A stretch of DNA of 64,000 nucleotides, from assembly GCF_007744515.1 (NCBI RefSeq), contig NZ_CP036268.1, positions 4,707,113-4,771,112 on the forward strand. Direction: 5' to 3'. A program made the position numbers and the translations under genes. Source of the DNA: Stratiformator vulcanicus (lineage in GTDB: Bacteria; Planctomycetota; Planctomycetia; Planctomycetales; Planctomycetaceae). The notes below the pieces were generated by a model, which saw nothing but the letters and a program-made list of their open reading frames with translations, was not told where the DNA came from and did not search any database. Shown in pieces: positions 1 through 64,000 of this stretch (within the stretch, counting starts at the first letter, position 1; each line of letters opens with the position of its first letter).

Positions 1-987
<987 letters not shown>

Positions 988-1238
988 ACGTTCTCCTAAA
1001 ATCTCAAAAAGCGAGCGTGTAACCATGACGCACCGTATCCGCGGCGCGCAGCGACTGCCGTAAGCGGCAGATTGTAGGGGGGACGAGTGTAGGCCACAAC
1101 TGACTCTCAATCCCTCCCGAGCCAAGCGTACTCTCGGAACCGCCGATGCAGCCGCGACTGGAAAGGAGCGGACCGCGGAGTCGGTTTACATAATGCGAGG
1201 AGACGTTCACCCTGATCCGCTTACTGCCGTGCGCGGCT
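988..1238 (-). promoter_or_regulatory. metK leader/upstream region with a small hairpin
   Basis: The gap between waaA and metK should hold the metK promoter. The only clear structure is a perfect 6-bp hairpin, CTGCCG with a 4-base loop, at 1055-1070, about 70-85 bases before the metK start. I looked for the core of the common SAM-I riboswitch and did not recognise it. No coding frame here is convincing. Confidence 0.4.
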
Positions 1239-2813
1239 TCAGGCAGCCAAGCGTTGCTTGTTGATTGGACGAATCAAGTTGGTCACCAGCGTAACCGTTC
1301 GCTCCGTTGCTCCTCGGCCCTTCGCCACGACCTGGGCGGCTCGCTGCCCTCGCTCTGAGGCGGATTCGCGATCACAAAGCACCTCGGCAACCCGTTCGCG
1401 CAGTTCTGTTTCATCGGTCGCGAATTCGACCGCGTCGGCCATCTTCAGTTGCTCGACGACGTCGCGAAAGTTCTGCGTATTCGGGCCGAGGATCAACGGG
1501 ACGCCGTAGGCGGCGGGTTCGATCATGTTCTGCCCGCCCCGCCCCGTCCCCGGCATGCTCCCGCCCACAAAGGCGATATCGGCCAACGCCCAACACGCCG
1601 AGAGTTCGCCCAACGTATCAAGCAACCTCACACAAGGCCCACTTCCACTAGCCCGACGCGCAAGCGAGGGATTCGCGGGGCAAGATTCAAGAACATCTTG
1701 CGACCCTTCGAGCGGAATCCCTTGCTTGCGCTGCGGGCTTGTGTTGGGGAGTGATGTCTCTTGCGGGGTGCCGGGGGCGTGTCGCCCCCGCAGGGATGAG
1801 TCCGCTTGCTCCTTGCACGGGTTTAATCCTGTCGCATCCCCATCATCGGCTGTCGCGGTTACGGGCGATGCAACGATTGGACGAGCCTCCAGATGCGGGG
1901 GCGACACGCCCCCGGCACCCGACTTCAGATTTGATCGACGTATCAAACCGAATCCTTTCGACGCGATCAGCGACGCCACTTCGTCGAAGCGTTCGCGATG
2001 GCGGGGGACGAGGATCAGTTTTAGATTAGGATACTCATCGAGCAGGTTGCGATAGGCACCCAGAATCATGCCCTCTTCGGGATCCTTCGTGCTGCCAGCG
2101 ACCCAAACCGGTTCTTCCTTCACGAGATCAAAGACCTGCCGGAGCTCGTCGATCAACGGGTTCGAACGGTCGGGGGTGGCCCGGTCGAACTTGAGCGAAC
2201 CGGTGACTTGGACCCGCTCTGCCAACACGCCCAATCGCCGGAAGTGCTCGGCATACTGCTCGGTCTGCGCCGCCACAAGAGAGAGCCGGCGCACGATCGG
2301 TTTGAGGATAAACCCGAGCCGTGAGTATCCGCGGAAGCTCTTCTCCCCCAGCCGGCCGTTGACGATTGCGACGGGGACTCCAGCGTCAGCCATGATCGAG
2401 ATCAGGTTGGGCCACAGTTCCAATTCGGAGAGAATCAAAGCCGAGGGCCTGATCCGCAGCATCGCTTCATTAACCGCCCAAGAGAAATCGAGCGGGCAGA
2501 AGCAGACGGTATCATCGGGGAACTTCTCGACCGCGACGTCGCGACCGGTCGAGGTCGTCGTGGTGATCACAAATTCGACGTTGGGCCGCTCGCGCCGCAA
2601 TCGCTCGACCAAGTCGGGCAGTAGCAACACTTCCCCCACGCTCACAGCGTGTATCCACAAGCAAGGCCGCTCACCCGATCGTACGGGAACACGGCCAAAG
2701 AGCTTTTCGCCCCAGCCGACGCGGTATTTCCCCTGCCGCACGGCGCGATACGCCAGCATCGGCGAGACAGCCAATAGGAGCGCCAAGTAAGCGAGATTAA
2801 ATAGATAAGGCAT
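1239..2813 (-). CDS. waaA: 3-deoxy-D-manno-octulosonic acid (Kdo) transferase with repeat-derived insertion
   Basis: Transfers Kdo from CMP-Kdo to lipid A precursor at the inner membrane (GT30 family). It has an N-terminal membrane anchor (about residues 3-20), the N-domain motif HAVSVGEV, the stretch ALILSELELWPNL, PRHRERF near 270, and the C-domain nucleotide-sugar motif GGSMPGTGRGGQN near 418. The protein is 524 residues against about 425 for the family. The excess is a block at about residues 299-391, between PRHRERF and LLDTLGEL, encoded by 1641-1919. That block consists of dispersed palindromic repeats and contains TSPQRKQG and SLARRAS. The frame stays open because the insert is 279 bases (93 codons). 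Everything outside the block looks like an intact enzyme. Codirectional with secA upstream and metK downstream. Confidence 0.93.
   Translation of the reverse strand: MPYLFNLAYLALLLAVSPMLAYRAVRQGKYRVGWGEKLFGRVPVRSGERPCLWIHAVSVGEVLLLPDLVERLRRERPNVEFVITTTTSTGRDVAVEKFPDDTVCFCPLDFSWAVNEAMLRIRPSALILSELELWPNLISIMADAGVPVAIVNGRLGEKSFRGYSRLGFILKPIVRRLSLVAAQTEQYAEHFRRLGVLAERVQVTGSLKFDRATPDRSNPLIDELRQVFDLVKEEPVWVAGSTKDPEEGMILGAYRNLLDEYPNLKLILVPRHRERFDEVASLIASKGFGLIRRSNLKSGAGGVSPPHLEARPIVASPVTATADDGDATGLNPCKEQADSSLRGRHAPGTPQETSLPNTSPQRKQGIPLEGSQDVLESCPANPSLARRASGSGPCVRLLDTLGELSACWALADIAFVGGSMPGTGRGGQNMIEPAAYGVPLILGPNTQNFRDVVEQLKMADAVEFATDETELRERVAEVLCDRESASERGQRAAQVVAKGRGATERTVTLVTNLIRPINKQRLAA
1647..1742. 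repeat. 96-bp palindromic element (family B), copy in waaA
   Basis: The arms TAGCCCGACGCGCAAGCGAG and its near inverse, ending CTTGCGCTGCGGGCTTGT, bracket a centre with its own hairpin (CAAGAT...ATCTTG). It is the same length as, and in the same arrangement as, the copy at 2833-2928. The outer arms are conserved while the centres differ in sequence but both fold. On the minus strand the arms encode TSPQRKQG and SLARRAS, peptides I associate with planctomycete proteins. Confidence 0.85.
1768..1918. repeat. Inverted pair of GC-rich palindromes (family A, REPIN-like) in waaA
   Basis: The left unit at 1768-1793 and the inverted right unit at 1895-1918 share the core GGGGGCG-TGT-CGCCCCC, a 7-bp stem with a 3-base loop. 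About 100 bp separate them. The same unit, also as an inverted pair, flanks the RAYT transposase at 9389-10130. An inverted doublet of this kind is the layout of a REPIN, a non-autonomous element thought to be moved by RAYT proteins. Confidence 0.85.
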
Positions 2814-2832
2814 CCTTGCCTCTTTTCGTCAC

Positions 2833-2928
2833 ACAAGCCCGACGCGCAAGCGAGGGACCTTGCTCTAGAGCTTCAATGTTTGATTGAAAGTCCTTGAGCG
2901 AAATCCCTTGCTTGCGCTGCGGGCTTGT
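2833..2928. repeat. 96-bp palindromic element (family B) between secA and waaA
   Basis: The outer arms of about 25 bp match each other with three mismatches after inversion, and an inner hairpin (CTTCAAT...ATTGAAAG) sits in the centre. It fills most of the 123-bp gap between the secA stop and the waaA start. The transcript would therefore fold into a long hairpin just before waaA, which could affect readthrough or mRNA stability; that effect is inference. Confidence 0.85.
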
Positions 2929-2936
2929 TTACTTTT

Positions 2937-5900
2937 TCACGCAGCCCCGTGGCATTTCTTGTATTTCTTCCCGCTGCCGCAGGGGCATGGGTCGTTGCGG
3001 CCGACTTTTTCCATGCGATTGACGATCGGGTCAACCGTTTTGACTTCCTGTCCCGGCTCGAGCTGGCTGCCGCCCGATTCGGTGTATTGCTGTTGCGGCT
3101 GAGGTTCGGGGGCTGCCTCTTCAGCGTTCGCGTGAGAGACCTCCGTGATCTGCCAGAGATTGCCGACGAACTCCCGGCTTTCTTTTTCGAGCCGGAAGAT
3201 GAAGCCGGTGACCTGTTCGTCGATCCGCTCCCACATCGCCTGAAAGGCCCGCCGACCTTCACGTTTGTATTCGACCTTCGGGTCTTTTTGGGCATAGCCG
3301 ACCAGTCCGATGCCGGAGCGAACGTGGTCCATGTGATACAGGTGATCTTTCCACGCCGTATCGACCAGTTCCAACAGCAGTGACCGCTCCGCGTGGGCGA
3401 GTTCAGGGCGGTAGTACGCCTGATACTGCATCAGCAGCCGCTGGCGAGCGGCGTCTTTCGGCAGTGCGGCGACATCTTCGGGAGTGAGCGTCGCGTGAAA
3501 TTCCTCGTTCGCCCAAGTGATGAGCTCACCCATTTGATCGGTCTTCGGCGTGTGCCCGTTGCCTTCATGCCCGCCGTAGGCGTCTTCCAGGAGCGAATCG
3601 ATCCGTTCGCTGACCTCGCCGTTGGCGTAGAACTGTCGGCTGGCGTCCTGCAGCAAATTCTGTAACTGGTCGCGGCTTTTACCCTTAACCTGCTCGGCGT
3701 TGAACGACGCCTTGAAGCGGCCGTTGGCCCAGCGGACGAGTCCGTCGCGGTCGGACTGCTGTGACTGGGCGCTCTCCGGCACGAATCGCGTCATGCCGAC
3801 GGCGACTGGGAACTGGACTTCTTTGTCGTGATACATCTCCCGCAACTTTGTGCGGACCGACTCGACGGCCTGTTCGGGCGAAAGTTCTTCGAACGACTTC
3901 GGATCCAACTGCATCGTGAAGTGCTGCGCGAGCCAGCCGCATAACTGCTGCTCGTTGAAGTCGGGCACCAGGAACTGCTGGAGGACTGAAAAGTCGTACC
4001 GCTCAATCGCCTGTGAGGAACGCTCGCGGAGGTAGCCGTGAATGTCGTCGCGGCCGACCTTCTTCAATTCACGATCGTTCGTATTGAGGCCGAAATGCAC
4101 GTTGGCCCACTTTGAAAGGGCGAGCCAGTTCCAATCACGTTCTTCTTCCTCTTCGGGCAAATTCTCTTCGATCTGCTCGCCGATGTACTCGTCCGCCTGC
4201 GCGTTGCATTCGTCTTTCAGGAAGGTGACGAGTTCCTCGTACTCCAGCTCCTTGACCTGCTCCGATTCAAGGTCGAGGCGGTACTGCTGCGAGGCGAACG
4301 CGGCGAGCGACTCCCAGCGATAGCGCGGATTGAGGAAGTGCGGCACCAACTTCTCGACCTGCCGATCGATCATCTCGAGGATGATTTCGCGGCAATCGGC
4401 TCCGTCGAGGATTTTCTGGCGGAACGTATAGACCTGCTTGCGCTGGTCGTCCATCACCTCATCGTATTCGAGCAGGTGCTTCCGCTGGTCGAAGTGGCGT
4501 TCTTCGACTTTCTTCTGGGCCCCTTCAATTCGCCGCGTGACCATCCCGCTGATGATCGGCTCACCGTCCTGCAGACCGGCCCAACTGAGCACGCCCTGCA
4601 CCCATTCTCCGGCGAACAGCCGCAGCAACTTGTCCTCGAGCGAGACGATAAACACGCTCGAGCCCGGGTCGCCCTGACGCCCGGCCCGCCCGCGAAGCTG
4701 ATTGTCGATCCGGCGAGAGTCGTGCCGCTCGGTCCCGATGACGTGTAGACCTCCGAGGTCGGCGACCTGTCGGCCCTCTTTCTTCATCCCCTCGCGCTCG
4801 GCGATTTGCGCAGTCAGGTCGTCCCATTCCTGCTTGCTGACGTCGAGCCGGGTCTCGTACGTCTGCCGCAGTTCTTCCCAAGCCAGGTACTCGGGGTTAC
4901 CCCCGAGAATGATGTCGGTACCGCGACCCGCCATGTTCGTGGCGATCGTGACGGCTGCCTTGCGGCCGGCCTGCGCAATCAACTCGGCTTCTTTTTCCTG
5001 CTGCTTGGCGTTCAGGACATTGTGCTTGATGCCCTTCTTGTTCAGCTTGCGGCTGACCAGTTCGCTCGACTCGATGCTCGTGGTACCAACGAGGACCGGG
5101 CGGCCTTTCTTGTGCTCTTCAATCGCGTCTTCGGCGACGGCGGCCCACTTTTCTTTTTCGGTCCGGAAAATCACATCCGGCATGTTGTTCCGCTGACTGG
5201 GCCGGTTCGTCGGGACGTTAATGACGTCGAGCTTGTAGATCTTCCAGAACTCGTCCGACTCGGTCATCGCCGTACCGGTCATGCCCGACAGCTTGTCGTA
5301 CAGCTTGAAGAAGTTCTGCAACGTGATCGTGGCGAGCGTCTGGTTCTCCGGCTTGACCCGGACCCCTTCCTTCGCCTCGACCGCCTGGTGCAGGCCGTCG
5401 GACCACTGCCGGCCTTCCATCTTCCGACCGGTGTGCTCATCCACGATGATGATCTCATCGTGTTCGACGACGTATTCGACGTCCTTGCGGTACAGGTAAT
5501 GGGCCTTGAGCGAGTTATCGATCAGGTGCGGCCATTCCATATTGCCCGCGGTGTAGAACGATTCGACGCCGGTCAGTTCTTCGGCCCGGCGGACCCCCGA
5601 CTCGGTCAGGTGGCAGGTCCGCTCTTTCTCTTTGACCTCGAAGTCCTCATCCCGCTTGAGCTGCCGGGCGATGCGATCGGCCTTGGAATACTTCGTGATG
5701 TCATCGTGAGCCGGGCCCGAGATGATCAGCGGCGTCCGCGCCTCGTCGATCAGAATGTTGTCGATTTCGTCGACGATCGCGTAGGTCAGCGGCCCCTGAA
5801 CTTGCAGTTCCTTCCGCGGCTTCATGTTGTCGCGGAGGTAATCGAAACCGAACTCGTTATTCGTTCCGTACGTGATGTCGCAGGCGTAGGCCCGCTGCCG

Positions 5901-6485
5901 CTCCTGCGCGTTCATCGGCGACTGGATCGCGTCGACCGTCATTCCCAGCCCGAGGAAGATCGGCCCCATCCACTCCATATCGCGTCGGGCAAGGTAATCG
6001 TTGACCGTCACCACGTGGACGTGCCCGGCCAGACCGTTGAGGAATGCCGGCGCGGTCGCGACGAGCGTCTTCCCTTCCCCGGTCGTCATTTCGGCGATCA
6101 TGCCGCGGTGCAGGATGACGCCGCCGACCATCTGCACGTCGTACTGACGCATTCTCAGGTTGCGCCATGCCGATTCGCGGACGCGTGCGAAGGCTTCGGG
6201 CAACAGATCGTCGAGCGTCTCCCCGTTGGCGAGTCGCTCACGGAAGTCGGCCGTCGTGCGAAGCAACTCTTCGTCGGAGAGTTGCTTCACCGACTCTTCG
6301 AGGCCGTTGATCTGATCGACCAGCGATCCCGGAGTGATCTTATCCTTGCCCGTCTTTGGGTCGCGGACGAAGCCGAGATTCCGGACGCGATGCTCGTTCG
6401 ACGAACCGAACATCTTCGTGATGCCACGCTCCACCTTCCCGGTGAAAGCGTTGAGGTAATCTCCGACGCGATCGAGAGCTTCCAT
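2937..6485 (-). CDS. secA: Preprotein translocase ATPase SecA
   Basis: ATP-driven motor that pushes unfolded secretory proteins through SecYEG. Walker A reads TTGEGKT at about residues 134-140 and the DEAD-box equivalent reads [20 protein letters not shown] near residue 240. The helicase-like nucleotide-binding domain 2 carries [10 protein letters not shown] and [11 protein letters not shown]. The C-terminus has the zinc/SecB-binding motif [13 protein letters not shown]. The protein has 1182 residues, well above the 800-900 of E. coli or Bacillus; the extra length lies mainly in the helical scaffold/wing half, roughly residues 700-1050, which is rich in acidic and Gln residues. The start ATG at 6485 is preceded by a GAGGA-like site. 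It is first in the secA-waaA-metK set. Confidence 0.98.
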
Positions 6486-6848
6486 CTCTGTCCTCAGACG
6501 GGCGGGTGGGCCCGATTATGCAAATACTCAACTGTGCAACGTGTGGCAGTCCGGGCAACGCAGACAAACTTTGACGGCAGCCGATTTGACAGGCACGGTA
6601 CCACTCGGCGGATGGACCATACCCGCCGGGGGTCGGCCCTGCGAACCGCCCGTCGCCCTAAATCGTGAACTGCCAGTATGTTTTCTGTTTTCGGCCCACG
6701 GGTCAATGGCGTCCTTGGGGCGGCCGCACCCTTAATGGTCGCAAGAATGATGCCACACGCCATTTGTGCGCACCCGAATCGTGCCGCTAAGCTGACGCGT
6801 CCGATCGACCTTCCCTGAACTCTCCTCCGAACCCGAAGACGCTCAACC
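6486..6848. other. Divergent intergenic region secA / sulfatase
   Basis: This 363-bp gap must contain the outward promoters for secA (minus) and the sulfatase (plus). Open frames crossing it are overlaps with the flanking genes and have no recognisable protein features. I could not assign -10/-35 boxes. Confidence 0.5.
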
Positions 6849-8330
6849 ATGCCCGCTCGTTGGATTTGCGGCCTATTCGCCCTTCTTTGTGCGGCCTCGA
6901 TTAGTTCCGCCGGCGACCGCCCGAACGTTCTGTACATCGTTTCAGACGACCTGAACTGCGACCTCGGCTGCTATGGCTCCGAAAAAGCGGCGACCCCCGA
7001 AATCGATAGGCTCGCCGAAAGCGGGCTCACTTTCACCAAAGCCTATTGCCAGTATCCGGTCTGCAATCCGTCACGCAATTCGTTCCTCAGCGGGATGCGA
7101 CCCGACGAAATCGGGCTGCCGAAAAAGTGGACCGCCCTTCGCGAACTGGTTCCCGACGTCACCACGCTGCCGCAGCTCTTTCGCGAAAACGGCTACTTCA
7201 CCGCTTCGGTCTCGAAAATCTTTCACATCAGCCAATGGGACCCGGTGAAGCCCACCAGCGGTTGGCGGCTCGGCGATGAAAAATCGTGGGATATTCGGCT
7301 CAACACGCAGCCGCAGCCCACAGGAAACGGTCGACCTCCCTTTCCCCGTGAAGGCCGGCGCATCACGTTGCCGAGTAATCGCAAAGGGGCGGGCAGCGGT
7401 GGGACGATCGACTTCGCGATGGAATCCTCCCAATCAAAGGAGGCCCAAGAAGACGGTCAGGCGGTGATCGAGGCGACGAAAATTCTTGACGACCGACCCG
7501 ACAAGCCGTTCTTTCTCGCCGTCGGATTCCGTCGCCCGCACGCTCCGTTTGTCGCCACAAGTGCGGCGTTCAAACCACATCAACTCGGCGAAATCTCACT
7601 CCCGGAACTCGGTTCGCGCGACGATGTCCCGCCGTTCGCCTTTACCGTCTTCCCGCCGAACTACGATCAGCCGGAGCGCTGCCGCGAGTTCCGACAGGCC
7701 TATTTCGCCTGCGTGACGTTTCTCGACGAAGTCGTGGGAGACCTGCTCGACGCGATCGATGAACGCGGCCTGACCGAAGAGACGATCGTGGTCTTCTTCT
7801 CAGATCACGGCTTTCACCTCGGCGAGCACGGCCAGTGGCACAAGTTCACGCTGTTCGAAGAATCGGCCCGTGTGCCCTTAATTCTCCGCGTCCCCGGCCG
7901 GACCGAACCCGGTTCGCGCTGCGACCGCGTAGTCGAACTGGTCGACCTTTACCCCACGCTGCAGGAACTGTGCGGGCTGCCGGAGCCCAACCAGAAACTC
8001 GCCGGCCGGTCACTCGTTCTGCTCATTAAGAAACCCGGCCGGGAGCGGGACAATGTCGCGATCACGCAGGTCCGCCGTGGTTCTCGATCGGGTCGCCCGC
8101 CGGTGATGGGCTACAGCATTCGCACCGATCGCTATCGGCTGACCGAATGGTGGTCCGAAGAGGACATCCCCCGGCAAATGGGAGCCGAACTCTACGACCA
8201 CCAAACTGACCCCGCAGAGGAGACCAACCTCCTCGCCCACTCGGGCAGTTCCGCAGCGCCTCCCGAAGTCGCGACCGACCTCAGTCGACGCCTGGCTGAG
8301 TATCGCATCAATCAGCGGGCAGCGAATTGA
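6849..8330 (+). CDS. Secreted sulfatase (iduronate-2-sulfatase-like)
   Basis: Type I sulfatase that hydrolyses sulfate esters, probably on sulfated polysaccharides, outside the cytoplasmic membrane. A signal peptide covers about residues 1-21 (hydrophobic ICGLFALLCAASISSA). Metal-binding Asps follow in NVLYIVSDDLN. The formylglycine motif CNPSR has its Cys at residue 72, so it needs a formylglycine-generating enzyme, which is not in this window. FFSDHGFHLGEHGQWHKFTLFEE carries the later His/Lys catalytic set. The length of 493 residues is normal. The substrate cannot be read from the sequence; the iduronate-2-sulfatase likeness is family-level only. It is transcribed alone, with a secreted propeller-like gene 89 bases downstream. 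Confidence 0.93.
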   Translation: MPARWICGLFALLCAASISSAGDRPNVLYIVSDDLNCDLGCYGSEKAATPEIDRLAESGLTFTKAYCQYPVCNPSRNSFLSGMRPDEIGLPKKWTALRELVPDVTTLPQLFRENGYFTASVSKIFHISQWDPVKPTSGWRLGDEKSWDIRLNTQPQPTGNGRPPFPREGRRITLPSNRKGAGSGGTIDFAMESSQSKEAQEDGQAVIEATKILDDRPDKPFFLAVGFRRPHAPFVATSAAFKPHQLGEISLPELGSRDDVPPFAFTVFPPNYDQPERCREFRQAYFACVTFLDEVVGDLLDAIDERGLTEETIVVFFSDHGFHLGEHGQWHKFTLFEESARVPLILRVPGRTEPGSRCDRVVELVDLYPTLQELCGLPEPNQKLAGRSLVLLIKKPGRERDNVAITQVRRGSRSGRPPVMGYSIRTDRYRLTEWWSEEDIPRQMGAELYDHQTDPAEETNLLAHSGSSAAPPEVATDLSRRLAEYRINQRAAN

Positions 8331-8419
8331 GCTATTGACGGCAAAAGTAGTCGCTTCGTCGCCCCGGCACCTGTACGCTCGCCGAGACTTTTTCTCGTCG
8401 ACTCGTTCAGGACTTGGTC

Positions 8420-9376
8420 ATGCCCACACGATTTGAACCCGCACTCGTCGGAGCGATCGCATTATTCACAGGTGCGATCGCCGTCGCGGATGAAGCGACC
8501 GACTTCGGCCGCTTCGAGGAAGTCCGCCGCTATAAAGCTGACGAAGCCACACAGGGCGTCGCCGTCGATGAGAAGCACTTCTACGCGATCGCCAACCGCC
8601 GCATCGGCAAATACGACCGCGAGACCGGCGAGCAGGTCGCGTCGTTCGATGCCGAAGAAGCCGACCTGCCGCTGCTGCACATGAACGGCGGGGTGTGCTT
8701 CCGCGGCTTGCTCTATGTCGCACATTCCAACTTCCCGCGGACGCCGGCCACGAGTTCAATCGAAGTTTTCGGTTGCCAGTCACTGCAGCACATTAAGTCA
8801 CACAGTCTCGGCCGCACGGACGGATCGATGACCGTCTTTGATATTAAGCTCAGGTATTTCACGTCACCCGAAGGTTGGGGTCAATACGCGATCGAGGGGT
8901 TCGGCGTCTTCGCGCACTACTCCGAAAATCCGGCATGGACGGGCCACGGCACTCGACACACATATATCGCCAGTCGCGAGATATTCGCGCCTTTTCTTGA
9001 CAACAAGAAACCCGTGCGGCTACCGCACTTGCGCCGGGAATTGCGACGCGCCACCTTGCCGAAGGCTGTTGAACGTTTTCAATCGAATTACATCTTCCCA
9101 GATGAAGTCCTCAAACGGTTCGAACCACACTCCTGCTCCGGCGGGAGTTGGGGGCCGGGCGGGAAGCACTTCTATTGCACCGGTCACGACCGCAAGGAAA
9201 TCTATATCCTCACCCTCCCCAAAGCCGGCTCCGTCTTAAAACACGTTGCCACCCTCGACATCCCCTTCCCCGGCCAAGCCATCGCCTGGGACCGCTCTGA
9301 GGGGAATGAAAACCTACTGTGGGGAATTGACCGGCCGAAACGGGAGGTTGTGGTGGTCAAGTTGATCAAGCCTTAA
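8420..9376 (+). CDS. Secreted beta-propeller-like protein of unknown function
   Basis: I chose the ATG at 8420 over the TTG six bases upstream because CAGGA lies about 8 bases before it and the sequence then starts directly into a signal peptide (ALVGAIALFTGAIAVADE). Repeated YDRETGE-like strands and a C-terminal block with SGGSWGPGGKHFYCTGHDRKE, GQAIAWDRSE and LLWGIDRPKREVVV resemble planctomycete secreted propeller proteins often labelled cycloisomerase. No activity can be assigned. The stretch at residues about 140-230 (roughly 8840-9110) looks less orderly than both ends and may be divergent or carry compensating frameshifts. The stop lies 12 bases before the left palindrome of the RAYT element. 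Confidence 0.7.
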   Translation: MPTRFEPALVGAIALFTGAIAVADEATDFGRFEEVRRYKADEATQGVAVDEKHFYAIANRRIGKYDRETGEQVASFDAEEADLPLLHMNGGVCFRGLLYVAHSNFPRTPATSSIEVFGCQSLQHIKSHSLGRTDGSMTVFDIKLRYFTSPEGWGQYAIEGFGVFAHYSENPAWTGHGTRHTYIASREIFAPFLDNKKPVRLPHLRRELRRATLPKAVERFQSNYIFPDEVLKRFEPHSCSGGSWGPGGKHFYCTGHDRKEIYILTLPKAGSVLKHVATLDIPFPGQAIAWDRSEGNENLLWGIDRPKREVVVVKLIKP

Positions 9377-9388
9377 TAGACAAATTGA

Positions 9389-9417
9389 GTGCCGGGGGCG
9401 TGTCGCCCCCGCAGTGT
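9389..9417 (+). repeat. Left REP-like palindrome of RAYT unit (family A)
   Basis: Core stem GGGGGCG (9394-9400), loop TGT, stem CGCCCCC (9404-9410), with conserved flanks GTGCC on the left and GCAGTG on the right. It is the exact inverse of 10102-10130. Confidence 0.92.
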
Positions 9418-9477
9418 AAGGTTCGCTAACATATTGCACCGCCACCCACTAAAATAACTTAACAACGTTCAAAGCAA

Positions 9478-10032
9478 GTGGCCTCGACTCGCCGATCCTA
9501 TAATGACCCCGGCCATGCCCGCGAGTTGACATTTTCTTGCTACCAGCGGCTCCCTATGCTGAACAGCGAGCGGAGCCGTCAATGGCTGGGCAGTGCAATT
9601 GATCAAGCGAGAGATCGATTCCACTTTGAACTTTGGGCCTATGTGATAATGCCCGAACATGTGCACCTGCTGGTGTACCCACTGAATGCACGACACGGTA
9701 TCGAAGTAATCCGTGCTGCGATTAAGCGGCCTGTCGCAAAGAACGCCGTCGATTGGCTGTCGGAGAACGACCCGGAGTGGCTCAATCGCATCACAGTCCG
9801 AAAGGGCATTCGCTCGGAACGCCGGTTCTGGCAGAAGGGTGCCGGCTACGACCGGAACGTCACTTCATCGAAAGCACTGCAAAACATCGTAAATTACATC
9901 CACATGAATCCGGTCCGCCGGGGGCACGTACAACGAGCTGTCGACTGGAAGTGGTCGAGCGCGTCGTTCGTGTCGGAGCAACGGCCGGGACCTATTGAGG
10001 TTGATCGCATACTGTCGGAGTGGTGGGATTAG
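9478..10032 (+). CDS. REP-associated tyrosine transposase (RAYT, Y1_Tnp family)
   Basis: HUH-type single-strand nuclease of the IS200-like/Y1 family, which cuts and joins at REP hairpins. The GTG at 9478 begins (V)ASTRRSYNDPGHARELTFS, a typical RAYT N-terminus. The HUH-equivalent pair is HVH at residues 61-63 in MPEHVHLL. The candidate nucleophile is Tyr124 in FWQKGAGYDRN, and the C-terminal family signature is YIHMNPVRRGHV. At 184 residues it is full length for the family and has no internal stop or frameshift, so it may be active. A GTG start without a strong ribosome site suggests low expression. Domesticated RAYTs lack insertion-sequence ends and use REPs as substrates; the flanking palindromes here fit that. 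Confidence 0.92.
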   Translation: MASTRRSYNDPGHARELTFSCYQRLPMLNSERSRQWLGSAIDQARDRFHFELWAYVIMPEHVHLLVYPLNARHGIEVIRAAIKRPVAKNAVDWLSENDPEWLNRITVRKGIRSERRFWQKGAGYDRNVTSSKALQNIVNYIHMNPVRRGHVQRAVDWKWSSASFVSEQRPGPIEVDRILSEWWD

Positions 10033-10101
10033 TGTTCGATGGGACGAATAAATTCTCTGGAAATAAAGGGTATGAAATCGTGCAATAACTAAGCACATCG
10101 C

Positions 10102-10130
10102 ACACTGCGGGGGCGACACGCCCCCGGCAC
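10102..10130 (-). repeat. Right REP-like palindrome of RAYT unit (family A)
   Basis: Perfect inverse of 9389-9417 over 29 bases, with the same 7-bp stem and 3-base loop. It lies about 70 bases after the RAYT stop and about 45 bases before the glgB terminator. Confidence 0.92.
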
Positions 10131-10174
10131 CCTTCTTACGCAGGCCCAAACTTGTCAAAGCCGCCTCAAATAAA

Positions 10175-10204
10175 AAAGCCCACGCGTTGTGACGCGTGGG
10201 CTTT
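10175..10204 (-). terminator. Rho-independent terminator of glgB
   Basis: A perfect 13-bp stem (AAAGCCCACGCGT) with a 4-base loop. On the minus strand it is followed by a T-rich run (TTTTTTATTT). It lies 28 bases past the glgB stop. On the plus strand the run after the hairpin is short, so it mainly serves glgB. Confidence 0.9.
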
Positions 10205-10232
10205 GGTCGTTTATAAAATAGCGACTGTGGCG

Positions 10233-12278
10233 CTACTCACTCAGCTTGCGTCGCCCCGTCGGGACGGCGGAGGCGGCGGCTTTGGGGGTTGGCTTGGCCG
10301 AGATCGGGCGGAAGGCCACGATCGACAGTGGCGGCAGCGTGACGGCGATCGAGTGCTCTCGCCCGTGGCAGGGGACTTCTTCACTATAGACGCCCCCCTG
10401 GTTGCCCAAATTGGAGCCGCCGTAGATTTTGGCGTCGCTGTTAAGAACTTCTTTATAGAAGCCCGAGACCGGCACGCCGACGCGGTAGTCGTGCCGCGGC
10501 ACCGGTGTGAAGTTCAGGGCGACGATAATGTGCTCGACGCCGTCCGAACTGGTGCGGACGAACGCGTAGGTGCTGTTCTGAGCGTCGTCGGCTTGAATCC
10601 AACTGAAGCCGGTCGGATCGAAGTCGGCTTCGAACAGGGCGCGGTGCGTCTTATAGAAGTGGTTCAGGTCGCCGATGAACAGCCGCAGGCCGTCATGCTT
10701 CTCGTGCCCTAACAGGGCCCAGTCGAGTTCCGAGTCATGATTCCACTCGGTCCACTGGCCGAACTCGCAGCCCATGAAGAGCAGTTTCTTACCCGGCATC
10801 GTGTACTGATAGCCGTACATCATCCGCAGGTTGGCGAACTTCTGCCAATAGTCGCCGGGCATCTGCGAGAGCAGCGATTGCTTGCCGTGCACGACTTCAT
10901 CGTGCGAGAGCGGCAGCATGAAGTTCTCGGTGAAGGCGTAGACCATGCGGAACGACAACTCGTTCTGATGGTGCGTCCGGTGGATCGGTTCGCGGCGGAT
11001 GTAATGCAGGGTGTCGTTCATCCACCCCATGTCCCATTTGATGCTGAACCCGAGGCCGCCGTTGTAGACCGGGTGTGACACCCCACCCCACGACGTCGAT
11101 TCCTCCGCGATCGTCAATACGCCGGGGAACTGCCCGTGCAGTTCGACGTTCATGTCTTTGAGGAACTGGAGCGCTTCGAGGTTTTCGCGTCCTCCGAACT
11201 GGTTGGGAATCCACTCGCCGTCTTCGCGCGAATAGTCGAGGTAGAGCATCGAGGCGACGGCATCCACGCGGAGCCCGTCGATGTGATACTTGTCGATCCA
11301 GAAACGGGCGCTTGAGAGCAGGAAATCGCGGACTTCGTTTCGCCCGTAATTGAAGATCAGGGTGTTCCAGTCGGGATGGAAGCCCTTGCGCGGGTCGGAA
11401 TGCTCATACAGGCAGGTGCCGTCGAACCGGGCCAGCGAGTGCGCATCGGTCGGAAAGTGAGCCGGCACCCAATCCATGATCACGCCGATGCCGTTGCGGT
11501 GGCAATGATCGACGAAGTACATGAAGTCTTCGGGCGTGCCGAAGCGGCTCGTCGGCGCGAAGTACCCCGTGGCCTGATAGCCCCATGACCCGTCGAATGG
11601 ATATTCGGTCATGGGCATCAGTTCGAGGTGGGTGAAGCCCATCTCGTGGCAGTAATCGACGAGTTGCTTGGCGAGTTCGCGGTAGTTGAAGTATTTCGAC
11701 CCGTCTTCGGGACGTTTCCACGAAGCCAGATGCACCTCATAAACGGAGATCGGTCGCTCCAGCCAATTGGTGCTGGCGCGGCGGATCATCCAGTCGGAAT
11801 CGGTCCACTCGTAGCTGTCGATATCCCAGGCAACGCTCGCGGTTGCGGGCGGGCGTTCGCTGTAGAACGCGAGGGGGTCGGCCTTTTCGAGCGTTTCGCC
11901 CGTCTGGGTGCGGATCGCGTACTTGTACGCATCCCCCTGCCCGAAACCTTCAATGAAGCCGGACCACACGCCCGAGTCGCTTCCCCACAGAACGTCCTGC
12001 CCCGGGGTCCACCCGTTGGCATTGTGGATGAGCGAGACCTCGACGGCATTCGGCGCCCAGACGGCGAACCGGGTGCCCTGTGTTCCGTTGTGTTCGGTGA
12101 TATGCGCGCCAAGCCAATGATACATGGATGCGTTGCTTCCTCGGCGGAGTCGATCAAGTTCAGCGCGAAATCGCGCCAGCCGCGACGATGTCTCTTCCAG
12201 TGGCTTTGATTCTACCGTCCGCAACTGGCCACCGCGCCGCAACCGTGTCTCTCCTGATTGTGCCAAGGGGTGGGACAT
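10233..12278 (-). CDS. glgB: 1,4-alpha-glucan branching enzyme (GH13)
   Basis: Introduces alpha-1,6 branches into glycogen in the cytoplasm. A CBM48-type N-terminal domain ([16 protein letters not shown]) precedes the GH13 barrel. The nucleophile Asp is in GLRVDAVAS (about residue 339) and the acid Glu in LTIAEEST (about 392); the third Asp is in [13 protein letters not shown]-terminal all-beta domain ends the protein. I prefer the ATG at 12278 (GGAG 9 bases upstream) to an in-frame GTG at 12329; this gives 681 residues, normal for GlgB. No other glg genes are adjacent. A strong terminator follows. Divergent from the P450 gene. Confidence 0.96.
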
Positions 12279-12413
12279 CCGCCAAATCTCCACGAAGAGG
12301 ATTACGCCGAACAGCCGTGATCGAAGCACTTCGCGCGTCAGGGTCGGCCGTCTCTTGTCTTGATTTCGGCGTCGCAGCGAGTCGTTCTGTAGCGATTATT
12401 GAATTTAGGCAAA

Positions 12414-13991
12414 ATGAGCGGGCAAATCGGGCGACATCGATCACCTCCTGTGGCCATACAGTCACCAAACCTTGCTACGGCCGGGTTTGCCCCCGTTGAC
12501 CCAGTTTCTGAATTGAACTATCGCTTCGGATTCATGGATGGAACCCAGAGGATCGGAGCGGACGCGATGCGCAGTGTGGCCGAAGAAAACCTGCCGGTGA
12601 CGGTCGGAGATCTGCGAGATTTCCCCAAAGACCCGATCGCCTGCATGCGGGCCCTCCATGAGGAACATGGTGCGATCGCCGCGCTGCAGGACGAGGAGTC
12701 CGGCCAGCGCGTCACGTTCGTGTTCAGCCCCGAACACAACAAGACGGTGCTATCGGATGCGAAGCGGTTCCAGTCGCGATTCTTCACGCTTCGCGGTTCG
12801 AAGCGGTCTTCTCAGCGGCGGGTGACATCGGGGCTGCTGTCGATGAACGGCGACCAGCATCGCCGACATCGCCGAATGGTTAAGACACCGTTCTCCAAGC
12901 CGGTCCTCCCCGACTATCAGCCCGCCATTTCAGGCCTGGTTCGGGAGCTTCTCGACTCGTGGTCAGTCGGTGACGTTCGCGACATCCACCACGAGATGAA
13001 CTCGTTCATGCTGCGGGTGACCAGCGCGATTCTGTTCGGTCTCGACGACCCCGACCTCGCTTTCGAAACCGGCCACCTGATCGACGAATGGGTCCACAAG
13101 AACCACGAAGTCGGCGTGACCGCCTTTATCGCCGATACCGACATCAGTGCCCAATACGACAACCTGCTCGACATGGCCAAGCAGCTCGAGCACAACGTCA
13201 CGACGATGCTCCAGCGGCGTCGGCAAAGTAAACCCGGCCCCGACGTGCTGAGCCTGCTCATTCAGGCCCGCGACGCCCAAGGGTCCATCAGCAGCGAGGA
13301 ATTGATCGGCCACGTCGCCCTCCTCTTTGGCGCAGCCCACTTAACAACCGCCCATTCGCTGACATGGACGCTGCTGCTGCTCGCGCAGCACCCGTCGGTC
13401 ATGGCGGACGTGTTCGAAGAAATTGATTCGGGCATCGACGCAGACTTACCCACGCAGGAACAGACCGAGCGCCTGCCGCTGATGGAGAAAGCGATCAAAG
13501 AGAGCATGCGGTGCCTGCCCGCCTCCTCATACTCGCAACGGATCACCGCAGAGCCGGTCGAACTCGGCCCGCTCACGCTCGGCTGCGGCTCGCCCGTCGT
13601 GTTCAGTCAGTACATCACCCATCATCGCAGCGATCTGTTCAAAGCCCCCGACGAATTTCGCCCCGGACGCTGGGAATGGATTTCACCGGGCCCATACGAG
13701 TACCTGCCGTTCGGCTCCGGACCGCGGATGTGCCTCGGGGCCGGAATGGCCATGACGATCTTGAAGACGACACTGCCGGCGATCCTGAAGAAATTTCGCG
13801 TTTCGATGGTCCCCGGCAGCAGGGTCGACGCTCGTGTCATCTCAACAATGCTCGGGCCGACGACGCCCGTCCCGATGCTTCTGTCCGAGCCGGACGGAAA
13901 GTTCGAGGCCCAACCGATCTCAGGGACAGTCCTCGACCTCGTCGATTTTCACGAGATGCCCACGGCGGACGAGGCCAGCCAAGCGGCGTGA
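12414..13991 (+). CDS. Cytochrome P450
   Basis: Haem-thiolate monooxygenase, substrate unknown. The I-helix oxygen-activation motif appears as GAAHLTTAHS, the ExxR pair as KESMR, and the haem-binding loop as FGSGPRMCLGAG with the Cys at about residue 440. It has no membrane anchor, so it is a soluble bacterial type. Start uncertain: the ATG at 12414 gives 525 residues with a poorly structured N-terminus, while ATGs at 12534 and 12567 (GGAG 8 bases upstream of the latter) would give a more typical 475-485 residues. No ferredoxin or reductase gene is next to it. Divergent from glgB across about 135 bases. Confidence 0.93.
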   Translation: MSGQIGRHRSPPVAIQSPNLATAGFAPVDPVSELNYRFGFMDGTQRIGADAMRSVAEENLPVTVGDLRDFPKDPIACMRALHEEHGAIAALQDEESGQRVTFVFSPEHNKTVLSDAKRFQSRFFTLRGSKRSSQRRVTSGLLSMNGDQHRRHRRMVKTPFSKPVLPDYQPAISGLVRELLDSWSVGDVRDIHHEMNSFMLRVTSAILFGLDDPDLAFETGHLIDEWVHKNHEVGVTAFIADTDISAQYDNLLDMAKQLEHNVTTMLQRRRQSKPGPDVLSLLIQARDAQGSISSEELIGHVALLFGAAHLTTAHSLTWTLLLLAQHPSVMADVFEEIDSGIDADLPTQEQTERLPLMEKAIKESMRCLPASSYSQRITAEPVELGPLTLGCGSPVVFSQYITHHRSDLFKAPDEFRPGRWEWISPGPYEYLPFGSGPRMCLGAGMAMTILKTTLPAILKKFRVSMVPGSRVDARVISTMLGPTTPVPMLLSEPDGKFEAQPISGTVLDLVDFHEMPTADEASQAA

Positions 13992-14078
13992 TCGCCTCGC
14001 CGCGAACACACCGGCGTCCAAGAGAAGTGGTCCGAACCGATCTTTCATGCCGCTTGTCGGGTGACGAAGCGAGCCGCC

Positions 14079-14417
14079 CTATGATTTCGGCTTCGGGTCC
14101 GCCTTCGAATCGGGCTGAGGCTTCGATTTCGATTCCGGTTTTTGCTTCCGATCGGGCTTCGGGTCAGATTTCCGCCGGGGATCGGACTTTCGCTCTTCTT
14201 CCTTCATGTCGAGCAATTGCCGCGTGCGTTTGGCCGTGCGAAAGGCGAGCACGATCCCGTAGACGCAGATGAGGGCAAAGAACAGATAGCCGACCTTCCA
14301 AGTCGGATTCGGCACAATCGCCGCATTGCGCAGCGACGCACCAATGCCGAAGAGCATCGCGACCGCAATCGCGCCGTAGCCGATCGTGACGATTATTTTC
14401 CAGGTTTTGAAATTCAT
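14079..14417 (-). CDS. Small membrane protein with charged Lys/Asp-Pro tail
   Basis: Unrecognised 112-residue protein. Two hydrophobic segments (about residues 9-27 and 42-59) are followed by a strongly charged tail from about residue 65. The tail repeats short DPK/DPR units (KSDPRRKSDPKPDRKQKP), so it is probably disordered. The tail is most likely cytoplasmic by the positive-inside rule. Convergent with the P450 gene; no operon partner. The low-complexity tail could inflate coding potential, but the membrane segments argue for a real gene. Confidence 0.6.
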   Translation of the reverse strand: MNFKTWKIIVTIGYGAIAVAMLFGIGASLRNAAIVPNPTWKVGYLFFALICVYGIVLAFRTAKRTRQLLDMKEEERKSDPRRKSDPKPDRKQKPESKSKPQPDSKADPKPKS

Positions 14418-14540
14418 CCGGGTGGCTCGGCTCGCATCGGACAGCGGGAGCGGTCGGCAACCTTTCGTGACCGCTCACTCGGGAATACAGTAACCGACCG
14501 GTCGATCGCAAGAGTGTGACGAGAGTTAAGCCAAGACAAA

Positions 14541-14600
14541 GCCGCGCAACGCACAGCTAACCCGCGTAACGCACAGCCAAGCTGCGTGACGCAGCCACGG
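14541..14600. repeat. Three 20-bp tandem repeats upstream of pheT
   Basis: Units at 14541-14560, 14561-14580 and 14581-14600 share the pattern GC(C)GCGYAACGCACAGC, the third being the most degenerate. They end 8 bases before the pheT ATG at 14609, so they form its 5' leader and overlap the place where a ribosome site should be. Confidence 0.7.
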
Positions 14601-14608
14601 AGCATGGA

Positions 14609-16633
14609 ATGATTGTCAGTCGTGAATGGTTGTCCGAATACGTCGACGTGGACATGCCGGTTGAGGAATTGACCGACCGGCTGACGTTCTCGGGCCTCAA
14701 TCTCGAAGGGGTCGAAGAAGTCGGCGATGACGTCGCGATCGACCTCGAAGTCACCAGCAATCGCCCCGACTGCCTCGGCCACATCGGCGTCGCCCGCGAG
14801 ATCGCCGTCCTCTACCAAATCGAACTGAAGCTCCCGCAGGCCGAGCCGCCCGCCTCCGACGAACAGACATCGGACGTCACTTCCGTCGAGATTCAGTGCC
14901 CCGACCTCTGCCCGCGCTACAACGCCCGCATCATCCGCGGCATCAAGGTCGGCCCCAGCCCCGATTGGCTCGTGCGTCGGCTCGAATCCGTTGGTATCAA
15001 ATCGGTCAACAACGTCGTCGATGCGACCAACTATGTGATGCTGGAGACCGGCCAGCCGTTCCACGCTTTCGATCTCGCCAAGTTGAAGGAGGGCCGCATC
15101 GTCGTCCGCCGGGCAGCCAAACGCGAGAAGATCGAAGCGATCGATCACCAGACGTACGAACTCTCCGAAGAGATGTGCGTCATCGCCGATGCCGAGCGAC
15201 CGGTCGCCGTCGCCGGCGTGATGGGCGGCTTCGATAGCGAAATCTCTAAGGGCACCACCGACATCCTGCTGGAGACGGCCCAGTTCGTTCCGCTTACGGT
15301 CCGCGGCACCGCCCGCAAGCTGAAGCTCTTCAGCCCGTCGCAGTTCCGGTTCGAGCGACTTGTCGATGCCACCCAGCTCGACTGGAACAGCCGCCGTTGC
15401 GCGGAGGTGATCCTCGACGTCGCCGGCGGGACTCTTTGTGCCGGTTCGGTCCACGCGGGCGAGGAAATTCCCACATCGCGCGAGCCGGTCGAGATGCGGT
15501 TCGGCCAGATTCCCCGGCTGCTCGGGATCGACATCGCCCCTGCAGAAGCAGTCAAAATATTGGAGCGCCTCGGCCTCAAGGTCGCAGGCAAAGTCACGGA
15601 CGAGAAAGCAGCCTTTGTTCCCCCAAGCTGGCGGCCCGACCTCACGCGCGAGTGCGACCTGATCGAAGAGGTCGCTCGTATTTACGGATACGACGAGATC
15701 CCGGATGACGCAAATATTCCGGTTGAAGTGCCGACGTTGCCGAAGGCCGATGCCGTCCGGCAGCGAATGCGGGCGGTCCTCAATGGAGCCGGGCTCTCCG
15801 AAGCGATCACGATCACATTCATCAGCGAAGACCAGCAGGCGCTATTCGACCCGTACGCGGGCCAAGAGCCGCTGCGTGTTGACCATTCAAGCCGTCGGCA
15901 CGAGCACATCCTCCGCCGCAGCCTCGTGCCGAGCCTGCTGATGTGCCGCCGCGAGAACGAACGTCACGGCACCGCCAACGCCGAGTTGTTCGAGATCGCG
16001 AAGACGTTTCTCGAAGCCTCACCCGGCAAGCCGTCGGCCGAACCGATGGTGGTTTCGGGGGTGACCGGTCGCGAGTTCGGCGATGTGAAGGGCATTGTCG
16101 AGTCGCTCGTCGAAGACCTCTGCCCCGACGCCGTGATCACCGCGCGCCCGGCGAAGCTGGACGCCTTCGCCGAGGGCCGGGCGGCGGAGCTGTCTCTCGG
16201 CGACACGCCCCTCGGCTGGGTCGGCGAACTCGATACGAACGTCTTGGAGTCGCCCACCCTCGACCTCCGCGGGGCCGCCTCGGCATTCGAATTGTTCGTC
16301 GACCCGCTCGTGGAGCGCGCAACGCTTCAGCGGACGTTCGAGCCAATCCCGCAGTTTCCGGCCGTCGAGCGCGACATTAATTTCATGCTCGCTGAACCGG
16401 TCACGTGGGAGAAGCTCTCCAACGTCGCCCTCGCCGCGGGGGGCGAATTGGTCGAGTCGGTCGAGTTCGCCAGCCAGTTCCGCGGCAAGCAGCTCGGCCC
16501 GAACAAGAAGTCCTACGTGATGCGGCTCGTCTTCCGCTCGCCCGAGGGCACCCTCACCGGCGATGAGGTCGACAAAGTCCAACAACAAATCGTCTCCGCC
16601 TGCGAACAGCAATGCGAAGCCGTCCAGCGATGA
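14609..16633 (+). CDS. pheT: Phenylalanine-tRNA ligase beta subunit
   Basis: Beta subunit of the (alpha-beta)2 enzyme that charges tRNA-Phe. The protein begins MIVSREWLSEYVDVDMPVEE, then has B3/B4 editing-domain blocks (NNVVDATNYVMLETGQPFHAFD, GVMGGFDSEI), B5 (WRPDLTRECDLIEEVARIYGYD), a catalytic-like core, and a C-terminal anticodon-binding FDX domain (FPAVERDINF). It has 674 residues and lacks the N-terminal EMAP-type tRNA-binding domain of the ~800-residue E. coli form, so it is the short type. pheS is not adjacent. The stop overlaps the next gene's ATG (ATGA). Confidence 0.96.
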   Translation: MIVSREWLSEYVDVDMPVEELTDRLTFSGLNLEGVEEVGDDVAIDLEVTSNRPDCLGHIGVAREIAVLYQIELKLPQAEPPASDEQTSDVTSVEIQCPDLCPRYNARIIRGIKVGPSPDWLVRRLESVGIKSVNNVVDATNYVMLETGQPFHAFDLAKLKEGRIVVRRAAKREKIEAIDHQTYELSEEMCVIADAERPVAVAGVMGGFDSEISKGTTDILLETAQFVPLTVRGTARKLKLFSPSQFRFERLVDATQLDWNSRRCAEVILDVAGGTLCAGSVHAGEEIPTSREPVEMRFGQIPRLLGIDIAPAEAVKILERLGLKVAGKVTDEKAAFVPPSWRPDLTRECDLIEEVARIYGYDEIPDDANIPVEVPTLPKADAVRQRMRAVLNGAGLSEAITITFISEDQQALFDPYAGQEPLRVDHSSRRHEHILRRSLVPSLLMCRRENERHGTANAELFEIAKTFLEASPGKPSAEPMVVSGVTGREFGDVKGIVESLVEDLCPDAVITARPAKLDAFAEGRAAELSLGDTPLGWVGELDTNVLESPTLDLRGAASAFELFVDPLVERATLQRTFEPIPQFPAVERDINFMLAEPVTWEKLSNVALAAGGELVESVEFASQFRGKQLGPNKKSYVMRLVFRSPEGTLTGDEVDKVQQQIVSACEQQCEAVQR

Positions 16634-17181
16634 GCGCGACAAACACAAACCCGCAGCGCAAAGAAGTAACGCCCCCGAGCACAAGCCCGCAGCGCAAGCA
16701 AGGGACCACACGGGTGACCCTTACCGAAACCAACGACGCCGATTTCTGTACGCCCCCAGCGAATCTGACACCACCATTTCAGCCAAGAATGTTCAACGGG
16801 CGTTGCAAAATCTTCCTTACAATTGGAATCATTTCTCTGCTGCTCTCTTCGCTACCGTGGCTCGGCTATGGACGAGGCGCATTTGTCGTTCCCGGGTGGG
16901 ACATTCATCTACCGACTCTATCACTAACAAGGGAGCATATGGTCCCTTTCGGCGAAGTCCTGACCGCAATTCTTGAATTGCCATTAACGCTGCTGAGCAT
17001 TATCCGCCCGCTGGATTACTTTATTTACTTTCAAGGTGAAGGAGTGCGAACCGCACGACCGTTTACAATTTTCTTGTTCTGGCACTTATGCGGAGTGACG
17101 TTCGTTTGGCTATCGGTTCGGCCTTTAGTTTTTCCCGCAATTTACGGTCACCGTGAGAACTTCGATCTCAGGTCCAATTGA
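16630..17181 (+). CDS. Membrane protein with repeat-encoded N-terminus
   Basis: Unrecognised protein of 183 residues. The ATG at 16630 overlaps the pheT stop and its stop overlaps the dus start, so it is placed as the middle gene of a coupled set. Hydrophobic segments lie at about residues 60-77, 105-125 and 140-165. The first 40 residues contain NPQRKEV and TSPQRKQGTTR, encoded by one degenerate and one good half-copy of the family B palindrome (16645-16663 and 16681-16706). A later ATG at 16789 (MFNGRCKIFLTIGIISLLL) would skip the repeat and start near the first membrane segment. Which start is used decides whether the repeat is translated. Confidence 0.65.
   Translation: MSATNTNPQRKEVTPPSTSPQRKQGTTRVTLTETNDADFCTPPANLTPPFQPRMFNGRCKIFLTIGIISLLLSSLPWLGYGRGAFVVPGWDIHLPTLSLTREHMVPFGEVLTAILELPLTLLSIIRPLDYFIYFQGEGVRTARPFTIFLFWHLCGVTFVWLSVRPLVFPAIYGHRENFDLRSN
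16645..16706 (+). repeat. Two direct half-copies of family B palindrome
   Basis: 16681-16706 reads ACAAGCCCGCAGCGCAAGCA followed by AGGGAC, a match to the arm of the 96-bp elements. 16645-16663 is a shorter, degenerate copy in the same direction. They lie directly after pheT, inside the next reading frame. Confidence 0.8.
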
Positions 17182-18314
17182 TGTCCGATATTCATACTAA
17201 GTACAGCGAAGACTTGGCCCCGAGCAGACTGAATGATTTGTCCGAAGTTCCCTACCCCACCGGCCCTGTCCACTACGGCCCGCTCGAACTCCCCACGCGC
17301 TATCACCTCTCCCCCCTCGCGGGCTACACGAACCTCCCGTTCCGACGGATCGTCCGCGAACTCGGCGGCGTGGGCCTCGGCACGACCGACCTCGTCAACG
17401 CCCGCGGCCTCTTGGAAGGCAGCAATAAAACTTGGGAGTTGATCGAAACCTGCCCCGAGGACCGGCCCTTTGCCGTGCAGATCTTCGGCAACGACCCCGC
17501 CCGCATGGCCGAAGCCGCGCAGCTCCTTGAAAGCCGCGGCGTCGACTCGATCGACATTAATATGGGCTGCCCCGTCGACCGCATCACCAAGGTCGGGGCC
17601 GGGTCGAAATTAATGTGTGATGATCCGAATTCAACAGTGAACCTCGTCCGCACCGTAGTTGAAGCCGTTCAGATTCCCGTCACCGTCAAGATGCGGCTCG
17701 GCTGGGATTCAAAGCAACTCACCGCCCCCAAGTTCGCCCGTGAGTTCGAACAGGTCGGCGTCGCCGCCGTCGCGATCCATGGCCGCACCCGCGCTCAAGG
17801 CTTCTCCGGCGAGGTCGACCGCACCGGCATACAAAAGGTAGTAGAAGCGGTCGAGTGCATCCCCGTCGTGGGCAACGGCGATATTAGGAATGTTGAGGAT
17901 GCACTCGCGATGTTCCGCGAGACCGGTTGCGACATCGTCTCGATGGGACGCGGCGCCCTGGCCAACCCGTGGATCTTCCGGCAACTCGTCGAGTGGGAGA
18001 CGACCGGCACTTACTCCCCCGCCGGCACCTTCGACGACCGCCTCGGGCTTTTAAGAAAACAGCTCGGCTATTTAATGGAGCGGTTCGAGCCGGAGAAAGC
18101 GATCGTCCGCTTCCGCAAGATGGCCCACTGGTATTTAAAGTCGATGCGCGTCCGCGCCCCGCACCGCCATCAGTATCAAGTCGCCAAAACCCTCAAAGAA
18201 GTCGAAGCCGCCCTCGCCGCCATCAGCACCGCAGGCCCCGTCGGCGGCACACGGAACGGCTTACTGCCCGACATGCACGTGCCGGTACCGTCCGGGCCGG
18301 TGGAGCGGTGGTGA
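17181..18314 (+). CDS. dus: tRNA-dihydrouridine synthase
   Basis: FMN-dependent enzyme that reduces uridine to dihydrouridine in the tRNA D-loop. The TIM-barrel start is PLAGYTNLPFRRIVRE; the catalytic Cys lies in INMGCPVDRI; phosphate-binding residues lie in IHGRTRAQGFSG and GNGDIRN; the terminal helical domain carries KMAHWYLKSMR. DusB-like by order and spacing. I use the ATG at 17181, which overlaps the previous stop (TGATG), rather than the TTG three bases upstream. Length 377, slightly long for Dus because of an N-terminal extension of about 30 residues. Confidence 0.95.
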   Translation: MSDIHTKYSEDLAPSRLNDLSEVPYPTGPVHYGPLELPTRYHLSPLAGYTNLPFRRIVRELGGVGLGTTDLVNARGLLEGSNKTWELIETCPEDRPFAVQIFGNDPARMAEAAQLLESRGVDSIDINMGCPVDRITKVGAGSKLMCDDPNSTVNLVRTVVEAVQIPVTVKMRLGWDSKQLTAPKFAREFEQVGVAAVAIHGRTRAQGFSGEVDRTGIQKVVEAVECIPVVGNGDIRNVEDALAMFRETGCDIVSMGRGALANPWIFRQLVEWETTGTYSPAGTFDDRLGLLRKQLGYLMERFEPEKAIVRFRKMAHWYLKSMRVRAPHRHQYQVAKTLKEVEAALAAISTAGPVGGTRNGLLPDMHVPVPSGPVERW

Positions 18315-18798
18315 GAGACGAATCGACGCTTCCGACTGCCGTTCGCGATGTATAATTAACGGGATCAACGCCGAAAGAGTTCTGATGGCATAGCCGACGG
18401 TAAGGAGCAAGTCGCGTTTGAGCCGTACTTCACACTAATTAAGAATCCGCCGCCATGCGCATGCCCCTGATCCAGTAGTCGCCGGAGTTGAATCCGCCGA
18501 TCGGGCCGCGTTCACAGCTCGCACTATTTATTAATCGTACCATTCCGACAGACCATTCCTCGTCACCTCTTAACAATTGGGAGTAATCAAGCATGGTTTT
18601 CGCCGATTTACTCCGAGCGAGCGCTTGCAGCGAGCGACACTTGTGTTGGATGCGGCCAAGTCACAGGCTGACCTGCGAAGCAATCTCAGCGATTTCGGCG
18701 ATGCCTTGACGAAGAGCCCTTCCTCGCAGATTCCATTTAGGTCCATCCGATCGCCGCACCAGGCCGACACTTTGTCTCATTCACCGGGAGATACTTTG
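18315..18798. other. Intergenic region dus / esterase with possible gene remnant
   Basis: 484 bases. An open plus-strand frame from 18577 runs into the esterase, but it starts with TTG and adds 74 unrecognised residues before the signal peptide, so I do not count it. On the minus strand, a frame ending at about 18446 reads ...EEWSVGMVRLINSAS and then GGFNSGDYWIRGMRMAADS; it looks protein-like but has no good start and is cut by a stop about 75 codons upstream. It may be the remnant of a gene. No tRNA or terminator was seen. Confidence 0.4.
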
Positions 18799-19725
18799 AT
18801 GCAAAAATCACAGCCTTTTCTACTCGCGGCATGTTTTGCCCTGCTCGCAACTGCGACCGGAAACGGCGAAGACGCTCCGCGGTCTGTTCGCGAATACAAG
18901 GTGCATCAGGGGTTGAGGTATCCCACGGCGGAGCCGAGGCTCAAGCTCGACCTGTACGTCCCGCTCGACGCGGCTGAGCCGATGCCCTGCGTCGTTGTGA
19001 TTCAAGGCGGAGGGTTCAAGCCGCAGACCGGCCAGCGATTTCGTCCCATGGCCGAACACCTCGCAGAGCACGGGTTTGCCGCGGCACTGATCTCTTATCG
19101 GGGCCGACCGAAGCACACCTATCGGGAGACCATGGCCGATGTCGAAGCCGCTGTTCGCTTCATCCGCGAGATCAGCGACGAATACGGCATCGACCCCGAT
19201 CGAATCGGAGCGATGGGACGATCCGCGGGCGCGACGCTGGCGGTACTCTTAGCCGTCACGCCTGAGAAGAACGAAGGTCGACAGGCGGGCAACGACGAAC
19301 CGTATCCAGCACGCATTCAAGCGGCCGTCGGCATCGCGGGCGTCTACGATTTCGTCGGCCGGTTCGTCGACCGGGAGCAGATCGCGATTCAGCCCAACCT
19401 CGACACCAAACTCGTCACGAACGGGGAATGGATCGGCTCCACCTACGCGCCGACGGACAAGGACTGGCTGAGGGCATCGGCGATCAATCATGTCGACGCC
19501 GAGGACCCGCCGATTCTGCTGCTGCACAGCAAGAACGATCGCACCGTCCCGTGGCAGCAGTCGCAGAGAATGCACGCGGAACTGGCAAAAGCCGGTGGTT
19601 CTGCTGAACTTGAAATCAGCGACAACGGCGGACACTCCGGCCCTCGAAATTCGAAGACCAAGATGGTCGCGTTCTTCGAAAAGATGCTCGGCGAACGCGG
19701 CAGTTCGCCGGCACCTGTGGAGTGA
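18799..19725 (+). CDS. Secreted alpha/beta-hydrolase (esterase/acetyl-xylan-esterase-like)
   Basis: Probable exported esterase. The ATG at 18799 has GGGAG 8 bases upstream and begins MQKSQPFLLAACFALLATAT, a signal peptide with likely cleavage near GNGEDA. The oxyanion region reads VVIQGGGFKPQ, the nucleophile elbow GRSAGA, then the acid HSKNDRTVP and the His in NGGHSGP, giving a full Ser-Asp-His set. The BD-FAE/dienelactone hydrolase-like subgroup is common in Planctomycetota next to sulfatases. Substrate unknown. Stands alone. Confidence 0.9.
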   Translation: MQKSQPFLLAACFALLATATGNGEDAPRSVREYKVHQGLRYPTAEPRLKLDLYVPLDAAEPMPCVVVIQGGGFKPQTGQRFRPMAEHLAEHGFAAALISYRGRPKHTYRETMADVEAAVRFIREISDEYGIDPDRIGAMGRSAGATLAVLLAVTPEKNEGRQAGNDEPYPARIQAAVGIAGVYDFVGRFVDREQIAIQPNLDTKLVTNGEWIGSTYAPTDKDWLRASAINHVDAEDPPILLLHSKNDRTVPWQQSQRMHAELAKAGGSAELEISDNGGHSGPRNSKTKMVAFFEKMLGERGSSPAPVE

Positions 19726-19831
19726 AATCTCAGAAAGAATTTCCTGACCGGCTGTAACACCTCCCGAGCCCCGTCGCTTCCCTGTGTATCGGGAAGACAA
19801 ACAACTCAAAACCTAAGACGGGACACGAATC

Positions 19832-20665
19832 ATGAACGGGCTGACCAAAACGCTGACTGCTGCTGCTGTGGCTTTCGGAATGATCATCGCCACGGGTGAC
19901 GCCTTCGCCGGCGATCGCAACAATCGCCGCGGTGGAAACAACGGAGGCGGCAGCCGCATGAAGCAAGTCATGAACCGCTTCGGCGGCCAGAATCAGCAGC
20001 GATCTCACAATCGTTCCAGCGGTGGCGGCAACCGATTCAGCGGCCAGATTCACCGAGGAAACAAAAACGGAAATCACCACAACAACTTCCGGAACGATCG
20101 GCACCGCTTCGACAACCACCGTTTCGGGCACCAAAACGACCGGCATCGCAACGGCCACTTCACCGGCCACCACAATCGGCACCACGCTCACCGAAACGTC
20201 AAACACGTGACGGGCTACTTCGGCTACCGTCACCACAAGCCGACCGTCGCCCCCTGCTACTACGGATTCGATGCCGGCTACATCGCGACGGCCCGACCGG
20301 TTCGGCCTTCGGTCACTATCGTACAGAACGCTCCCTCGCTTGGAGCATGGGGCCTCGCCCCGGCGGCACCGGCCGCTCCTGTTGCCGCAACGCCCGAATA
20401 TGTCGGCACTTGGACCGCCCAACCGAGCGAAGGCGTCATCGTGACCCTGAGCCTCGAAGCAAATGGCAACTTCGTTTGGCAGGTCAAGAACAACGGCCAA
20501 CAGACGCAGTTCGGTGGAACCTACCAACTCGACGGCGATCAACTCTCCCTCGTCAACGCCGATGCCGGCAACCTGACGGGAACGATCACCTGGCAGAACG
20601 GCGGCTTCGGCTTCCTCCGAGACAACGCCCCGGAAGGTGACGCGGGACTGAATTTCGCCGGCTGA
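19832..20665 (+). CDS. Secreted Asn/His/Gly/Arg-rich protein with C-terminal beta domain
   Basis: Unrecognised. Signal peptide at residues 1-26 (TAAAVAFGMIIATGDAFAG). Residues about 27-130 are strikingly rich in Asn, His, Gly and Arg (FRNDRHRFDNHRFGHQNDRH), which is typical of a disordered, possibly metal- or polyanion-binding segment. An Ala/Pro linker (AWGLAPAAPAAPVAATPEY) leads to an about 75-residue C-terminal domain with alternating strands (GTWTAQ, VTLSLEANGNFVWQV, GGTYQLDGDQLSL, LTGTITWQNGGF) resembling lipocalin-like or DUF-type beta sheets. Monocistronic with its own terminator, which suggests appreciable expression. Confidence 0.85.
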   Translation: MNGLTKTLTAAAVAFGMIIATGDAFAGDRNNRRGGNNGGGSRMKQVMNRFGGQNQQRSHNRSSGGGNRFSGQIHRGNKNGNHHNNFRNDRHRFDNHRFGHQNDRHRNGHFTGHHNRHHAHRNVKHVTGYFGYRHHKPTVAPCYYGFDAGYIATARPVRPSVTIVQNAPSLGAWGLAPAAPAAPVAATPEYVGTWTAQPSEGVIVTLSLEANGNFVWQVKNNGQQTQFGGTYQLDGDQLSLVNADAGNLTGTITWQNGGFGFLRDNAPEGDAGLNFAG

Positions 20666-20700
20666 GTCGCAGCCGCCCACTCCCACGAGTCCCATCGATC

Positions 20701-20736
20701 ACCCGACACCGACAATTCGGTGTCGGGTTTCTTTTT
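20701..20736 (+). terminator. Rho-independent terminator
   Basis: An 11-bp perfect stem (ACCCGACACCG), a 6-base loop and the T-rich run TTTCTTTTTG. It lies 36 bases past the stop of the His-rich secreted protein and ends that transcript. Confidence 0.93.
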
Positions 20737-20831
20737 GCGCCGTGCAATTTCCCACGGATCAGCGCAACGTAGCGACCCAAATCGATCGAACATAAGGTGA
20801 GGTCTTACGCGAAACCGAGGGAGTCTCCACC

Positions 20832-21686
20832 ATGAAAATTGCCGTCACGGCCGCGAGCGGTCACCTTGGCCGGGAAGTCATTAAAGCCACAGCAAGGCTT
20901 GCTCGAAACGACGAGATCATCGGCCTCGCCCGAACCCCTGAAAAAGCTCAATCACTTGGAATTGAAATCCGACCCGGCGACTACGACTCGCCGCGCGAAC
21001 TCGAAAATTCGTTGCAAGGGGTCAATACCCTGCTGCTCGTCTCCGGCATGGCTTCCCCCGAACAGAGAATTAAACAACACCGCAACGTGATCGATGCCGC
21101 CAAACGGACCGGGGTGAGCAAAATCGTCTACACCAGTGTGCAAGGCGCCGAAGAAGACACGGGTTTCTCGCCTGTCGTCCAAAGTAATCGCCAGACGGAA
21201 GAAGATGTTCGCAACTGCGGATTGCAATGGGCCCTCGGCCGCAACGGCATCTATATCGAGCCGGATGTCGAGTACGTCGAGACGTACAAACAACGCGGCG
21301 AGATCGTAAACTGTGCCGGCGACGGCCTGTGCGGCTACACGACACGCCCGGAACTTGCTCACGCTTACGCCCGAATGCTGACGGACTCACAGCACGACGG
21401 GAAAATCTATAATCTTCACGGCGCGCCCATGACCCAGCAACAATTGGCGGACTACCTCAACGAAGCCTTCGGCCTTAATTTACAATATCGGGCGATATCG
21501 GTCGCAGACTTTCGCGAGCAACGTGTCGCAGAACTCGGCGAGTTCATCGGCAATGTGATCGCGGGAATCTATGAAGGCATTCGCCACGGTGCGGCGAACA
21601 ACGACAGTCATTTCGCCGAGGCAGCAGGCCGGGCGCATCAGAGTTGGCCATCTTACTTCGATGGACTCACACAACATTCATTTTGA
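20832..21686 (+). CDS. NAD(P)-binding NmrA/QorB-like oxidoreductase
   Basis: Atypical short-chain dehydrogenase (SDR5/NmrA group). The nucleotide-binding turn reads VTAASGHLGREVI, with GARTP-type sugar-phosphate contact IIGLARTPEKA. The conserved stretch KIVYTSVQGAEEDTGF and the helix-strand order match E. coli quinone oxidoreductase 2 (QorB), 284 residues. Members often lack the catalytic Tyr and act as redox sensors, so enzyme activity is not certain. Cytoplasmic. No close partners; about 100 bases precede the lipid operon. Confidence 0.85.
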   Translation: MKIAVTAASGHLGREVIKATARLARNDEIIGLARTPEKAQSLGIEIRPGDYDSPRELENSLQGVNTLLLVSGMASPEQRIKQHRNVIDAAKRTGVSKIVYTSVQGAEEDTGFSPVVQSNRQTEEDVRNCGLQWALGRNGIYIEPDVEYVETYKQRGEIVNCAGDGLCGYTTRPELAHAYARMLTDSQHDGKIYNLHGAPMTQQQLADYLNEAFGLNLQYRAISVADFREQRVAELGEFIGNVIAGIYEGIRHGAANNDSHFAEAAGRAHQSWPSYFDGLTQHSF

Positions 21687-21782
21687 GCGCCGTATAGGTC
21701 GACCGCGCGAGCGCCACTCATTAAGTCACTGGCGAGAATTGGCGGGCACTGGGCATCCCGTTACACATATTTTGAGGACTGA

Positions 21783-22151
21783 ATGCAAACACCACTCGCA
21801 TCGATATTTCTTTTTCTTCTCGCCTCGCTATTCGGGGCGGTCGGGCAGTTCCTGTATAAATCGGGAACGGAACAGGTGACGTCCCACGGTCAGGGGACGT
21901 CGGTTCTCAGCTATGTGGCGAACTGGAGAATACTCGTCGGCGTCGTCTGTTATATCGCCGTCATGGTTTTGTTCGTCGCGGCATTTAAGAGAGGAGGTGA
22001 ACTTCGCGTTTTATATCCGATCTACGCCACGACCTTTATCTGGGCCGCGTTGATCGGCCTGTTCGCCTATGGCACGAATATCAGCCTCGTCAATATCTTC
22101 GGCATGATCCTTCTGATTCTCGGAATGTTTCTTATGGGGTGGACGCGATGA
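21783..22151 (+). CDS. Small EamA/SMR-like membrane protein
   Basis: 122 residues with four predicted membrane segments (about 5-22, 47-67, 75-92, 98-118). It resembles half of an EamA transporter or an SMR-family unit, including the segment RVLYPIYATTFIWAALIG near the position of the SMR signature. It may dimerise to flip an amphipathic substrate. It is the first gene of a tight operon, overlapping the next gene by ATGA, which suggests it serves lipid synthesis or head-group transport; that is inference. Confidence 0.8.
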   Translation: MQTPLASIFLFLLASLFGAVGQFLYKSGTEQVTSHGQGTSVLSYVANWRILVGVVCYIAVMVLFVAAFKRGGELRVLYPIYATTFIWAALIGLFAYGTNISLVNIFGMILLILGMFLMGWTR

Positions 22152-22843
22152 TCGACTCCCCCGCGGGCCGCCGCCCGCTCAAGACCCGAGACTGGCGATT
22201 CTTCCAGCGCCTCGCCGCATGGCTGGCAACGACGCCGATTACACCCAACATCATCTCGGCCACCAGCATTTTCTTTGGATTGGCAGCCGGCACCTTGCTC
22301 GCATTTACTCCCCATGTCGGCGATGACATCATCGTGAAGGTGATTTGGCTGACCGCAGCGGCTTGCCTGCAGGCGCGATTAATTGCCAACCTGCTTGACG
22401 GAATGGTCGCGATTGAGGGTGGCAAGGCGTCGGCTATCGGAGAACTATTTAATGAAGTGCCCGATCGCGTTTCCGACAGTGCGATCTTTATCGGCGCCGG
22501 CTACGCCATCGGCAGCGTACCGGAGTTTGGGCTTCTTGCCGCTCTCGTCGCGATCTTTGTCGCCTATGTGCGTGCAATCGGAGCGAGCGTCGGAGTCGGG
22601 CAAGTATTTCTCGGCCCAATGGCCAAACAGCAAAGAATGGCCGTCCTCACGCTGGCTTTGGTTTTATGCGGATTGCTGCCAGCCAGTTGGCAACCGGTCC
22701 ATTCACCATCCGGAATCGGGATCATCGGGGTGGTCCTCATCGCAGTTGCCGCCGGCGGCGTTGTGACGGCGATTCGACGCTTAATGCGAATCGCGAACCT
22801 GATGCGGGCGAGAGCGACTGATGGAGCCGCAACCGATGTCTGA
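22148..22843 (+). CDS. CDP-alcohol phosphatidyltransferase family protein with variant motif
   Basis: Membrane enzyme family that joins a CDP-linked alcohol or lipid to a second alcohol. 231 residues with about six membrane segments. The signature D-x2-DG-x2-AR-x8-G-x3-D-x3-D appears as NLLDGMVAIEGGKASAIG followed by ELFNEVPD: the first and third Asp are Asn and the Arg is Ile, while the second and fourth Asp remain and spacing is exact. In known structures the Asps bind metal and provide the base, so the variant may have altered chemistry or a different substrate. I use the ATG at 22148, which overlaps the previous stop. cdsA follows, overlapping by 8 bases. Confidence 0.87.
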   Translation: MIDSPAGRRPLKTRDWRFFQRLAAWLATTPITPNIISATSIFFGLAAGTLLAFTPHVGDDIIVKVIWLTAAACLQARLIANLLDGMVAIEGGKASAIGELFNEVPDRVSDSAIFIGAGYAIGSVPEFGLLAALVAIFVAYVRAIGASVGVGQVFLGPMAKQQRMAVLTLALVLCGLLPASWQPVHSPSGIGIIGVVLIAVAAGGVVTAIRRLMRIANLMRARATDGAATDV

Positions 22844-23810
22844 TCAAATCCCGCCACAGGTCTATTACACGCTCGGTGGAATATTCGCGACGCTCGCCGT
22901 TGCCTCCTTAATTACTTGGGGAGTGCGCCGTGGACGACCAGACTCGAATGTGAAAGAGGTGTCCCAACGGGTCCGCACATGGTGGGTGATCGTAGGACTA
23001 TTTGGCATCGCATTAGTCCTCGGGCACACAGCCTCGGTCCTATTCTTTGCGCTCGTCAGCTTCCTTGCTTTCAAAGAGTTTTTGACTCTTATTCCCACTC
23101 GTCGAGCTGACCATCGCGTCTTATTCCTCGCTTATCTTTCAATTCCGTTTCAGTATTATTGGGTCTACTCGGAGTTTTATGGGATGTTTATCGTCTTCAT
23201 CCCCGTCTACCTCTTCATGCTGATCCCGACCCGAATGGTGATTGTCGGTGAGACAAGCGGCTTTCTCAGGGCGTCTGGAACCCTCCACTGGGGTTTAATG
23301 ACGACCGTCTTCAGCGTATCGCACGCCGCGTTTCTGCTGGCCCTTGTGCCGTCCGAACAGGCACGCGTCACGGCGGCGTGGCCCGACGGTTCCGAGGCAC
23401 AACTGGCGGGACCGGCCCTGTTGCTGCTGCTCGTGTTCCTGACGCAATTCAATGACATCGCACAGTTTTGCTGGGGCAAACTGCTCGGGAAGCGTAAGAT
23501 TGTTCCGACCGTCAGCCCCGGCAAGACCGTCGCCGGATTGATCGGCGGTGTCGCTTCGACCGTCGTTTTGGCAGCGGTGATCGGCCCGTATCTGACGATT
23601 CTCGATTTGCCCCGCGCGCTGATCGCAGGGCTGATCATCGGCCTCGGCGGGTTCGCCGGGGACGTGTCCATCTCCGCATTAAAGCGTGACCTCGGCGTAA
23701 AGGACTCGGGGTCGATCCTGCCCGGCCACGGCGGGATACTCGACCGAATCGACAGCCTCACTTTCACCGCCCCGCTCTTCTTTCATTACATGTATTATCT
23801 GTATGCCTAA
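22836..23810 (+). CDS. cdsA: Phosphatidate cytidylyltransferase
   Basis: Makes CDP-diacylglycerol from phosphatidate and CTP in the membrane. The full family signature is present near the C-terminus: SALKRDLGVKDSGSILPGHG, then GILDRID. About eight membrane segments. The upstream cytosolic block FNDIAQFCWGKLLGKRKIVP also matches. The ATG at 22836 has GGAG 9 bases before it; an in-frame ATG at 22821 is possible. It lies between the variant phosphotransferase and plsC, giving a cluster that makes phosphatidate, activates it and transfers it. Confidence 0.95.
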   Translation: MSDQIPPQVYYTLGGIFATLAVASLITWGVRRGRPDSNVKEVSQRVRTWWVIVGLFGIALVLGHTASVLFFALVSFLAFKEFLTLIPTRRADHRVLFLAYLSIPFQYYWVYSEFYGMFIVFIPVYLFMLIPTRMVIVGETSGFLRASGTLHWGLMTTVFSVSHAAFLLALVPSEQARVTAAWPDGSEAQLAGPALLLLLVFLTQFNDIAQFCWGKLLGKRKIVPTVSPGKTVAGLIGGVASTVVLAAVIGPYLTILDLPRALIAGLIIGLGGFAGDVSISALKRDLGVKDSGSILPGHGGILDRIDSLTFTAPLFFHYMYYLYA

Positions 23811-23846
23811 TCGTTCTTGTCAGATCGAGGCCCGGCGACCAAATTA

Positions 23847-24509
23847 ATGATTAACAATACGCTAAGGTATATCTTCTTTCTGTGCATCGTCCGCCCTGTC
23901 GTTCTACTTTTAATCGGCGTGAACGTGCGGAACATCGAACGGCTTCCCGGCGCCGGGCCAGCACTGCTTGTTGCGAATCACAACAGCCATCTCGACACGA
24001 TGGTTCTAATTTCACTGTTCGGGATGAAACGACTGCATTTGGTGCGTCCGGTCGCAGCCGCCGATCACTTTTTGCGGAATGCCTGGTTGACATGGTTTTC
24101 GAAGAGCATTATCGGCATTATCCCGATCGAACGCACAATTAAGAGCGCCCACCGCGACCCCTTGAAAGGTGTCGACGAATCGCTCGGCCGGGACGAAATC
24201 GTGATCTTGTTCCCGGAAGGCAGCCGCGGAGAGCCTGAAGTCCGGGAGACGTTTAAAACCGGTGTCGCCCACATCGCCAGACGACATCCTGACGTACCGC
24301 TCACACCGGTTTTTCTTCACGGATTGGGACGAGCTCTACCGAAGGGCGAAGGCGTCCTCGTGCCATTCTTTTGCGACTGCTTCATAGGCAAGCAGGTGCC
24401 TTGGGACCCGGACCGCGACGCCTTTATGCACGACCTCGAACGCTCTATCGAAAAACTATCCCACGCGGCGCACCGCCCTGACTGGGAGAAATACGAGGAG
24501 AATTATTAG
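23847..24509 (+). CDS. 1-acyl-glycerol-3-phosphate acyltransferase-like (PlsC family)
   Basis: Transfers acyl groups to lysophosphatidate or a related acceptor at the membrane. Motif I is NHNSHLD and motif III is FPEGSRGEP; PLTPVFLHG fits motif IV. One N-terminal hydrophobic segment. I use the ATG at 23847; a TTG at 23817 would add 10 residues and lies 6 bases after the cdsA stop. Last gene of the four-gene lipid operon; convergent with the CBS-domain gene across 230 bases in which I saw no clear terminator. Confidence 0.9.
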   Translation: MINNTLRYIFFLCIVRPVVLLLIGVNVRNIERLPGAGPALLVANHNSHLDTMVLISLFGMKRLHLVRPVAAADHFLRNAWLTWFSKSIIGIIPIERTIKSAHRDPLKGVDESLGRDEIVILFPEGSRGEPEVRETFKTGVAHIARRHPDVPLTPVFLHGLGRALPKGEGVLVPFFCDCFIGKQVPWDPDRDAFMHDLERSIEKLSHAAHRPDWEKYEENY

Positions 24510-24739
24510 TTGCCGATCATTAGGCCGACTTCCGTCCCAAAACGTGTTCAGCAACGCTCAGGATTGTCGCGATCGTATACTTCCAAGCGACGGCACCGGG
24601 CAGACGAATATGAGCAGCCGGTTGCAGTCATATTTGCGGAGGTTTGCGGGTGACTTTCGTCACGGTCTTAAGCGCTGTACGAATCACCGTTCCGCTATCA
24701 AAGAGGCGGCCACTGGCAGGTCGAAAAAGTACTTCAATA

Positions 24740-26044
24740 TCAGCCCTGCCCATTGCTGCCAGAGTTGACCGGGGTCCGGCTGTGGATGCGGACCCGCAGA
24801 ACGCGGCGGTGGTCGGCGTCGGTGACGTCGACGCGGAGGTCGTTCCAACTGAAGGTTTCGCCGATGTCCGGGACTTTGCCGAGTTGGTCGTAGACGAAGC
24901 CGCCGACGGTGTCGTAGTCGCCGTCTTCGGGCAGGTCGAGCCCGTACTCTTCGTTGAGGTCATCAATATGAACGCGGGCTTCGACGTCGAGCGTGTCGTT
25001 ATCGACGCGGATCACTGCGGGCGACTCCCGCTCCTCGTCATCGAATTCGTCGAAGATATCGCCGACGATCTCTTCGAGGACGTCTTCGAGCGTGGCCAAC
25101 CCCGCAACGCCGCCGTATTCATCGACGACGATCACCATGTGGACGCCCGACTTTTTCATGCGTTCGAGCAGTGCATCGATGCCGGTCGACTCGGGGACGA
25201 AGACGGCTTCGCGGAGGATGTCACGGATGTTGATTTCGTGACCGCCGTTGCCGTCGAGAGCTTTGAGCAAATCTTTGGCGTAGAGGATGCCGAGGACGTC
25301 GTCGATCGAGTCACCGATGACCGGCAGACGCGAGTGGCCTTCGTCGACGAACGCCTGCCGGGCCTCGTCGACGGTGACGTCGGCTGAGAGCACGATCATT
25401 TCGGTTCGGGGCGTCATCACGTTCTCGGCGTCGCCCTCACGTAATTCGATCACCCGGGCGATCATCGTGCCGGCTCCCGATTCGATCACGCCCTCTCGCT
25501 GGCCGATGTCGACGACCGATTTGAGTTCCTGGGAGATCAACTCGGCGGCGTCCGATCGTTCCGGATCGGGTCGACCGGCCATCCGGTTGAGCAACCGTTC
25601 GACGCGCTCGGCGACGATGCGAAACGGATAGATCATCCGCAGTAACAACGTAATGAACGGCCACCAGCTTACGAGAAAACTCTCGCCGTAGATGGTGCCG
25701 AAGATCGACGGCAGCAGCGCCGTCGTTATGGTCAAAGTGCCGATCGCGAGCAACCATTCTCCGGCGGCAAGAATGGCGACCCCTTCGACATCGAACGGCG
25801 GCCCGAACCACGCCGCACAGCAGGCCCCGAACAGACCGAGCAGGGCCACTTTGAGTCCGCTCAGGTCGGCCTCGACCTCGCCGTGTTGACGCAAAATTTC
25901 GGAGCCGCGATCAAGCAGGTCACGCTGCTCACTAATTTCGCCCAGCCGGCTGCGCGAGAAATTGCGCAAACTGCGGGCGGCAAACGAAACGATGAACAGA
26001 GACAACAGCGTGAAACCGGCCGCTACAGGCGGAAGCAGAGTCAT
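24740..26044 (-). CDS. CNNM/CBS-pair membrane protein (CorC/TlyC-like)
   Basis: N-terminal membrane domain with about three to four segments (residues 5-22, 65-85, 90-110, 125-145), then a CBS pair (MTPRTEMIVLSADVTVDEAR; VVDEYGGVAGLATLEDVLEEI) and a C-terminal CorC/HlyC domain (YDTVGGFVYDQLGKVPDIGE). Members are linked to magnesium/cobalt efflux or resistance; the hemolysin name is historical. Its start overlaps the ybeY stop by four bases. The phoH-pgpH-ybeY-corC order is widely conserved, supporting the call. Confidence 0.92.
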   Translation of the reverse strand: MTLLPPVAAGFTLLSLFIVSFAARSLRNFSRSRLGEISEQRDLLDRGSEILRQHGEVEADLSGLKVALLGLFGACCAAWFGPPFDVEGVAILAAGEWLLAIGTLTITTALLPSIFGTIYGESFLVSWWPFITLLLRMIYPFRIVAERVERLLNRMAGRPDPERSDAAELISQELKSVVDIGQREGVIESGAGTMIARVIELREGDAENVMTPRTEMIVLSADVTVDEARQAFVDEGHSRLPVIGDSIDDVLGILYAKDLLKALDGNGGHEINIRDILREAVFVPESTGIDALLERMKKSGVHMVIVVDEYGGVAGLATLEDVLEEIVGDIFDEFDDEERESPAVIRVDNDTLDVEARVHIDDLNEEYGLDLPEDGDYDTVGGFVYDQLGKVPDIGETFSWNDLRVDVTDADHRRVLRVRIHSRTPVNSGSNGQG

Positions 26045-26601
26045 CGGGTTCTCTCACTCTCCGCAGACCGTACCGACGGCGAGTCGGAGGACGTCAAATC
26101 CCGCGAGCGCTCAATTCCGTGCCGAGAAAGTAACGCTGTCTCTCGTATTCGCATTGAGTTCCGATCCTCATCGGTCCGGTCGTCGTAACCGGCCAGATGC
26201 AGTAATCCGTGGATCAGATACAGTATCAACTCCTCCCGACCACTCCAACGAAATTCCGCAGCCGCTTCCGCTGCGGTCTCGGCGTCGATGACCAGTTGGC
26301 CCTCGAGCGATCCGTCGCCGGGCTCATTGTCGTCGAGCCGAAAGCTCAGTACGTCGGTGTCGAAATCGTGATCGAGATACTCACGATTCATGCGACGCAT
26401 GTCGGAGTGCCCGACGATCGCCACACTGATTTCAGCTTCGGCGATCCCCTCCTGCCTGAGAACGTCGATCGCGATCGTCCGCAGAGACGATTCGTCGCAG
26501 GCGACGGTTTCACAGTTGATCGCAAATTCGATGAGGAACTGCGGATCGGACTCGGCCGTGATTTCGGACACTGTGGGCCTTGGAGAGATAAAATTTGTCA
26601 C
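26041..26601 (-). CDS. ybeY: Endoribonuclease YbeY
   Basis: Metal-dependent RNase for rRNA maturation and ribosome quality control. The zinc site normally reads HGxLHLxGYDH; here it is HGLLHLAGYDD, with His131, His135 and Asp141, so the third ligand is Asp. I understand this variant to occur in other lineages and probably to remain functional. The N-terminal region DVLSFRLDD also fits. GTG start at 26601 overlaps the pgpH stop, and the 3' end overlaps the next start. The C-terminal 25 residues (RSRDLTSSDSPSVRSAESER) are a polar extension. Confidence 0.94.
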   Translation of the reverse strand: MTNFISPRPTVSEITAESDPQFLIEFAINCETVACDESSLRTIAIDVLRQEGIAEAEISVAIVGHSDMRRMNREYLDHDFDTDVLSFRLDDNEPGDGSLEGQLVIDAETAAEAAAEFRWSGREELILYLIHGLLHLAGYDDRTDEDRNSMRIRETALLSRHGIERSRDLTSSDSPSVRSAESERTR

Positions 26602-28919
26602 GCCGATTTCTGTTCGGGATATTTGATTCGACCGTGATAAATGCCGATCAGCGATTTGGTCAGCGATTCCTGCACACGGTTAATTTCGCTGAGCGTCAGA
26701 GAACTCTCGTCGAACTGGCCGTCGAGCAAACGCTTCATCGTCAGGGAATGGACGAGACTTTCAAGCCGCTTGGGTGTCGGTTCGCTCAGGGTCCGGCTGG
26801 CACTTTCGACCGCGTCGGAGAGCATCATCACGCCCGCCTCGCGTGACTGCGGTTTCGGCCCGGGATAGCGAAACGCCGACTCTTCAGCCTCGCCCCGGTG
26901 ATCGGGCGACTGCTCGGCATGTTTGGCGGCTTCGCGGTAGAAGTACTCAACGAGTGTCGTGCCGTGATGCTGCTCGATGAAGTCGATGATTCGCTCGGGG
27001 ACGTTGTGATCGCGGGCCAGATCAACTCCGTCTTTGACGTGCCCGATGATAATGAGTGTGCTCATGGCCGGAGCAAGCTGTTCGTGCCGACTTTGCGTCC
27101 CTTCCGACATATTCTCAATGAAATATTGCGGCTTGAGCATCTTGCCGACGTCGTGGAAATAAGCCCCGACCCGCACGAGCAGGCCGTTCGCTCCGATCGC
27201 ATCGGCGGCGGTCTCGCCGATCGTGGCGACGGCGATCGAGTGGTTGTAAGTCCCCGGGGCACGACGCACAAGTTCCTGCAGCAGCGGGTGTGAGACGTCG
27301 CTCATTTCCAGCAGGCTGATGTCGGTCACTACGCCGAAGACCGACTCGATAAACGGCAGGCTCCCCGCGACGAGATAGCCGGTGACGACACACCAGAACG
27401 CCCCCTGCAGCGACAGACTCAAGAGCATCGTATCGCTGCGGAGTTCCTGAAAGTTCTGGCGTTCCAGCAGGCCCAGCCCGAACGAAACGACGAAGTACAC
27501 AAGTCCGCAGGTGACGCCGATCTTGATGATCTTCGATCGAGACGACACTTCCGCCAATGGGATGATCGCCGCGGCGCACACGCTCATCAGCAGTATGAAG
27601 TGAGAAAGGTCGGCCGTCGTCGAGAGCACGACCACCGAAGTCAGCGTAAACGCGGTAATCGTTGCCAGAACCTGATTGTAGGTGATCGCGAACAACATCA
27701 CGACGGCGACCAGCGGGATGATCTCGGCCCTCCAGGGGTCGAACGACAACACGCGAGCGGCCCAAATGGCCAGCACCGTCGCGGCCAGATAAACCGCCAG
27801 CGAGACCGGGTTGCCGACCAGCAGCGGCTCGTTCTTAACTAGATAATAACCGTTGAGGACCGCCAGCACGGCCACCATCACGATCACCGTCAATGTCCGC
27901 GCGGCCGATTGCGTCAACGAAAGTTTTGCGACAATCGAATCGTATTCGGCCCGGAGTGTCGTCAATTCCTGTTCGCTGATCCGAGTGCCGGGCTCCACGA
28001 GGATGTCGCGTGGATTGTATTGGTCGTAAACGGGGTCGACGCTCTCCCGCGCTTCCTGCCTCGCCAGTTGAGTCGCGAGGCTGTCGTACGAGAGCGTGAC
28101 GGGAGTCAGCCGCAGCATCCACTGCTTTAAGAACGGAGCAAGCAATTTGAGCGACTGCTTGGAAACGAGCGCCTCACCAACCTTACCCGTCTCTTGCAGC
28201 AAATCGGCGAGCACGATTTCATTCTGAGCGACCGCCGCCACCTTCTCGCCCGCCCGATCATAGACTGCGATGAGGCCGTCACGCTGGATGTTGAGGGAAG
28301 CGAGTTCCTCAGGGGTCGTAATGCCGGTGCGGCGAAATAGATCGACGATCTCCTCGAAGTCCGCGAGAATCCTTTCCAGTCGACCATCTTCAATCGCTTC
28401 GGGATCTCGACCAGCAGCCGACTTCAAATCGTCGAATTCCCGGCGGGCCTCTACGTTGCCGCCCTGACCGACCGCGGTTGATTCCAGCTCAGTCAGCCCG
28501 AACGCCGCGGCTGTGTCTTCCGGAAGATTCTCGAGTCGCTCGGTCGACAGCACACGGCGCAGGTCTTTGGCGAGCAGATCGGTCAGATCGTCGAGCCGGC
28601 TCGCAAAATTGATGAAGATCGGACGAACCTGCTCGGCTCGAATCGACCGGGCCCGCTCCGTGTTGAACTCGTCTTCACGGCGAAAGGGAACCTTCGCCGC
28701 TAATCCGTGCGTCGCGTAGTCCCCCAAGCGATACGGAAACGGAGGACGTTCCGCCCGCACTGCCAACACAACGCCGACGCAGGCGCAAATGACGAGAATG
28801 ACCTGGACGAGGCGCTGCTGACTCCGCACGAGCGCATCGAACCGACCGGCCGCGGTCTGCGACGTCCGCAGCTTGACCGAGCGCGGTGAACGCCCTTTTT
28901 TTGACGGGATCAATGGCAT
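26598..28919 (-). CDS. pgpH: 7TM-HD domain phosphohydrolase (PgpH-like c-di-AMP phosphodiesterase)
   Basis: Membrane HD hydrolase of the 7TMR-HDED/7TMR-HD class, 773 residues. One N-terminal membrane segment (about 35-53), a long extracytoplasmic region to about residue 330, seven membrane segments to about 530, then the HD domain with YNHSIAVA near 557 and HDVGK near 588. In Firmicutes PgpH degrades c-di-AMP; whether this lineage uses c-di-AMP cannot be read here, so the substrate is inference. GGAGGTGG about 8 bases before the ATG sets the start. The 15-bp tandem repeats lie upstream in its leader. Confidence 0.92.
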   Translation of the reverse strand: MPLIPSKKGRSPRSVKLRTSQTAAGRFDALVRSQQRLVQVILVICACVGVVLAVRAERPPFPYRLGDYATHGLAAKVPFRREDEFNTERARSIRAEQVRPIFINFASRLDDLTDLLAKDLRRVLSTERLENLPEDTAAAFGLTELESTAVGQGGNVEARREFDDLKSAAGRDPEAIEDGRLERILADFEEIVDLFRRTGITTPEELASLNIQRDGLIAVYDRAGEKVAAVAQNEIVLADLLQETGKVGEALVSKQSLKLLAPFLKQWMLRLTPVTLSYDSLATQLARQEARESVDPVYDQYNPRDILVEPGTRISEQELTTLRAEYDSIVAKLSLTQSAARTLTVIVMVAVLAVLNGYYLVKNEPLLVGNPVSLAVYLAATVLAIWAARVLSFDPWRAEIIPLVAVVMLFAITYNQVLATITAFTLTSVVVLSTTADLSHFILLMSVCAAAIIPLAEVSSRSKIIKIGVTCGLVYFVVSFGLGLLERQNFQELRSDTMLLSLSLQGAFWCVVTGYLVAGSLPFIESVFGVVTDISLLEMSDVSHPLLQELVRRAPGTYNHSIAVATIGETAADAIGANGLLVRVGAYFHDVGKMLKPQYFIENMSEGTQSRHEQLAPAMSTLIIIGHVKDGVDLARDHNVPERIIDFIEQHHGTTLVEYFYREAAKHAEQSPDHRGEAEESAFRYPGPKPQSREAGVMMLSDAVESASRTLSEPTPKRLESLVHSLTMKRLLDGQFDESSLTLSEINRVQESLTKSLIGIYHGRIKYPEQKSA

Positions 28920-29065
28920 GAAAGACCACCTCCGAGAGGCGGCAGGCGCGAGGAGAGATCAGTCGAAATCGGCGATCAGATGACCTGATCGCGATGTCGG
29001 CACGGACCGATCGTCACAGAGAGGGTGTATTCGGATGGAGCCGCGCATTTGAATTCCGAGTTTCT

Positions 29066-29140
29066 CAGCTTCGTTCAACACAGCTTCGTTCAACACAGCT
29101 TCGTTCAACACAGCTTGGTTCGTCACACCTTGATTCAACA
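29066..29140. repeat. Five 15-bp tandem repeats between phoH and pgpH
   Basis: Units begin at 29066, 29081, 29096, 29111 and 29126. The first three are identical (CAGCTTCGTTCAACA); the last two are degenerate. They lie about 150-220 bases upstream of the pgpH start. A minus-strand frame over them would read a repeated NEAVL, but its start and context are weak, so I call it non-coding. Confidence 0.9.
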
Positions 29141-29208
29141 CTGTTTTGTCAAAGACCGTTTGTCATCCGACTGGTGGTCCGGCGAATTGTTCGCAGAACG
29201 ACGTTCGG

Positions 29209-30249
29209 TCAACTTTCCGCCGGATCGTAGGCATGCACGATTTCCCGCACGAGGCGGTGACGCACGATGTCCGCCCGCTCCAACCGGACGACCGACACCC
29301 CAGCGATCGAGCCGAGCCGTCGTGTCGCATCCAGCAAACCGCTCGGCACGTCGTCCGGTAAGTCTAATTGCGTGGTGTCGCCAGTGACAACAACGCGGGA
29401 CCGTTCCCCCATCCGAGTCAAAAACATTTTCATTTGAGTGACGGTCGAATTCTGGGCCTCGTCGAGGATGATAAACGTGTCGTTGAGCGTCCGGCCTCGC
29501 ATGAATGCCAACGGCACAATCTCCACGACGTCTCGCGCCATGTACCGCTGGACGTGCTCAAAATCGATCATGTCGTTGAGGGCATCGAGCAGCGGTCGCA
29601 GATACGGATTGACCTTCGCGAGCATATCCCCCGGTAAAAATCCGAGCTTCTCACCCGCCTCGACCGCCGGACGCACGAGCACGATTTTTCGGACCTGTTC
29701 GGTCCGGAGTGCCTGAATCGCTGCCGCGACGGCGAGATAGGTCTTCCCGCTGCCGGCCGGACCGACGCAGAAGACCAGATCGTTCTTCCCCATCGCGTCC
29801 AAATACAGCTGCTGTCCCGGCGTTTTGGCAAAGACTTGGCGCCCGCGCTCATGCAAATCGACCGCCTGATCCGTCGCGGAGCCGACCGTCGTGTCGGAAG
29901 AGGCCTCGTCGACCGGGGACATCTTCATCCGATTTCGCGTCGCCGGCATTTGGCGGTCCGATGTCGTCCCCGTAGCCACAGCCGGTTTGCGACTGATCCG
30001 ATCTCCCAATGCCGCGAACACATCCGACTCATCCACTCGACCTCGTGTATCGGCGAGAGTGAGCAGATGATCGAACACGGCACGGCACTGCGCGACATCG
30101 GTCTCATCGCCGAACAGGCGAACCTCACCGCCGCGGAGCACGATCTCAACGCCCGTCGCATCGCGAATCATCCGCCGATGCCGGTCACGCTCACCGAGCA
30201 CCAATCGAATGGCCTCGGGACTCTCAGATTGAATCGTCGCTTCACTCAT
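29209..30249 (-). CDS. phoH: PhoH-family ATPase
   Basis: Cytoplasmic ATPase linked to RNA metabolism. The N-terminal KH-like segment (residues 10-75) is followed by Walker A GPAGSGKTYLAV at about 162-173, VLVRPAVEAGEKLGFLPGD, and Walker B IILDEAQNST. 346 residues, the usual PhoL/PhoH length. A polar linker at about 95-135 (RNRMKMSPVDEASSDTTVGS) is longer than usual. First gene of the phoH-pgpH-ybeY-corC set, a widespread arrangement that pairs RNA turnover factors. Confidence 0.95.
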   Translation of the reverse strand: MSEATIQSESPEAIRLVLGERDRHRRMIRDATGVEIVLRGGEVRLFGDETDVAQCRAVFDHLLTLADTRGRVDESDVFAALGDRISRKPAVATGTTSDRQMPATRNRMKMSPVDEASSDTTVGSATDQAVDLHERGRQVFAKTPGQQLYLDAMGKNDLVFCVGPAGSGKTYLAVAAAIQALRTEQVRKIVLVRPAVEAGEKLGFLPGDMLAKVNPYLRPLLDALNDMIDFEHVQRYMARDVVEIVPLAFMRGRTLNDTFIILDEAQNSTVTQMKMFLTRMGERSRVVVTGDTTQLDLPDDVPSGLLDATRRLGSIAGVSVVRLERADIVRHRLVREIVHAYDPAES

Positions 30250-30630
30250 CAGTTACTCTTGATTCGCCTCGAAATCGTTTCAAAAAGGGGCCGCGTTTGA
30301 TCACGAATCTCCGCACCGCCGCTCTCGTCGGGCGACCCGACACCGCGAACACCCAAGTTCGATCTTAGGCTGCCGAAGAGCATTCGGAAACGATCAGCCT
30401 TCGGTCGCGAACTACTTCGCCGATCAGAATATTCACGTTTTCCGGCTTGGTCCGATCACAGAAACCGGGGATTCCAGCGCGAAGCTGCCGCTTGTGCCGG
30501 TTCTGCTCAAGAACCCCGGCCGCCCGAACGATCATTCGATACAGTCGCCGTTCGCTTCGATCATTTGCGCCCCAACGATCGGCAGACAGCGGAATCGCAA
30601 AGTGGTTCACGATCACGGACGATCAAATCC
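30250..30630. other. Divergent intergenic region phoH / ExeA-like ATPase
   Basis: 381 bases holding promoters for both flanking genes. The only protein-like frame is the minus-strand one at 30365-30616, listed separately. No repeats or terminator were recognised. Confidence 0.4.
30365..30616 (-). CDS. Possible small protein, unrecognised
   Basis: 83 residues from a GTG at 30616, with codon choice similar to its neighbours. The C-terminal half (RAGIPGFCDRTKPENVNILI, then GEVVRDRRLIVSE) looks like an ordered helix-strand unit. An internal ATG (MIVRAAGVLEQNRHK) would give 56 residues. No strong ribosome site; an in-frame stop lies just upstream of the GTG. It precedes phoH in the same direction by 115 bases. 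It could be spurious. Confidence 0.4.
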   Translation of the reverse strand: MIVNHFAIPLSADRWGANDRSERRLYRMIVRAAGVLEQNRHKRQLRAGIPGFCDRTKPENVNILIGEVVRDRRLIVSECSSAA

Positions 30631-33141
30631 ATGTATGAAGATTTCTTCGGCCTGACGCGCCGCCCATTCGCTACGGCCCCCGACACCCGTTGCCTCATCC
30701 AGACGCCCCCCTTCGCGACCGTCTCGGCGGAGGTGGTCCGCTCGCTTTCTCAGGACCGCGGGATCTGCGTGATTACGGGACCGTCCGGCGCCGGCAAAAC
30801 ACTGCTGTGCCGCCACCTCGCCGAGATGTCGGCCGAATCGGACTCCGCTGACTTCAGCGGAACCGCAGTCTATTTGGCTGGCGCCGAATACCCGACTCGG
30901 CGATCACTGCTCCAATCGATTTTGTACGAGCTCGACCGTCCCTACACGCGGATGGGCGAACAGGAACTGCGGCTCGAATTGGCCAATGTCGCCCGTGAAC
31001 GGGCCGAAGGCGACGGCGGATTGCTGTTGATCGTCGACGACGCCCATCGCCTCTCCGAGCGTATTCTCAACGAATTGGCAATCTGCTCGGCGATCCAACT
31101 GACGGAGCAACGTCGAATCCAAGTCGTGCTGGCCGGCTGTCCGGAATTGGAAGAAACGATTGCGGAGCGCTCCCTTTCCGACTTCTCGGACCGGATCGGC
31201 TGCTTTACTTCGATGGGCCGTTTGAAACGACATGAATCCGTCGACTATCTGCGAGGCCGCATTCAATGGGCCGGTTGCGATGCCGACGCCATCTTCACCG
31301 AAGACGCACTCTCGGCGATCGCCCACATCGCCGACGGCCTCCCCCGAAGCCTCAACCAACTCGCCGACCACACCCTGCTGCTCGCTTTCGTCGCGGAACA
31401 AAACCCCGCGAGCAAGGCCGCCGTTCTCGAAGCGCTCCACGATCTGCGCAGGTTGCCCGTCCATTGGAACGAGCCGCCCGAGACGATTTCGCTCAGTTCG
31501 CCAGCCGCGACTGCGACGGCAGCCAATGTCTTGATGCCGGCAGATGAAACCGGAGTAGTCGAAGCAGAATCGATTCAAGACGACGAGCCGGCCCCGGCAG
31601 CCTTCATCGAAATCGGAGCCGAACCGGCGGATGACGAAATCTCCGCCGCCTCGTCGACCGAAGAATTCGAGCCTGCGGAATCGGTCGACCAAGCCGTTGT
31701 AGAGTCGCAATCTGATTCCGACACACAGTTCGAAGCCGGCGCCGACGACGAAACAGCGATAACCACCGATCCCGCAGTCGAAGACTCGGACTGGGAGATC
31801 GATTGGAGCGACGACGAAGCGGAATCCGTCGAATCGCCCGTGGCTAACAAAGGCCACGACGAAGTTGCCGCGTCCCAAATCGAGGACGCGATGGGAGAAG
31901 CGATTTCAACCGGTGGTTTTCCTTCGGAGGAGATGCCCGCTGAAACCGAAGAGCCGTGCTCGTTCGAAGTGGGCGACGACTTCGAAGTCGGAGAGGAAAA
32001 CTCCGATTGGGAGCCGAGCGAAGAGATCAACGCGTCAAACGTCATCCACAGCCCGGCAGATCCGTGCGAAGCGTTTCACTCGATCGAGTTTCCGGTGATT
32101 ACGGAATCCGACCGGCTATTCGACACAAATCTCGGCGAGGATGCATCGGATCGCGGCGAAGCCATCATCGGAGCCGAAGCATCTGAGGACGTTGCGGAAA
32201 CCGCCGAACTGGATCACGAAAGCCTTGACGAATCGCCGCGTGACATCAGCGAGATTCAAGCGGCACTCGAAGACGATTTGGAAGAACTCGACGTCGCCGA
32301 TGCCAGCGATTCGATCGGCAGTGAGGCAAGTGTGCCCGACATCGAATCCGATAACGCTCCCGTTGATGTCGTCGCTGAAGCCGCCGTCGCTGACTCAACT
32401 GATCAGTCAAAAGGGCCGACCCCACTGACGACCGAGGCCGTCGAGCGCATGCTCGATGCGTCACCTGCGGCCGAACCCGTCGGTGAGGACGAGTCCCCCG
32501 AGGAACTGATTGAAGAGTTCTTCGACGAAGAAGAATGGTCGGTCGATCCCGATCCGCTGCAGGCTTCGATTGCGGATGAAGACGAGAGCTCGTCACCGTC
32601 GGACGATTTGATAACCGCCGAAAGTCCGGCGATCGCGCAAACGGAACCGATCGAAGACCGCGACAACACGACCGCCGAACTCACGTTCGAATACACGGTT
32701 GACGACGTTGAGCAAGATACCGCCGAAGAGACTCCGGAAGTCGAAATCGGCTCGGTCGCTGAAATCATCGCCGCCCCGCCGGAGCCGTTTCGAGTGACTC
32801 ACGTGATCGATCGGTACGCGTTGCTCGATGCCGGCGGCTCTTGGCAAACGAACACACTCGCATCGCCGCCGACTGCGGAGAATATTGAAGATACCGTTTT
32901 GGACGCCGACCAAGGCGAAGCGTCCGCGGCGCCGACGGCCGACCACGCGGCCATTCTGGAAACCCTCGACCACGCGGAGCGGGCCGTTCAGAGCGGCCTT
33001 GTAGACAGGGATGTCCACGGCGTCGAGATCGCCGGCGAATCGATTCTCGGCAATCGACACGACACTGAGGAGCAAACGCCTGAGCCGAAGCGTCTGGGAC
33101 TATTCGCGGGACTTCGAAAAGAACGCGTCCGCCGGGACTGA
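30631..33141 (+). CDS. ExeA-like AAA+ ATPase with long acidic C-terminal tail
   Basis: The N-terminal 270 residues form an ExeA/MshM-type AAA ATPase: start MYEDFFGLTRRPFATAPDT, Walker A GPSGAGKT near 50-57, Walker B LLLIVDDAH near 131-139, and a C-terminal lid with DGLPRSLNQLADHTLLLAF. From about residue 300 to 815 the protein becomes almost continuously acidic and Ser/Ala-rich (for example DSDWEIDWSDDEAESVESP), probably disordered, and ends with a basic LGLFAGLRKERVRRD. ExeA relatives help assemble secretins or pili across peptidoglycan; a basic peptidoglycan-binding domain usually replaces this tail. I use the ATG at 30631 because the family starts with MYE. No secretin is nearby. Confidence 0.9.
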   Translation: MYEDFFGLTRRPFATAPDTRCLIQTPPFATVSAEVVRSLSQDRGICVITGPSGAGKTLLCRHLAEMSAESDSADFSGTAVYLAGAEYPTRRSLLQSILYELDRPYTRMGEQELRLELANVARERAEGDGGLLLIVDDAHRLSERILNELAICSAIQLTEQRRIQVVLAGCPELEETIAERSLSDFSDRIGCFTSMGRLKRHESVDYLRGRIQWAGCDADAIFTEDALSAIAHIADGLPRSLNQLADHTLLLAFVAEQNPASKAAVLEALHDLRRLPVHWNEPPETISLSSPAATATAANVLMPADETGVVEAESIQDDEPAPAAFIEIGAEPADDEISAASSTEEFEPAESVDQAVVESQSDSDTQFEAGADDETAITTDPAVEDSDWEIDWSDDEAESVESPVANKGHDEVAASQIEDAMGEAISTGGFPSEEMPAETEEPCSFEVGDDFEVGEENSDWEPSEEINASNVIHSPADPCEAFHSIEFPVITESDRLFDTNLGEDASDRGEAIIGAEASEDVAETAELDHESLDESPRDISEIQAALEDDLEELDVADASDSIGSEASVPDIESDNAPVDVVAEAAVADSTDQSKGPTPLTTEAVERMLDASPAAEPVGEDESPEELIEEFFDEEEWSVDPDPLQASIADEDESSSPSDDLITAESPAIAQTEPIEDRDNTTAELTFEYTVDDVEQDTAEETPEVEIGSVAEIIAAPPEPFRVTHVIDRYALLDAGGSWQTNTLASPPTAENIEDTVLDADQGEASAAPTADHAAILETLDHAERAVQSGLVDRDVHGVEIAGESILGNRHDTEEQTPEPKRLGLFAGLRKERVRRD

Positions 33142-33467
33142 GGTCTCGCCGCGAAACTTGCAGTTTGGCGGACGTAATTGCTGTTCGACTCGACCCGGCC
33201 TTCATGGCAGAAGACATTCGAAATCCATGCCGCTCCGCCTGACAGATCGGGCGGCCGCGACTTCGGACTTCGTCGCCGGAGCCCGAATCGGTCTTGACCG
33301 TCACGGGCCGTTTTGCCAATTCGCTGCATTCCGTCTTCAAAACTACGGGTGCTCGGTACTTCGAGGGAGCCTACGGTGCCTCCTGGAAGTCGAATCCCGC
33401 CGACCTGCGACACTGGTGACTCCTCAAGCCTCATTGAGGGCGCCGCATTCAACGTTCTTAACCTGCT
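33142..33467. other. Intergenic region ATPase / GT39
   Basis: 326 bases with no recognised gene, repeat or terminator. Frames extending into it are overlaps from the ATPase gene. It should hold the promoter of the GT39-like gene. Confidence 0.45.
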
Positions 33468-35144
33468 ATGCCAACGGATAATTTGAGCCCTGCGATCGAC
33501 TCGGAATCGACGATCGAAAACGGCGCACCCGGAATTCAGCTCCGTCCGGAAATGGTCGCGACGTTGCTGCTGTGTCTGTTGATCGGGGTCGGCGTTCTCG
33601 CCCGCGCGACCCGCTACCTGCCCGGCTGGGCACCGTGGGGCGACGAGACTGCCGTCGCGGTGCAAGTTGTCGAGCGTGACTATCTCGGCCTGCTCGAGCC
33701 GCTCGAACTCAACCAGGTCGCGCCCGTCGGCTATTTATGGGCCGCAAAAACGGCATCGCTGCTGTTCGGGGTTCACGAAACCGCATTGCGTTTTCCGGCC
33801 TTCGTCGCTTCGATTCTGACACTGCTCTTCGTCACGCTGGCCGCGCGACGAATCGGTGGCCCTTGGGCGACCGTCTTCACGGTCGGCGTGCTCGCGGCAT
33901 CGGCCTACCATGTCCGACATGCCTCTGAGATTAAGCAATATGCTGTCGACGCCTGCATGGCCGCGATGCTGCTCTACATTGCACTGATTGCACTCGAGCG
34001 AGCGCCATCAGTTTTCCGCTTAAGAGCGAGACTGGCACTGTTGGCCCTTGCGCCGCTCGCGATGTTCTGCTCGCTCCCTGCCGTTTTTGTCGCCGGTGGA
34101 ATCGCGCTCGCGTTCGTGCCGGCCGTTTGGGCGGAGCGAAAGATCACGACCGTAATTTGGTGGTTCGGTTACTGCGGGATAATTCTCGTCGCGTTTCTTG
34201 CGCAGTACTTCTATCTCCTTAAACCGTACGATCAGGTTCTCGGCGATGTGATGACGAATTGCTGGGGGAGCGGATTCCCTTCCTATGATTCGCCTTGGTC
34301 GTTCCTAGTGTGGATCGCTCAGGCGGCGACCGGTTCGATCTTCGCCCATCCGGTCGGCGGCGAGAACTTCGGCAGCTTGCCGGTCGCCGCGCTGTTCGCA
34401 CTTGGTCTGTTCTCGCTTCACCGAAGACGACGTTTCGACGTATTGTCGATCATCGGCGGTGTCTTTCTGCTCGCCTTTGTCGCGGCACTATTAAAAAAAT
34501 ATCCGCTAGGCGGACATCCCCGCGTCGTGCTCTATCTGTCGCCGTTCGTAGCCGTCGGCGTCGGAGCCGGCATTCGTGAACTGGTCCGATTCTGGACTCA
34601 AAGCGGCAAAGTAACGCCGACACTTGCAACGCGAATTAAAATCATACCCGCCGCGATCTTGATCGCGATCGGATTGGGAAGCACGACGAAAGACCTGATC
34701 AAGCCTTACACGAGCGACCATGCCGAACGCGTTGCGGCTTTCGGGAAGTGGTTCTTTATCGACTACCCCGCTGCGACTGACGGACCGGTTCTCAATGCCA
34801 ACACGGCTTGGGCCGCACGCTATGAATTGCCACACCGCCCCGAAGGTCGTGAGTTCGGGTTCTTAAAGGCGAAGTACGCGGACTCCCTGCGCACCGCAGA
34901 GACCTGCCTGCCGGAGCGCGTCGACCGGCCGACCGGCTTGTTCATCGCGTTTCATCCCTACGACGCCACATCGGTCGCCGCGCGGAAGCAATGGGAGTGC
35001 GATCTTAAAGAGCGTTTTCGCCTGAGCCGTACCGATTATTATCCCATCGCCGTCGACTCAGCCGACAACATGCAAATTGACGTCCTCTGGATCGAACCGA
35101 TCTCCCGCGTGGCCGAAGCGTCTGCGGAACAAGAGATTCGATAA
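33468..35144 (+). CDS. GT39-like membrane glycosyltransferase
   Basis: Polytopic protein, 558 residues, with about ten membrane segments in residues 30-425. The first loop has PWGDETAVAVQVVERDYLG, where the acidic pair matches the catalytic position of ArnT/protein O-mannosyltransferase family enzymes; a later YHVRHASEIKQYAVD fits the second conserved loop. The C-terminal 130 residues are soluble and periplasmic. It would transfer a sugar from a polyprenyl phosphate to an envelope acceptor. Monocistronic; a cupin gene lies convergent 76 bases away. Confidence 0.85.
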   Translation: MPTDNLSPAIDSESTIENGAPGIQLRPEMVATLLLCLLIGVGVLARATRYLPGWAPWGDETAVAVQVVERDYLGLLEPLELNQVAPVGYLWAAKTASLLFGVHETALRFPAFVASILTLLFVTLAARRIGGPWATVFTVGVLAASAYHVRHASEIKQYAVDACMAAMLLYIALIALERAPSVFRLRARLALLALAPLAMFCSLPAVFVAGGIALAFVPAVWAERKITTVIWWFGYCGIILVAFLAQYFYLLKPYDQVLGDVMTNCWGSGFPSYDSPWSFLVWIAQAATGSIFAHPVGGENFGSLPVAALFALGLFSLHRRRRFDVLSIIGGVFLLAFVAALLKKYPLGGHPRVVLYLSPFVAVGVGAGIRELVRFWTQSGKVTPTLATRIKIIPAAILIAIGLGSTTKDLIKPYTSDHAERVAAFGKWFFIDYPAATDGPVLNANTAWAARYELPHRPEGREFGFLKAKYADSLRTAETCLPERVDRPTGLFIAFHPYDATSVAARKQWECDLKERFRLSRTDYYPIAVDSADNMQIDVLWIEPISRVAEASAEQEIR

Positions 35145-35220
35145 TTAATCAATCGGGCTCATGGCGCCACCGGTCAAACCAATCGGCCGACAGACGCCAA
35201 ATCAAACCTGCGTTCTTGCC

Positions 35221-35568
35221 TTAATCGAAATGCTCATCCGCCTCGTCGAACTCCGGCAGGCACACGATGAGCACCTTCATCGCGCCGACGGCTCGATGCC
35301 TCACTCCGGGTGGAATCACGCAAGCCGCCCCGGCTTTGACCGGCACCCGTTCCCCGTCGAGCTCGAGCGCCGCCTCCGGGCCGCATTCGAGGATGTAATA
35401 GGTTTCCGTGTGCTCCTTGTGATAGTGCACCTGCGCATCGGAAGAGATGTCCGTGACGTGTAGGGTGCCCGGAAACGCGTCCACATCGACGAACGCCCGC
35501 CGCGCCGTCCCACACGGACACTCGATGCCGGGAAGTGACGGGATATCGATCAGGTGATATCGAGGCAT
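35221..35568 (-). CDS. Cupin-fold protein
   Basis: 115-residue single-domain cupin. Motif 1 is HYHKEHTETYYILEC, giving two His and one Glu ligand, and motif 2 is PPGVRHRAVG with the third His. A metal-bound small-molecule enzyme or sugar isomerase/sensor is likely, but the substrate is not recognisable. The opening IECPCGTARRAF is unusual, with two Cys near the N-terminus. Soluble. Stands alone. Confidence 0.85.
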   Translation of the reverse strand: MPRYHLIDIPSLPGIECPCGTARRAFVDVDAFPGTLHVTDISSDAQVHYHKEHTETYYILECGPEAALELDGERVPVKAGAACVIPPGVRHRAVGAMKVLIVCLPEFDEADEHFD

Positions 35569-36015
35569 TAGGCAGCCTTTGGAGAGAGTTCTCTTTGATC
35601 CGGTCTTAATAATTGTCTCGACACAGTCTTGTCGGCAGGTTCAACGCTCGCTCATCGCCCAATCGGACGAACACTCCCTCACCGGGGTTTGGCATACGTT
35701 GCGACTGTTGCGTATGAAGAATTTCACGCCACGTTAGCCCGCTTCCGCAAACGGACGAGGTTAAGTCTGACGATTCCTCACAACCGGCACAATCGGGAAC
35801 TACTCCGCGCGCCACAGAGAAACTTCGGTGGCGAAGGGAATCTCGCTGGGGAAACCTTCGCGCGCCGATCGATCACTCTCGATAAGCGCGTGTAATTGGA
35901 TCGTGGCGAGTTCGGTCGCCGACTGACCGTCTCAATTCGAGCGACCATCGCGACAGAAAATTACACTCGACGCAGACGATCCCGTCTGCGCGCCTTAATG
36001 CGCGGAGTGAATCGA
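35569..36015. other. Divergent intergenic region cupin / LysM protein
   Basis: 447 bases. The frame that joins the LysM gene from 35896 is rejected as its start because a better ribosome site precedes 36016. Other frames are short and unrecognised. No repeat or terminator was seen. Confidence 0.4.
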
Positions 36016-37068
36016 ATGAATCGCGATCTGAAACTCGGCCTCTCGTTCGGAATTCTTTGCAGCGGACTGCTTGCCGCATTCTGCCTGAAGAACGAGCCCG
36101 ACCTCACGACAGGTTTGCCAAAGCTCGAGAATCCCGAGCAACTCGACCGCCAGATCGCCGACCGCCAGGTGACCCCGTATCTCGACGGCTTGGACGAATT
36201 CCCCTCCGGCCCGTCCATCAGTCGGGTCGCGCCGCAAGCCGATGCCGGCGAATGGTCGTCACTCGGTTCTTCAATCGTTCGCACTCCTCGACCGACCGAC
36301 GTGACGCTCGGCTCCCCGGTCAGCTTCGGGCAATTCGTGTCGGACGGCCCCTCATTCGGTCGTGTGCCCGACCCGATCCGCTACGAGTCTTTACCCACGC
36401 TGGAACCGATCGGTTCAGACGCGCCGAAACCGCGTCGCGATCGAATGGCACCAACCGACTTCGGGTCTCATCCCGCCGACTTCGACTTGGCTCCCTCGGC
36501 ACCGCGGCCGATTAAAGACCCGCGTGCCGTTCGCGGACCGACGCTGCCGACGACGCACGTTGTCATGCCGGGCGAAACGCTGAGCGGAATCGCACTGAAG
36601 CATTACAGCGACTCGTCATATTATGGGAAAATTTTTGAGGCCAACCGACATTTGCTTCGCGATCCGGACAGCGTCCGCGTCGGCATGAGATTACTCATTC
36701 CGGCCGTCGATAAGACCTCGCAGCTTCCCCGCTTCGAAAAAATTGAGACGTTCGATTCGGGTCGAGCAACCGGCCCGACCGCCGTCGATCCTATTTCTAA
36801 TCCTCAACGCGCCGATCTGCCCGCCTCCGGCCCGTCGGACCGACGGATGGGTCACCATGCCCCGCCCTCGCCAATCCAGGTCGCCGTTCGCGATACGACC
36901 ACGTCGAAACCGGCCTCAGCTTCGAAACTCTTTCGCCCGGTCAGCCGCCCGCCTTTTGTGTCATCGCATAAAATTGAAAACCGAGAAGCCGCGGCAAAGA
37001 GCCAGCCGATCGAACGCCCGCGAACGACCGTGATCGACAGCACGAATATCAAAGAACCCGGGAAGTAG
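36016..37068 (+). CDS. LysM-domain membrane-anchored protein
   Basis: The ATG at 36016 has GGAG 8 bases upstream and starts MNRDLKLGLSFGILCSGLLAA, a signal anchor or signal peptide. A Pro/Asp-rich linker follows, then one LysM domain at about residues 181-230 (THVVMPGETLSGIALKHYSD through VRVGMRLLIP), which binds peptidoglycan-type glycans. The remaining 120 residues are a low-complexity tail ending IDSTNIKEPGK. The last 133 coding bases recur 2 kb away at 38974. Probably a cell-wall or envelope-organising protein; no enzymatic domain. Confidence 0.85.
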   Translation: MNRDLKLGLSFGILCSGLLAAFCLKNEPDLTTGLPKLENPEQLDRQIADRQVTPYLDGLDEFPSGPSISRVAPQADAGEWSSLGSSIVRTPRPTDVTLGSPVSFGQFVSDGPSFGRVPDPIRYESLPTLEPIGSDAPKPRRDRMAPTDFGSHPADFDLAPSAPRPIKDPRAVRGPTLPTTHVVMPGETLSGIALKHYSDSSYYGKIFEANRHLLRDPDSVRVGMRLLIPAVDKTSQLPRFEKIETFDSGRATGPTAVDPISNPQRADLPASGPSDRRMGHHAPPSPIQVAVRDTTTSKPASASKLFRPVSRPPFVSSHKIENREAAAKSQPIERPRTTVIDSTNIKEPGK

Positions 37069-37077
37069 GGCGTCGGC
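36936..37077 (+). repeat. 142-bp direct repeat, copy A (3' end of the LysM gene)
   Basis: Matches 38974-39115 over 142 bases with five mismatches and no gaps, in the same direction. It covers the last 133 coding bases of the LysM gene and 9 bases after its stop. The two copies bracket the FG-GAP/cytochrome gene. Confidence 0.95.
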
Positions 37078-37151
37078 AGCACAGTCCAGACGGTCGCTGA
37101 TCGCATCTCGGCTAACCACGAGAAGAGAACGGGCTGAAGTCCGACATGCTG

Positions 37152-38822
37152 TTAAGGGTTCTTGGTACCGTTCGACCAAATCGTCAACATACCCTGCTGT
37201 AAGCGATGCCGCGGCCCGTCGTCTTCGAAAAAAGTCAAACCGGCTGCAATGTCGAGGTCTCCATCGGAATCAAAGTCGCCGAGTGCCGCGTCAACAGAAC
37301 CAAATCGTCTGGTTCGAAGAATTGGTCGGCAAAGAAAACTCCCGTCACGCTGATGCTCGAACCAAACCAATAAATTAAACTGCGTCGCCGCGGAAACCTG
37401 ACCTTCGGCAATATCGTTCGAGATGTATGCGGAGGCGACGACATCTAGATCACCATCGAGATCGATATCTCCGCTGACCGCGCGATATGCCCCCGGCAAA
37501 TGGCCGATGATGTGTGGGCGAAACGGAAACTCGCCCCGATTCTCAAACCATCGGACAGCGTGATTCGGCGAAAGAAACCCGAAATCGAGCATGTCGCCAT
37601 TTGTAAAGAGAATGTCGAGGTCGCCGTCGACGTCGAAATCGACGAGGTCCATCCCGCTCGAACCGAACGCGGGGTCTTTGGCGTCGAAAATGGTTCGTCG
37701 TTCAAAACCGCCCAAACCATCGGCAATGTAAGCCTCGACGACCTCATGCTGTTGGCTGAAGAGGGCAACGATGTCGAGTCGACCATCGCCATCGATATCG
37801 TCAATTCGAACATCACTCGCACCCGGCCGCTCGTCAAGGATCGTACGCTGCCACTCCTTATCGCCTTCGGAACGATCCAGTAAGGCCAGTGCGCCACCCG
37901 ACCGCCAGCCGAACTCAGCCACGGCAAATTCAAGGTCGCCATCCCCGTCGAGATCGCCACCGACGGCATCGGCCACTCGATTCTTGGTCTTGAGCAGAGT
38001 CGATCGAGCCGGCCTGCCTGTCTCGGAAAGATCGAGTCGGTACAACCGCCCGGGAACATCATCGGACGGTAAGAACACACCTAACTCTGCCAGTAAAAAG
38101 GCACGCGGCACTTTTTCACCGGAGTCGATGGGTCGGAGCCGCGCCGGGTTGTAAATGTTGGCCAGCACACGCCCCTCCGACCAAGCGGACGTGCGGTCGA
38201 CACGGATGACCCGACCGTGTCTCATATCGCAGATCGTCAAGAACCCGACCGAAGAGTCTTGTGGCGGATACCAAGCGACGTCGGAAACGCAACCATCGGA
38301 CGGACCTTCGTCCGGATACTTGAGCGTCGTCGGAACGAAGATCGGATTAATGTCTCGCGTTGGAAGCCGCGGCATTTCAATTTCTTTGGGGGCTTTCGCA
38401 ATATAGTAGCCGGTGGTATCAGCCTGCGGAGGTGCTTCAATTTCGCGAACGAGGGCATCAGACGACCCCTCGTAAAAATCGTATCCAAGATTAACTTCGA
38501 CAGCCCATCGCTCTTTGGGGAACAGCGCGGGCTCCGGATAGGCGTGGCACGCACCGCACAACTGATGGACCCTTGGCGAAAGGGCCTCGGCTCGCCGCAT
38601 ATCTTCTTCGGGACTGTTGCCGAATGGCAAACCGTCCGACCACGCTTTCGGTAGTTTCGGACCGACGACAGCCGTTGGTGATTGCAAACCAAGGGCACTC
38701 AGATACTTCCCGGCAACCGTTGGTAAGTACACATCAACTAATACAGACATGGCGCCCGCGACGGTGATCGCCACCAACGCAAGCCCCAATAGTCGAAACG
38801 GTCGTGTATTTAGGCGGCTCAT
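37152..38822 (-). CDS. FG-GAP/VCBS repeat protein with c-type haem motif
   Basis: Exported or membrane-anchored protein. Start at the ATG at 38822 (MSRLNTRPFRLLGLALVAIT) with one hydrophobic segment; an in-frame start 18 bases upstream is possible. A single haem-binding CGACH lies at residues 89-93. The C-terminal two thirds contain FG-GAP/VCBS propeller repeats with calcium-binding loops (DLDGDGDLEF, DIDGDGRLDIV, DFDVDGDLDIL, DIDLDGDLDVV, DFDSDGDLDIA). Planctomycetes have many such cytochrome-propeller proteins, probably on the cell surface. It sits inverted between two copies of the lysM gene's 3' end. Confidence 0.9.
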   Translation of the reverse strand: MSRLNTRPFRLLGLALVAITVAGAMSVLVDVYLPTVAGKYLSALGLQSPTAVVGPKLPKAWSDGLPFGNSPEEDMRRAEALSPRVHQLCGACHAYPEPALFPKERWAVEVNLGYDFYEGSSDALVREIEAPPQADTTGYYIAKAPKEIEMPRLPTRDINPIFVPTTLKYPDEGPSDGCVSDVAWYPPQDSSVGFLTICDMRHGRVIRVDRTSAWSEGRVLANIYNPARLRPIDSGEKVPRAFLLAELGVFLPSDDVPGRLYRLDLSETGRPARSTLLKTKNRVADAVGGDLDGDGDLEFAVAEFGWRSGGALALLDRSEGDKEWQRTILDERPGASDVRIDDIDGDGRLDIVALFSQQHEVVEAYIADGLGGFERRTIFDAKDPAFGSSGMDLVDFDVDGDLDILFTNGDMLDFGFLSPNHAVRWFENRGEFPFRPHIIGHLPGAYRAVSGDIDLDGDLDVVASAYISNDIAEGQVSAATQFNLLVWFEHQRDGSFLCRPILRTRRFGSVDAALGDFDSDGDLDIAAGLTFFEDDGPRHRLQQGMLTIWSNGTKNP

Positions 38823-38973
38823 ATCGATTCGATTCAGCAAGCGGTGCGCTGGCCTTTCGAGACAAAGTCATAATACACCGCTTTCACCAATAGTCTTGAT
38901 CTTTAGCGATCCGAAGTCAAAGTACCAGTGACGATCCCCTCCATCGAGAACAATTCGACCCTGAAATCTTCCA

Positions 38974-39115
38974 CCCGGTCAGCCGCCCGGCTCTTGTGTC
39001 ATCGCATAAAATTGAAAACCGGGAAGCCGCGGCAAAGAGCCAGCCGATCGAACGCCCGCGAACGACCGTGATCGACAGCACGAATATTAAAGAGCCCGGG
39101 AAGTAGGGCGTCGGC
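38974..39115 (+). pseudogene. Copy B of the lysM 3' end, gene fragment
   Basis: Five mismatches with 36936-37077. Read in the LysM frame, three of the five (CGA/CGG, ATC/ATT, GAA/GAG) are silent third-position changes and two change PF to AL; the stop codon is kept at 39104-39106. There is no upstream remainder of the gene. The silent bias suggests it descends from a once-translated copy, but five sites are too few to prove it. Confidence 0.8.
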
Positions 39116-39268
39116 CGCGAAGTCGGTTCCCCTCAGCGAGTTCGATCCATCGATATCGACCTCGGCACCCACCGACCGGGCTGTCGGTGTGACGATCAGA
39201 GGCGGGCCGGCTGCTGCCTGCCGGTCATGTTCGAAGCCGTCAGACGCCATGCAATTTGCAGATTGCCG

Positions 39269-39288
39269 CCTTGCTTGCGCTGCGGGCT
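39269..39288. repeat. Half-copy of family B palindrome
   Basis: CCTTGCTTGCGCTGCGGGCT, identical to the right arm of the 96-bp elements. It lies 20 bases past the xerC stop, without a left arm. Confidence 0.8.
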
Positions 39289-39308
39289 ATCATCGTTAGC
39301 ATCAAGTC

Positions 39309-40211
39309 CTATTTCTTCCCCGCGTGCGGGTGGGCGTGTTCGTAGGCTTCGCGGAGCTGACGGGTGCTGACGTGCGTATAGATCTGCGTGGTTTTTAAGT
39401 CTTTGTGCCCCAGCAATTCCTGGACGCCGCGGATATCGGCGCCGCCGTCCAGCAGATGCGTCGCGAACGTATGGCGGAGAGTGTGAGGAGACGTCTTCGT
39501 ATCAAGCCCCGCGGCTTTGATGTGCTTATCGAGCATTCGGCCGACGCTGCGGGTCGTTAAGCGGGTGCCGAACTTATTAAGAAAGACCGCTTCGCGGGCA
39601 TCGGCATTCGATTCGTCCGGCTCCCGCACGGCGCACCAGCGGTCCAAAGCTTCGGTCGCGTGATGTCCTACCGGAGCGATCCGTTCTTTGCGGCCTTTAC
39701 CGAGGACGCGAATGACCGATGCGTCGCGATCCCAGTCGGTCAGATCCATTCCCACAAGCTCAGCGACACGCAAACCCGCGGAGTAAAGAACCTCTAAGAT
39801 AGCGCGATCGCGAAGGCCGGCCGCTTCTCCCGCGGGAGGTGTGTTTAGCAGCCTTAAAATTTCGTCGTCGGTCAAGAAGTGCGGCAGTTTCCTTCCCGCG
39901 CGCGGCGTTCGCAAAGCCTTGGCGGGGTTCGCGTTGACCTTGCCTTCGCGTCGACAAAACTTAAAGAAACTCCGCAGGCAAGCGAGTCGTCGCGCGATCG
40001 TGGAGCGCGCGTATTGGCACTCATGCAGATAGGCCACATATTCGCGAAGTGCGGCGACATCGATTTCGACGACCGGCGGTACGCGCTGCTTGACCTCATT
40101 GAAGAACTCGAGCACGCTGCCGAGATCTTCGGAATATGACTTGAGTGTCAACTCCGACGCATTTCGCTCCACGCGGAGATACCGGACGAAGGCGTCAATC
40201 TCGCCGTACAT
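39309..40211 (-). CDS. xerC: Tyrosine recombinase XerC/XerD
   Basis: Site-specific recombinase, most likely the chromosome-dimer resolvase. 300 residues, the exact family length. N-terminal SAM-like core-binding domain (residues 1-90), then the catalytic set Arg148 (SAGLRVAEL), Lys172 (GKGRKER), His243 and Arg246 (PHTLRHTF), His269 (LGHKDLKTT) and Tyr278 (QIYTHV), all present. It lacks the longer N-terminal arm domain of phage integrases. A small gene precedes it by 36 bases in the same direction. The 142-bp repeats nearby may be coincidental. Confidence 0.94.
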
Positions 40212-40247
40212 AAATGCCCTCTTGGGTGGAGCAATCGGCGGAGTTGG

Positions 40248-40463
40248 TCACGCGGCGCGGCGGTGCGACGGATCGCTCTCGACTTCGCGTTCGGCACGAA
40301 TGCGGCGTACTTTCTGGCTCAGGATCGCGGCATCGTACCAGGAAAAATTTAATTCTTCGTCGGCGGCATATTGGCCGAACTGGTCAAGCAGCGATTCGAA
40401 GCTCGTGTCATCGTAAAGAAAGATGTATTGCTCGCCATGTCTGGCCAGCGCGATGACATTCAT
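40248..40463 (-). CDS. Small protein upstream of xerC, unrecognised
   Basis: 71 residues from the ATG at 40463, chosen because AAGGG lies about 5 bases upstream; ATGs at 40475 and 40478 are alternatives. Opening MNVIALARHGEQYIFLYDD is strand-rich, followed by a Gln/Ala helix and a basic C-terminus. It looks like an ordered soluble protein with normal codon use. Its position 36 bases before xerC suggests co-transcription. I know no function. Confidence 0.7.
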   Translation of the reverse strand: MNVIALARHGEQYIFLYDDTSFESLLDQFGQYAADEELNFSWYDAAILSQKVRRIRAEREVESDPSHRRAA

Positions 40464-40818
40464 CGATCCCTTCATCATTCGCCTCGACCATCACGGCCCC
40501 AAAGGGCTCAGTATTGTTTAACCAGCGTCAGACAGATTTTAGCGAGACCGCCGCCAACGGCGATCGGAGATAGCGAATAGAAGTCCAGTTCCACGGCAAA
40601 ATCGCGTCGAAACCAATCATCTCCGCGTGTCCGCAGGACCCCTATTCCGATCACCTATTTCCGCCTGGAGTTGCCGCGACGATTGTTTAAATGACGACGT
40701 GCAGCCGTAGTTCGAGTGGGCCTCGACATCGTCGCTAATGCCTTCATCGACTTTTGAGGTCGGTCTCCGCTCCGGTACCCGTCCGAACCGTCAGATTCGT
40801 TATAATTGGCAGCGGCGA
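40464..40818. other. Intergenic region small gene / lipoprotein
   Basis: About 355 bases between the small gene's start and the lipoprotein stop, all on the minus strand. No gene, repeat or terminator recognised. Confidence 0.45.
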
Positions 40819-42189
40819 TTACTTCGGTTTCGTGCGAAATTGCCGTTTCAGTTTCAAGACGTAACGTCGGCGGGCATCGCCGCCGTGCAACGTCAGCATT
40901 TCCACGATCATGCGATGCATCGCGAAGCGGAGGAAATCGTCGCTGCGATGCATATACCCTTCCCAACCGCCGGCTCGAAGGTCATCACGCAGTTCGACAT
41001 AGTCGCGCACCAAAGCGGCGAGGTCTCCGTCACTGCCGTCGAACACGCGCGTATAACTCATTACCGGCGTTCGGGGATCCCACACAGGTTCGGGGAACGA
41101 TGCGACGAGTCCGGCTGGAGGAACGCCTTCGAATTCCAAGGGCGGCGGGACCGGTGGCAAGGAATCAGTCGCCCCGGCAGTCAGCGGAGCGGGCGGAATT
41201 TCGGGAAACTTGACCAAAACCGGGTCGGGCACCGACTCGACTTCGCGAACCGGCTCGGTCGACGGAATAGGGTTGTTCGAAAGGACCTCAGCCGATTTCA
41301 GCGAGGACTTTGCCGCAGACTTCTCTTCGCGTTCTTTCATCCTGGGCGTGACCACTTCGAAATCGAGAAACGGGAGCGGGCGATCTGCTTCGAGTGGGTC
41401 TTCAATTGATTCCGAATTGACCTGTCGAATCGTCCAGGGAGCCTGCGGCGGATAAATGGTTCCAATCGAATCCGCCTTCGCCCGGCGAAACTCGTGGATC
41501 GCCGTTTCGATCGCGTTCTTCGGCCCCGATGCTTCCGTCGAACTGTCACCATAGACCGTTTCGATGTGCCGCTCGTTGGCGGTCGATTCTGAGGTTGCCG
41601 TTTTCGCGCTGAGGTCGAGAACTTCGTTTGATCGAACGACGGCGTCCGGAGACTGCCCGCGAATCGAGAGCGGGACTTTGCTCTTGAGGCATCCGCAGGC
41701 TCGTTCCCACCAACTGCTGTCGCACCTGGTCGCTTTGGGGATATCGCGAATGGCCTGCCGGGCGAACGGGTCGTTGGCGATGCCGGGGGCAAAACCGGGC
41801 GGGTGCGTGGCATACCAAGAGACCTGCATCCCGATGCGTGGTGGGTAATACGGGTCGTAATCGGTCACCGCCCCAACGACCACCGCGTCTGCCCCCAATA
41901 CCTGACCGAGGCGGAGGACGTCATCGGGGTTATCGAGATTGATGCCCGCATCGACCATGGCCTGCTCGACCACGCCGACTGGGATCACCTGATAGCCGGG
42001 CACCTTCTGCAATTCGCCGTAGTAGGCGTTGGCAAATTCGCGACCGTCGACGACGCGCTCGGTGCTGAGATTCAGAAAGGGAGCGATCGCGACGACGTCC
42101 ATCGCCGGAATCGGGTTCGTGACACCCCGCTCGACAAGAACGCAGCCGGGCAAGCCGGAGATGAGCAGCAGGATGGCGAATCGTCGCAC
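40819..42189 (-). CDS. Lipoprotein with CsgG/TolB-like N-terminal domain
   Basis: The GTG at 42189 begins (M)RRFAILLLISGLPGC, a lipoprotein signal with the lipidated Cys at residue 16. Residues 17-125 resemble the curli-assembly CsgG/TolB N-terminal fold: AIAPFLNLSTERVVDGREFA, then VEQAMVDAGINLDN and LGADAVVVGAVTDYDPYYPPRIG. A Pro/Ser/Glu-rich middle (about 150-360) and a helical C-terminus with Arg/Lys follow. Probably an outer-membrane-associated protein that senses or scaffolds a surface assembly; no CsgG pore residues are evident. Possible start ambiguity because no strong ribosome site is visible. Confidence 0.8.
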   Translation of the reverse strand: MRRFAILLLISGLPGCVLVERGVTNPIPAMDVVAIAPFLNLSTERVVDGREFANAYYGELQKVPGYQVIPVGVVEQAMVDAGINLDNPDDVLRLGQVLGADAVVVGAVTDYDPYYPPRIGMQVSWYATHPPGFAPGIANDPFARQAIRDIPKATRCDSSWWERACGCLKSKVPLSIRGQSPDAVVRSNEVLDLSAKTATSESTANERHIETVYGDSSTEASGPKNAIETAIHEFRRAKADSIGTIYPPQAPWTIRQVNSESIEDPLEADRPLPFLDFEVVTPRMKEREEKSAAKSSLKSAEVLSNNPIPSTEPVREVESVPDPVLVKFPEIPPAPLTAGATDSLPPVPPPLEFEGVPPAGLVASFPEPVWDPRTPVMSYTRVFDGSDGDLAALVRDYVELRDDLRAGGWEGYMHRSDDFLRFAMHRMIVEMLTLHGGDARRRYVLKLKRQFRTKPK

Positions 42190-42439
42190 GGGATCAGTCG
42201 GTCGGGGCGAAAGGTCGATCGAACGGCATCCGTTCCGATACCGTCACTATCGACACGACCGGCGTAACCTCTCCAATCGAACCCCCGCGACCAGCGCAGG
42301 CAGGCTCGATCGATACCGACTTTCGTCAACCCGTCGCTTGGTGCGCGACGTATTGACGACCACCAACGCGGCCCGGCATCAGCGAGAGATCGGGCCACGA
42401 CCGCTCAAGCTGCCGCAGGCACAAGAGGGGCGAATGCCC

Positions 42440-42655
42440 CTAGGCGCTGGGGCGGAGGTGTCGATAGGCGCAGAGGACTTCGTAGAGGTCCGGGGAGACC
42501 TGGATTTCATCCTTGGCGAAATCGCGAACCCACGTGCGGTTGCCGCGGGAGGCCTCGGAGAGCACGTCGGCCAATTCTTCAAGAGGAACGCTGACCTGAC
42601 GCTGATCGAGCGTATCCGTCTCATCGCCTGTAAAGATTCGAAGTTGTGGTCTCAT
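42440..42655 (-). CDS. Small conserved-looking protein, unrecognised
   Basis: 71 residues. The ATG at 42655 has AAGGA about 9 bases upstream, and an upstream in-frame extension to 42733 is less likely. Sequence: MRPQLRIFTGDETDTLDQRQ, then a helix (PLEELADVLSEASRG) and a C-terminal DFAKDEIQVSPDLYEVLCAY. It looks like a compact alpha/beta protein. No family recognised. About 250 bases upstream of the lipoprotein gene and codirectional with it. Confidence 0.7.
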   Translation of the reverse strand: MRPQLRIFTGDETDTLDQRQVSVPLEELADVLSEASRGNRTWVRDFAKDEIQVSPDLYEVLCAYRHLRPSA

Positions 42656-42906
42656 CGGCTTATTCCTTGCCTTTCGGCTTTGCCTGTGGACTTCGCAGCT
42701 TCGCAGGTAACGACCGCCCGGTCGCTGGGGCAAACTATTGAGTCTGCCTCGGTGTGCTCAGCCGCGTACTTTCCGTGGGAGGCGAAATTTCGCTTCCCAC
42801 TCGAATATCGTCGTCGCTGGCAGTAGTGCTTGAGGCCGTCTGTCAAATTGAAACGTGATTCTTCGTATTCGATGGATCGGTTTCGGCGACGACCGGACGG
42901 GTTAGA

Positions 42907-43467
42907 ATGAATTTTCGGAGTTTTATCGCCGTTCCGATTCACGCGACCCCCGCGATTCAAGCGGCGTTGGCTGAACTCGGCAAAATGGGAAGACGGCTCA
43001 AGCTTGTCGAACCAGACAATTTGCACATCACGGTCAAGTTCCTCGGAGAAACCGCTCCACATCAGGAGGGTCCGATTGTCAACGTTCTTGATCGGATGGT
43101 TGGAAGGTTCTCCGCCGAGGAATTCCACTTTCGCGGGCTCGGCGTGTTCTCCGATCAAACGCGACCAACCGTTTGCTGGGCGGGCATCGCGAATACCGAC
43201 CCGATTCAAGGCTGGCACCGCTTCATCGAGAACGAGCTGAGGGATCTCGGATTCACACCGGACCGCTACAGCTATCGGCCCCATTTGACGCTCGCCCGAA
43301 TCCGCGGACGACCGCCCCGGCAATTCTCAAGCGTGCTGGAGCGTTATGCCGCGAACGACTTCGGGTCCCGCAAAGCGACGGAGATCACGTGGTTTCGCTC
43401 CGACCTGACGCCCAACGGCCCCCGGTATCGCGTATTGCACCGCGCGAAACTCCGGGGGGCGGGCTGA
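42907..43467 (+). CDS. thpR: RNA 2',3'-cyclic phosphodiesterase (ThpR/LigT)
   Basis: 2H phosphoesterase acting on RNA ends. The two HxTx motifs are HITVKFLG (His40, Thr42) and HLTLARIRG (His126, Thr128), spaced as in ThpR. 186 residues, the usual length. Start MNFRSFIAVPI is typical of the family. Soluble. Convergent with the lipase-like gene, 16 bases apart. Confidence 0.95.
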   Translation: MNFRSFIAVPIHATPAIQAALAELGKMGRRLKLVEPDNLHITVKFLGETAPHQEGPIVNVLDRMVGRFSAEEFHFRGLGVFSDQTRPTVCWAGIANTDPIQGWHRFIENELRDLGFTPDRYSYRPHLTLARIRGRPPRQFSSVLERYAANDFGSRKATEITWFRSDLTPNGPRYRVLHRAKLRGAG

Positions 43468-43483
43468 TAATGAACGGGCCGTT

Positions 43484-44518
43484 CTATTCGCCCGCTTCGG
43501 TCGGTTGGCGGGGGCCCGCTTCCGTCAACGCTCCGGTCTCGACAAAAGAAAGGGCCGCGGCGACCGCCCGCTTATCTCGCAGCAGCGCGTGATGCAGGAC
43601 GTTCGGAATGACGAGCGAATCCGCAGCGCCGCCGAGGAACGTACTTTCAACGGCAACCAGGCCGTCATCGTCCCCCTCGACGAACGGGTTCAACCCGCCG
43701 GTTTTCGGAAAGCTGCCCGCAACGGTGGCGAATTCGACCGGCGGGGCGGGAAGTCGGCCGCCCAAGCCGAAGGGACCGCTGGTCAATTCCTGTCCCGGTT
43801 GCCCGAACAGGACTTGGAAGGCTTTGAGTCGGTGCAGATTGTCGGCCATCTGTGCGCCACGATTGGGCGTTCCGAGCATCACGACTCTGCCATATCGATC
43901 GAGTTCGTCCTCCGCCTGATCGACATGTTTCGCAAAGTAGGCTCGCGTCACGAGGCCGCCCATGCTGTGAACGACCAAGTGGGTGCGGGGGTGCTGCCCA
44001 ATCGACCGGATCGAATCGGCCAGGGCATCGCCGACATCGGCGATCGGCTGGCGTGTGCTCGCGTATTCAAATTGGTAGGTCGCGTAGCTGGCCTTTTCGA
44101 ATGCTTTTTGATGGCTCGACCACATGCGCGGCGAGCGTGCCAACCCGTGGATGAACACCACGGCCTCACGCTCGTTCCAGTCGTCGGGAAGATCTTGATC
44201 GCCAACTTGCGCTTCCAGCCAGTCCACGCACTCTTCGCGGGACCCGAGTTCTTTGCTGAACGGGCCTTCTCCACGTACACGATAGCGTCCCGTGAGCACG
44301 TTACGCTGAAGTCGGTTCCGGCCGAAAAACGCTTGGTCGGTCCAGAACGGGAATTCGCGAATCCCCTGCAACAAGTCGCCGCGGGAGGACTGAGGCTTCG
44401 CAATTTCCTGCCCGGCGTTCTCGTTCGTCGGGGCACTCTCAGCCTCAGCGGCAGCTGCGTACCGGCCTGAGACCGACGCCAACACAGAGGTCGCGAGCAG
44501 CAGAAATCGACAGTCCAT
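43484..44518 (-). CDS. Secreted alpha/beta-hydrolase, PGAP1/lipase-like
   Basis: I use the ATG at 44518 (MDCRFLLLATSVLASVSG), which starts directly into a signal peptide; the longer frame from 44686 has an unconvincing polar N-terminus. The nucleophile elbow is VVHSMGGLV, and VVFIHGLARSPRMWSS is the oxyanion/HG motif. The acid is probably in EGDDDGLVAVEST and the His in NVLHHALLRD. Likely a periplasmic triacylglycerol lipase or esterase. A Pro/Ala-rich polar linker follows the signal. Opposite orientation to thpR. Confidence 0.9.
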   Translation of the reverse strand: MDCRFLLLATSVLASVSGRYAAAAEAESAPTNENAGQEIAKPQSSRGDLLQGIREFPFWTDQAFFGRNRLQRNVLTGRYRVRGEGPFSKELGSREECVDWLEAQVGDQDLPDDWNEREAVVFIHGLARSPRMWSSHQKAFEKASYATYQFEYASTRQPIADVGDALADSIRSIGQHPRTHLVVHSMGGLVTRAYFAKHVDQAEDELDRYGRVVMLGTPNRGAQMADNLHRLKAFQVLFGQPGQELTSGPFGLGGRLPAPPVEFATVAGSFPKTGGLNPFVEGDDDGLVAVESTFLGGAADSLVIPNVLHHALLRDKRAVAAALSFVETGALTEAGPRQPTEAGE

Positions 44519-44767
44519 ATCCGTGTCGTTTCGCGTACGAATCGGGTTTCGAGGTGGCGGGAGCCTTCGGTAGATAGCTGTCTCCCAGTCAGGCCCCCTT
44601 ATTGTAGCAACCGGCGCGGTCCGGACAGGAGGCATCGTCCGGCTCGAACGCGCTTGATTGATTCTCGATAGCGGTTCGCTGACCATCGCCGCTTCTTTGA
44701 CACTCTTTGCAAGAAACGTTGCGACCGATTTTCGGTCGACCCGCCTCGACAGGGATGGAATAACTCG

Positions 44768-46855
44768 ATGGACAATTCACTCGCCGGCAATCCGCTGCTC
44801 GAAACCGAAGGCCTCCCCGATTACGCAGCGATCCTTCCCGAACACGTCATCCCTGCGATCACGCACTTGTTGAATGTGGCGAACACGGGTCTGGCCACGA
44901 TCGAGGAGCAAATCGAGCCGACATGGGAGAAGACGATCGGGGCACTCGAAGAGCTGGACCGCCCGTTCGAACGGGGGTGGCAGCCGGTCGGTCATCTGCT
45001 TGGAGTCCGCAATTCTGCCGAATTGCGTCAGGCCTACGAGACGGTCCTGCCGCAAATCGTCGGGTACAGCCTGCGCGTGCAGCAGAGTCAGCCGATTTAC
45101 TCGTCGCTGATGCAACTGCGAGATTCGGAGGCTTGGGAATCTTTGCCACCGGCGCGTCAGCGGATCATTGAGCAACGAATTCAGAATTCGGAACTCGCCG
45201 GCGTCGGGCTCGACGGCGAGGACCGCGCGAGATTCAATCGCAATGCCGAAGAACTCTCGCAGCTATCGACGAAATTCTCGAACAACGTCCTCGACGCAAC
45301 CAAAGCCTTCGAGTTGGTTCTGACCGACCCGATCGATGTCGAAGGCATGCCGAAGAGTGCGCTTGCCGCGGCCGCGCATTCTTACAGCACAGCTCACTCG
45401 GCCGGAGACCAACCGGCATCGGTCGAGTCGGGGCCTTGGCGATTCACGCTCGATCATCCCAGCTTCACTCCGTTCATGGAGCACGCTCGCCCGCGGGACT
45501 TTCGCGAGCGGATGTATCGCGCATTCGTCTCCCGGGCCTCCGACGGCGAATTCGACAACACGGAAATCATCGACCGCACACTCGAATTGCGGCGCGAACA
45601 GGCGGAGCTGCTCGGCTATTCGAATTACGCCGAGATCAGCCTGGCGTCCAAGATGGCCCGCTCCGTCGAAGAGGTGACCAGCCTGCTGACGAAGCTGCGC
45701 ACCTCATCGTGGGACGCAGCGGAGAAGGAACATAACGAATTAACGAACATCGCCCGCGAGACCGGCTTTGTCGAAGAACTCATGCACTGGGACGTCGGCT
45801 TCTTCGCCGAGCGACTGCGCGAACAACGGTTCGCATTTACCGACGAAGAACTGCGGCCCTACTTCTCGCTCGATCGTGTCCTCGACGGCCTGTTCGAGTT
45901 GTGCCGAGACCTGTTCGGAATCACCGTCCGCCCGGTCGATGGTGATGTGCCCGTTTGGAACAAGGACGTCCGCTTTTACACGGTTCACGATGAAGCCAAC
46001 CGGCAGGTCGCCTCGTTTTACCTCGATCCCTATTCGCGGCCGGAGGACAAGCGCGGCGGCGCGTGGATGGCCGACTGCCTGCAGCGACGCCGGCTGCCGG
46101 ACGGCAAAATCCAATTACCGGTCGCACATCTGGTCTGCAATCAGACGCCGCCGGTCGGCGAGACACCTTCACTAATGAGCTTCCGCGAAGTGGAAACGCT
46201 GTTCCACGAATTCGGCCACGGTTTGCAGCACATGCTGACCAAGGTCGACGATGCCGATGCCTCCGGCATTAACGGCGTCGAATGGGACGCCGTCGAGTTG
46301 CCGAGCCAGTTCATGGAGAACTGGTGCTATCACGAGCCGACGCTGATGGGCATCACCCGTCACTATGAAACGGGCGAGCCGCTGCCACATGAGCTGTTCG
46401 AAAAAATTTGTAAGGCCCGCACCTACCGCGCCGGCACGCAGATGTTGCGGCAGATTCTGTTCGGCCTGACCGATATGACTTTGCACTCCAGCTATGACCC
46501 GGCAACCGACGGCACACCGTTCGACGTTCAACGTCGGATCGCCGAAAAGACCTCCGTCATGCCGATGTTGCCGGACAACAAGAGCCTGTGCGGCTTCGCC
46601 CACATTTTCGCCGGCGGATATGCGGCTGGTTACTACAGCTACAAGTGGGCCGAAGTCCTCAGCGCCGACGCCTTCGAAGCGTTCGTCGAAGTCGGATTGG
46701 ACAATGACGATGCCGTGCGAGAGACCGGCAAACGCTTTCGCGAAACGGTCCTCGCCTCCGGCGGCGGACGACATCCGATGGAGGTCTTCCGAGAATTCCG
46801 CGGCCGTGAACCAAGCCCGGAACCGCTGCTAAAACACTCGGGGTTAAAGGCCTGA
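44768..46855 (+). CDS. M3-family oligopeptidase (oligopeptidase A-like)
   Basis: Zinc metallopeptidase that degrades short peptides, such as cleaved signal peptides, in the cytoplasm. The zinc motif is LFHEFGHGLQHML (HExxH), followed by the third ligand Glu in NWCYHEP. 695 residues, the PrlC/OpdA length. The sequence opens MDNSLAGNPLLETEGLPDYA, with no signal peptide. No partner genes. Divergent from the lipase-like gene over 249 bases. Confidence 0.95.
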   Translation: MDNSLAGNPLLETEGLPDYAAILPEHVIPAITHLLNVANTGLATIEEQIEPTWEKTIGALEELDRPFERGWQPVGHLLGVRNSAELRQAYETVLPQIVGYSLRVQQSQPIYSSLMQLRDSEAWESLPPARQRIIEQRIQNSELAGVGLDGEDRARFNRNAEELSQLSTKFSNNVLDATKAFELVLTDPIDVEGMPKSALAAAAHSYSTAHSAGDQPASVESGPWRFTLDHPSFTPFMEHARPRDFRERMYRAFVSRASDGEFDNTEIIDRTLELRREQAELLGYSNYAEISLASKMARSVEEVTSLLTKLRTSSWDAAEKEHNELTNIARETGFVEELMHWDVGFFAERLREQRFAFTDEELRPYFSLDRVLDGLFELCRDLFGITVRPVDGDVPVWNKDVRFYTVHDEANRQVASFYLDPYSRPEDKRGGAWMADCLQRRRLPDGKIQLPVAHLVCNQTPPVGETPSLMSFREVETLFHEFGHGLQHMLTKVDDADASGINGVEWDAVELPSQFMENWCYHEPTLMGITRHYETGEPLPHELFEKICKARTYRAGTQMLRQILFGLTDMTLHSSYDPATDGTPFDVQRRIAEKTSVMPMLPDNKSLCGFAHIFAGGYAAGYYSYKWAEVLSADAFEAFVEVGLDNDDAVRETGKRFRETVLASGGGRHPMEVFREFRGREPSPEPLLKHSGLKA

Positions 46856-47200
46856 GTGGTGGAGTTCCACTCGCGGGCCGGCTGTTGTGCTGAACCCAAT
46901 GTGCGTCTGGAGATTGTGACGCGACCGCTCTGGTGTCGATCGATGCGGCGACCTCGGGCATGAACCCGCCCGCAAAGTCGACTTAACCGGCATAACCGGT
47001 AATTCATGTTGCACGCATCGACGCTCAGCGATAACTTGGCTTAGGACAACCACCGACCGTCGGCGTAGGATTCCTCCTACCCTGAGGGCCGGTTCCTCCC
47101 GATTACCACGTGCCATCCCTCCCGGCTCGTTCGGTACTTTCGAAGGTCCGCCATGGACGTCAGGCAATTTCACCAACCTCTTGATGCTGCGCGGGCCGCC
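46856..47200. other. Intergenic region before the DUF1592 cytochrome gene
   Basis: 345 bases. A perfect 6-bp hairpin (GTAGGA TTCC TCCTAC) lies at 47065-47080. The frame opening at 47153 extends the downstream gene by 16 residues, but the later ATG gives a cleaner signal peptide. Nothing else recognised. Confidence 0.45.
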
Positions 47201-49549
47201 ATGCGTCGAGCAATTCTCTCGGTCTCGCTCGTTTTTGCCGCTATTCCGGCAACGGCCGAAGAAGCGATTCCGCCCCGCCCCGATCGCTTCGCCACCGAGT
47301 TGAAGCCCTTCTTGACGACCCACTGCGCGGATTGCCACGCGGGCGAGTTCGCCGAAGCCGGCCTCGACGTGATCGCGCCCGACTCTGAAAAAGAATTACT
47401 GGACGACCTCGACTCGTGGGACAAGATTCTGCTGCAGGTCAAAGTCGGGTCGATGCCCCCGGCCGACTTCGAGCCGCAGCCGACCGCAGCGGATCGCGCC
47501 GGCTTTGTCAAAGGCCTCGACGATCTGCTCAACCAGCAGGATTGTTCGGTGCCCCACCCCGGTCGCGCGACCGCCCGTCGACTTAACCGCATCGAATATC
47601 GCAATACGATCCGCGATCTGTGCGGCATCGAATTCGACGCCGCCGATCACTTCCCGTCCGATGACGTCGGCAACGGGTTCGACAATCAGGCCGACATCCT
47701 CACCGTCAGCCCGCTCATGCTGGAGAAGTACCTCACTGCCGCTGAGCAGATTGCCGAAGAGGCGATCGTCGTTGATTTGGAGTCAACAAAGGATATCGCA
47801 CTCGATTTGACCGGTAGCTTTCTTTGGGACCGCACGGAAACTCGCACCGTCGAGTTGCCCGAGGCCGGCCGTTACAAGGTCACCGTTCGAGCAATGGCGG
47901 ACCAGGGAGGCGACGAGCCAACACGCATGGAGGTCCTTCTGGACGGCAAGCGGCTCCGGCGATTCGACATTCGCGGAAACCAGCGGGAACGTGAATACGA
48001 ACTGACGTTCGACATCGAACAGGCCGGGTCACACAACTTGAGCGTCGCCTTCGTGAATGACCATTATGTGGAAGCGGAAGGTTCAAAAAGCGGAGTCGAC
48101 CGCAATTTGTACGTCAACGGCGTCAAGCTCTGGGGACCGGAAGCCGGCGCCCCGCGTCCTCCTGAACATCATCGCCAAATCGTTTCAACTGACCCGCGTC
48201 GAGCGGGCTCACTGAACAAGGCCGCTCGTCAGGTTACGGAGCGTTTCGCGGGACGGGCCTTTCGTCGAACCGCCACGAAAGCAGAGATAACGCGATTCGC
48301 CGCGCTGACGACCAGCATTGCGGAATCGAGCGGATCGTTTGAGCTCGGCGTGCGAGCCATGGTGCAAGCGGTCTTAATTTCGCCCGAATTCCTGTTTCGC
48401 GTCGAACAGCCGGTCGAGCAAGGCCCCGACCGACAACTCTCTGACCACGAGTTGGCCACCCGACTGTCGTACTTCTTGACGTCAACGCTGCCCGATGAAG
48501 AACTGCGTCGAGCCGCCGATGCAGGACGGCTGCGAACCGACAAACAAATCGAATCGCAGGTCCGCCGGCTGCTAAAAGAACAGAAGACGATTGACGCCTT
48601 GAACGAAGGATTCTTCGCTCAATGGCTCAACCTGAGAAACCTCGACGCGACGGCCCCGGAACCCGAGCTGTACCGCAAATGGAACACGAAACTCGCCCGC
48701 GCCATGCGGCGCGAGACGGAACTGTTCGCCGAGGAAATCGTCCGTAAAGATCGCAGCATTTTGGACTTCCTGACGGCCGATTACACTTACGTCAATCCGC
48801 GACTGGCCGAACTCTACGACATCAAATGGCGTGGCAAAGACCCGCTGCAATTGTATCTCGACTCGCTCTCCGGACGGGAACTCTCGAAAGTGAAACGAAA
48901 GGACTCGCGCGGGCCGAGTTTCCCAGAAGAGTCGACCTACCTGCGTGTGGACCTTCCGAAGAATCGACGTGGAGTGCTGACTCAGGCGGCAGTTCTCGCC
49001 GTTACCTCCAACCCGGTCGAGACGTCGCCGGTTAAGCGAGGCAAGTGGGTGCTGGAGAACATCCTCGGCACTCCCCCGCCCCCCGCACCGGCCAACATCC
49101 CGCCGCTTGATGAAGCCAAGGAAGCCGCGCCCGATTTGCCGTTGCGGGAGCAATTAGCTCTGCACCGAGAAAGTTCTGCGTGCTTTTCGTGCCACGCCTC
49201 GATGGACCCGATCGGCTTGGCGTTTGAGAACTACGATGTGCTCGGCATTTGGCGAGAAAAATTCGATGGGCACCGCATTGATTCGTCGGGCGAATTGCCG
49301 GAACGGGGCGAGTTCGAGGACGCAGTCGATCTGATCGACTTACTCGCGTCGGAACGCCGCCTGTTCGCCACCAACTTCGTCCGCAAAATGATGACGTACG
49401 CCCTCGGCCGAACGATCGATCGCCGTGATCGCTGCGCCGTCGAACGCATCGTCGACCGTGCCGAGAAAAACGGATTTCGCTTCTCTGAGATCATCGTGGG
49501 CATCGCCTTAAGCGATCCATTCACGATGCGGGCCTCCGAGACAAATTAA
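47201..49549 (+). CDS. Planctomycete c-type cytochrome with DUF1587/DUF1592/DUF1588/DUF1585-type domains
   Basis: Large exported protein. ATG at 47201 gives signal peptide MRRAILSVSLVFAAIPATA; an ATG at 47153 is possible. The haem motif CADCH is at residues 42-46 (PSCyt1-like). Then DUF1587-like (RRLNRIEYRNTIRDLCGIEF), a carbohydrate-binding-like beta region (about 190-320), DUF1595/1592-like (GRAFRRTATKAEITRFAALT; DHELATRLSYFLTSTLPDEE), DUF1588-like (NRRGVLTQAAVLAVTSNPVE; ACFSCHASMDPIG, a second CxxCH) and DUF1585-like (FVRKMMTYALGR). The function is not established; such proteins pair with a DUF1552 protein, as here, 30 bases downstream, and may handle large extracellular substrates. Confidence 0.93.
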   Translation: MRRAILSVSLVFAAIPATAEEAIPPRPDRFATELKPFLTTHCADCHAGEFAEAGLDVIAPDSEKELLDDLDSWDKILLQVKVGSMPPADFEPQPTAADRAGFVKGLDDLLNQQDCSVPHPGRATARRLNRIEYRNTIRDLCGIEFDAADHFPSDDVGNGFDNQADILTVSPLMLEKYLTAAEQIAEEAIVVDLESTKDIALDLTGSFLWDRTETRTVELPEAGRYKVTVRAMADQGGDEPTRMEVLLDGKRLRRFDIRGNQREREYELTFDIEQAGSHNLSVAFVNDHYVEAEGSKSGVDRNLYVNGVKLWGPEAGAPRPPEHHRQIVSTDPRRAGSLNKAARQVTERFAGRAFRRTATKAEITRFAALTTSIAESSGSFELGVRAMVQAVLISPEFLFRVEQPVEQGPDRQLSDHELATRLSYFLTSTLPDEELRRAADAGRLRTDKQIESQVRRLLKEQKTIDALNEGFFAQWLNLRNLDATAPEPELYRKWNTKLARAMRRETELFAEEIVRKDRSILDFLTADYTYVNPRLAELYDIKWRGKDPLQLYLDSLSGRELSKVKRKDSRGPSFPEESTYLRVDLPKNRRGVLTQAAVLAVTSNPVETSPVKRGKWVLENILGTPPPPAPANIPPLDEAKEAAPDLPLREQLALHRESSACFSCHASMDPIGLAFENYDVLGIWREKFDGHRIDSSGELPERGEFEDAVDLIDLLASERRLFATNFVRKMMTYALGRTIDRRDRCAVERIVDRAEKNGFRFSEIIVGIALSDPFTMRASETN

Positions 49550-49579
49550 GTCCCCTTGCCGAAAGTAAGGATGACCATC

Positions 49580-50908
49580 ATGCGCAACTCGATCTCTCGA
49601 CGGACCGTGCTCCGGGCCGCCGGTTCCGCGATCGCCCTGCCTTGGCTCGAGTCGCTGGCGGCTTCTGCGAATTCGTCATCGGGTATGAATCAGCCCCCTG
49701 TCCGCCTCGGCTTTGTGTTCTTTCCCAATGGAGCCGTCCCCGATCAGTGGCGCCCCCAAGGGACCGGTACCGACTTCAAGTTCAGCCCGACTCTGTCTCC
49801 CCTGAGCGAGTTTCGTGAAGACGTGTTGGTCGTCAGCGGGCTGGCCCAATTGCTCGGCGACGTCGATGGTGGCGGCGACCACGCTCGCAATGCCGCAACC
49901 TTTCTGACCGGTGCCCGGGCCAACAAGAGTGAGTCCGACCTGCATGTCGGCCAAAGCATCGACCAATTCGCCGCCGACCGGATCGGATATGAGACGCGTC
50001 TGAAGTCACTCGAATTAGGGATCGACGCCGGGCGCAACGCCGGCAGTTGCGACAGCGGCTACTCCTGCGCGTACTCGAATACGATCTCCTGGCGCAGCCC
50101 GACGCAGCCGATGCCGAAGGAGGTGAAGCCGCGGGCGGTCTTCGAGCGATTGTTCGGCTCAAAAGGCAAGGGATCGGTCGCTGCTCAGGCACGTCGGATT
50201 GCGACGCGCAAAAGTGTCCTGGATACCGTCGCTGCGGGATCGGCCCGGCTACGGACCCGGATCGCCAAGAGTGATCAACGTAAACTCGATGAGTATCTCG
50301 GCAGCCTGCGCGAAGTCGAGCGCCGGGTCGAAGGGACGGACAGAAAGGCGATCGAACCGCCCCGCGATTTTCGGGTTCCGGATGAAAAACCCGACAACTT
50401 CGAAGAACACGCGAGATTAATGTACGACCTGATGGTCCTGGCGTACCAGACCGATTCGACACGTATCGCGTCATTGATGCTCGCCGGAGCCGCCAGCAAT
50501 CGTACCTTTCCTCAAATTGAGGTCACCGACGGTCACCACTCGCTCTCGCACCACCAGGGACGGTCCGACAAAATCGAGAAGCTGACAAAGATCGACCGCT
50601 ACCTCTGCGAGCAATTCGCTTACTTCATCCGTCGGCTCAAAGACACCCCGGACGGCGAAGGCAATCTGCTCGACAACACGATCGTGCTCTATGGCAGCGG
50701 GCTATCGGACGGGAATGAACACCGCCATGACGAACTGCCGATCGTCCTTGCGGGTGGAGGCGGACGCCTAAGAGGTGGTCGTCACCTGCGTTATTCTCGC
50801 GGAACACCACTAAATAATTTGTTCCTGAACTTGCTCGATACCGCCGGGGCAAAAGACGTCAAACGCTTTGGCGACAGCGACGGCCGTCTCCCCGATGTTG
50901 TCGCGTAA
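49580..50908 (+). CDS. DUF1552 protein with Tat signal
   Basis: The ATG at 49580 has AAGGA 8 bases upstream; an ATG at 49571 and a TTG at 49556 are alternatives. Twin-arginine signal RNSISRRTVLRAAGSAIALP, so it is exported folded. The rest is DUF1552: RLGFVFFPNGAVPDQWRPQG, HARNAATFLTGAR, a YDLMVLAYQTDSTRIASLML core, and LLDNTIVLYGSGLSDGNEHR. The fold is thought to be related to alkaline phosphatase-like sulfatases; activity is unknown. It forms a unit with the DUF1592 gene just upstream. Confidence 0.93.
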   Translation: MRNSISRRTVLRAAGSAIALPWLESLAASANSSSGMNQPPVRLGFVFFPNGAVPDQWRPQGTGTDFKFSPTLSPLSEFREDVLVVSGLAQLLGDVDGGGDHARNAATFLTGARANKSESDLHVGQSIDQFAADRIGYETRLKSLELGIDAGRNAGSCDSGYSCAYSNTISWRSPTQPMPKEVKPRAVFERLFGSKGKGSVAAQARRIATRKSVLDTVAAGSARLRTRIAKSDQRKLDEYLGSLREVERRVEGTDRKAIEPPRDFRVPDEKPDNFEEHARLMYDLMVLAYQTDSTRIASLMLAGAASNRTFPQIEVTDGHHSLSHHQGRSDKIEKLTKIDRYLCEQFAYFIRRLKDTPDGEGNLLDNTIVLYGSGLSDGNEHRHDELPIVLAGGGGRLRGGRHLRYSRGTPLNNLFLNLLDTAGAKDVKRFGDSDGRLPDVVA

Positions 50909-50929
50909 TAGCGATTCGGCCTCAACGTG

Positions 50930-51436
50930 TTAAGACTCGCCGTCGGCTCCGTCGTCGGCCTCTCGCATCTCCAACAGAATCTCGAGCTCCGCAATGGCTT
51001 CGAAATCCTTCGGCCGACCGGCGGCGCGTTTAACGTGAATCAGCATGGGAAGATCGAGGACGCGGACATTTCTACCACTAATCTTCATTTCGACTGAGTG
51101 CGGCAGAAGCTGATCGTAGCCGCCCCCACCGGTGATCTCGCCGAGCAAATCGATTGCACCGAGGTCTGTTTGCAGCGTGAAATTAAGCCCGCGATCCAAC
51201 GTCTTCGCGTCCCACAAGAACGGAAGATTCGGTGGCGCTCCTCGCAATTGCGGGCGATGCGACGAAAGACAGTCCGCGAGACGTTCGAGATTTTCCGGAG
51301 ATCGCTCATAGACGACATCGATATCTTGCGTGAATCGCGCGGCTCCATGCTGAACAGCCGCAACGCCCCCGATCAGAATAAAATGAACCTCAGCATCACT
51401 CAATCGACTAAGAACTTCGATAAACTCGGTCTTCAT
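50930..51436 (-). CDS. Nucleotidyltransferase-superfamily protein
   Basis: 168 residues from the ATG at 51436, with GAGGGGGG 7 bases upstream. The core pattern HFILIGGVAAVQHGAARFTQ, then DIDVVY, contains the Gly-Gly helix and paired Asps (DID) of the polymerase-beta-like nucleotidyltransferase fold; a third acidic residue may be in AIDLLGEI. It ends with a KRAAGRPKDFEAIAELEILL helix. It is of the type often labelled AbiEii/toxin-like or DUF6036. The upstream small gene overlaps its start by 29 bases. Whether it transfers nucleotides is unknown. Convergent with the DUF1552 gene. Confidence 0.85.
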   Translation of the reverse strand: MKTEFIEVLSRLSDAEVHFILIGGVAAVQHGAARFTQDIDVVYERSPENLERLADCLSSHRPQLRGAPPNLPFLWDAKTLDRGLNFTLQTDLGAIDLLGEITGGGGYDQLLPHSVEMKISGRNVRVLDLPMLIHVKRAAGRPKDFEAIAELEILLEMREADDGADGES

Positions 51437-51629
51437 TTTCACACCCCCCTCGCCCTCGCGTGGATGCAACGAATTCAGCCATTGACTCAAGCTGCGCGAG
51501 TCGATCGCTCGGGGTCATCCTCAAGTTCCTTACTAACAGCGAACGATCAACATCGACCTTATAAGCCTCAATAACCGGGTCGGGAAGAATCTTGACAGGC
51601 GTACTCGGCCTTAGGTCTTCTTCGTTCAT
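51408..51629 (-). CDS. Small partner protein of the nucleotidyltransferase
   Basis: 73 residues: a charged N-terminus (MNEEDLRPSTPVKILPDPVI), then EAYKVDVDRSLLVRNLRMTP, SDRLAQLESMAEFV and a basic tail. I recall similar short proteins with the pattern EAYKxDVDRxLLxxNLxxTxxxR upstream of this class of nucleotidyltransferase. The 29-base overlap implies translational coupling and a fixed ratio of products, as in toxin-antitoxin modules. Antitoxin is a hypothesis: no DNA-binding motif is visible. Confidence 0.8.
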   Translation of the reverse strand: MNEEDLRPSTPVKILPDPVIEAYKVDVDRSLLVRNLRMTPSDRLAQLESMAEFVASTRGRGGCENEDRVYRSS

Positions 51630-51669
51630 CTTAAGTCCGTCCTTCGAAATGCCAATTTGCCTCCCCAGC

Positions 51670-53157
51670 TCACGGCAGCTTCGTCGATCCCATCAGATAA
51701 CGATCGCATTCGCGGGCAACGCCGCGACCTTCGTTGATCGCCCACACCACTAAGCTCTGGCCACGTCGACAGTCGCCTGCGGCAAACACACCGTCAACAT
51801 TCGTCGTGTATTGCTCGTGCTCGGCCTGATAGTTGCCACGGACGTCAAATTCGACACCCAATTGCTCGGCGACGGTCGGCTCCGGACCCTTAAAGCCGAG
51901 GGCGAGGAAAATTAAATCAGCCTCGACCTCGAACTCTGAATTGGGCACGACGCTGAACGGCGGACCATTCTTAACCGGCTTCGACCAATCGACCTTGCAG
52001 GCCTTGATCGACTTGACGTTCCCTTTGGCATCCCCGACGAATTCGAGCGTTTGAATCGAGAACTGCCGGGGGTCGTCGCCGAACTTCGCTTCCGCTTCTT
52101 CATGACCGTAATCGACGCGAAGAATACGCGGCCACTGAGGCCAGGGGTTTGAGGCGGTTCTTTCGCCCGGGGGTTGCGGCACGATTTCAAAAGTCACGAC
52201 TTTCTCACATCCCTGACGGATCGACGTTCCGATGCAGTCGGTCCCTGTATCGCCACCTCCGATGACCAGGACCTTCTTTCCTTTCGCAGAAATATAGCCC
52301 TTCGGACTATCCCCCATCACTTTCTGCGTATTCGGACGCAAGAAGTCCATCGCGAAGTGAATTCCCTTCAGGCTGCGACCCGGTGTCTTTGCGAAAAAGT
52401 CATTCGGGGCCGTCGCACCCGTCGCCAGAACCACCGCATCGAACTTCTTCTTAAGTTCGTCAGCGGTGATGTCGTCGCCGACCTTACAACTCGTCACGAA
52501 CTTGATGCCCTCGGCCTCCATGATATCGACGCGACGCTGAACGACTTCCGCCTTGTCGAGTTTCATATTCGGAATACCGTACATGAGCAGGCCGCCGATG
52601 CGATCATCTCGCTCGTAGACGGTCACCTTGTGCCCGGCTTGGTTTAACTGCGCCGCAGCCGCAAGCCCTGCGGGACCGGAGCCGATGACGGCAACCGTTT
52701 TCCCCGTTCGTTTCTCCGGGGGATTCGGAACGACCCAGCCTTCTTCGAAACCCTTATCGATGATCGCGCATTCGATGCTCTTAATCGCAACAGGGGGCTC
52801 GATAATCCCGAGCACACAGGAGCCTTCGCAGGGTGCCGGGCAGACTCGGCCTGTAAATTCCGGGAAGTTGTTTGTCTTATGCAGTCGGTCGAGCGCTTCG
52901 CGCCAGCGACCACGATAGACAAGGTCATTCCATTCCGGAATGAGATTGTTAATCGGGCAGCCGGTGGCCATCCCGGCCATCAGGTCACCGGTGTGGCAGA
53001 AGGGGACCCCGCAATCCATGCAGCGGGCCCCCTGATCGCGGAGCTGTTCCTCGGGCGGATCGAGATGAAATTCTTTCCAATCGAGAATCCGCAGCTTCGC
53101 GTCCCGCTCGGGAGCGTTCTGTCGTTCGATCGTCTTAAAGCCGGTGGGGTTACCCAT
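51670..53157 (-). CDS. gltD: Glutamate synthase (NADPH) small subunit
   Basis: Feeds electrons from NAD(P)H via FAD and iron-sulphur centres to GltB. The N-terminal ferredoxin-like domain has Cys sets [22 protein letters not shown] and [13 protein letters not shown] binding is [17 protein letters not shown] at about 152-168 and NADPH binding is [15 protein letters not shown]. 495 residues, slightly longer than E. coli GltD. It is the last gene of lysR-gltB-uma2-gltD, with a Uma2 gene between it and gltB. Confidence 0.96.
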
Positions 53158-53163
53158 AATAGA

Positions 53164-53197
53164 AGTCGAGAGTCAAGAGTTGAGTGTCGAGAGTGAA
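53164..53197. repeat. Short degenerate direct repeats in the uma2-gltD gap
   Basis: GTCGAGAGT, CAAGAGT, TGAGTGT and CGAGAGT follow one another in the 66-bp gap between the Uma2 gene and gltD. Such simple CTC/GAG-type runs occur in planctomycete intergenic DNA. They leave little room for a separate gltD promoter. Confidence 0.6.
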
Positions 53198-53223
53198 AGC
53201 AACCAGTCAGTATGTAGTGTCCG

Positions 53224-53880
53224 TCAAACTTCTTCCGCTCGTCGGAACCATTCTTTGATCGAGAGTTCGAACCCGGGAAGAATATCCCCGCCGTTCAACG
53301 AGTCTTCTTCCGTAAGTTCGGTGTAGTCATCAGCGGAGGAATAAACGCGACAAACTCTGGTTCGCGGATTTAACTCCCAGACAAGCTGGCAGCCGGAGTT
53401 AAAATATTCGACTCGCTTCTTATGCATCTCCGCGGGCGTGTTCGAGCGACTGAGTATCTCTACGGCAAGGTCTAAGCCGAATTCGCCAATCGCCTTCATC
53501 GGAAGCCGGCCATCCGGGAACCGACCTTTCAGGGCCAGAGAAACATCTGGCTTACGCACATTGCCTCCGGACATCCGGAGATCGAGATCTGGCCCAAACA
53601 CAATACCGGACCGGTGAATTTCTAGGAATTGCTCAAGTATCGCGAGAAGCACCGCAGCCAACCGGCTCTCTACTACGGCCATAGCACCCTTCTTAACGAT
53701 AACGTGATCAACCAACTCATATAATGCGTCCCGTCCCTCGACTGCCAGCAACTCGTTATCGCCTGCCGTTCCGGGTGACGGCAAAAGCAATATCCGGTCG
53801 GCGGGGATACCACCAAGTTCTTCAACCAAATCGGCAATCGTCGGAGGTCGTTCCAAGGTCGTCGCCGTCGCGGTGGCCAT
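53224..53880 (-). CDS. Uma2-family (DUF820) putative restriction-endonuclease-fold protein
   Basis: 218 residues. Uma2 proteins have a PD-(D/E)xK nuclease fold, and no activity is established. The conserved core is VRKPDVSLALKG, GLDLAVEILSRSNTPAEMHKK, YFNSGCQLVWELNPRTRVCR and ILPGFELSIKEWFRR; the catalytic-like Asp and Glu in KPDVS and AVEIL are kept. The ATG at 53880 follows the gltB stop by two bases, with AGGAGG inside the gltB 3' end, so its translation is probably coupled to gltB. Its presence inside the glutamate synthase operon is unusual. It lacks any neighbouring methylase. Confidence 0.9.
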   Translation of the reverse strand: MATATATTLERPPTIADLVEELGGIPADRILLLPSPGTAGDNELLAVEGRDALYELVDHVIVKKGAMAVVESRLAAVLLAILEQFLEIHRSGIVFGPDLDLRMSGGNVRKPDVSLALKGRFPDGRLPMKAIGEFGLDLAVEILSRSNTPAEMHKKRVEYFNSGCQLVWELNPRTRVCRVYSSADDYTELTEEDSLNGGDILPGFELSIKEWFRRAEEV

Positions 53881-53882
53881 GA

Positions 53883-58535
<4,653 letters not shown>

Positions 58536-58718
58536 CGTCAAATCTCAACTTAATAAAGCGAATGTTCCGAGAACCGGAACGATCTCCGCAAAACCTTGTG
58601 TGAACTTCGTCTACTTACGCCATCGGTGATCGGTCGTGGCTGCAGCCTGCAACCTCCCGCCGGAGACGTTCCTCATCTCCGAAAGCTCCGGGGTCCGCTC
58701 CGCAGACCCCTTATCGTC

Positions 58719-59642
58719 TCAGCCTGCGACACCCACCGCCGCCGGCGGTTCGATGTCCACAAAATCATCAGAGCAAAGCAGTTCGATTAACCGCTGAGCA
58801 GCGATGACCAAGGCCTGATTCCGCCGGTGAATAAACCCGAGCGGCCGATACCAATGGGCATCGGAAAGTGGGACCGCTGCCAAGCTACCCGAGGCAATCT
58901 CGCGTTTCAGCAACGGTTCGGGCAGTATCGCCGCCCCGCTACCGATCTCGACCGAACGTTTGATCGTCTCGACGTTATCGAATTCGCGCAGGACGGTCAT
59001 TTCAACGTCGGCATCACGCAGCCAGCGATCAATCTGCTTCCGCGCTGCTAAATTGGAGTCGAACGTGACGAGACGCTCGCCCGCCAACTCAGCCACCGAA
59101 ACTTCCTCACGCGTTGCGAAGCGATGATCGGGCCCGACAGCCACCACCATTTTCTGCGACTGCCACGGGATGCAGTCGATGTCGCCGCCGTCACGCGGGA
59201 ACGAAACGATGCCAAAGTGAGATTCATTGTTCAGCACGCTCTGATACACCCCGTCGGGCGTCCGATATTCCAACCGGACGTCGACGTCCGGATGACTCTG
59301 CATGAAGCAATCGATGGCCGATTCGACTTCGAGCAGGCCGACCGAATAGATCGCGGTGACACACAGCCGCCCGCTCAGGCGGTCGGAAAACTGCTGCACC
59401 TGATCTTCGACGGACCGGATCGACGCCAGCAAATCGCGGCAGCCGTCGAAATACACCTGCCCCGCACCGGTCAGTTCGAGCGGACGCTTCGATCGATCGA
59501 TCAGCAATGTCCCGAGCCGCTTTTCCAAGGATCCCACCGCGTGACTGGCCGTCGATTGCGAAAGACCGTGCGCCTCGGCCGCTTTCGAAAAGCTCCGACG
59601 GGCGGCGACTTCGCAGAAAATTTCCACGTCTTTCAGGTGCAT
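58719..59642 (-). CDS. LysR-family transcriptional regulator
   Basis: 307 residues. N-terminal winged helix-turn-helix: KDVEIFCEVAARRSFSKAAE followed by AHGLSQSTASHAVGSLEKRL. The effector domain has GRLCVTAIYSVGLLEV and DPDVDVRLEY-type periplasmic-binding folds. I use the ATG at 59642 over one 15 bases upstream. Located 177 bases before gltB in the same direction; LysR regulators such as GltC control glutamate synthase in Bacillus, so control of gltB is a reasonable inference. It may also repress itself. Confidence 0.93.
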   Translation of the reverse strand: MHLKDVEIFCEVAARRSFSKAAEAHGLSQSTASHAVGSLEKRLGTLLIDRSKRPLELTGAGQVYFDGCRDLLASIRSVEDQVQQFSDRLSGRLCVTAIYSVGLLEVESAIDCFMQSHPDVDVRLEYRTPDGVYQSVLNNESHFGIVSFPRDGGDIDCIPWQSQKMVVAVGPDHRFATREEVSVAELAGERLVTFDSNLAARKQIDRWLRDADVEMTVLREFDNVETIKRSVEIGSGAAILPEPLLKREIASGSLAAVPLSDAHWYRPLGFIHRRNQALVIAAQRLIELLCSDDFVDIEPPAAVGVAG

Positions 59643-59944
59643 GCGGCCTATATGCAATATGCAAATACTGATGCGGATTCATTATCGAACAGCGTACTGT
59701 AGGCCCCGCGCACGCAATGTGTCAATCGTCGAGTTGGCGGGGCGAAATGTCGCAGCACCTTCGTGGCCGGAGCGCCGAAGGCTCTGTCTGTTCGCTACAA
59801 CCCGAAGTTTACGAACTCGTTGCGGCGACGAATTGCGGGTTCCGGTCCTGCGGAACACGTCGCGGTCGCTTCGGTCGAGTGTGCTAGTAGGATCGGCGAC
59901 GCGGCATCGAACCGGTCTGCCCCACCGAGTGGCGCGATCGACTG
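59643..59944. other. Intergenic region lysR / GT39
   Basis: 302 bases, all minus-strand neighbours. It must hold the lysR promoter and the 3' end of the GT39 transcript. No gene or terminator was recognised; the possible regulator site is listed separately. Confidence 0.45.
59651..59667. promoter_or_regulatory. Possible LysR autoregulatory dyad
   Basis: TATGCAATATGCAAATA contains the inverted repeat TGCA-ATA-TGCA with one more matching pair on the outside. It lies 9-25 bases upstream of the lysR start, where a LysR protein could block its own transcription. It is only a short AT-rich dyad. Confidence 0.3.
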
Positions 59945-61705
59945 CTATCGAACTCGCCCGTGTTCAGACCGGTCGACCGGCCGGAGACGGACCACTCTCA
60001 GGTCGGTCGTTCCGAACGGGACGTTCCAATCTCGATCTACCCATCTGTGCGTGTGCAATACGGCAGTCGACTTTGAGGGAGCGATTACCCAAATCGCATC
60101 CCGCACCGCCAACATCTGCCGGAGTCCGGCAATCGAATTCGCTCGTTTAATCGGCCGGTCCAGATGACCAACGACCGCGTGCTCACCGATGTCGAATGCG
60201 AATAACGGTTCGTATGGCGGCACTAACGCATCAACTCGCTGCGCGGAGGCGGCCACTTCCTGTCGGCCATCGTTTGAGGGGAGCACCCACATCAACCCGA
60301 CGATGAATCCGAAGCATCCGACTCCGCCGATCAAAATCGCCGCGGTCTTCGGCTTGCGCAACGGAAGGAGCACCAGCGCGACGATTGCAGCCGACGCGAA
60401 TATCGAGGCGGCGAGCGTCGAAAGCGAAAGCACCGGAACGTCGTGCCGCGCATCCAATCGCATCACCAGATAGACGAGACCGGCCAGTACGGCCGCGACT
60501 GCGACGCAAGTTGCGGGCACATTCAGCAGCGGTTCGCCCCGCGCTGCGCATTTTCGCAACTGCTCGATTCTCCGAGCGGCCCACAGCGAACAGATTGGGA
60601 GGGCCGGGAGGAGATAGTGACTGTGCTTATTGACCGACAGGGAAAGGATCGCCAATTGGGTCAACAACCAAACCCAAAGAAAGCGTTCTCGCAGATCGGT
60701 CGGACGAGCGTCACGACGGGCCGACGTCGCCCGCCACGAGAATCGCTGACGCAAAGAGGCTGCCGTTGACGGCCAGGCAGCCTGAAAACTCAGCACCGCC
60801 CCCGGAATAGCGAAGATCGTCCACGGCATCGACAGTCCGAGCAAATGCGGAACGTAGTACCAAATCGGTGACGATCCGGTCGCCCCGACCGCCCGGCCGA
60901 CCGTCTCGACCAACCAGATCTCGATGGCGTCGGGTCGTTCGGCTAGCAGCAACATTGGCCAAACGAAGATGGCAGCCGGCAATGCCACAAGCGTGCCGGG
61001 ATTCAGTAAGAGTTTCCGGATTTGGTCTCGGCGACCTCGCAGCGTGAGCCAAACGATCGCGACACCGAAAATCATCGCCGGTCCGAAATGAAATTTCCCG
61101 AGCCAACTGACGGCGGCTAGCAGGCCAATGATCGTCCCGTCTCGGTAAGAGAGGCTCCCCCGATCATCCGCCTCTTTCGGCGCGATCAGAAATAGCGCGG
61201 CAGTCGAAAGCAGGCAGAGGGTCATATCGACCTCGGCCGAACGACCGTAAGTCACCACGTAGACACTGGAGACCTGAGCAAGAAACGCCGCGACGGCAGC
61301 CGTTCGTCCATACCACGCATCCGCCCAGAAAAAGAGAAGGATCGCCAAACCGACCGCGGCAAGGGCACTCGGGAGGCGTGCGGTCGCAGTGTCGATCCGA
61401 CCGGCCAAACGCCCGACCGTGGCATGGGTCCAATAGACAAGAGGCGGCTTCCGCAGCCGAGGCTCACCGGCGTAGGTCGGAACGAGAAAATCACCGGTGC
61501 GCAGCATCTCCTGCGCAGGCACGATCGCCAACGATTCGTGGTGCCCCGCAGGTCGCCAAGTTCCGAGTTGAAAGAACAGGAACAGCGTGGCCGCAAAAGC
61601 AGCCAGCATCGCGGGCTTCATCGCGCGCGACAGCCGGGCCGACGCCACGGGGGCTGCTCCGATCGACACAACCGAGCCGGCGGTGGCATGGGATAGCGAC
61701 GACAT
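59945..61705 (-). CDS. GT39/ArnT-like polyprenyl-phosphate-sugar transferase
   Basis: 586 residues, about eleven membrane segments. The first periplasmic loop has GHHESLAIVPAQEMLRTGDF and LRKPPLVYWTHA, the hallmark of ArnT/PMT-type enzymes, and the second AEVDMTLCLLS. A soluble C-terminal region (about 490-586) is periplasmic. It would transfer a sugar from undecaprenyl phosphate to lipid A or a surface protein. The GT2 gene upstream, 83 bases away, could make that donor, giving an ArnC/ArnT-like pair. An Ala-rich N-terminus precedes the first membrane segment. Confidence 0.9.
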   Translation of the reverse strand: MSSLSHATAGSVVSIGAAPVASARLSRAMKPAMLAAFAATLFLFFQLGTWRPAGHHESLAIVPAQEMLRTGDFLVPTYAGEPRLRKPPLVYWTHATVGRLAGRIDTATARLPSALAAVGLAILLFFWADAWYGRTAAVAAFLAQVSSVYVVTYGRSAEVDMTLCLLSTAALFLIAPKEADDRGSLSYRDGTIIGLLAAVSWLGKFHFGPAMIFGVAIVWLTLRGRRDQIRKLLLNPGTLVALPAAIFVWPMLLLAERPDAIEIWLVETVGRAVGATGSSPIWYYVPHLLGLSMPWTIFAIPGAVLSFQAAWPSTAASLRQRFSWRATSARRDARPTDLRERFLWVWLLTQLAILSLSVNKHSHYLLPALPICSLWAARRIEQLRKCAARGEPLLNVPATCVAVAAVLAGLVYLVMRLDARHDVPVLSLSTLAASIFASAAIVALVLLPLRKPKTAAILIGGVGCFGFIVGLMWVLPSNDGRQEVAASAQRVDALVPPYEPLFAFDIGEHAVVGHLDRPIKRANSIAGLRQMLAVRDAIWVIAPSKSTAVLHTHRWVDRDWNVPFGTTDLRVVRLRPVDRSEHGRVR

Positions 61706-61788
61706 GAAGCCTCATCTGCTGCTGGCGGGTCGATCAACTCATCAATCGGCGAGCGGGCGCCTGCTTGTCGCTCCGCTTCGGTCCGACT

Positions 61789-62778
61789 CTAGGCGGCCGC
61801 TTTCAGCCCGACATCGTGCGACTCTTCATCGGGGGAGTCGAAGTTGATCTTTTCACGCACGGCGTATGGGGGAACTCCGCGCGACTGAAAGTAGATCCGG
61901 GTGATGAGTTCGCCGAGCAAACCGATCGCAAAAAACTGCACGCCCGCCATGATCGACAACGCCGTCAGCAACAGCATTGGATTGCCGGTCATATCGATTC
62001 CCGAACCGAGTTTCATCGCGACGGTCGTCGTGCCGGAGATCGCTGCAACACCAGCGCAGCAAAAGCCAGCCATCCCGAACAGTTTCATCGGCGAAGCGAG
62101 GTATTTCGTCAGATAGTGAACCGTCATCAAATCGAGCAGCACTCGGAAGACCCGTCCCATACCGTACTTCGAGACGCCGCGGGTCCGAGGGTGATGCCGC
62201 GTGACGACTTCGGCGCACCTCGCACCGCGCTGGGCGGCGAGAATCGGAATGAAGCGGTGCATCTCGCCGACGAGGTTCAGTTCCTGGGCGACCTCACGCC
62301 GCATCGCTTTGAGCGTGCAGCCGAGATCATGCACCGGCACCTTCGTCACCCAGGAGATCAGTCCGTTCGCGATCCAAGATGGGACTTTGCGATGCAGCAG
62401 CGCGTCCTGTCGATCTTTCCGCCAGCCATGAACGAGATCGAAACCTTCATCTAACTTGGTGAGCATCATCGGGATGTCGCCGGGGTCATTTTGCAGGTCG
62501 CCGTCGAGCGTGACGACCACGTCACCCGTCGCCGCGTGTAAACCTGCTTCCATCGCCGCGGTTTGACCGAAATTTCCGCGAAAAGAGACGACTTTGAAAC
62601 GCCGGTCTTTCGCAGCCAAACTCTTGATCGCATTACCTGTTCCATCGAGCGAACCGTCGTCGACCAACACGACTTCGGATGATCGATCGAGCTTCGAGAT
62701 CACGGCTTCGACAGCTTCGTACAACGGTTCGACGTTCTCGACTTCGTTGTAGAGCGGAATAACGATCGAAACGTCCAT
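61789..62778 (-). CDS. GT2 glycosyltransferase, polyprenyl-phosphate sugar synthase-like (ArnC/DPM1 type)
   Basis: 329 residues; the ATG at 62778 has AGGA about 6 bases upstream. GT2 motifs: [33 protein letters not shown], and [16 protein letters not shown] with the DxD-like DGD. Then QxxRW-like [15 protein letters not shown]. Two C-terminal membrane segments (about 240-300). Such enzymes build undecaprenyl-phosphate-linked sugars (L-Ara4N, glucose or mannose). It lies before the GT39 gene in the same direction. Divergent from pyrF over 139 bases. Confidence 0.93.
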
Positions 62779-62917
62779 GTTTTCCTGCGTCCGGAGCACT
62801 GGGTTCGCAACAGAATGCGCAGCACGACGATGCCTGCCCATCGGCGCGGAAGTCTGGCACAATGACACCAAAGCGTCCAGACGAATCAAGGCCCCGCCAG
62901 CCAGCGCAGATTGCCCG

Positions 62918-63859
62918 ATGTCACATTTCGCACAGCGTCTTCACGCCGCGATCAAACACAAACAGACGCCGGCTTTAGTCGGTCTCGATCCGCGACTATC
63001 GCAACTTCCGCCGCAAATTGTGAAGTCTGCGCGAACCCGGCATTCCGATGCAAATTTGGCGGCTGCCGCCGCATTCGAAGAGTTTTGCATCAGATTGATC
63101 GATGTCGTGACGCCGCTTGTCCCTGCGGTGAAGCCTCAATCGGCTTTTTTCGAGGAACTTGGACCGGCTGGGTCGCAGGCTCTGGCGAACGTCATCTCGC
63201 ATGCTCGGTCGCAGAAATTGATCGTGATTCTCGACGCCAAGCGGGGTGATATCGGCTCGACGGCCGAAGCCTACGCCCGGGGTTTGATCGGTGGCGCAGA
63301 CCCGCCGAGTCCTTGGATGGCCGACGCACTGACGGTGAACCCCTACCTTGGCACCGACACACTGCAACCGTTCGTCGATGTCGCGACCGAGCGAGGCGGC
63401 GGTATTTACGTGCTCGTCCGAACCAGCAATCCCGGTGCGTCCGCCTTTCAGGATCGGAGCGAGGACGGACAAAAATTGTTTGAAACCGTCGGCAGTGAAG
63501 TCGAACGTCTCGCTAGGGAGACGTCAGCCGAGGCCAATTACGGCTGCGTTGGAGCGGTTGTCGGCGCAACCTATCCTGCGGAACTTGCCGCACTTCGCGA
63601 GGCAATGCCGCACACACCCTTGCTCGTTCCAGGATACGGCAGCCAAGGGGGCACTGCGGCCGATGTCGCCTCGTCCTTCGATACGAGCGGACTCGGTGCC
63701 GTCATTAACAGCTCGCGGGCCATCAATTTCGCCTTTCGAGCTGAGCAGTACGCTACTGAATTCGGCGAAGAGCGATGGGAAGAGGCCGCCGAGGCGGCGA
63801 CGCGGGCGATGATTTCTGATCTCGCCGATCTCACGCCTGCAAGTGCGCTGCAGACTTAG
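62918..63859 (+). CDS. pyrF: Orotidine 5'-phosphate decarboxylase (long type)
   Basis: Last step of UMP synthesis. 313 residues, the long bacterial type-2 form. The catalytic Lys-Asp network is [16 protein letters not shown] (Lys108, Asp111), with [11 protein letters not shown] as the N-terminal substrate loop and [10 protein letters not shown] and VINSSRAI contacting phosphate. Chosen start is the ATG at 62918 ([16 protein letters not shown]); upstream in-frame sequence is unconvincing. Its stop overlaps the stop of the convergent Uma2-like fragment. Confidence 0.96.
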
Positions 63860-64000
63860 CGAGAAAAGAATCTGCTCACCGGCACCGCGAATCCCGGCAA
63901 ATGCGGTTCGCAGGTGATCTCGTCATCGCCGGAAACCATTCGCGGGGGAACGCCCGGTTCGAAAATTGTGACAGATCCATTTAACGGTTCGACTCGCCAG
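63856..64000 (-). CDS. Uma2-like protein, C-terminal fragment cut by window edge
   Basis: The minus strand from 63999 reads [20 protein letters not shown], then [20 protein letters not shown] and VSRFFSR before a TAA at 63856-63858. This matches the Uma2/DUF820 C-terminal pattern (strand, turn, DE, LPGF, xxxxxF). Only about 47 residues lie in the window. It overlaps the pyrF stop by four bases. It would be the second Uma2 gene in the window. Confidence 0.65.

Follow-up and report, generated by a model that had tools for sequence, protein, structure and literature searches.

Classic REPINs are extragenic. In REPIN/RAYT systems, two inverted REP arms form a hairpin, the elements occur in many copies, and they flank the gene of a Y1 tyrosine transposase. 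REPs that lie in frame within genes were reported by Di Nocera et al. 2013 (PMC3733652), who described GTAG/CGTC REPs and TIR repeats as units or dimers inside conserved genes, with double insertions in one gene and clusters that encode 43–82 residues among them. Copies are otherwise mostly intergenic there, and the RAYT genes have either these repeats or long inverted repeats as their flanks. The classic protein-coding palindromic case is that of the Rickettsia palindromic elements (RPEs; Ogata et al. 2000, 2002), which in the account given by a review (PMC10969869) are mobile sequences of ~150 bp lying in frame in unrelated conserved genes, where the encoded peptide is tolerated.

The locus described here shares features with each of these systems. 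We analysed a 64,000-nt stretch of the genome of Stratiformator vulcanicus (Planctomycetota; GCF_007744515.1, NZ_CP036268.1, positions 4,707,113–4,771,112), hereafter the window, in which waaA carries an insert made of two REPINs from two transposase-linked families and not an ancestral domain. The relevant features, in window coordinates, are:

1239–2813, minus strand: waaA, lipid IV(A) 3-deoxy-D-manno-octulosonic acid transferase, 524 aa, bearing the insert (ORF and profile matches)
1646–1743, no strand: element A, a family-A REPIN of 98 nt with two inverted REP arms, read in frame as ...TSPQRKQG...PSLARRAS (arm match)
1744–1764, no strand: spacer between elements A and B, 21 nt or 7 codons, possibly native loop or flank of A (loop lengths of relatives)
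1765–1921, no strand: element B, a family-B REPIN of 157 nt with perfect 27-nt inverted arms, read in frame as GAGGVSPP...RGRHAPGT (arm match)
2832–2929, no strand: second family-A REPIN, 98 nt, in the gap between secA (2937–6485, minus strand) and the waaA start at 2813 (arm match)
9389–9439, plus strand: family-B arm to the left of the RAYT gene (arm match)
9478–10032, plus strand: REP-associated tyrosine transposase (RAYT, Y1_Tnp), 184 aa, with an HVH motif and the tyrosine motif NYIHMNPVR (NF047646, 89.5 bits, cut-off 80)
10080–10130, minus strand: family-B arm to the right of the RAYT gene, with a 29-nt exact inverted match to the left arm (arm match)
16642–16705, no strand: further family-A arms opening the ORF 16630–17181 (plus strand), in frame as TNPQRK...TSPQRKQG; the start of this ORF may be mis-called (arm match)

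The arms of element A lie at 1646–1671 and 1718–1743 and consist of a 26-nt arm (CACAAGCCCGcaGCGCAAGCaAGGGA) and a close variant in inverted orientation. Those of element B occupy 1766–1792 and 1894–1920, and each of them alone forms a hairpin (GGGGGCGTGTCGCCCCC). An earlier note on this DNA had described the insert as 279 bases at 1641–1919, in frame and free of stops. Frame and absence of stops held, but the edges were a few bases off: the conserved elements A and B together cover 1646–1921 (276 nt, 92 codons; ends uncertain by a few bases), and the inserted DNA amounts to 98 + 157 = 255 nt (85 codons) if the spacer is native. The ends are not resolvable to single bases, no sister genome with an empty site being available; a scan of genome contigs and a search for relatives found no congener genome, and the ancestral site without the insert could thus not be read. 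We also considered a scheme of compensating frames, in which the second insertion restored the reading frame. Neither 98 nor 157 nt is a multiple of three and their sum of 255 is, but these lengths use edges two bases beyond each arm and a one-base shift of an edge abolishes the pattern, and we do not put the scheme forward.

The identity of the host gene is clear. Its ORF has no internal stops, the product scores 195 bits with Pfam Glycos_transf_N, and NCBIfam models for lipid IV(A) Kdo transferases match as well. The protein was aligned with 29 others drawn from its family and class, the nearest of which are only ~50% identical. The segment from the PRHxERF-like to the LLDTxGEL-like motif spans 120 aa in S. 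vulcanicus and 30–64 aa (mostly 30–39) in the relatives, whose full lengths are mostly 430–471 aa, placing the insert in the variable loop between PRHRERF and LLDTLGEL where the earlier note had put it. Up to PRHRERF, and from LLDTLGEL onwards, the protein is ordinary. The ~85–92 extra in-frame codons are absent from all 29 relatives, including one from G028 (L030), a genome rich in family-A repeats. With the 21-nt spacer counted as native, the native loop has 35 residues, which matches the usual length among relatives. The loop is stretched to 50–64 aa in several other lineages (L012, L017, L035 and others), in sequence that is not REP-like, and inverted repeats longer than 12 nt were absent from the relatives' loops tested. 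A recurrent landing pad in the WaaA loop was rejected, since the long loops of other WaaAs lack REP-like inverted repeats.

Both repeat families occur elsewhere in the window, as had been claimed: family A at 2832–2929 and 16642–16705, and family B at 9389–9439 and 10080–10130. Genome-wide, family A comprises 142 arms at ≤1 mismatch and the 17-mer palindrome of family B has 34 exact copies, with a reversed control yielding none in either case; both counts greatly exceed chance. In the fetched loci these short palindromic arms form inverted pairs, 27 of family A and 7 of family B. Consensus sequences derived from 113 arms of family A and 41 of family B lack the GTAG and CGTC end tags, and we therefore do not assign the families to those REP superfamilies. 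Exact A arms are strand-skewed across the genome (38 forward, 60 reverse), a bias that might stem from single-strand transposition and its relation to the replication fork. At genome positions 76300–76545 (L070), four arms follow one another in the order A+ B+ B- A-; here a B REPIN appears to be nested within an A REPIN. The window holds other repeats too, namely a 15-nt tandem repeat (CAGCTTCGTTCAACA) of ~4–5 copies at 29066–29140 and a direct duplication of 161 nt with 93% identity, its copies 2 kb apart at 36926–37086 and 38964–39124.

Depending on the frame, the A arm encodes TSPQRKQG, TSPTRKRG, QARSASKG or PSLARRA, and reading it in different frames accounts for the peptides TSPQRKQG and SLARRAS that the earlier note had associated with many planctomycete proteins. 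The A arm is indeed in frame in at least five other S. vulcanicus proteins, but the wider attribution goes too far: of 246 genomes sampled from the phylum, only 4 contained A-type arms and the other 242 lacked them. High copy numbers are restricted to three of the four. Besides S. vulcanicus, these are G028, from another family of the same class (156 A-arm copies), and G137, from elsewhere in the phylum (102); in the fourth genome the arm is rare. This patchy distribution of a near-identical arm across families and classes suggests that the REP/RAYT system spread horizontally or was lost repeatedly. Among 66 arms in G028 and G137, a single doubtful in-frame case was seen.

The repeats are relics of mobile elements, being REPIN-like and flanking Y1 transposase genes, which supports the proposal that they are mobile. 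The genome encodes eleven Y1_Tnp (IS200-like HUH tyrosine transposase) genes. One of them is the RAYT gene at 9478–10032, ~7 kb from the waaA insert, and judging by its flanking arms its product likely mobilises family B. A search for viral relatives of this RAYT found none. A second Y1 transposase gene (L047) has A arms 5–177 nt away on both sides; its product exceeds the Pfam Y1_Tnp cut-off but reaches only 20.4 bits on the RAYT model (NF047646; cut-off 80), so that the case for naming this putative family-A transposase a RAYT is weaker than for family B. Several A arms in both orientations flank the Y1 gene at genome positions 3882014–3882860 (L120/L047). Despite the weak RAYT profile score, we regard the L047 locus as a candidate master locus for family A. 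From this linkage, together with established RAYT biology, we infer that these transposases made the insertions.

To see where copies persist, we surveyed 724 kb of fetched loci from the same genome, with genes predicted by a hexamer model and a copy list that is incomplete. Of 133 A/B clusters, 123 were intergenic, 3 lay at gene edges and 7 were internal, an intragenic share of ~5%, whereas random placement would put ~69% within genes. Six of the seven internal clusters share their frame with the coding sequence to either side of them: those in waaA, DapF, a NIF3-family protein, an Lhr-like helicase and two related HINT-domain proteins. The seventh (L110) is a doubtful case, its host gene being weakly supported. 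At the repeat, DapF exceeds its relatives by ~18–21 aa and NIF3 by ~23–28 aa, the latter figure relating to relatives without other inserts, as some bear other, larger NIF3 inserts. The two HINT-domain proteins (L175; genome positions 4442538 and 4445914) share an in-frame A arm in the linker before a likely membrane segment and are evidently a recent duplication.

The REPINs are not built for coding. Their six-frame open fraction equals that of random genomic pieces (0.43 versus 0.44 for A, 0.40 versus 0.35 for B), and a built-in coding capacity was rejected on this ground. The suggestion that such repeats can serve as tolerated coding inserts is supported: the waaA copy keeps the frame of a gene that is present once and retains its conserved residues, and is probably tolerated. 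Tolerance also fits better than a design for coding, since the open-frame rate is that of random sequence and most copies lie outside genes. The picture is one in which selection would purge most genic insertions and spare the few that keep the frame within tolerant loops.

To judge whether WaaA is still functional, we examined its conservation and predicted structure. Every invariant column of a 14-sequence alignment is conserved (e.g. E61, E130, K208, P270, R271 and E432), and waaA, lpxC and lpxK are each present in one copy in the genome. Given the retained family-invariant residues and the single-copy status of these genes, the enzyme is probably functional as a Kdo transferase. AlphaFold2, run on a 14-sequence alignment, gave a pLDDT of ~30 at residues 299–384 and mostly >85 elsewhere, and the best solved-structure match to the predicted fold is Aquifex aeolicus WaaA/KdtA (GT30; 2XCI), with which the protein has a common fold and conserved residues. 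The block is predicted as a very-low-confidence loop between strands 289–293 and 394–398 of the C-terminal domain, in agreement with the surface loop raised in the earlier note; the equivalent loop of 2XCI has 23 residues (239–261), compared with the ~120 between the motifs in S. vulcanicus. A 255-nt insert, a 35-residue native loop and an 86-residue disordered stretch agree with a native spacer, although this agreement is suggestive only.

We favour, with a probability of roughly 0.88, the reading that two non-autonomous REPINs lie side by side in a surface loop of WaaA, are read through and are tolerated by the enzyme. For each element, a single-strand HUH/Y1 transposase (RAYT) would have recognised the hairpins and copied or moved it, and both elements would have landed next to each other in the variable loop. 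As the insert is a multiple of three and stop-free in the waaA frame, ribosomes would read through it, and the C-terminal domain would gain a long unstructured loop between two of its β-strands. WaaA would tolerate this loop, and selection would have retained the waaA copy while nearly all others persist only between genes. We infer that the insert is translated and that WaaA activity is normal. Per codon, the hexamer coding score drops from 0.39 and 0.29 in the flanking parts to ~0 within the insert, a value to be expected of foreign, untuned DNA. It is unlikely that the insert instead inactivated waaA, leaving a young pseudogene or a dead product whose frame is open by luck. An open, uninterrupted frame is expected after ~6% of random double insertions (0.43 × 0.40 × 1/3), making luck possible, and the insert mRNA is predicted to fold very stably (−166.8 kcal/mol, z −10.5), which might slow ribosomes and could impede translation. 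However, waaA is single-copy alongside single-copy lpxC and lpxK, the invariant residues on either side of the insert are all retained in an otherwise undamaged ORF, and the insertion lies in the sole WaaA loop that varies in length among relatives.

The same strong hairpins separate two parts of the message, which could be taken to favour split translation, with an internal start after the insert, assembly of the N- and C-terminal parts, and no translation of the insert as a linker. We consider this very improbable, as the insert is stop-free and sits within the C-terminal domain and not between domains; programmed ribosome bypass is likewise unneeded with an open frame. Chances are close to negligible that WaaA of this lineage has long possessed the block as native sequence with no more than a resemblance to the repeats: loop length does vary, up to 64 aa in some relatives, but the block closely matches two multi-copy families, has perfect 27-nt inverted arms, and has no counterpart to these in the relatives' tested loops. 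Exaptation, by which a basic, flexible peptide is now useful to WaaA (membrane contact, regulation or partner binding), is quite unlikely. R/K-rich peptides (TSPQRKQG, SLARRAS) in a membrane-associated enzyme and the presence of a similar peptide in several proteins would fit it; yet recurrent peptides follow from a shared DNA repeat that is open in all its frames, making peptide selection unnecessary, and the insert has neither a coding-type hexamer signature nor predicted structure. On the reading of tolerated REPINs, a further extension would make REPIN insertion a recurrent, still active route of loop lengthening in the lineage, with some basic peptides (TSPQRKQG, QARSASKG, SLARRAS) sharing a function, e.g. 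as a modification or membrane-binding site; we hold this to be improbable.

Set against the described systems, the waaA copy differs from classic REPINs in being coding. As with the intragenic REPs of PMC3733652, units and dimers lie in frame within conserved genes and are otherwise mostly intergenic, one gene carries a double insertion, and transposase genes are flanked by the same repeats, family B resembling the inverted-repeat-flanked transposases of that study. In contrast to those cases, S. vulcanicus has two unrelated families adjacent in one gene, a slightly longer insert (85–92 codons), waaA as host gene and no GTAG/CGTC consensus tag. The likeness to RPEs is one of behaviour: in-frame insertion in unrelated conserved genes was found for waaA, dapF, NIF3 and the Lhr-like helicase. 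According to the review's section on RPEs (PMC10969869), nearly half of the R. conorii copies are intragenic, compared with ~5% of clusters in S. vulcanicus, and that section names no dedicated transposase, whereas S. vulcanicus has linked transposase genes.

Intragenic REPs and RPEs have thus been published before, from Rickettsia and several other bacteria, and the waaA insert is a new, clear example from a planctomycete. With it, palindromic mobile DNA that codes for protein, for which Rickettsia is the best-known source, is extended to this group, and the inserts are tied to identified transposase genes in their own genome, of which one lies 7 kb away. For annotators, recurring peptides such as TSPQRKQG and SLARRAS are translated repeats and not protein motifs. 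With at least six proteins that contain copies, and relatives that lack them in the three compared, the absorption of mobile DNA by proteins becomes testable in a single organism.
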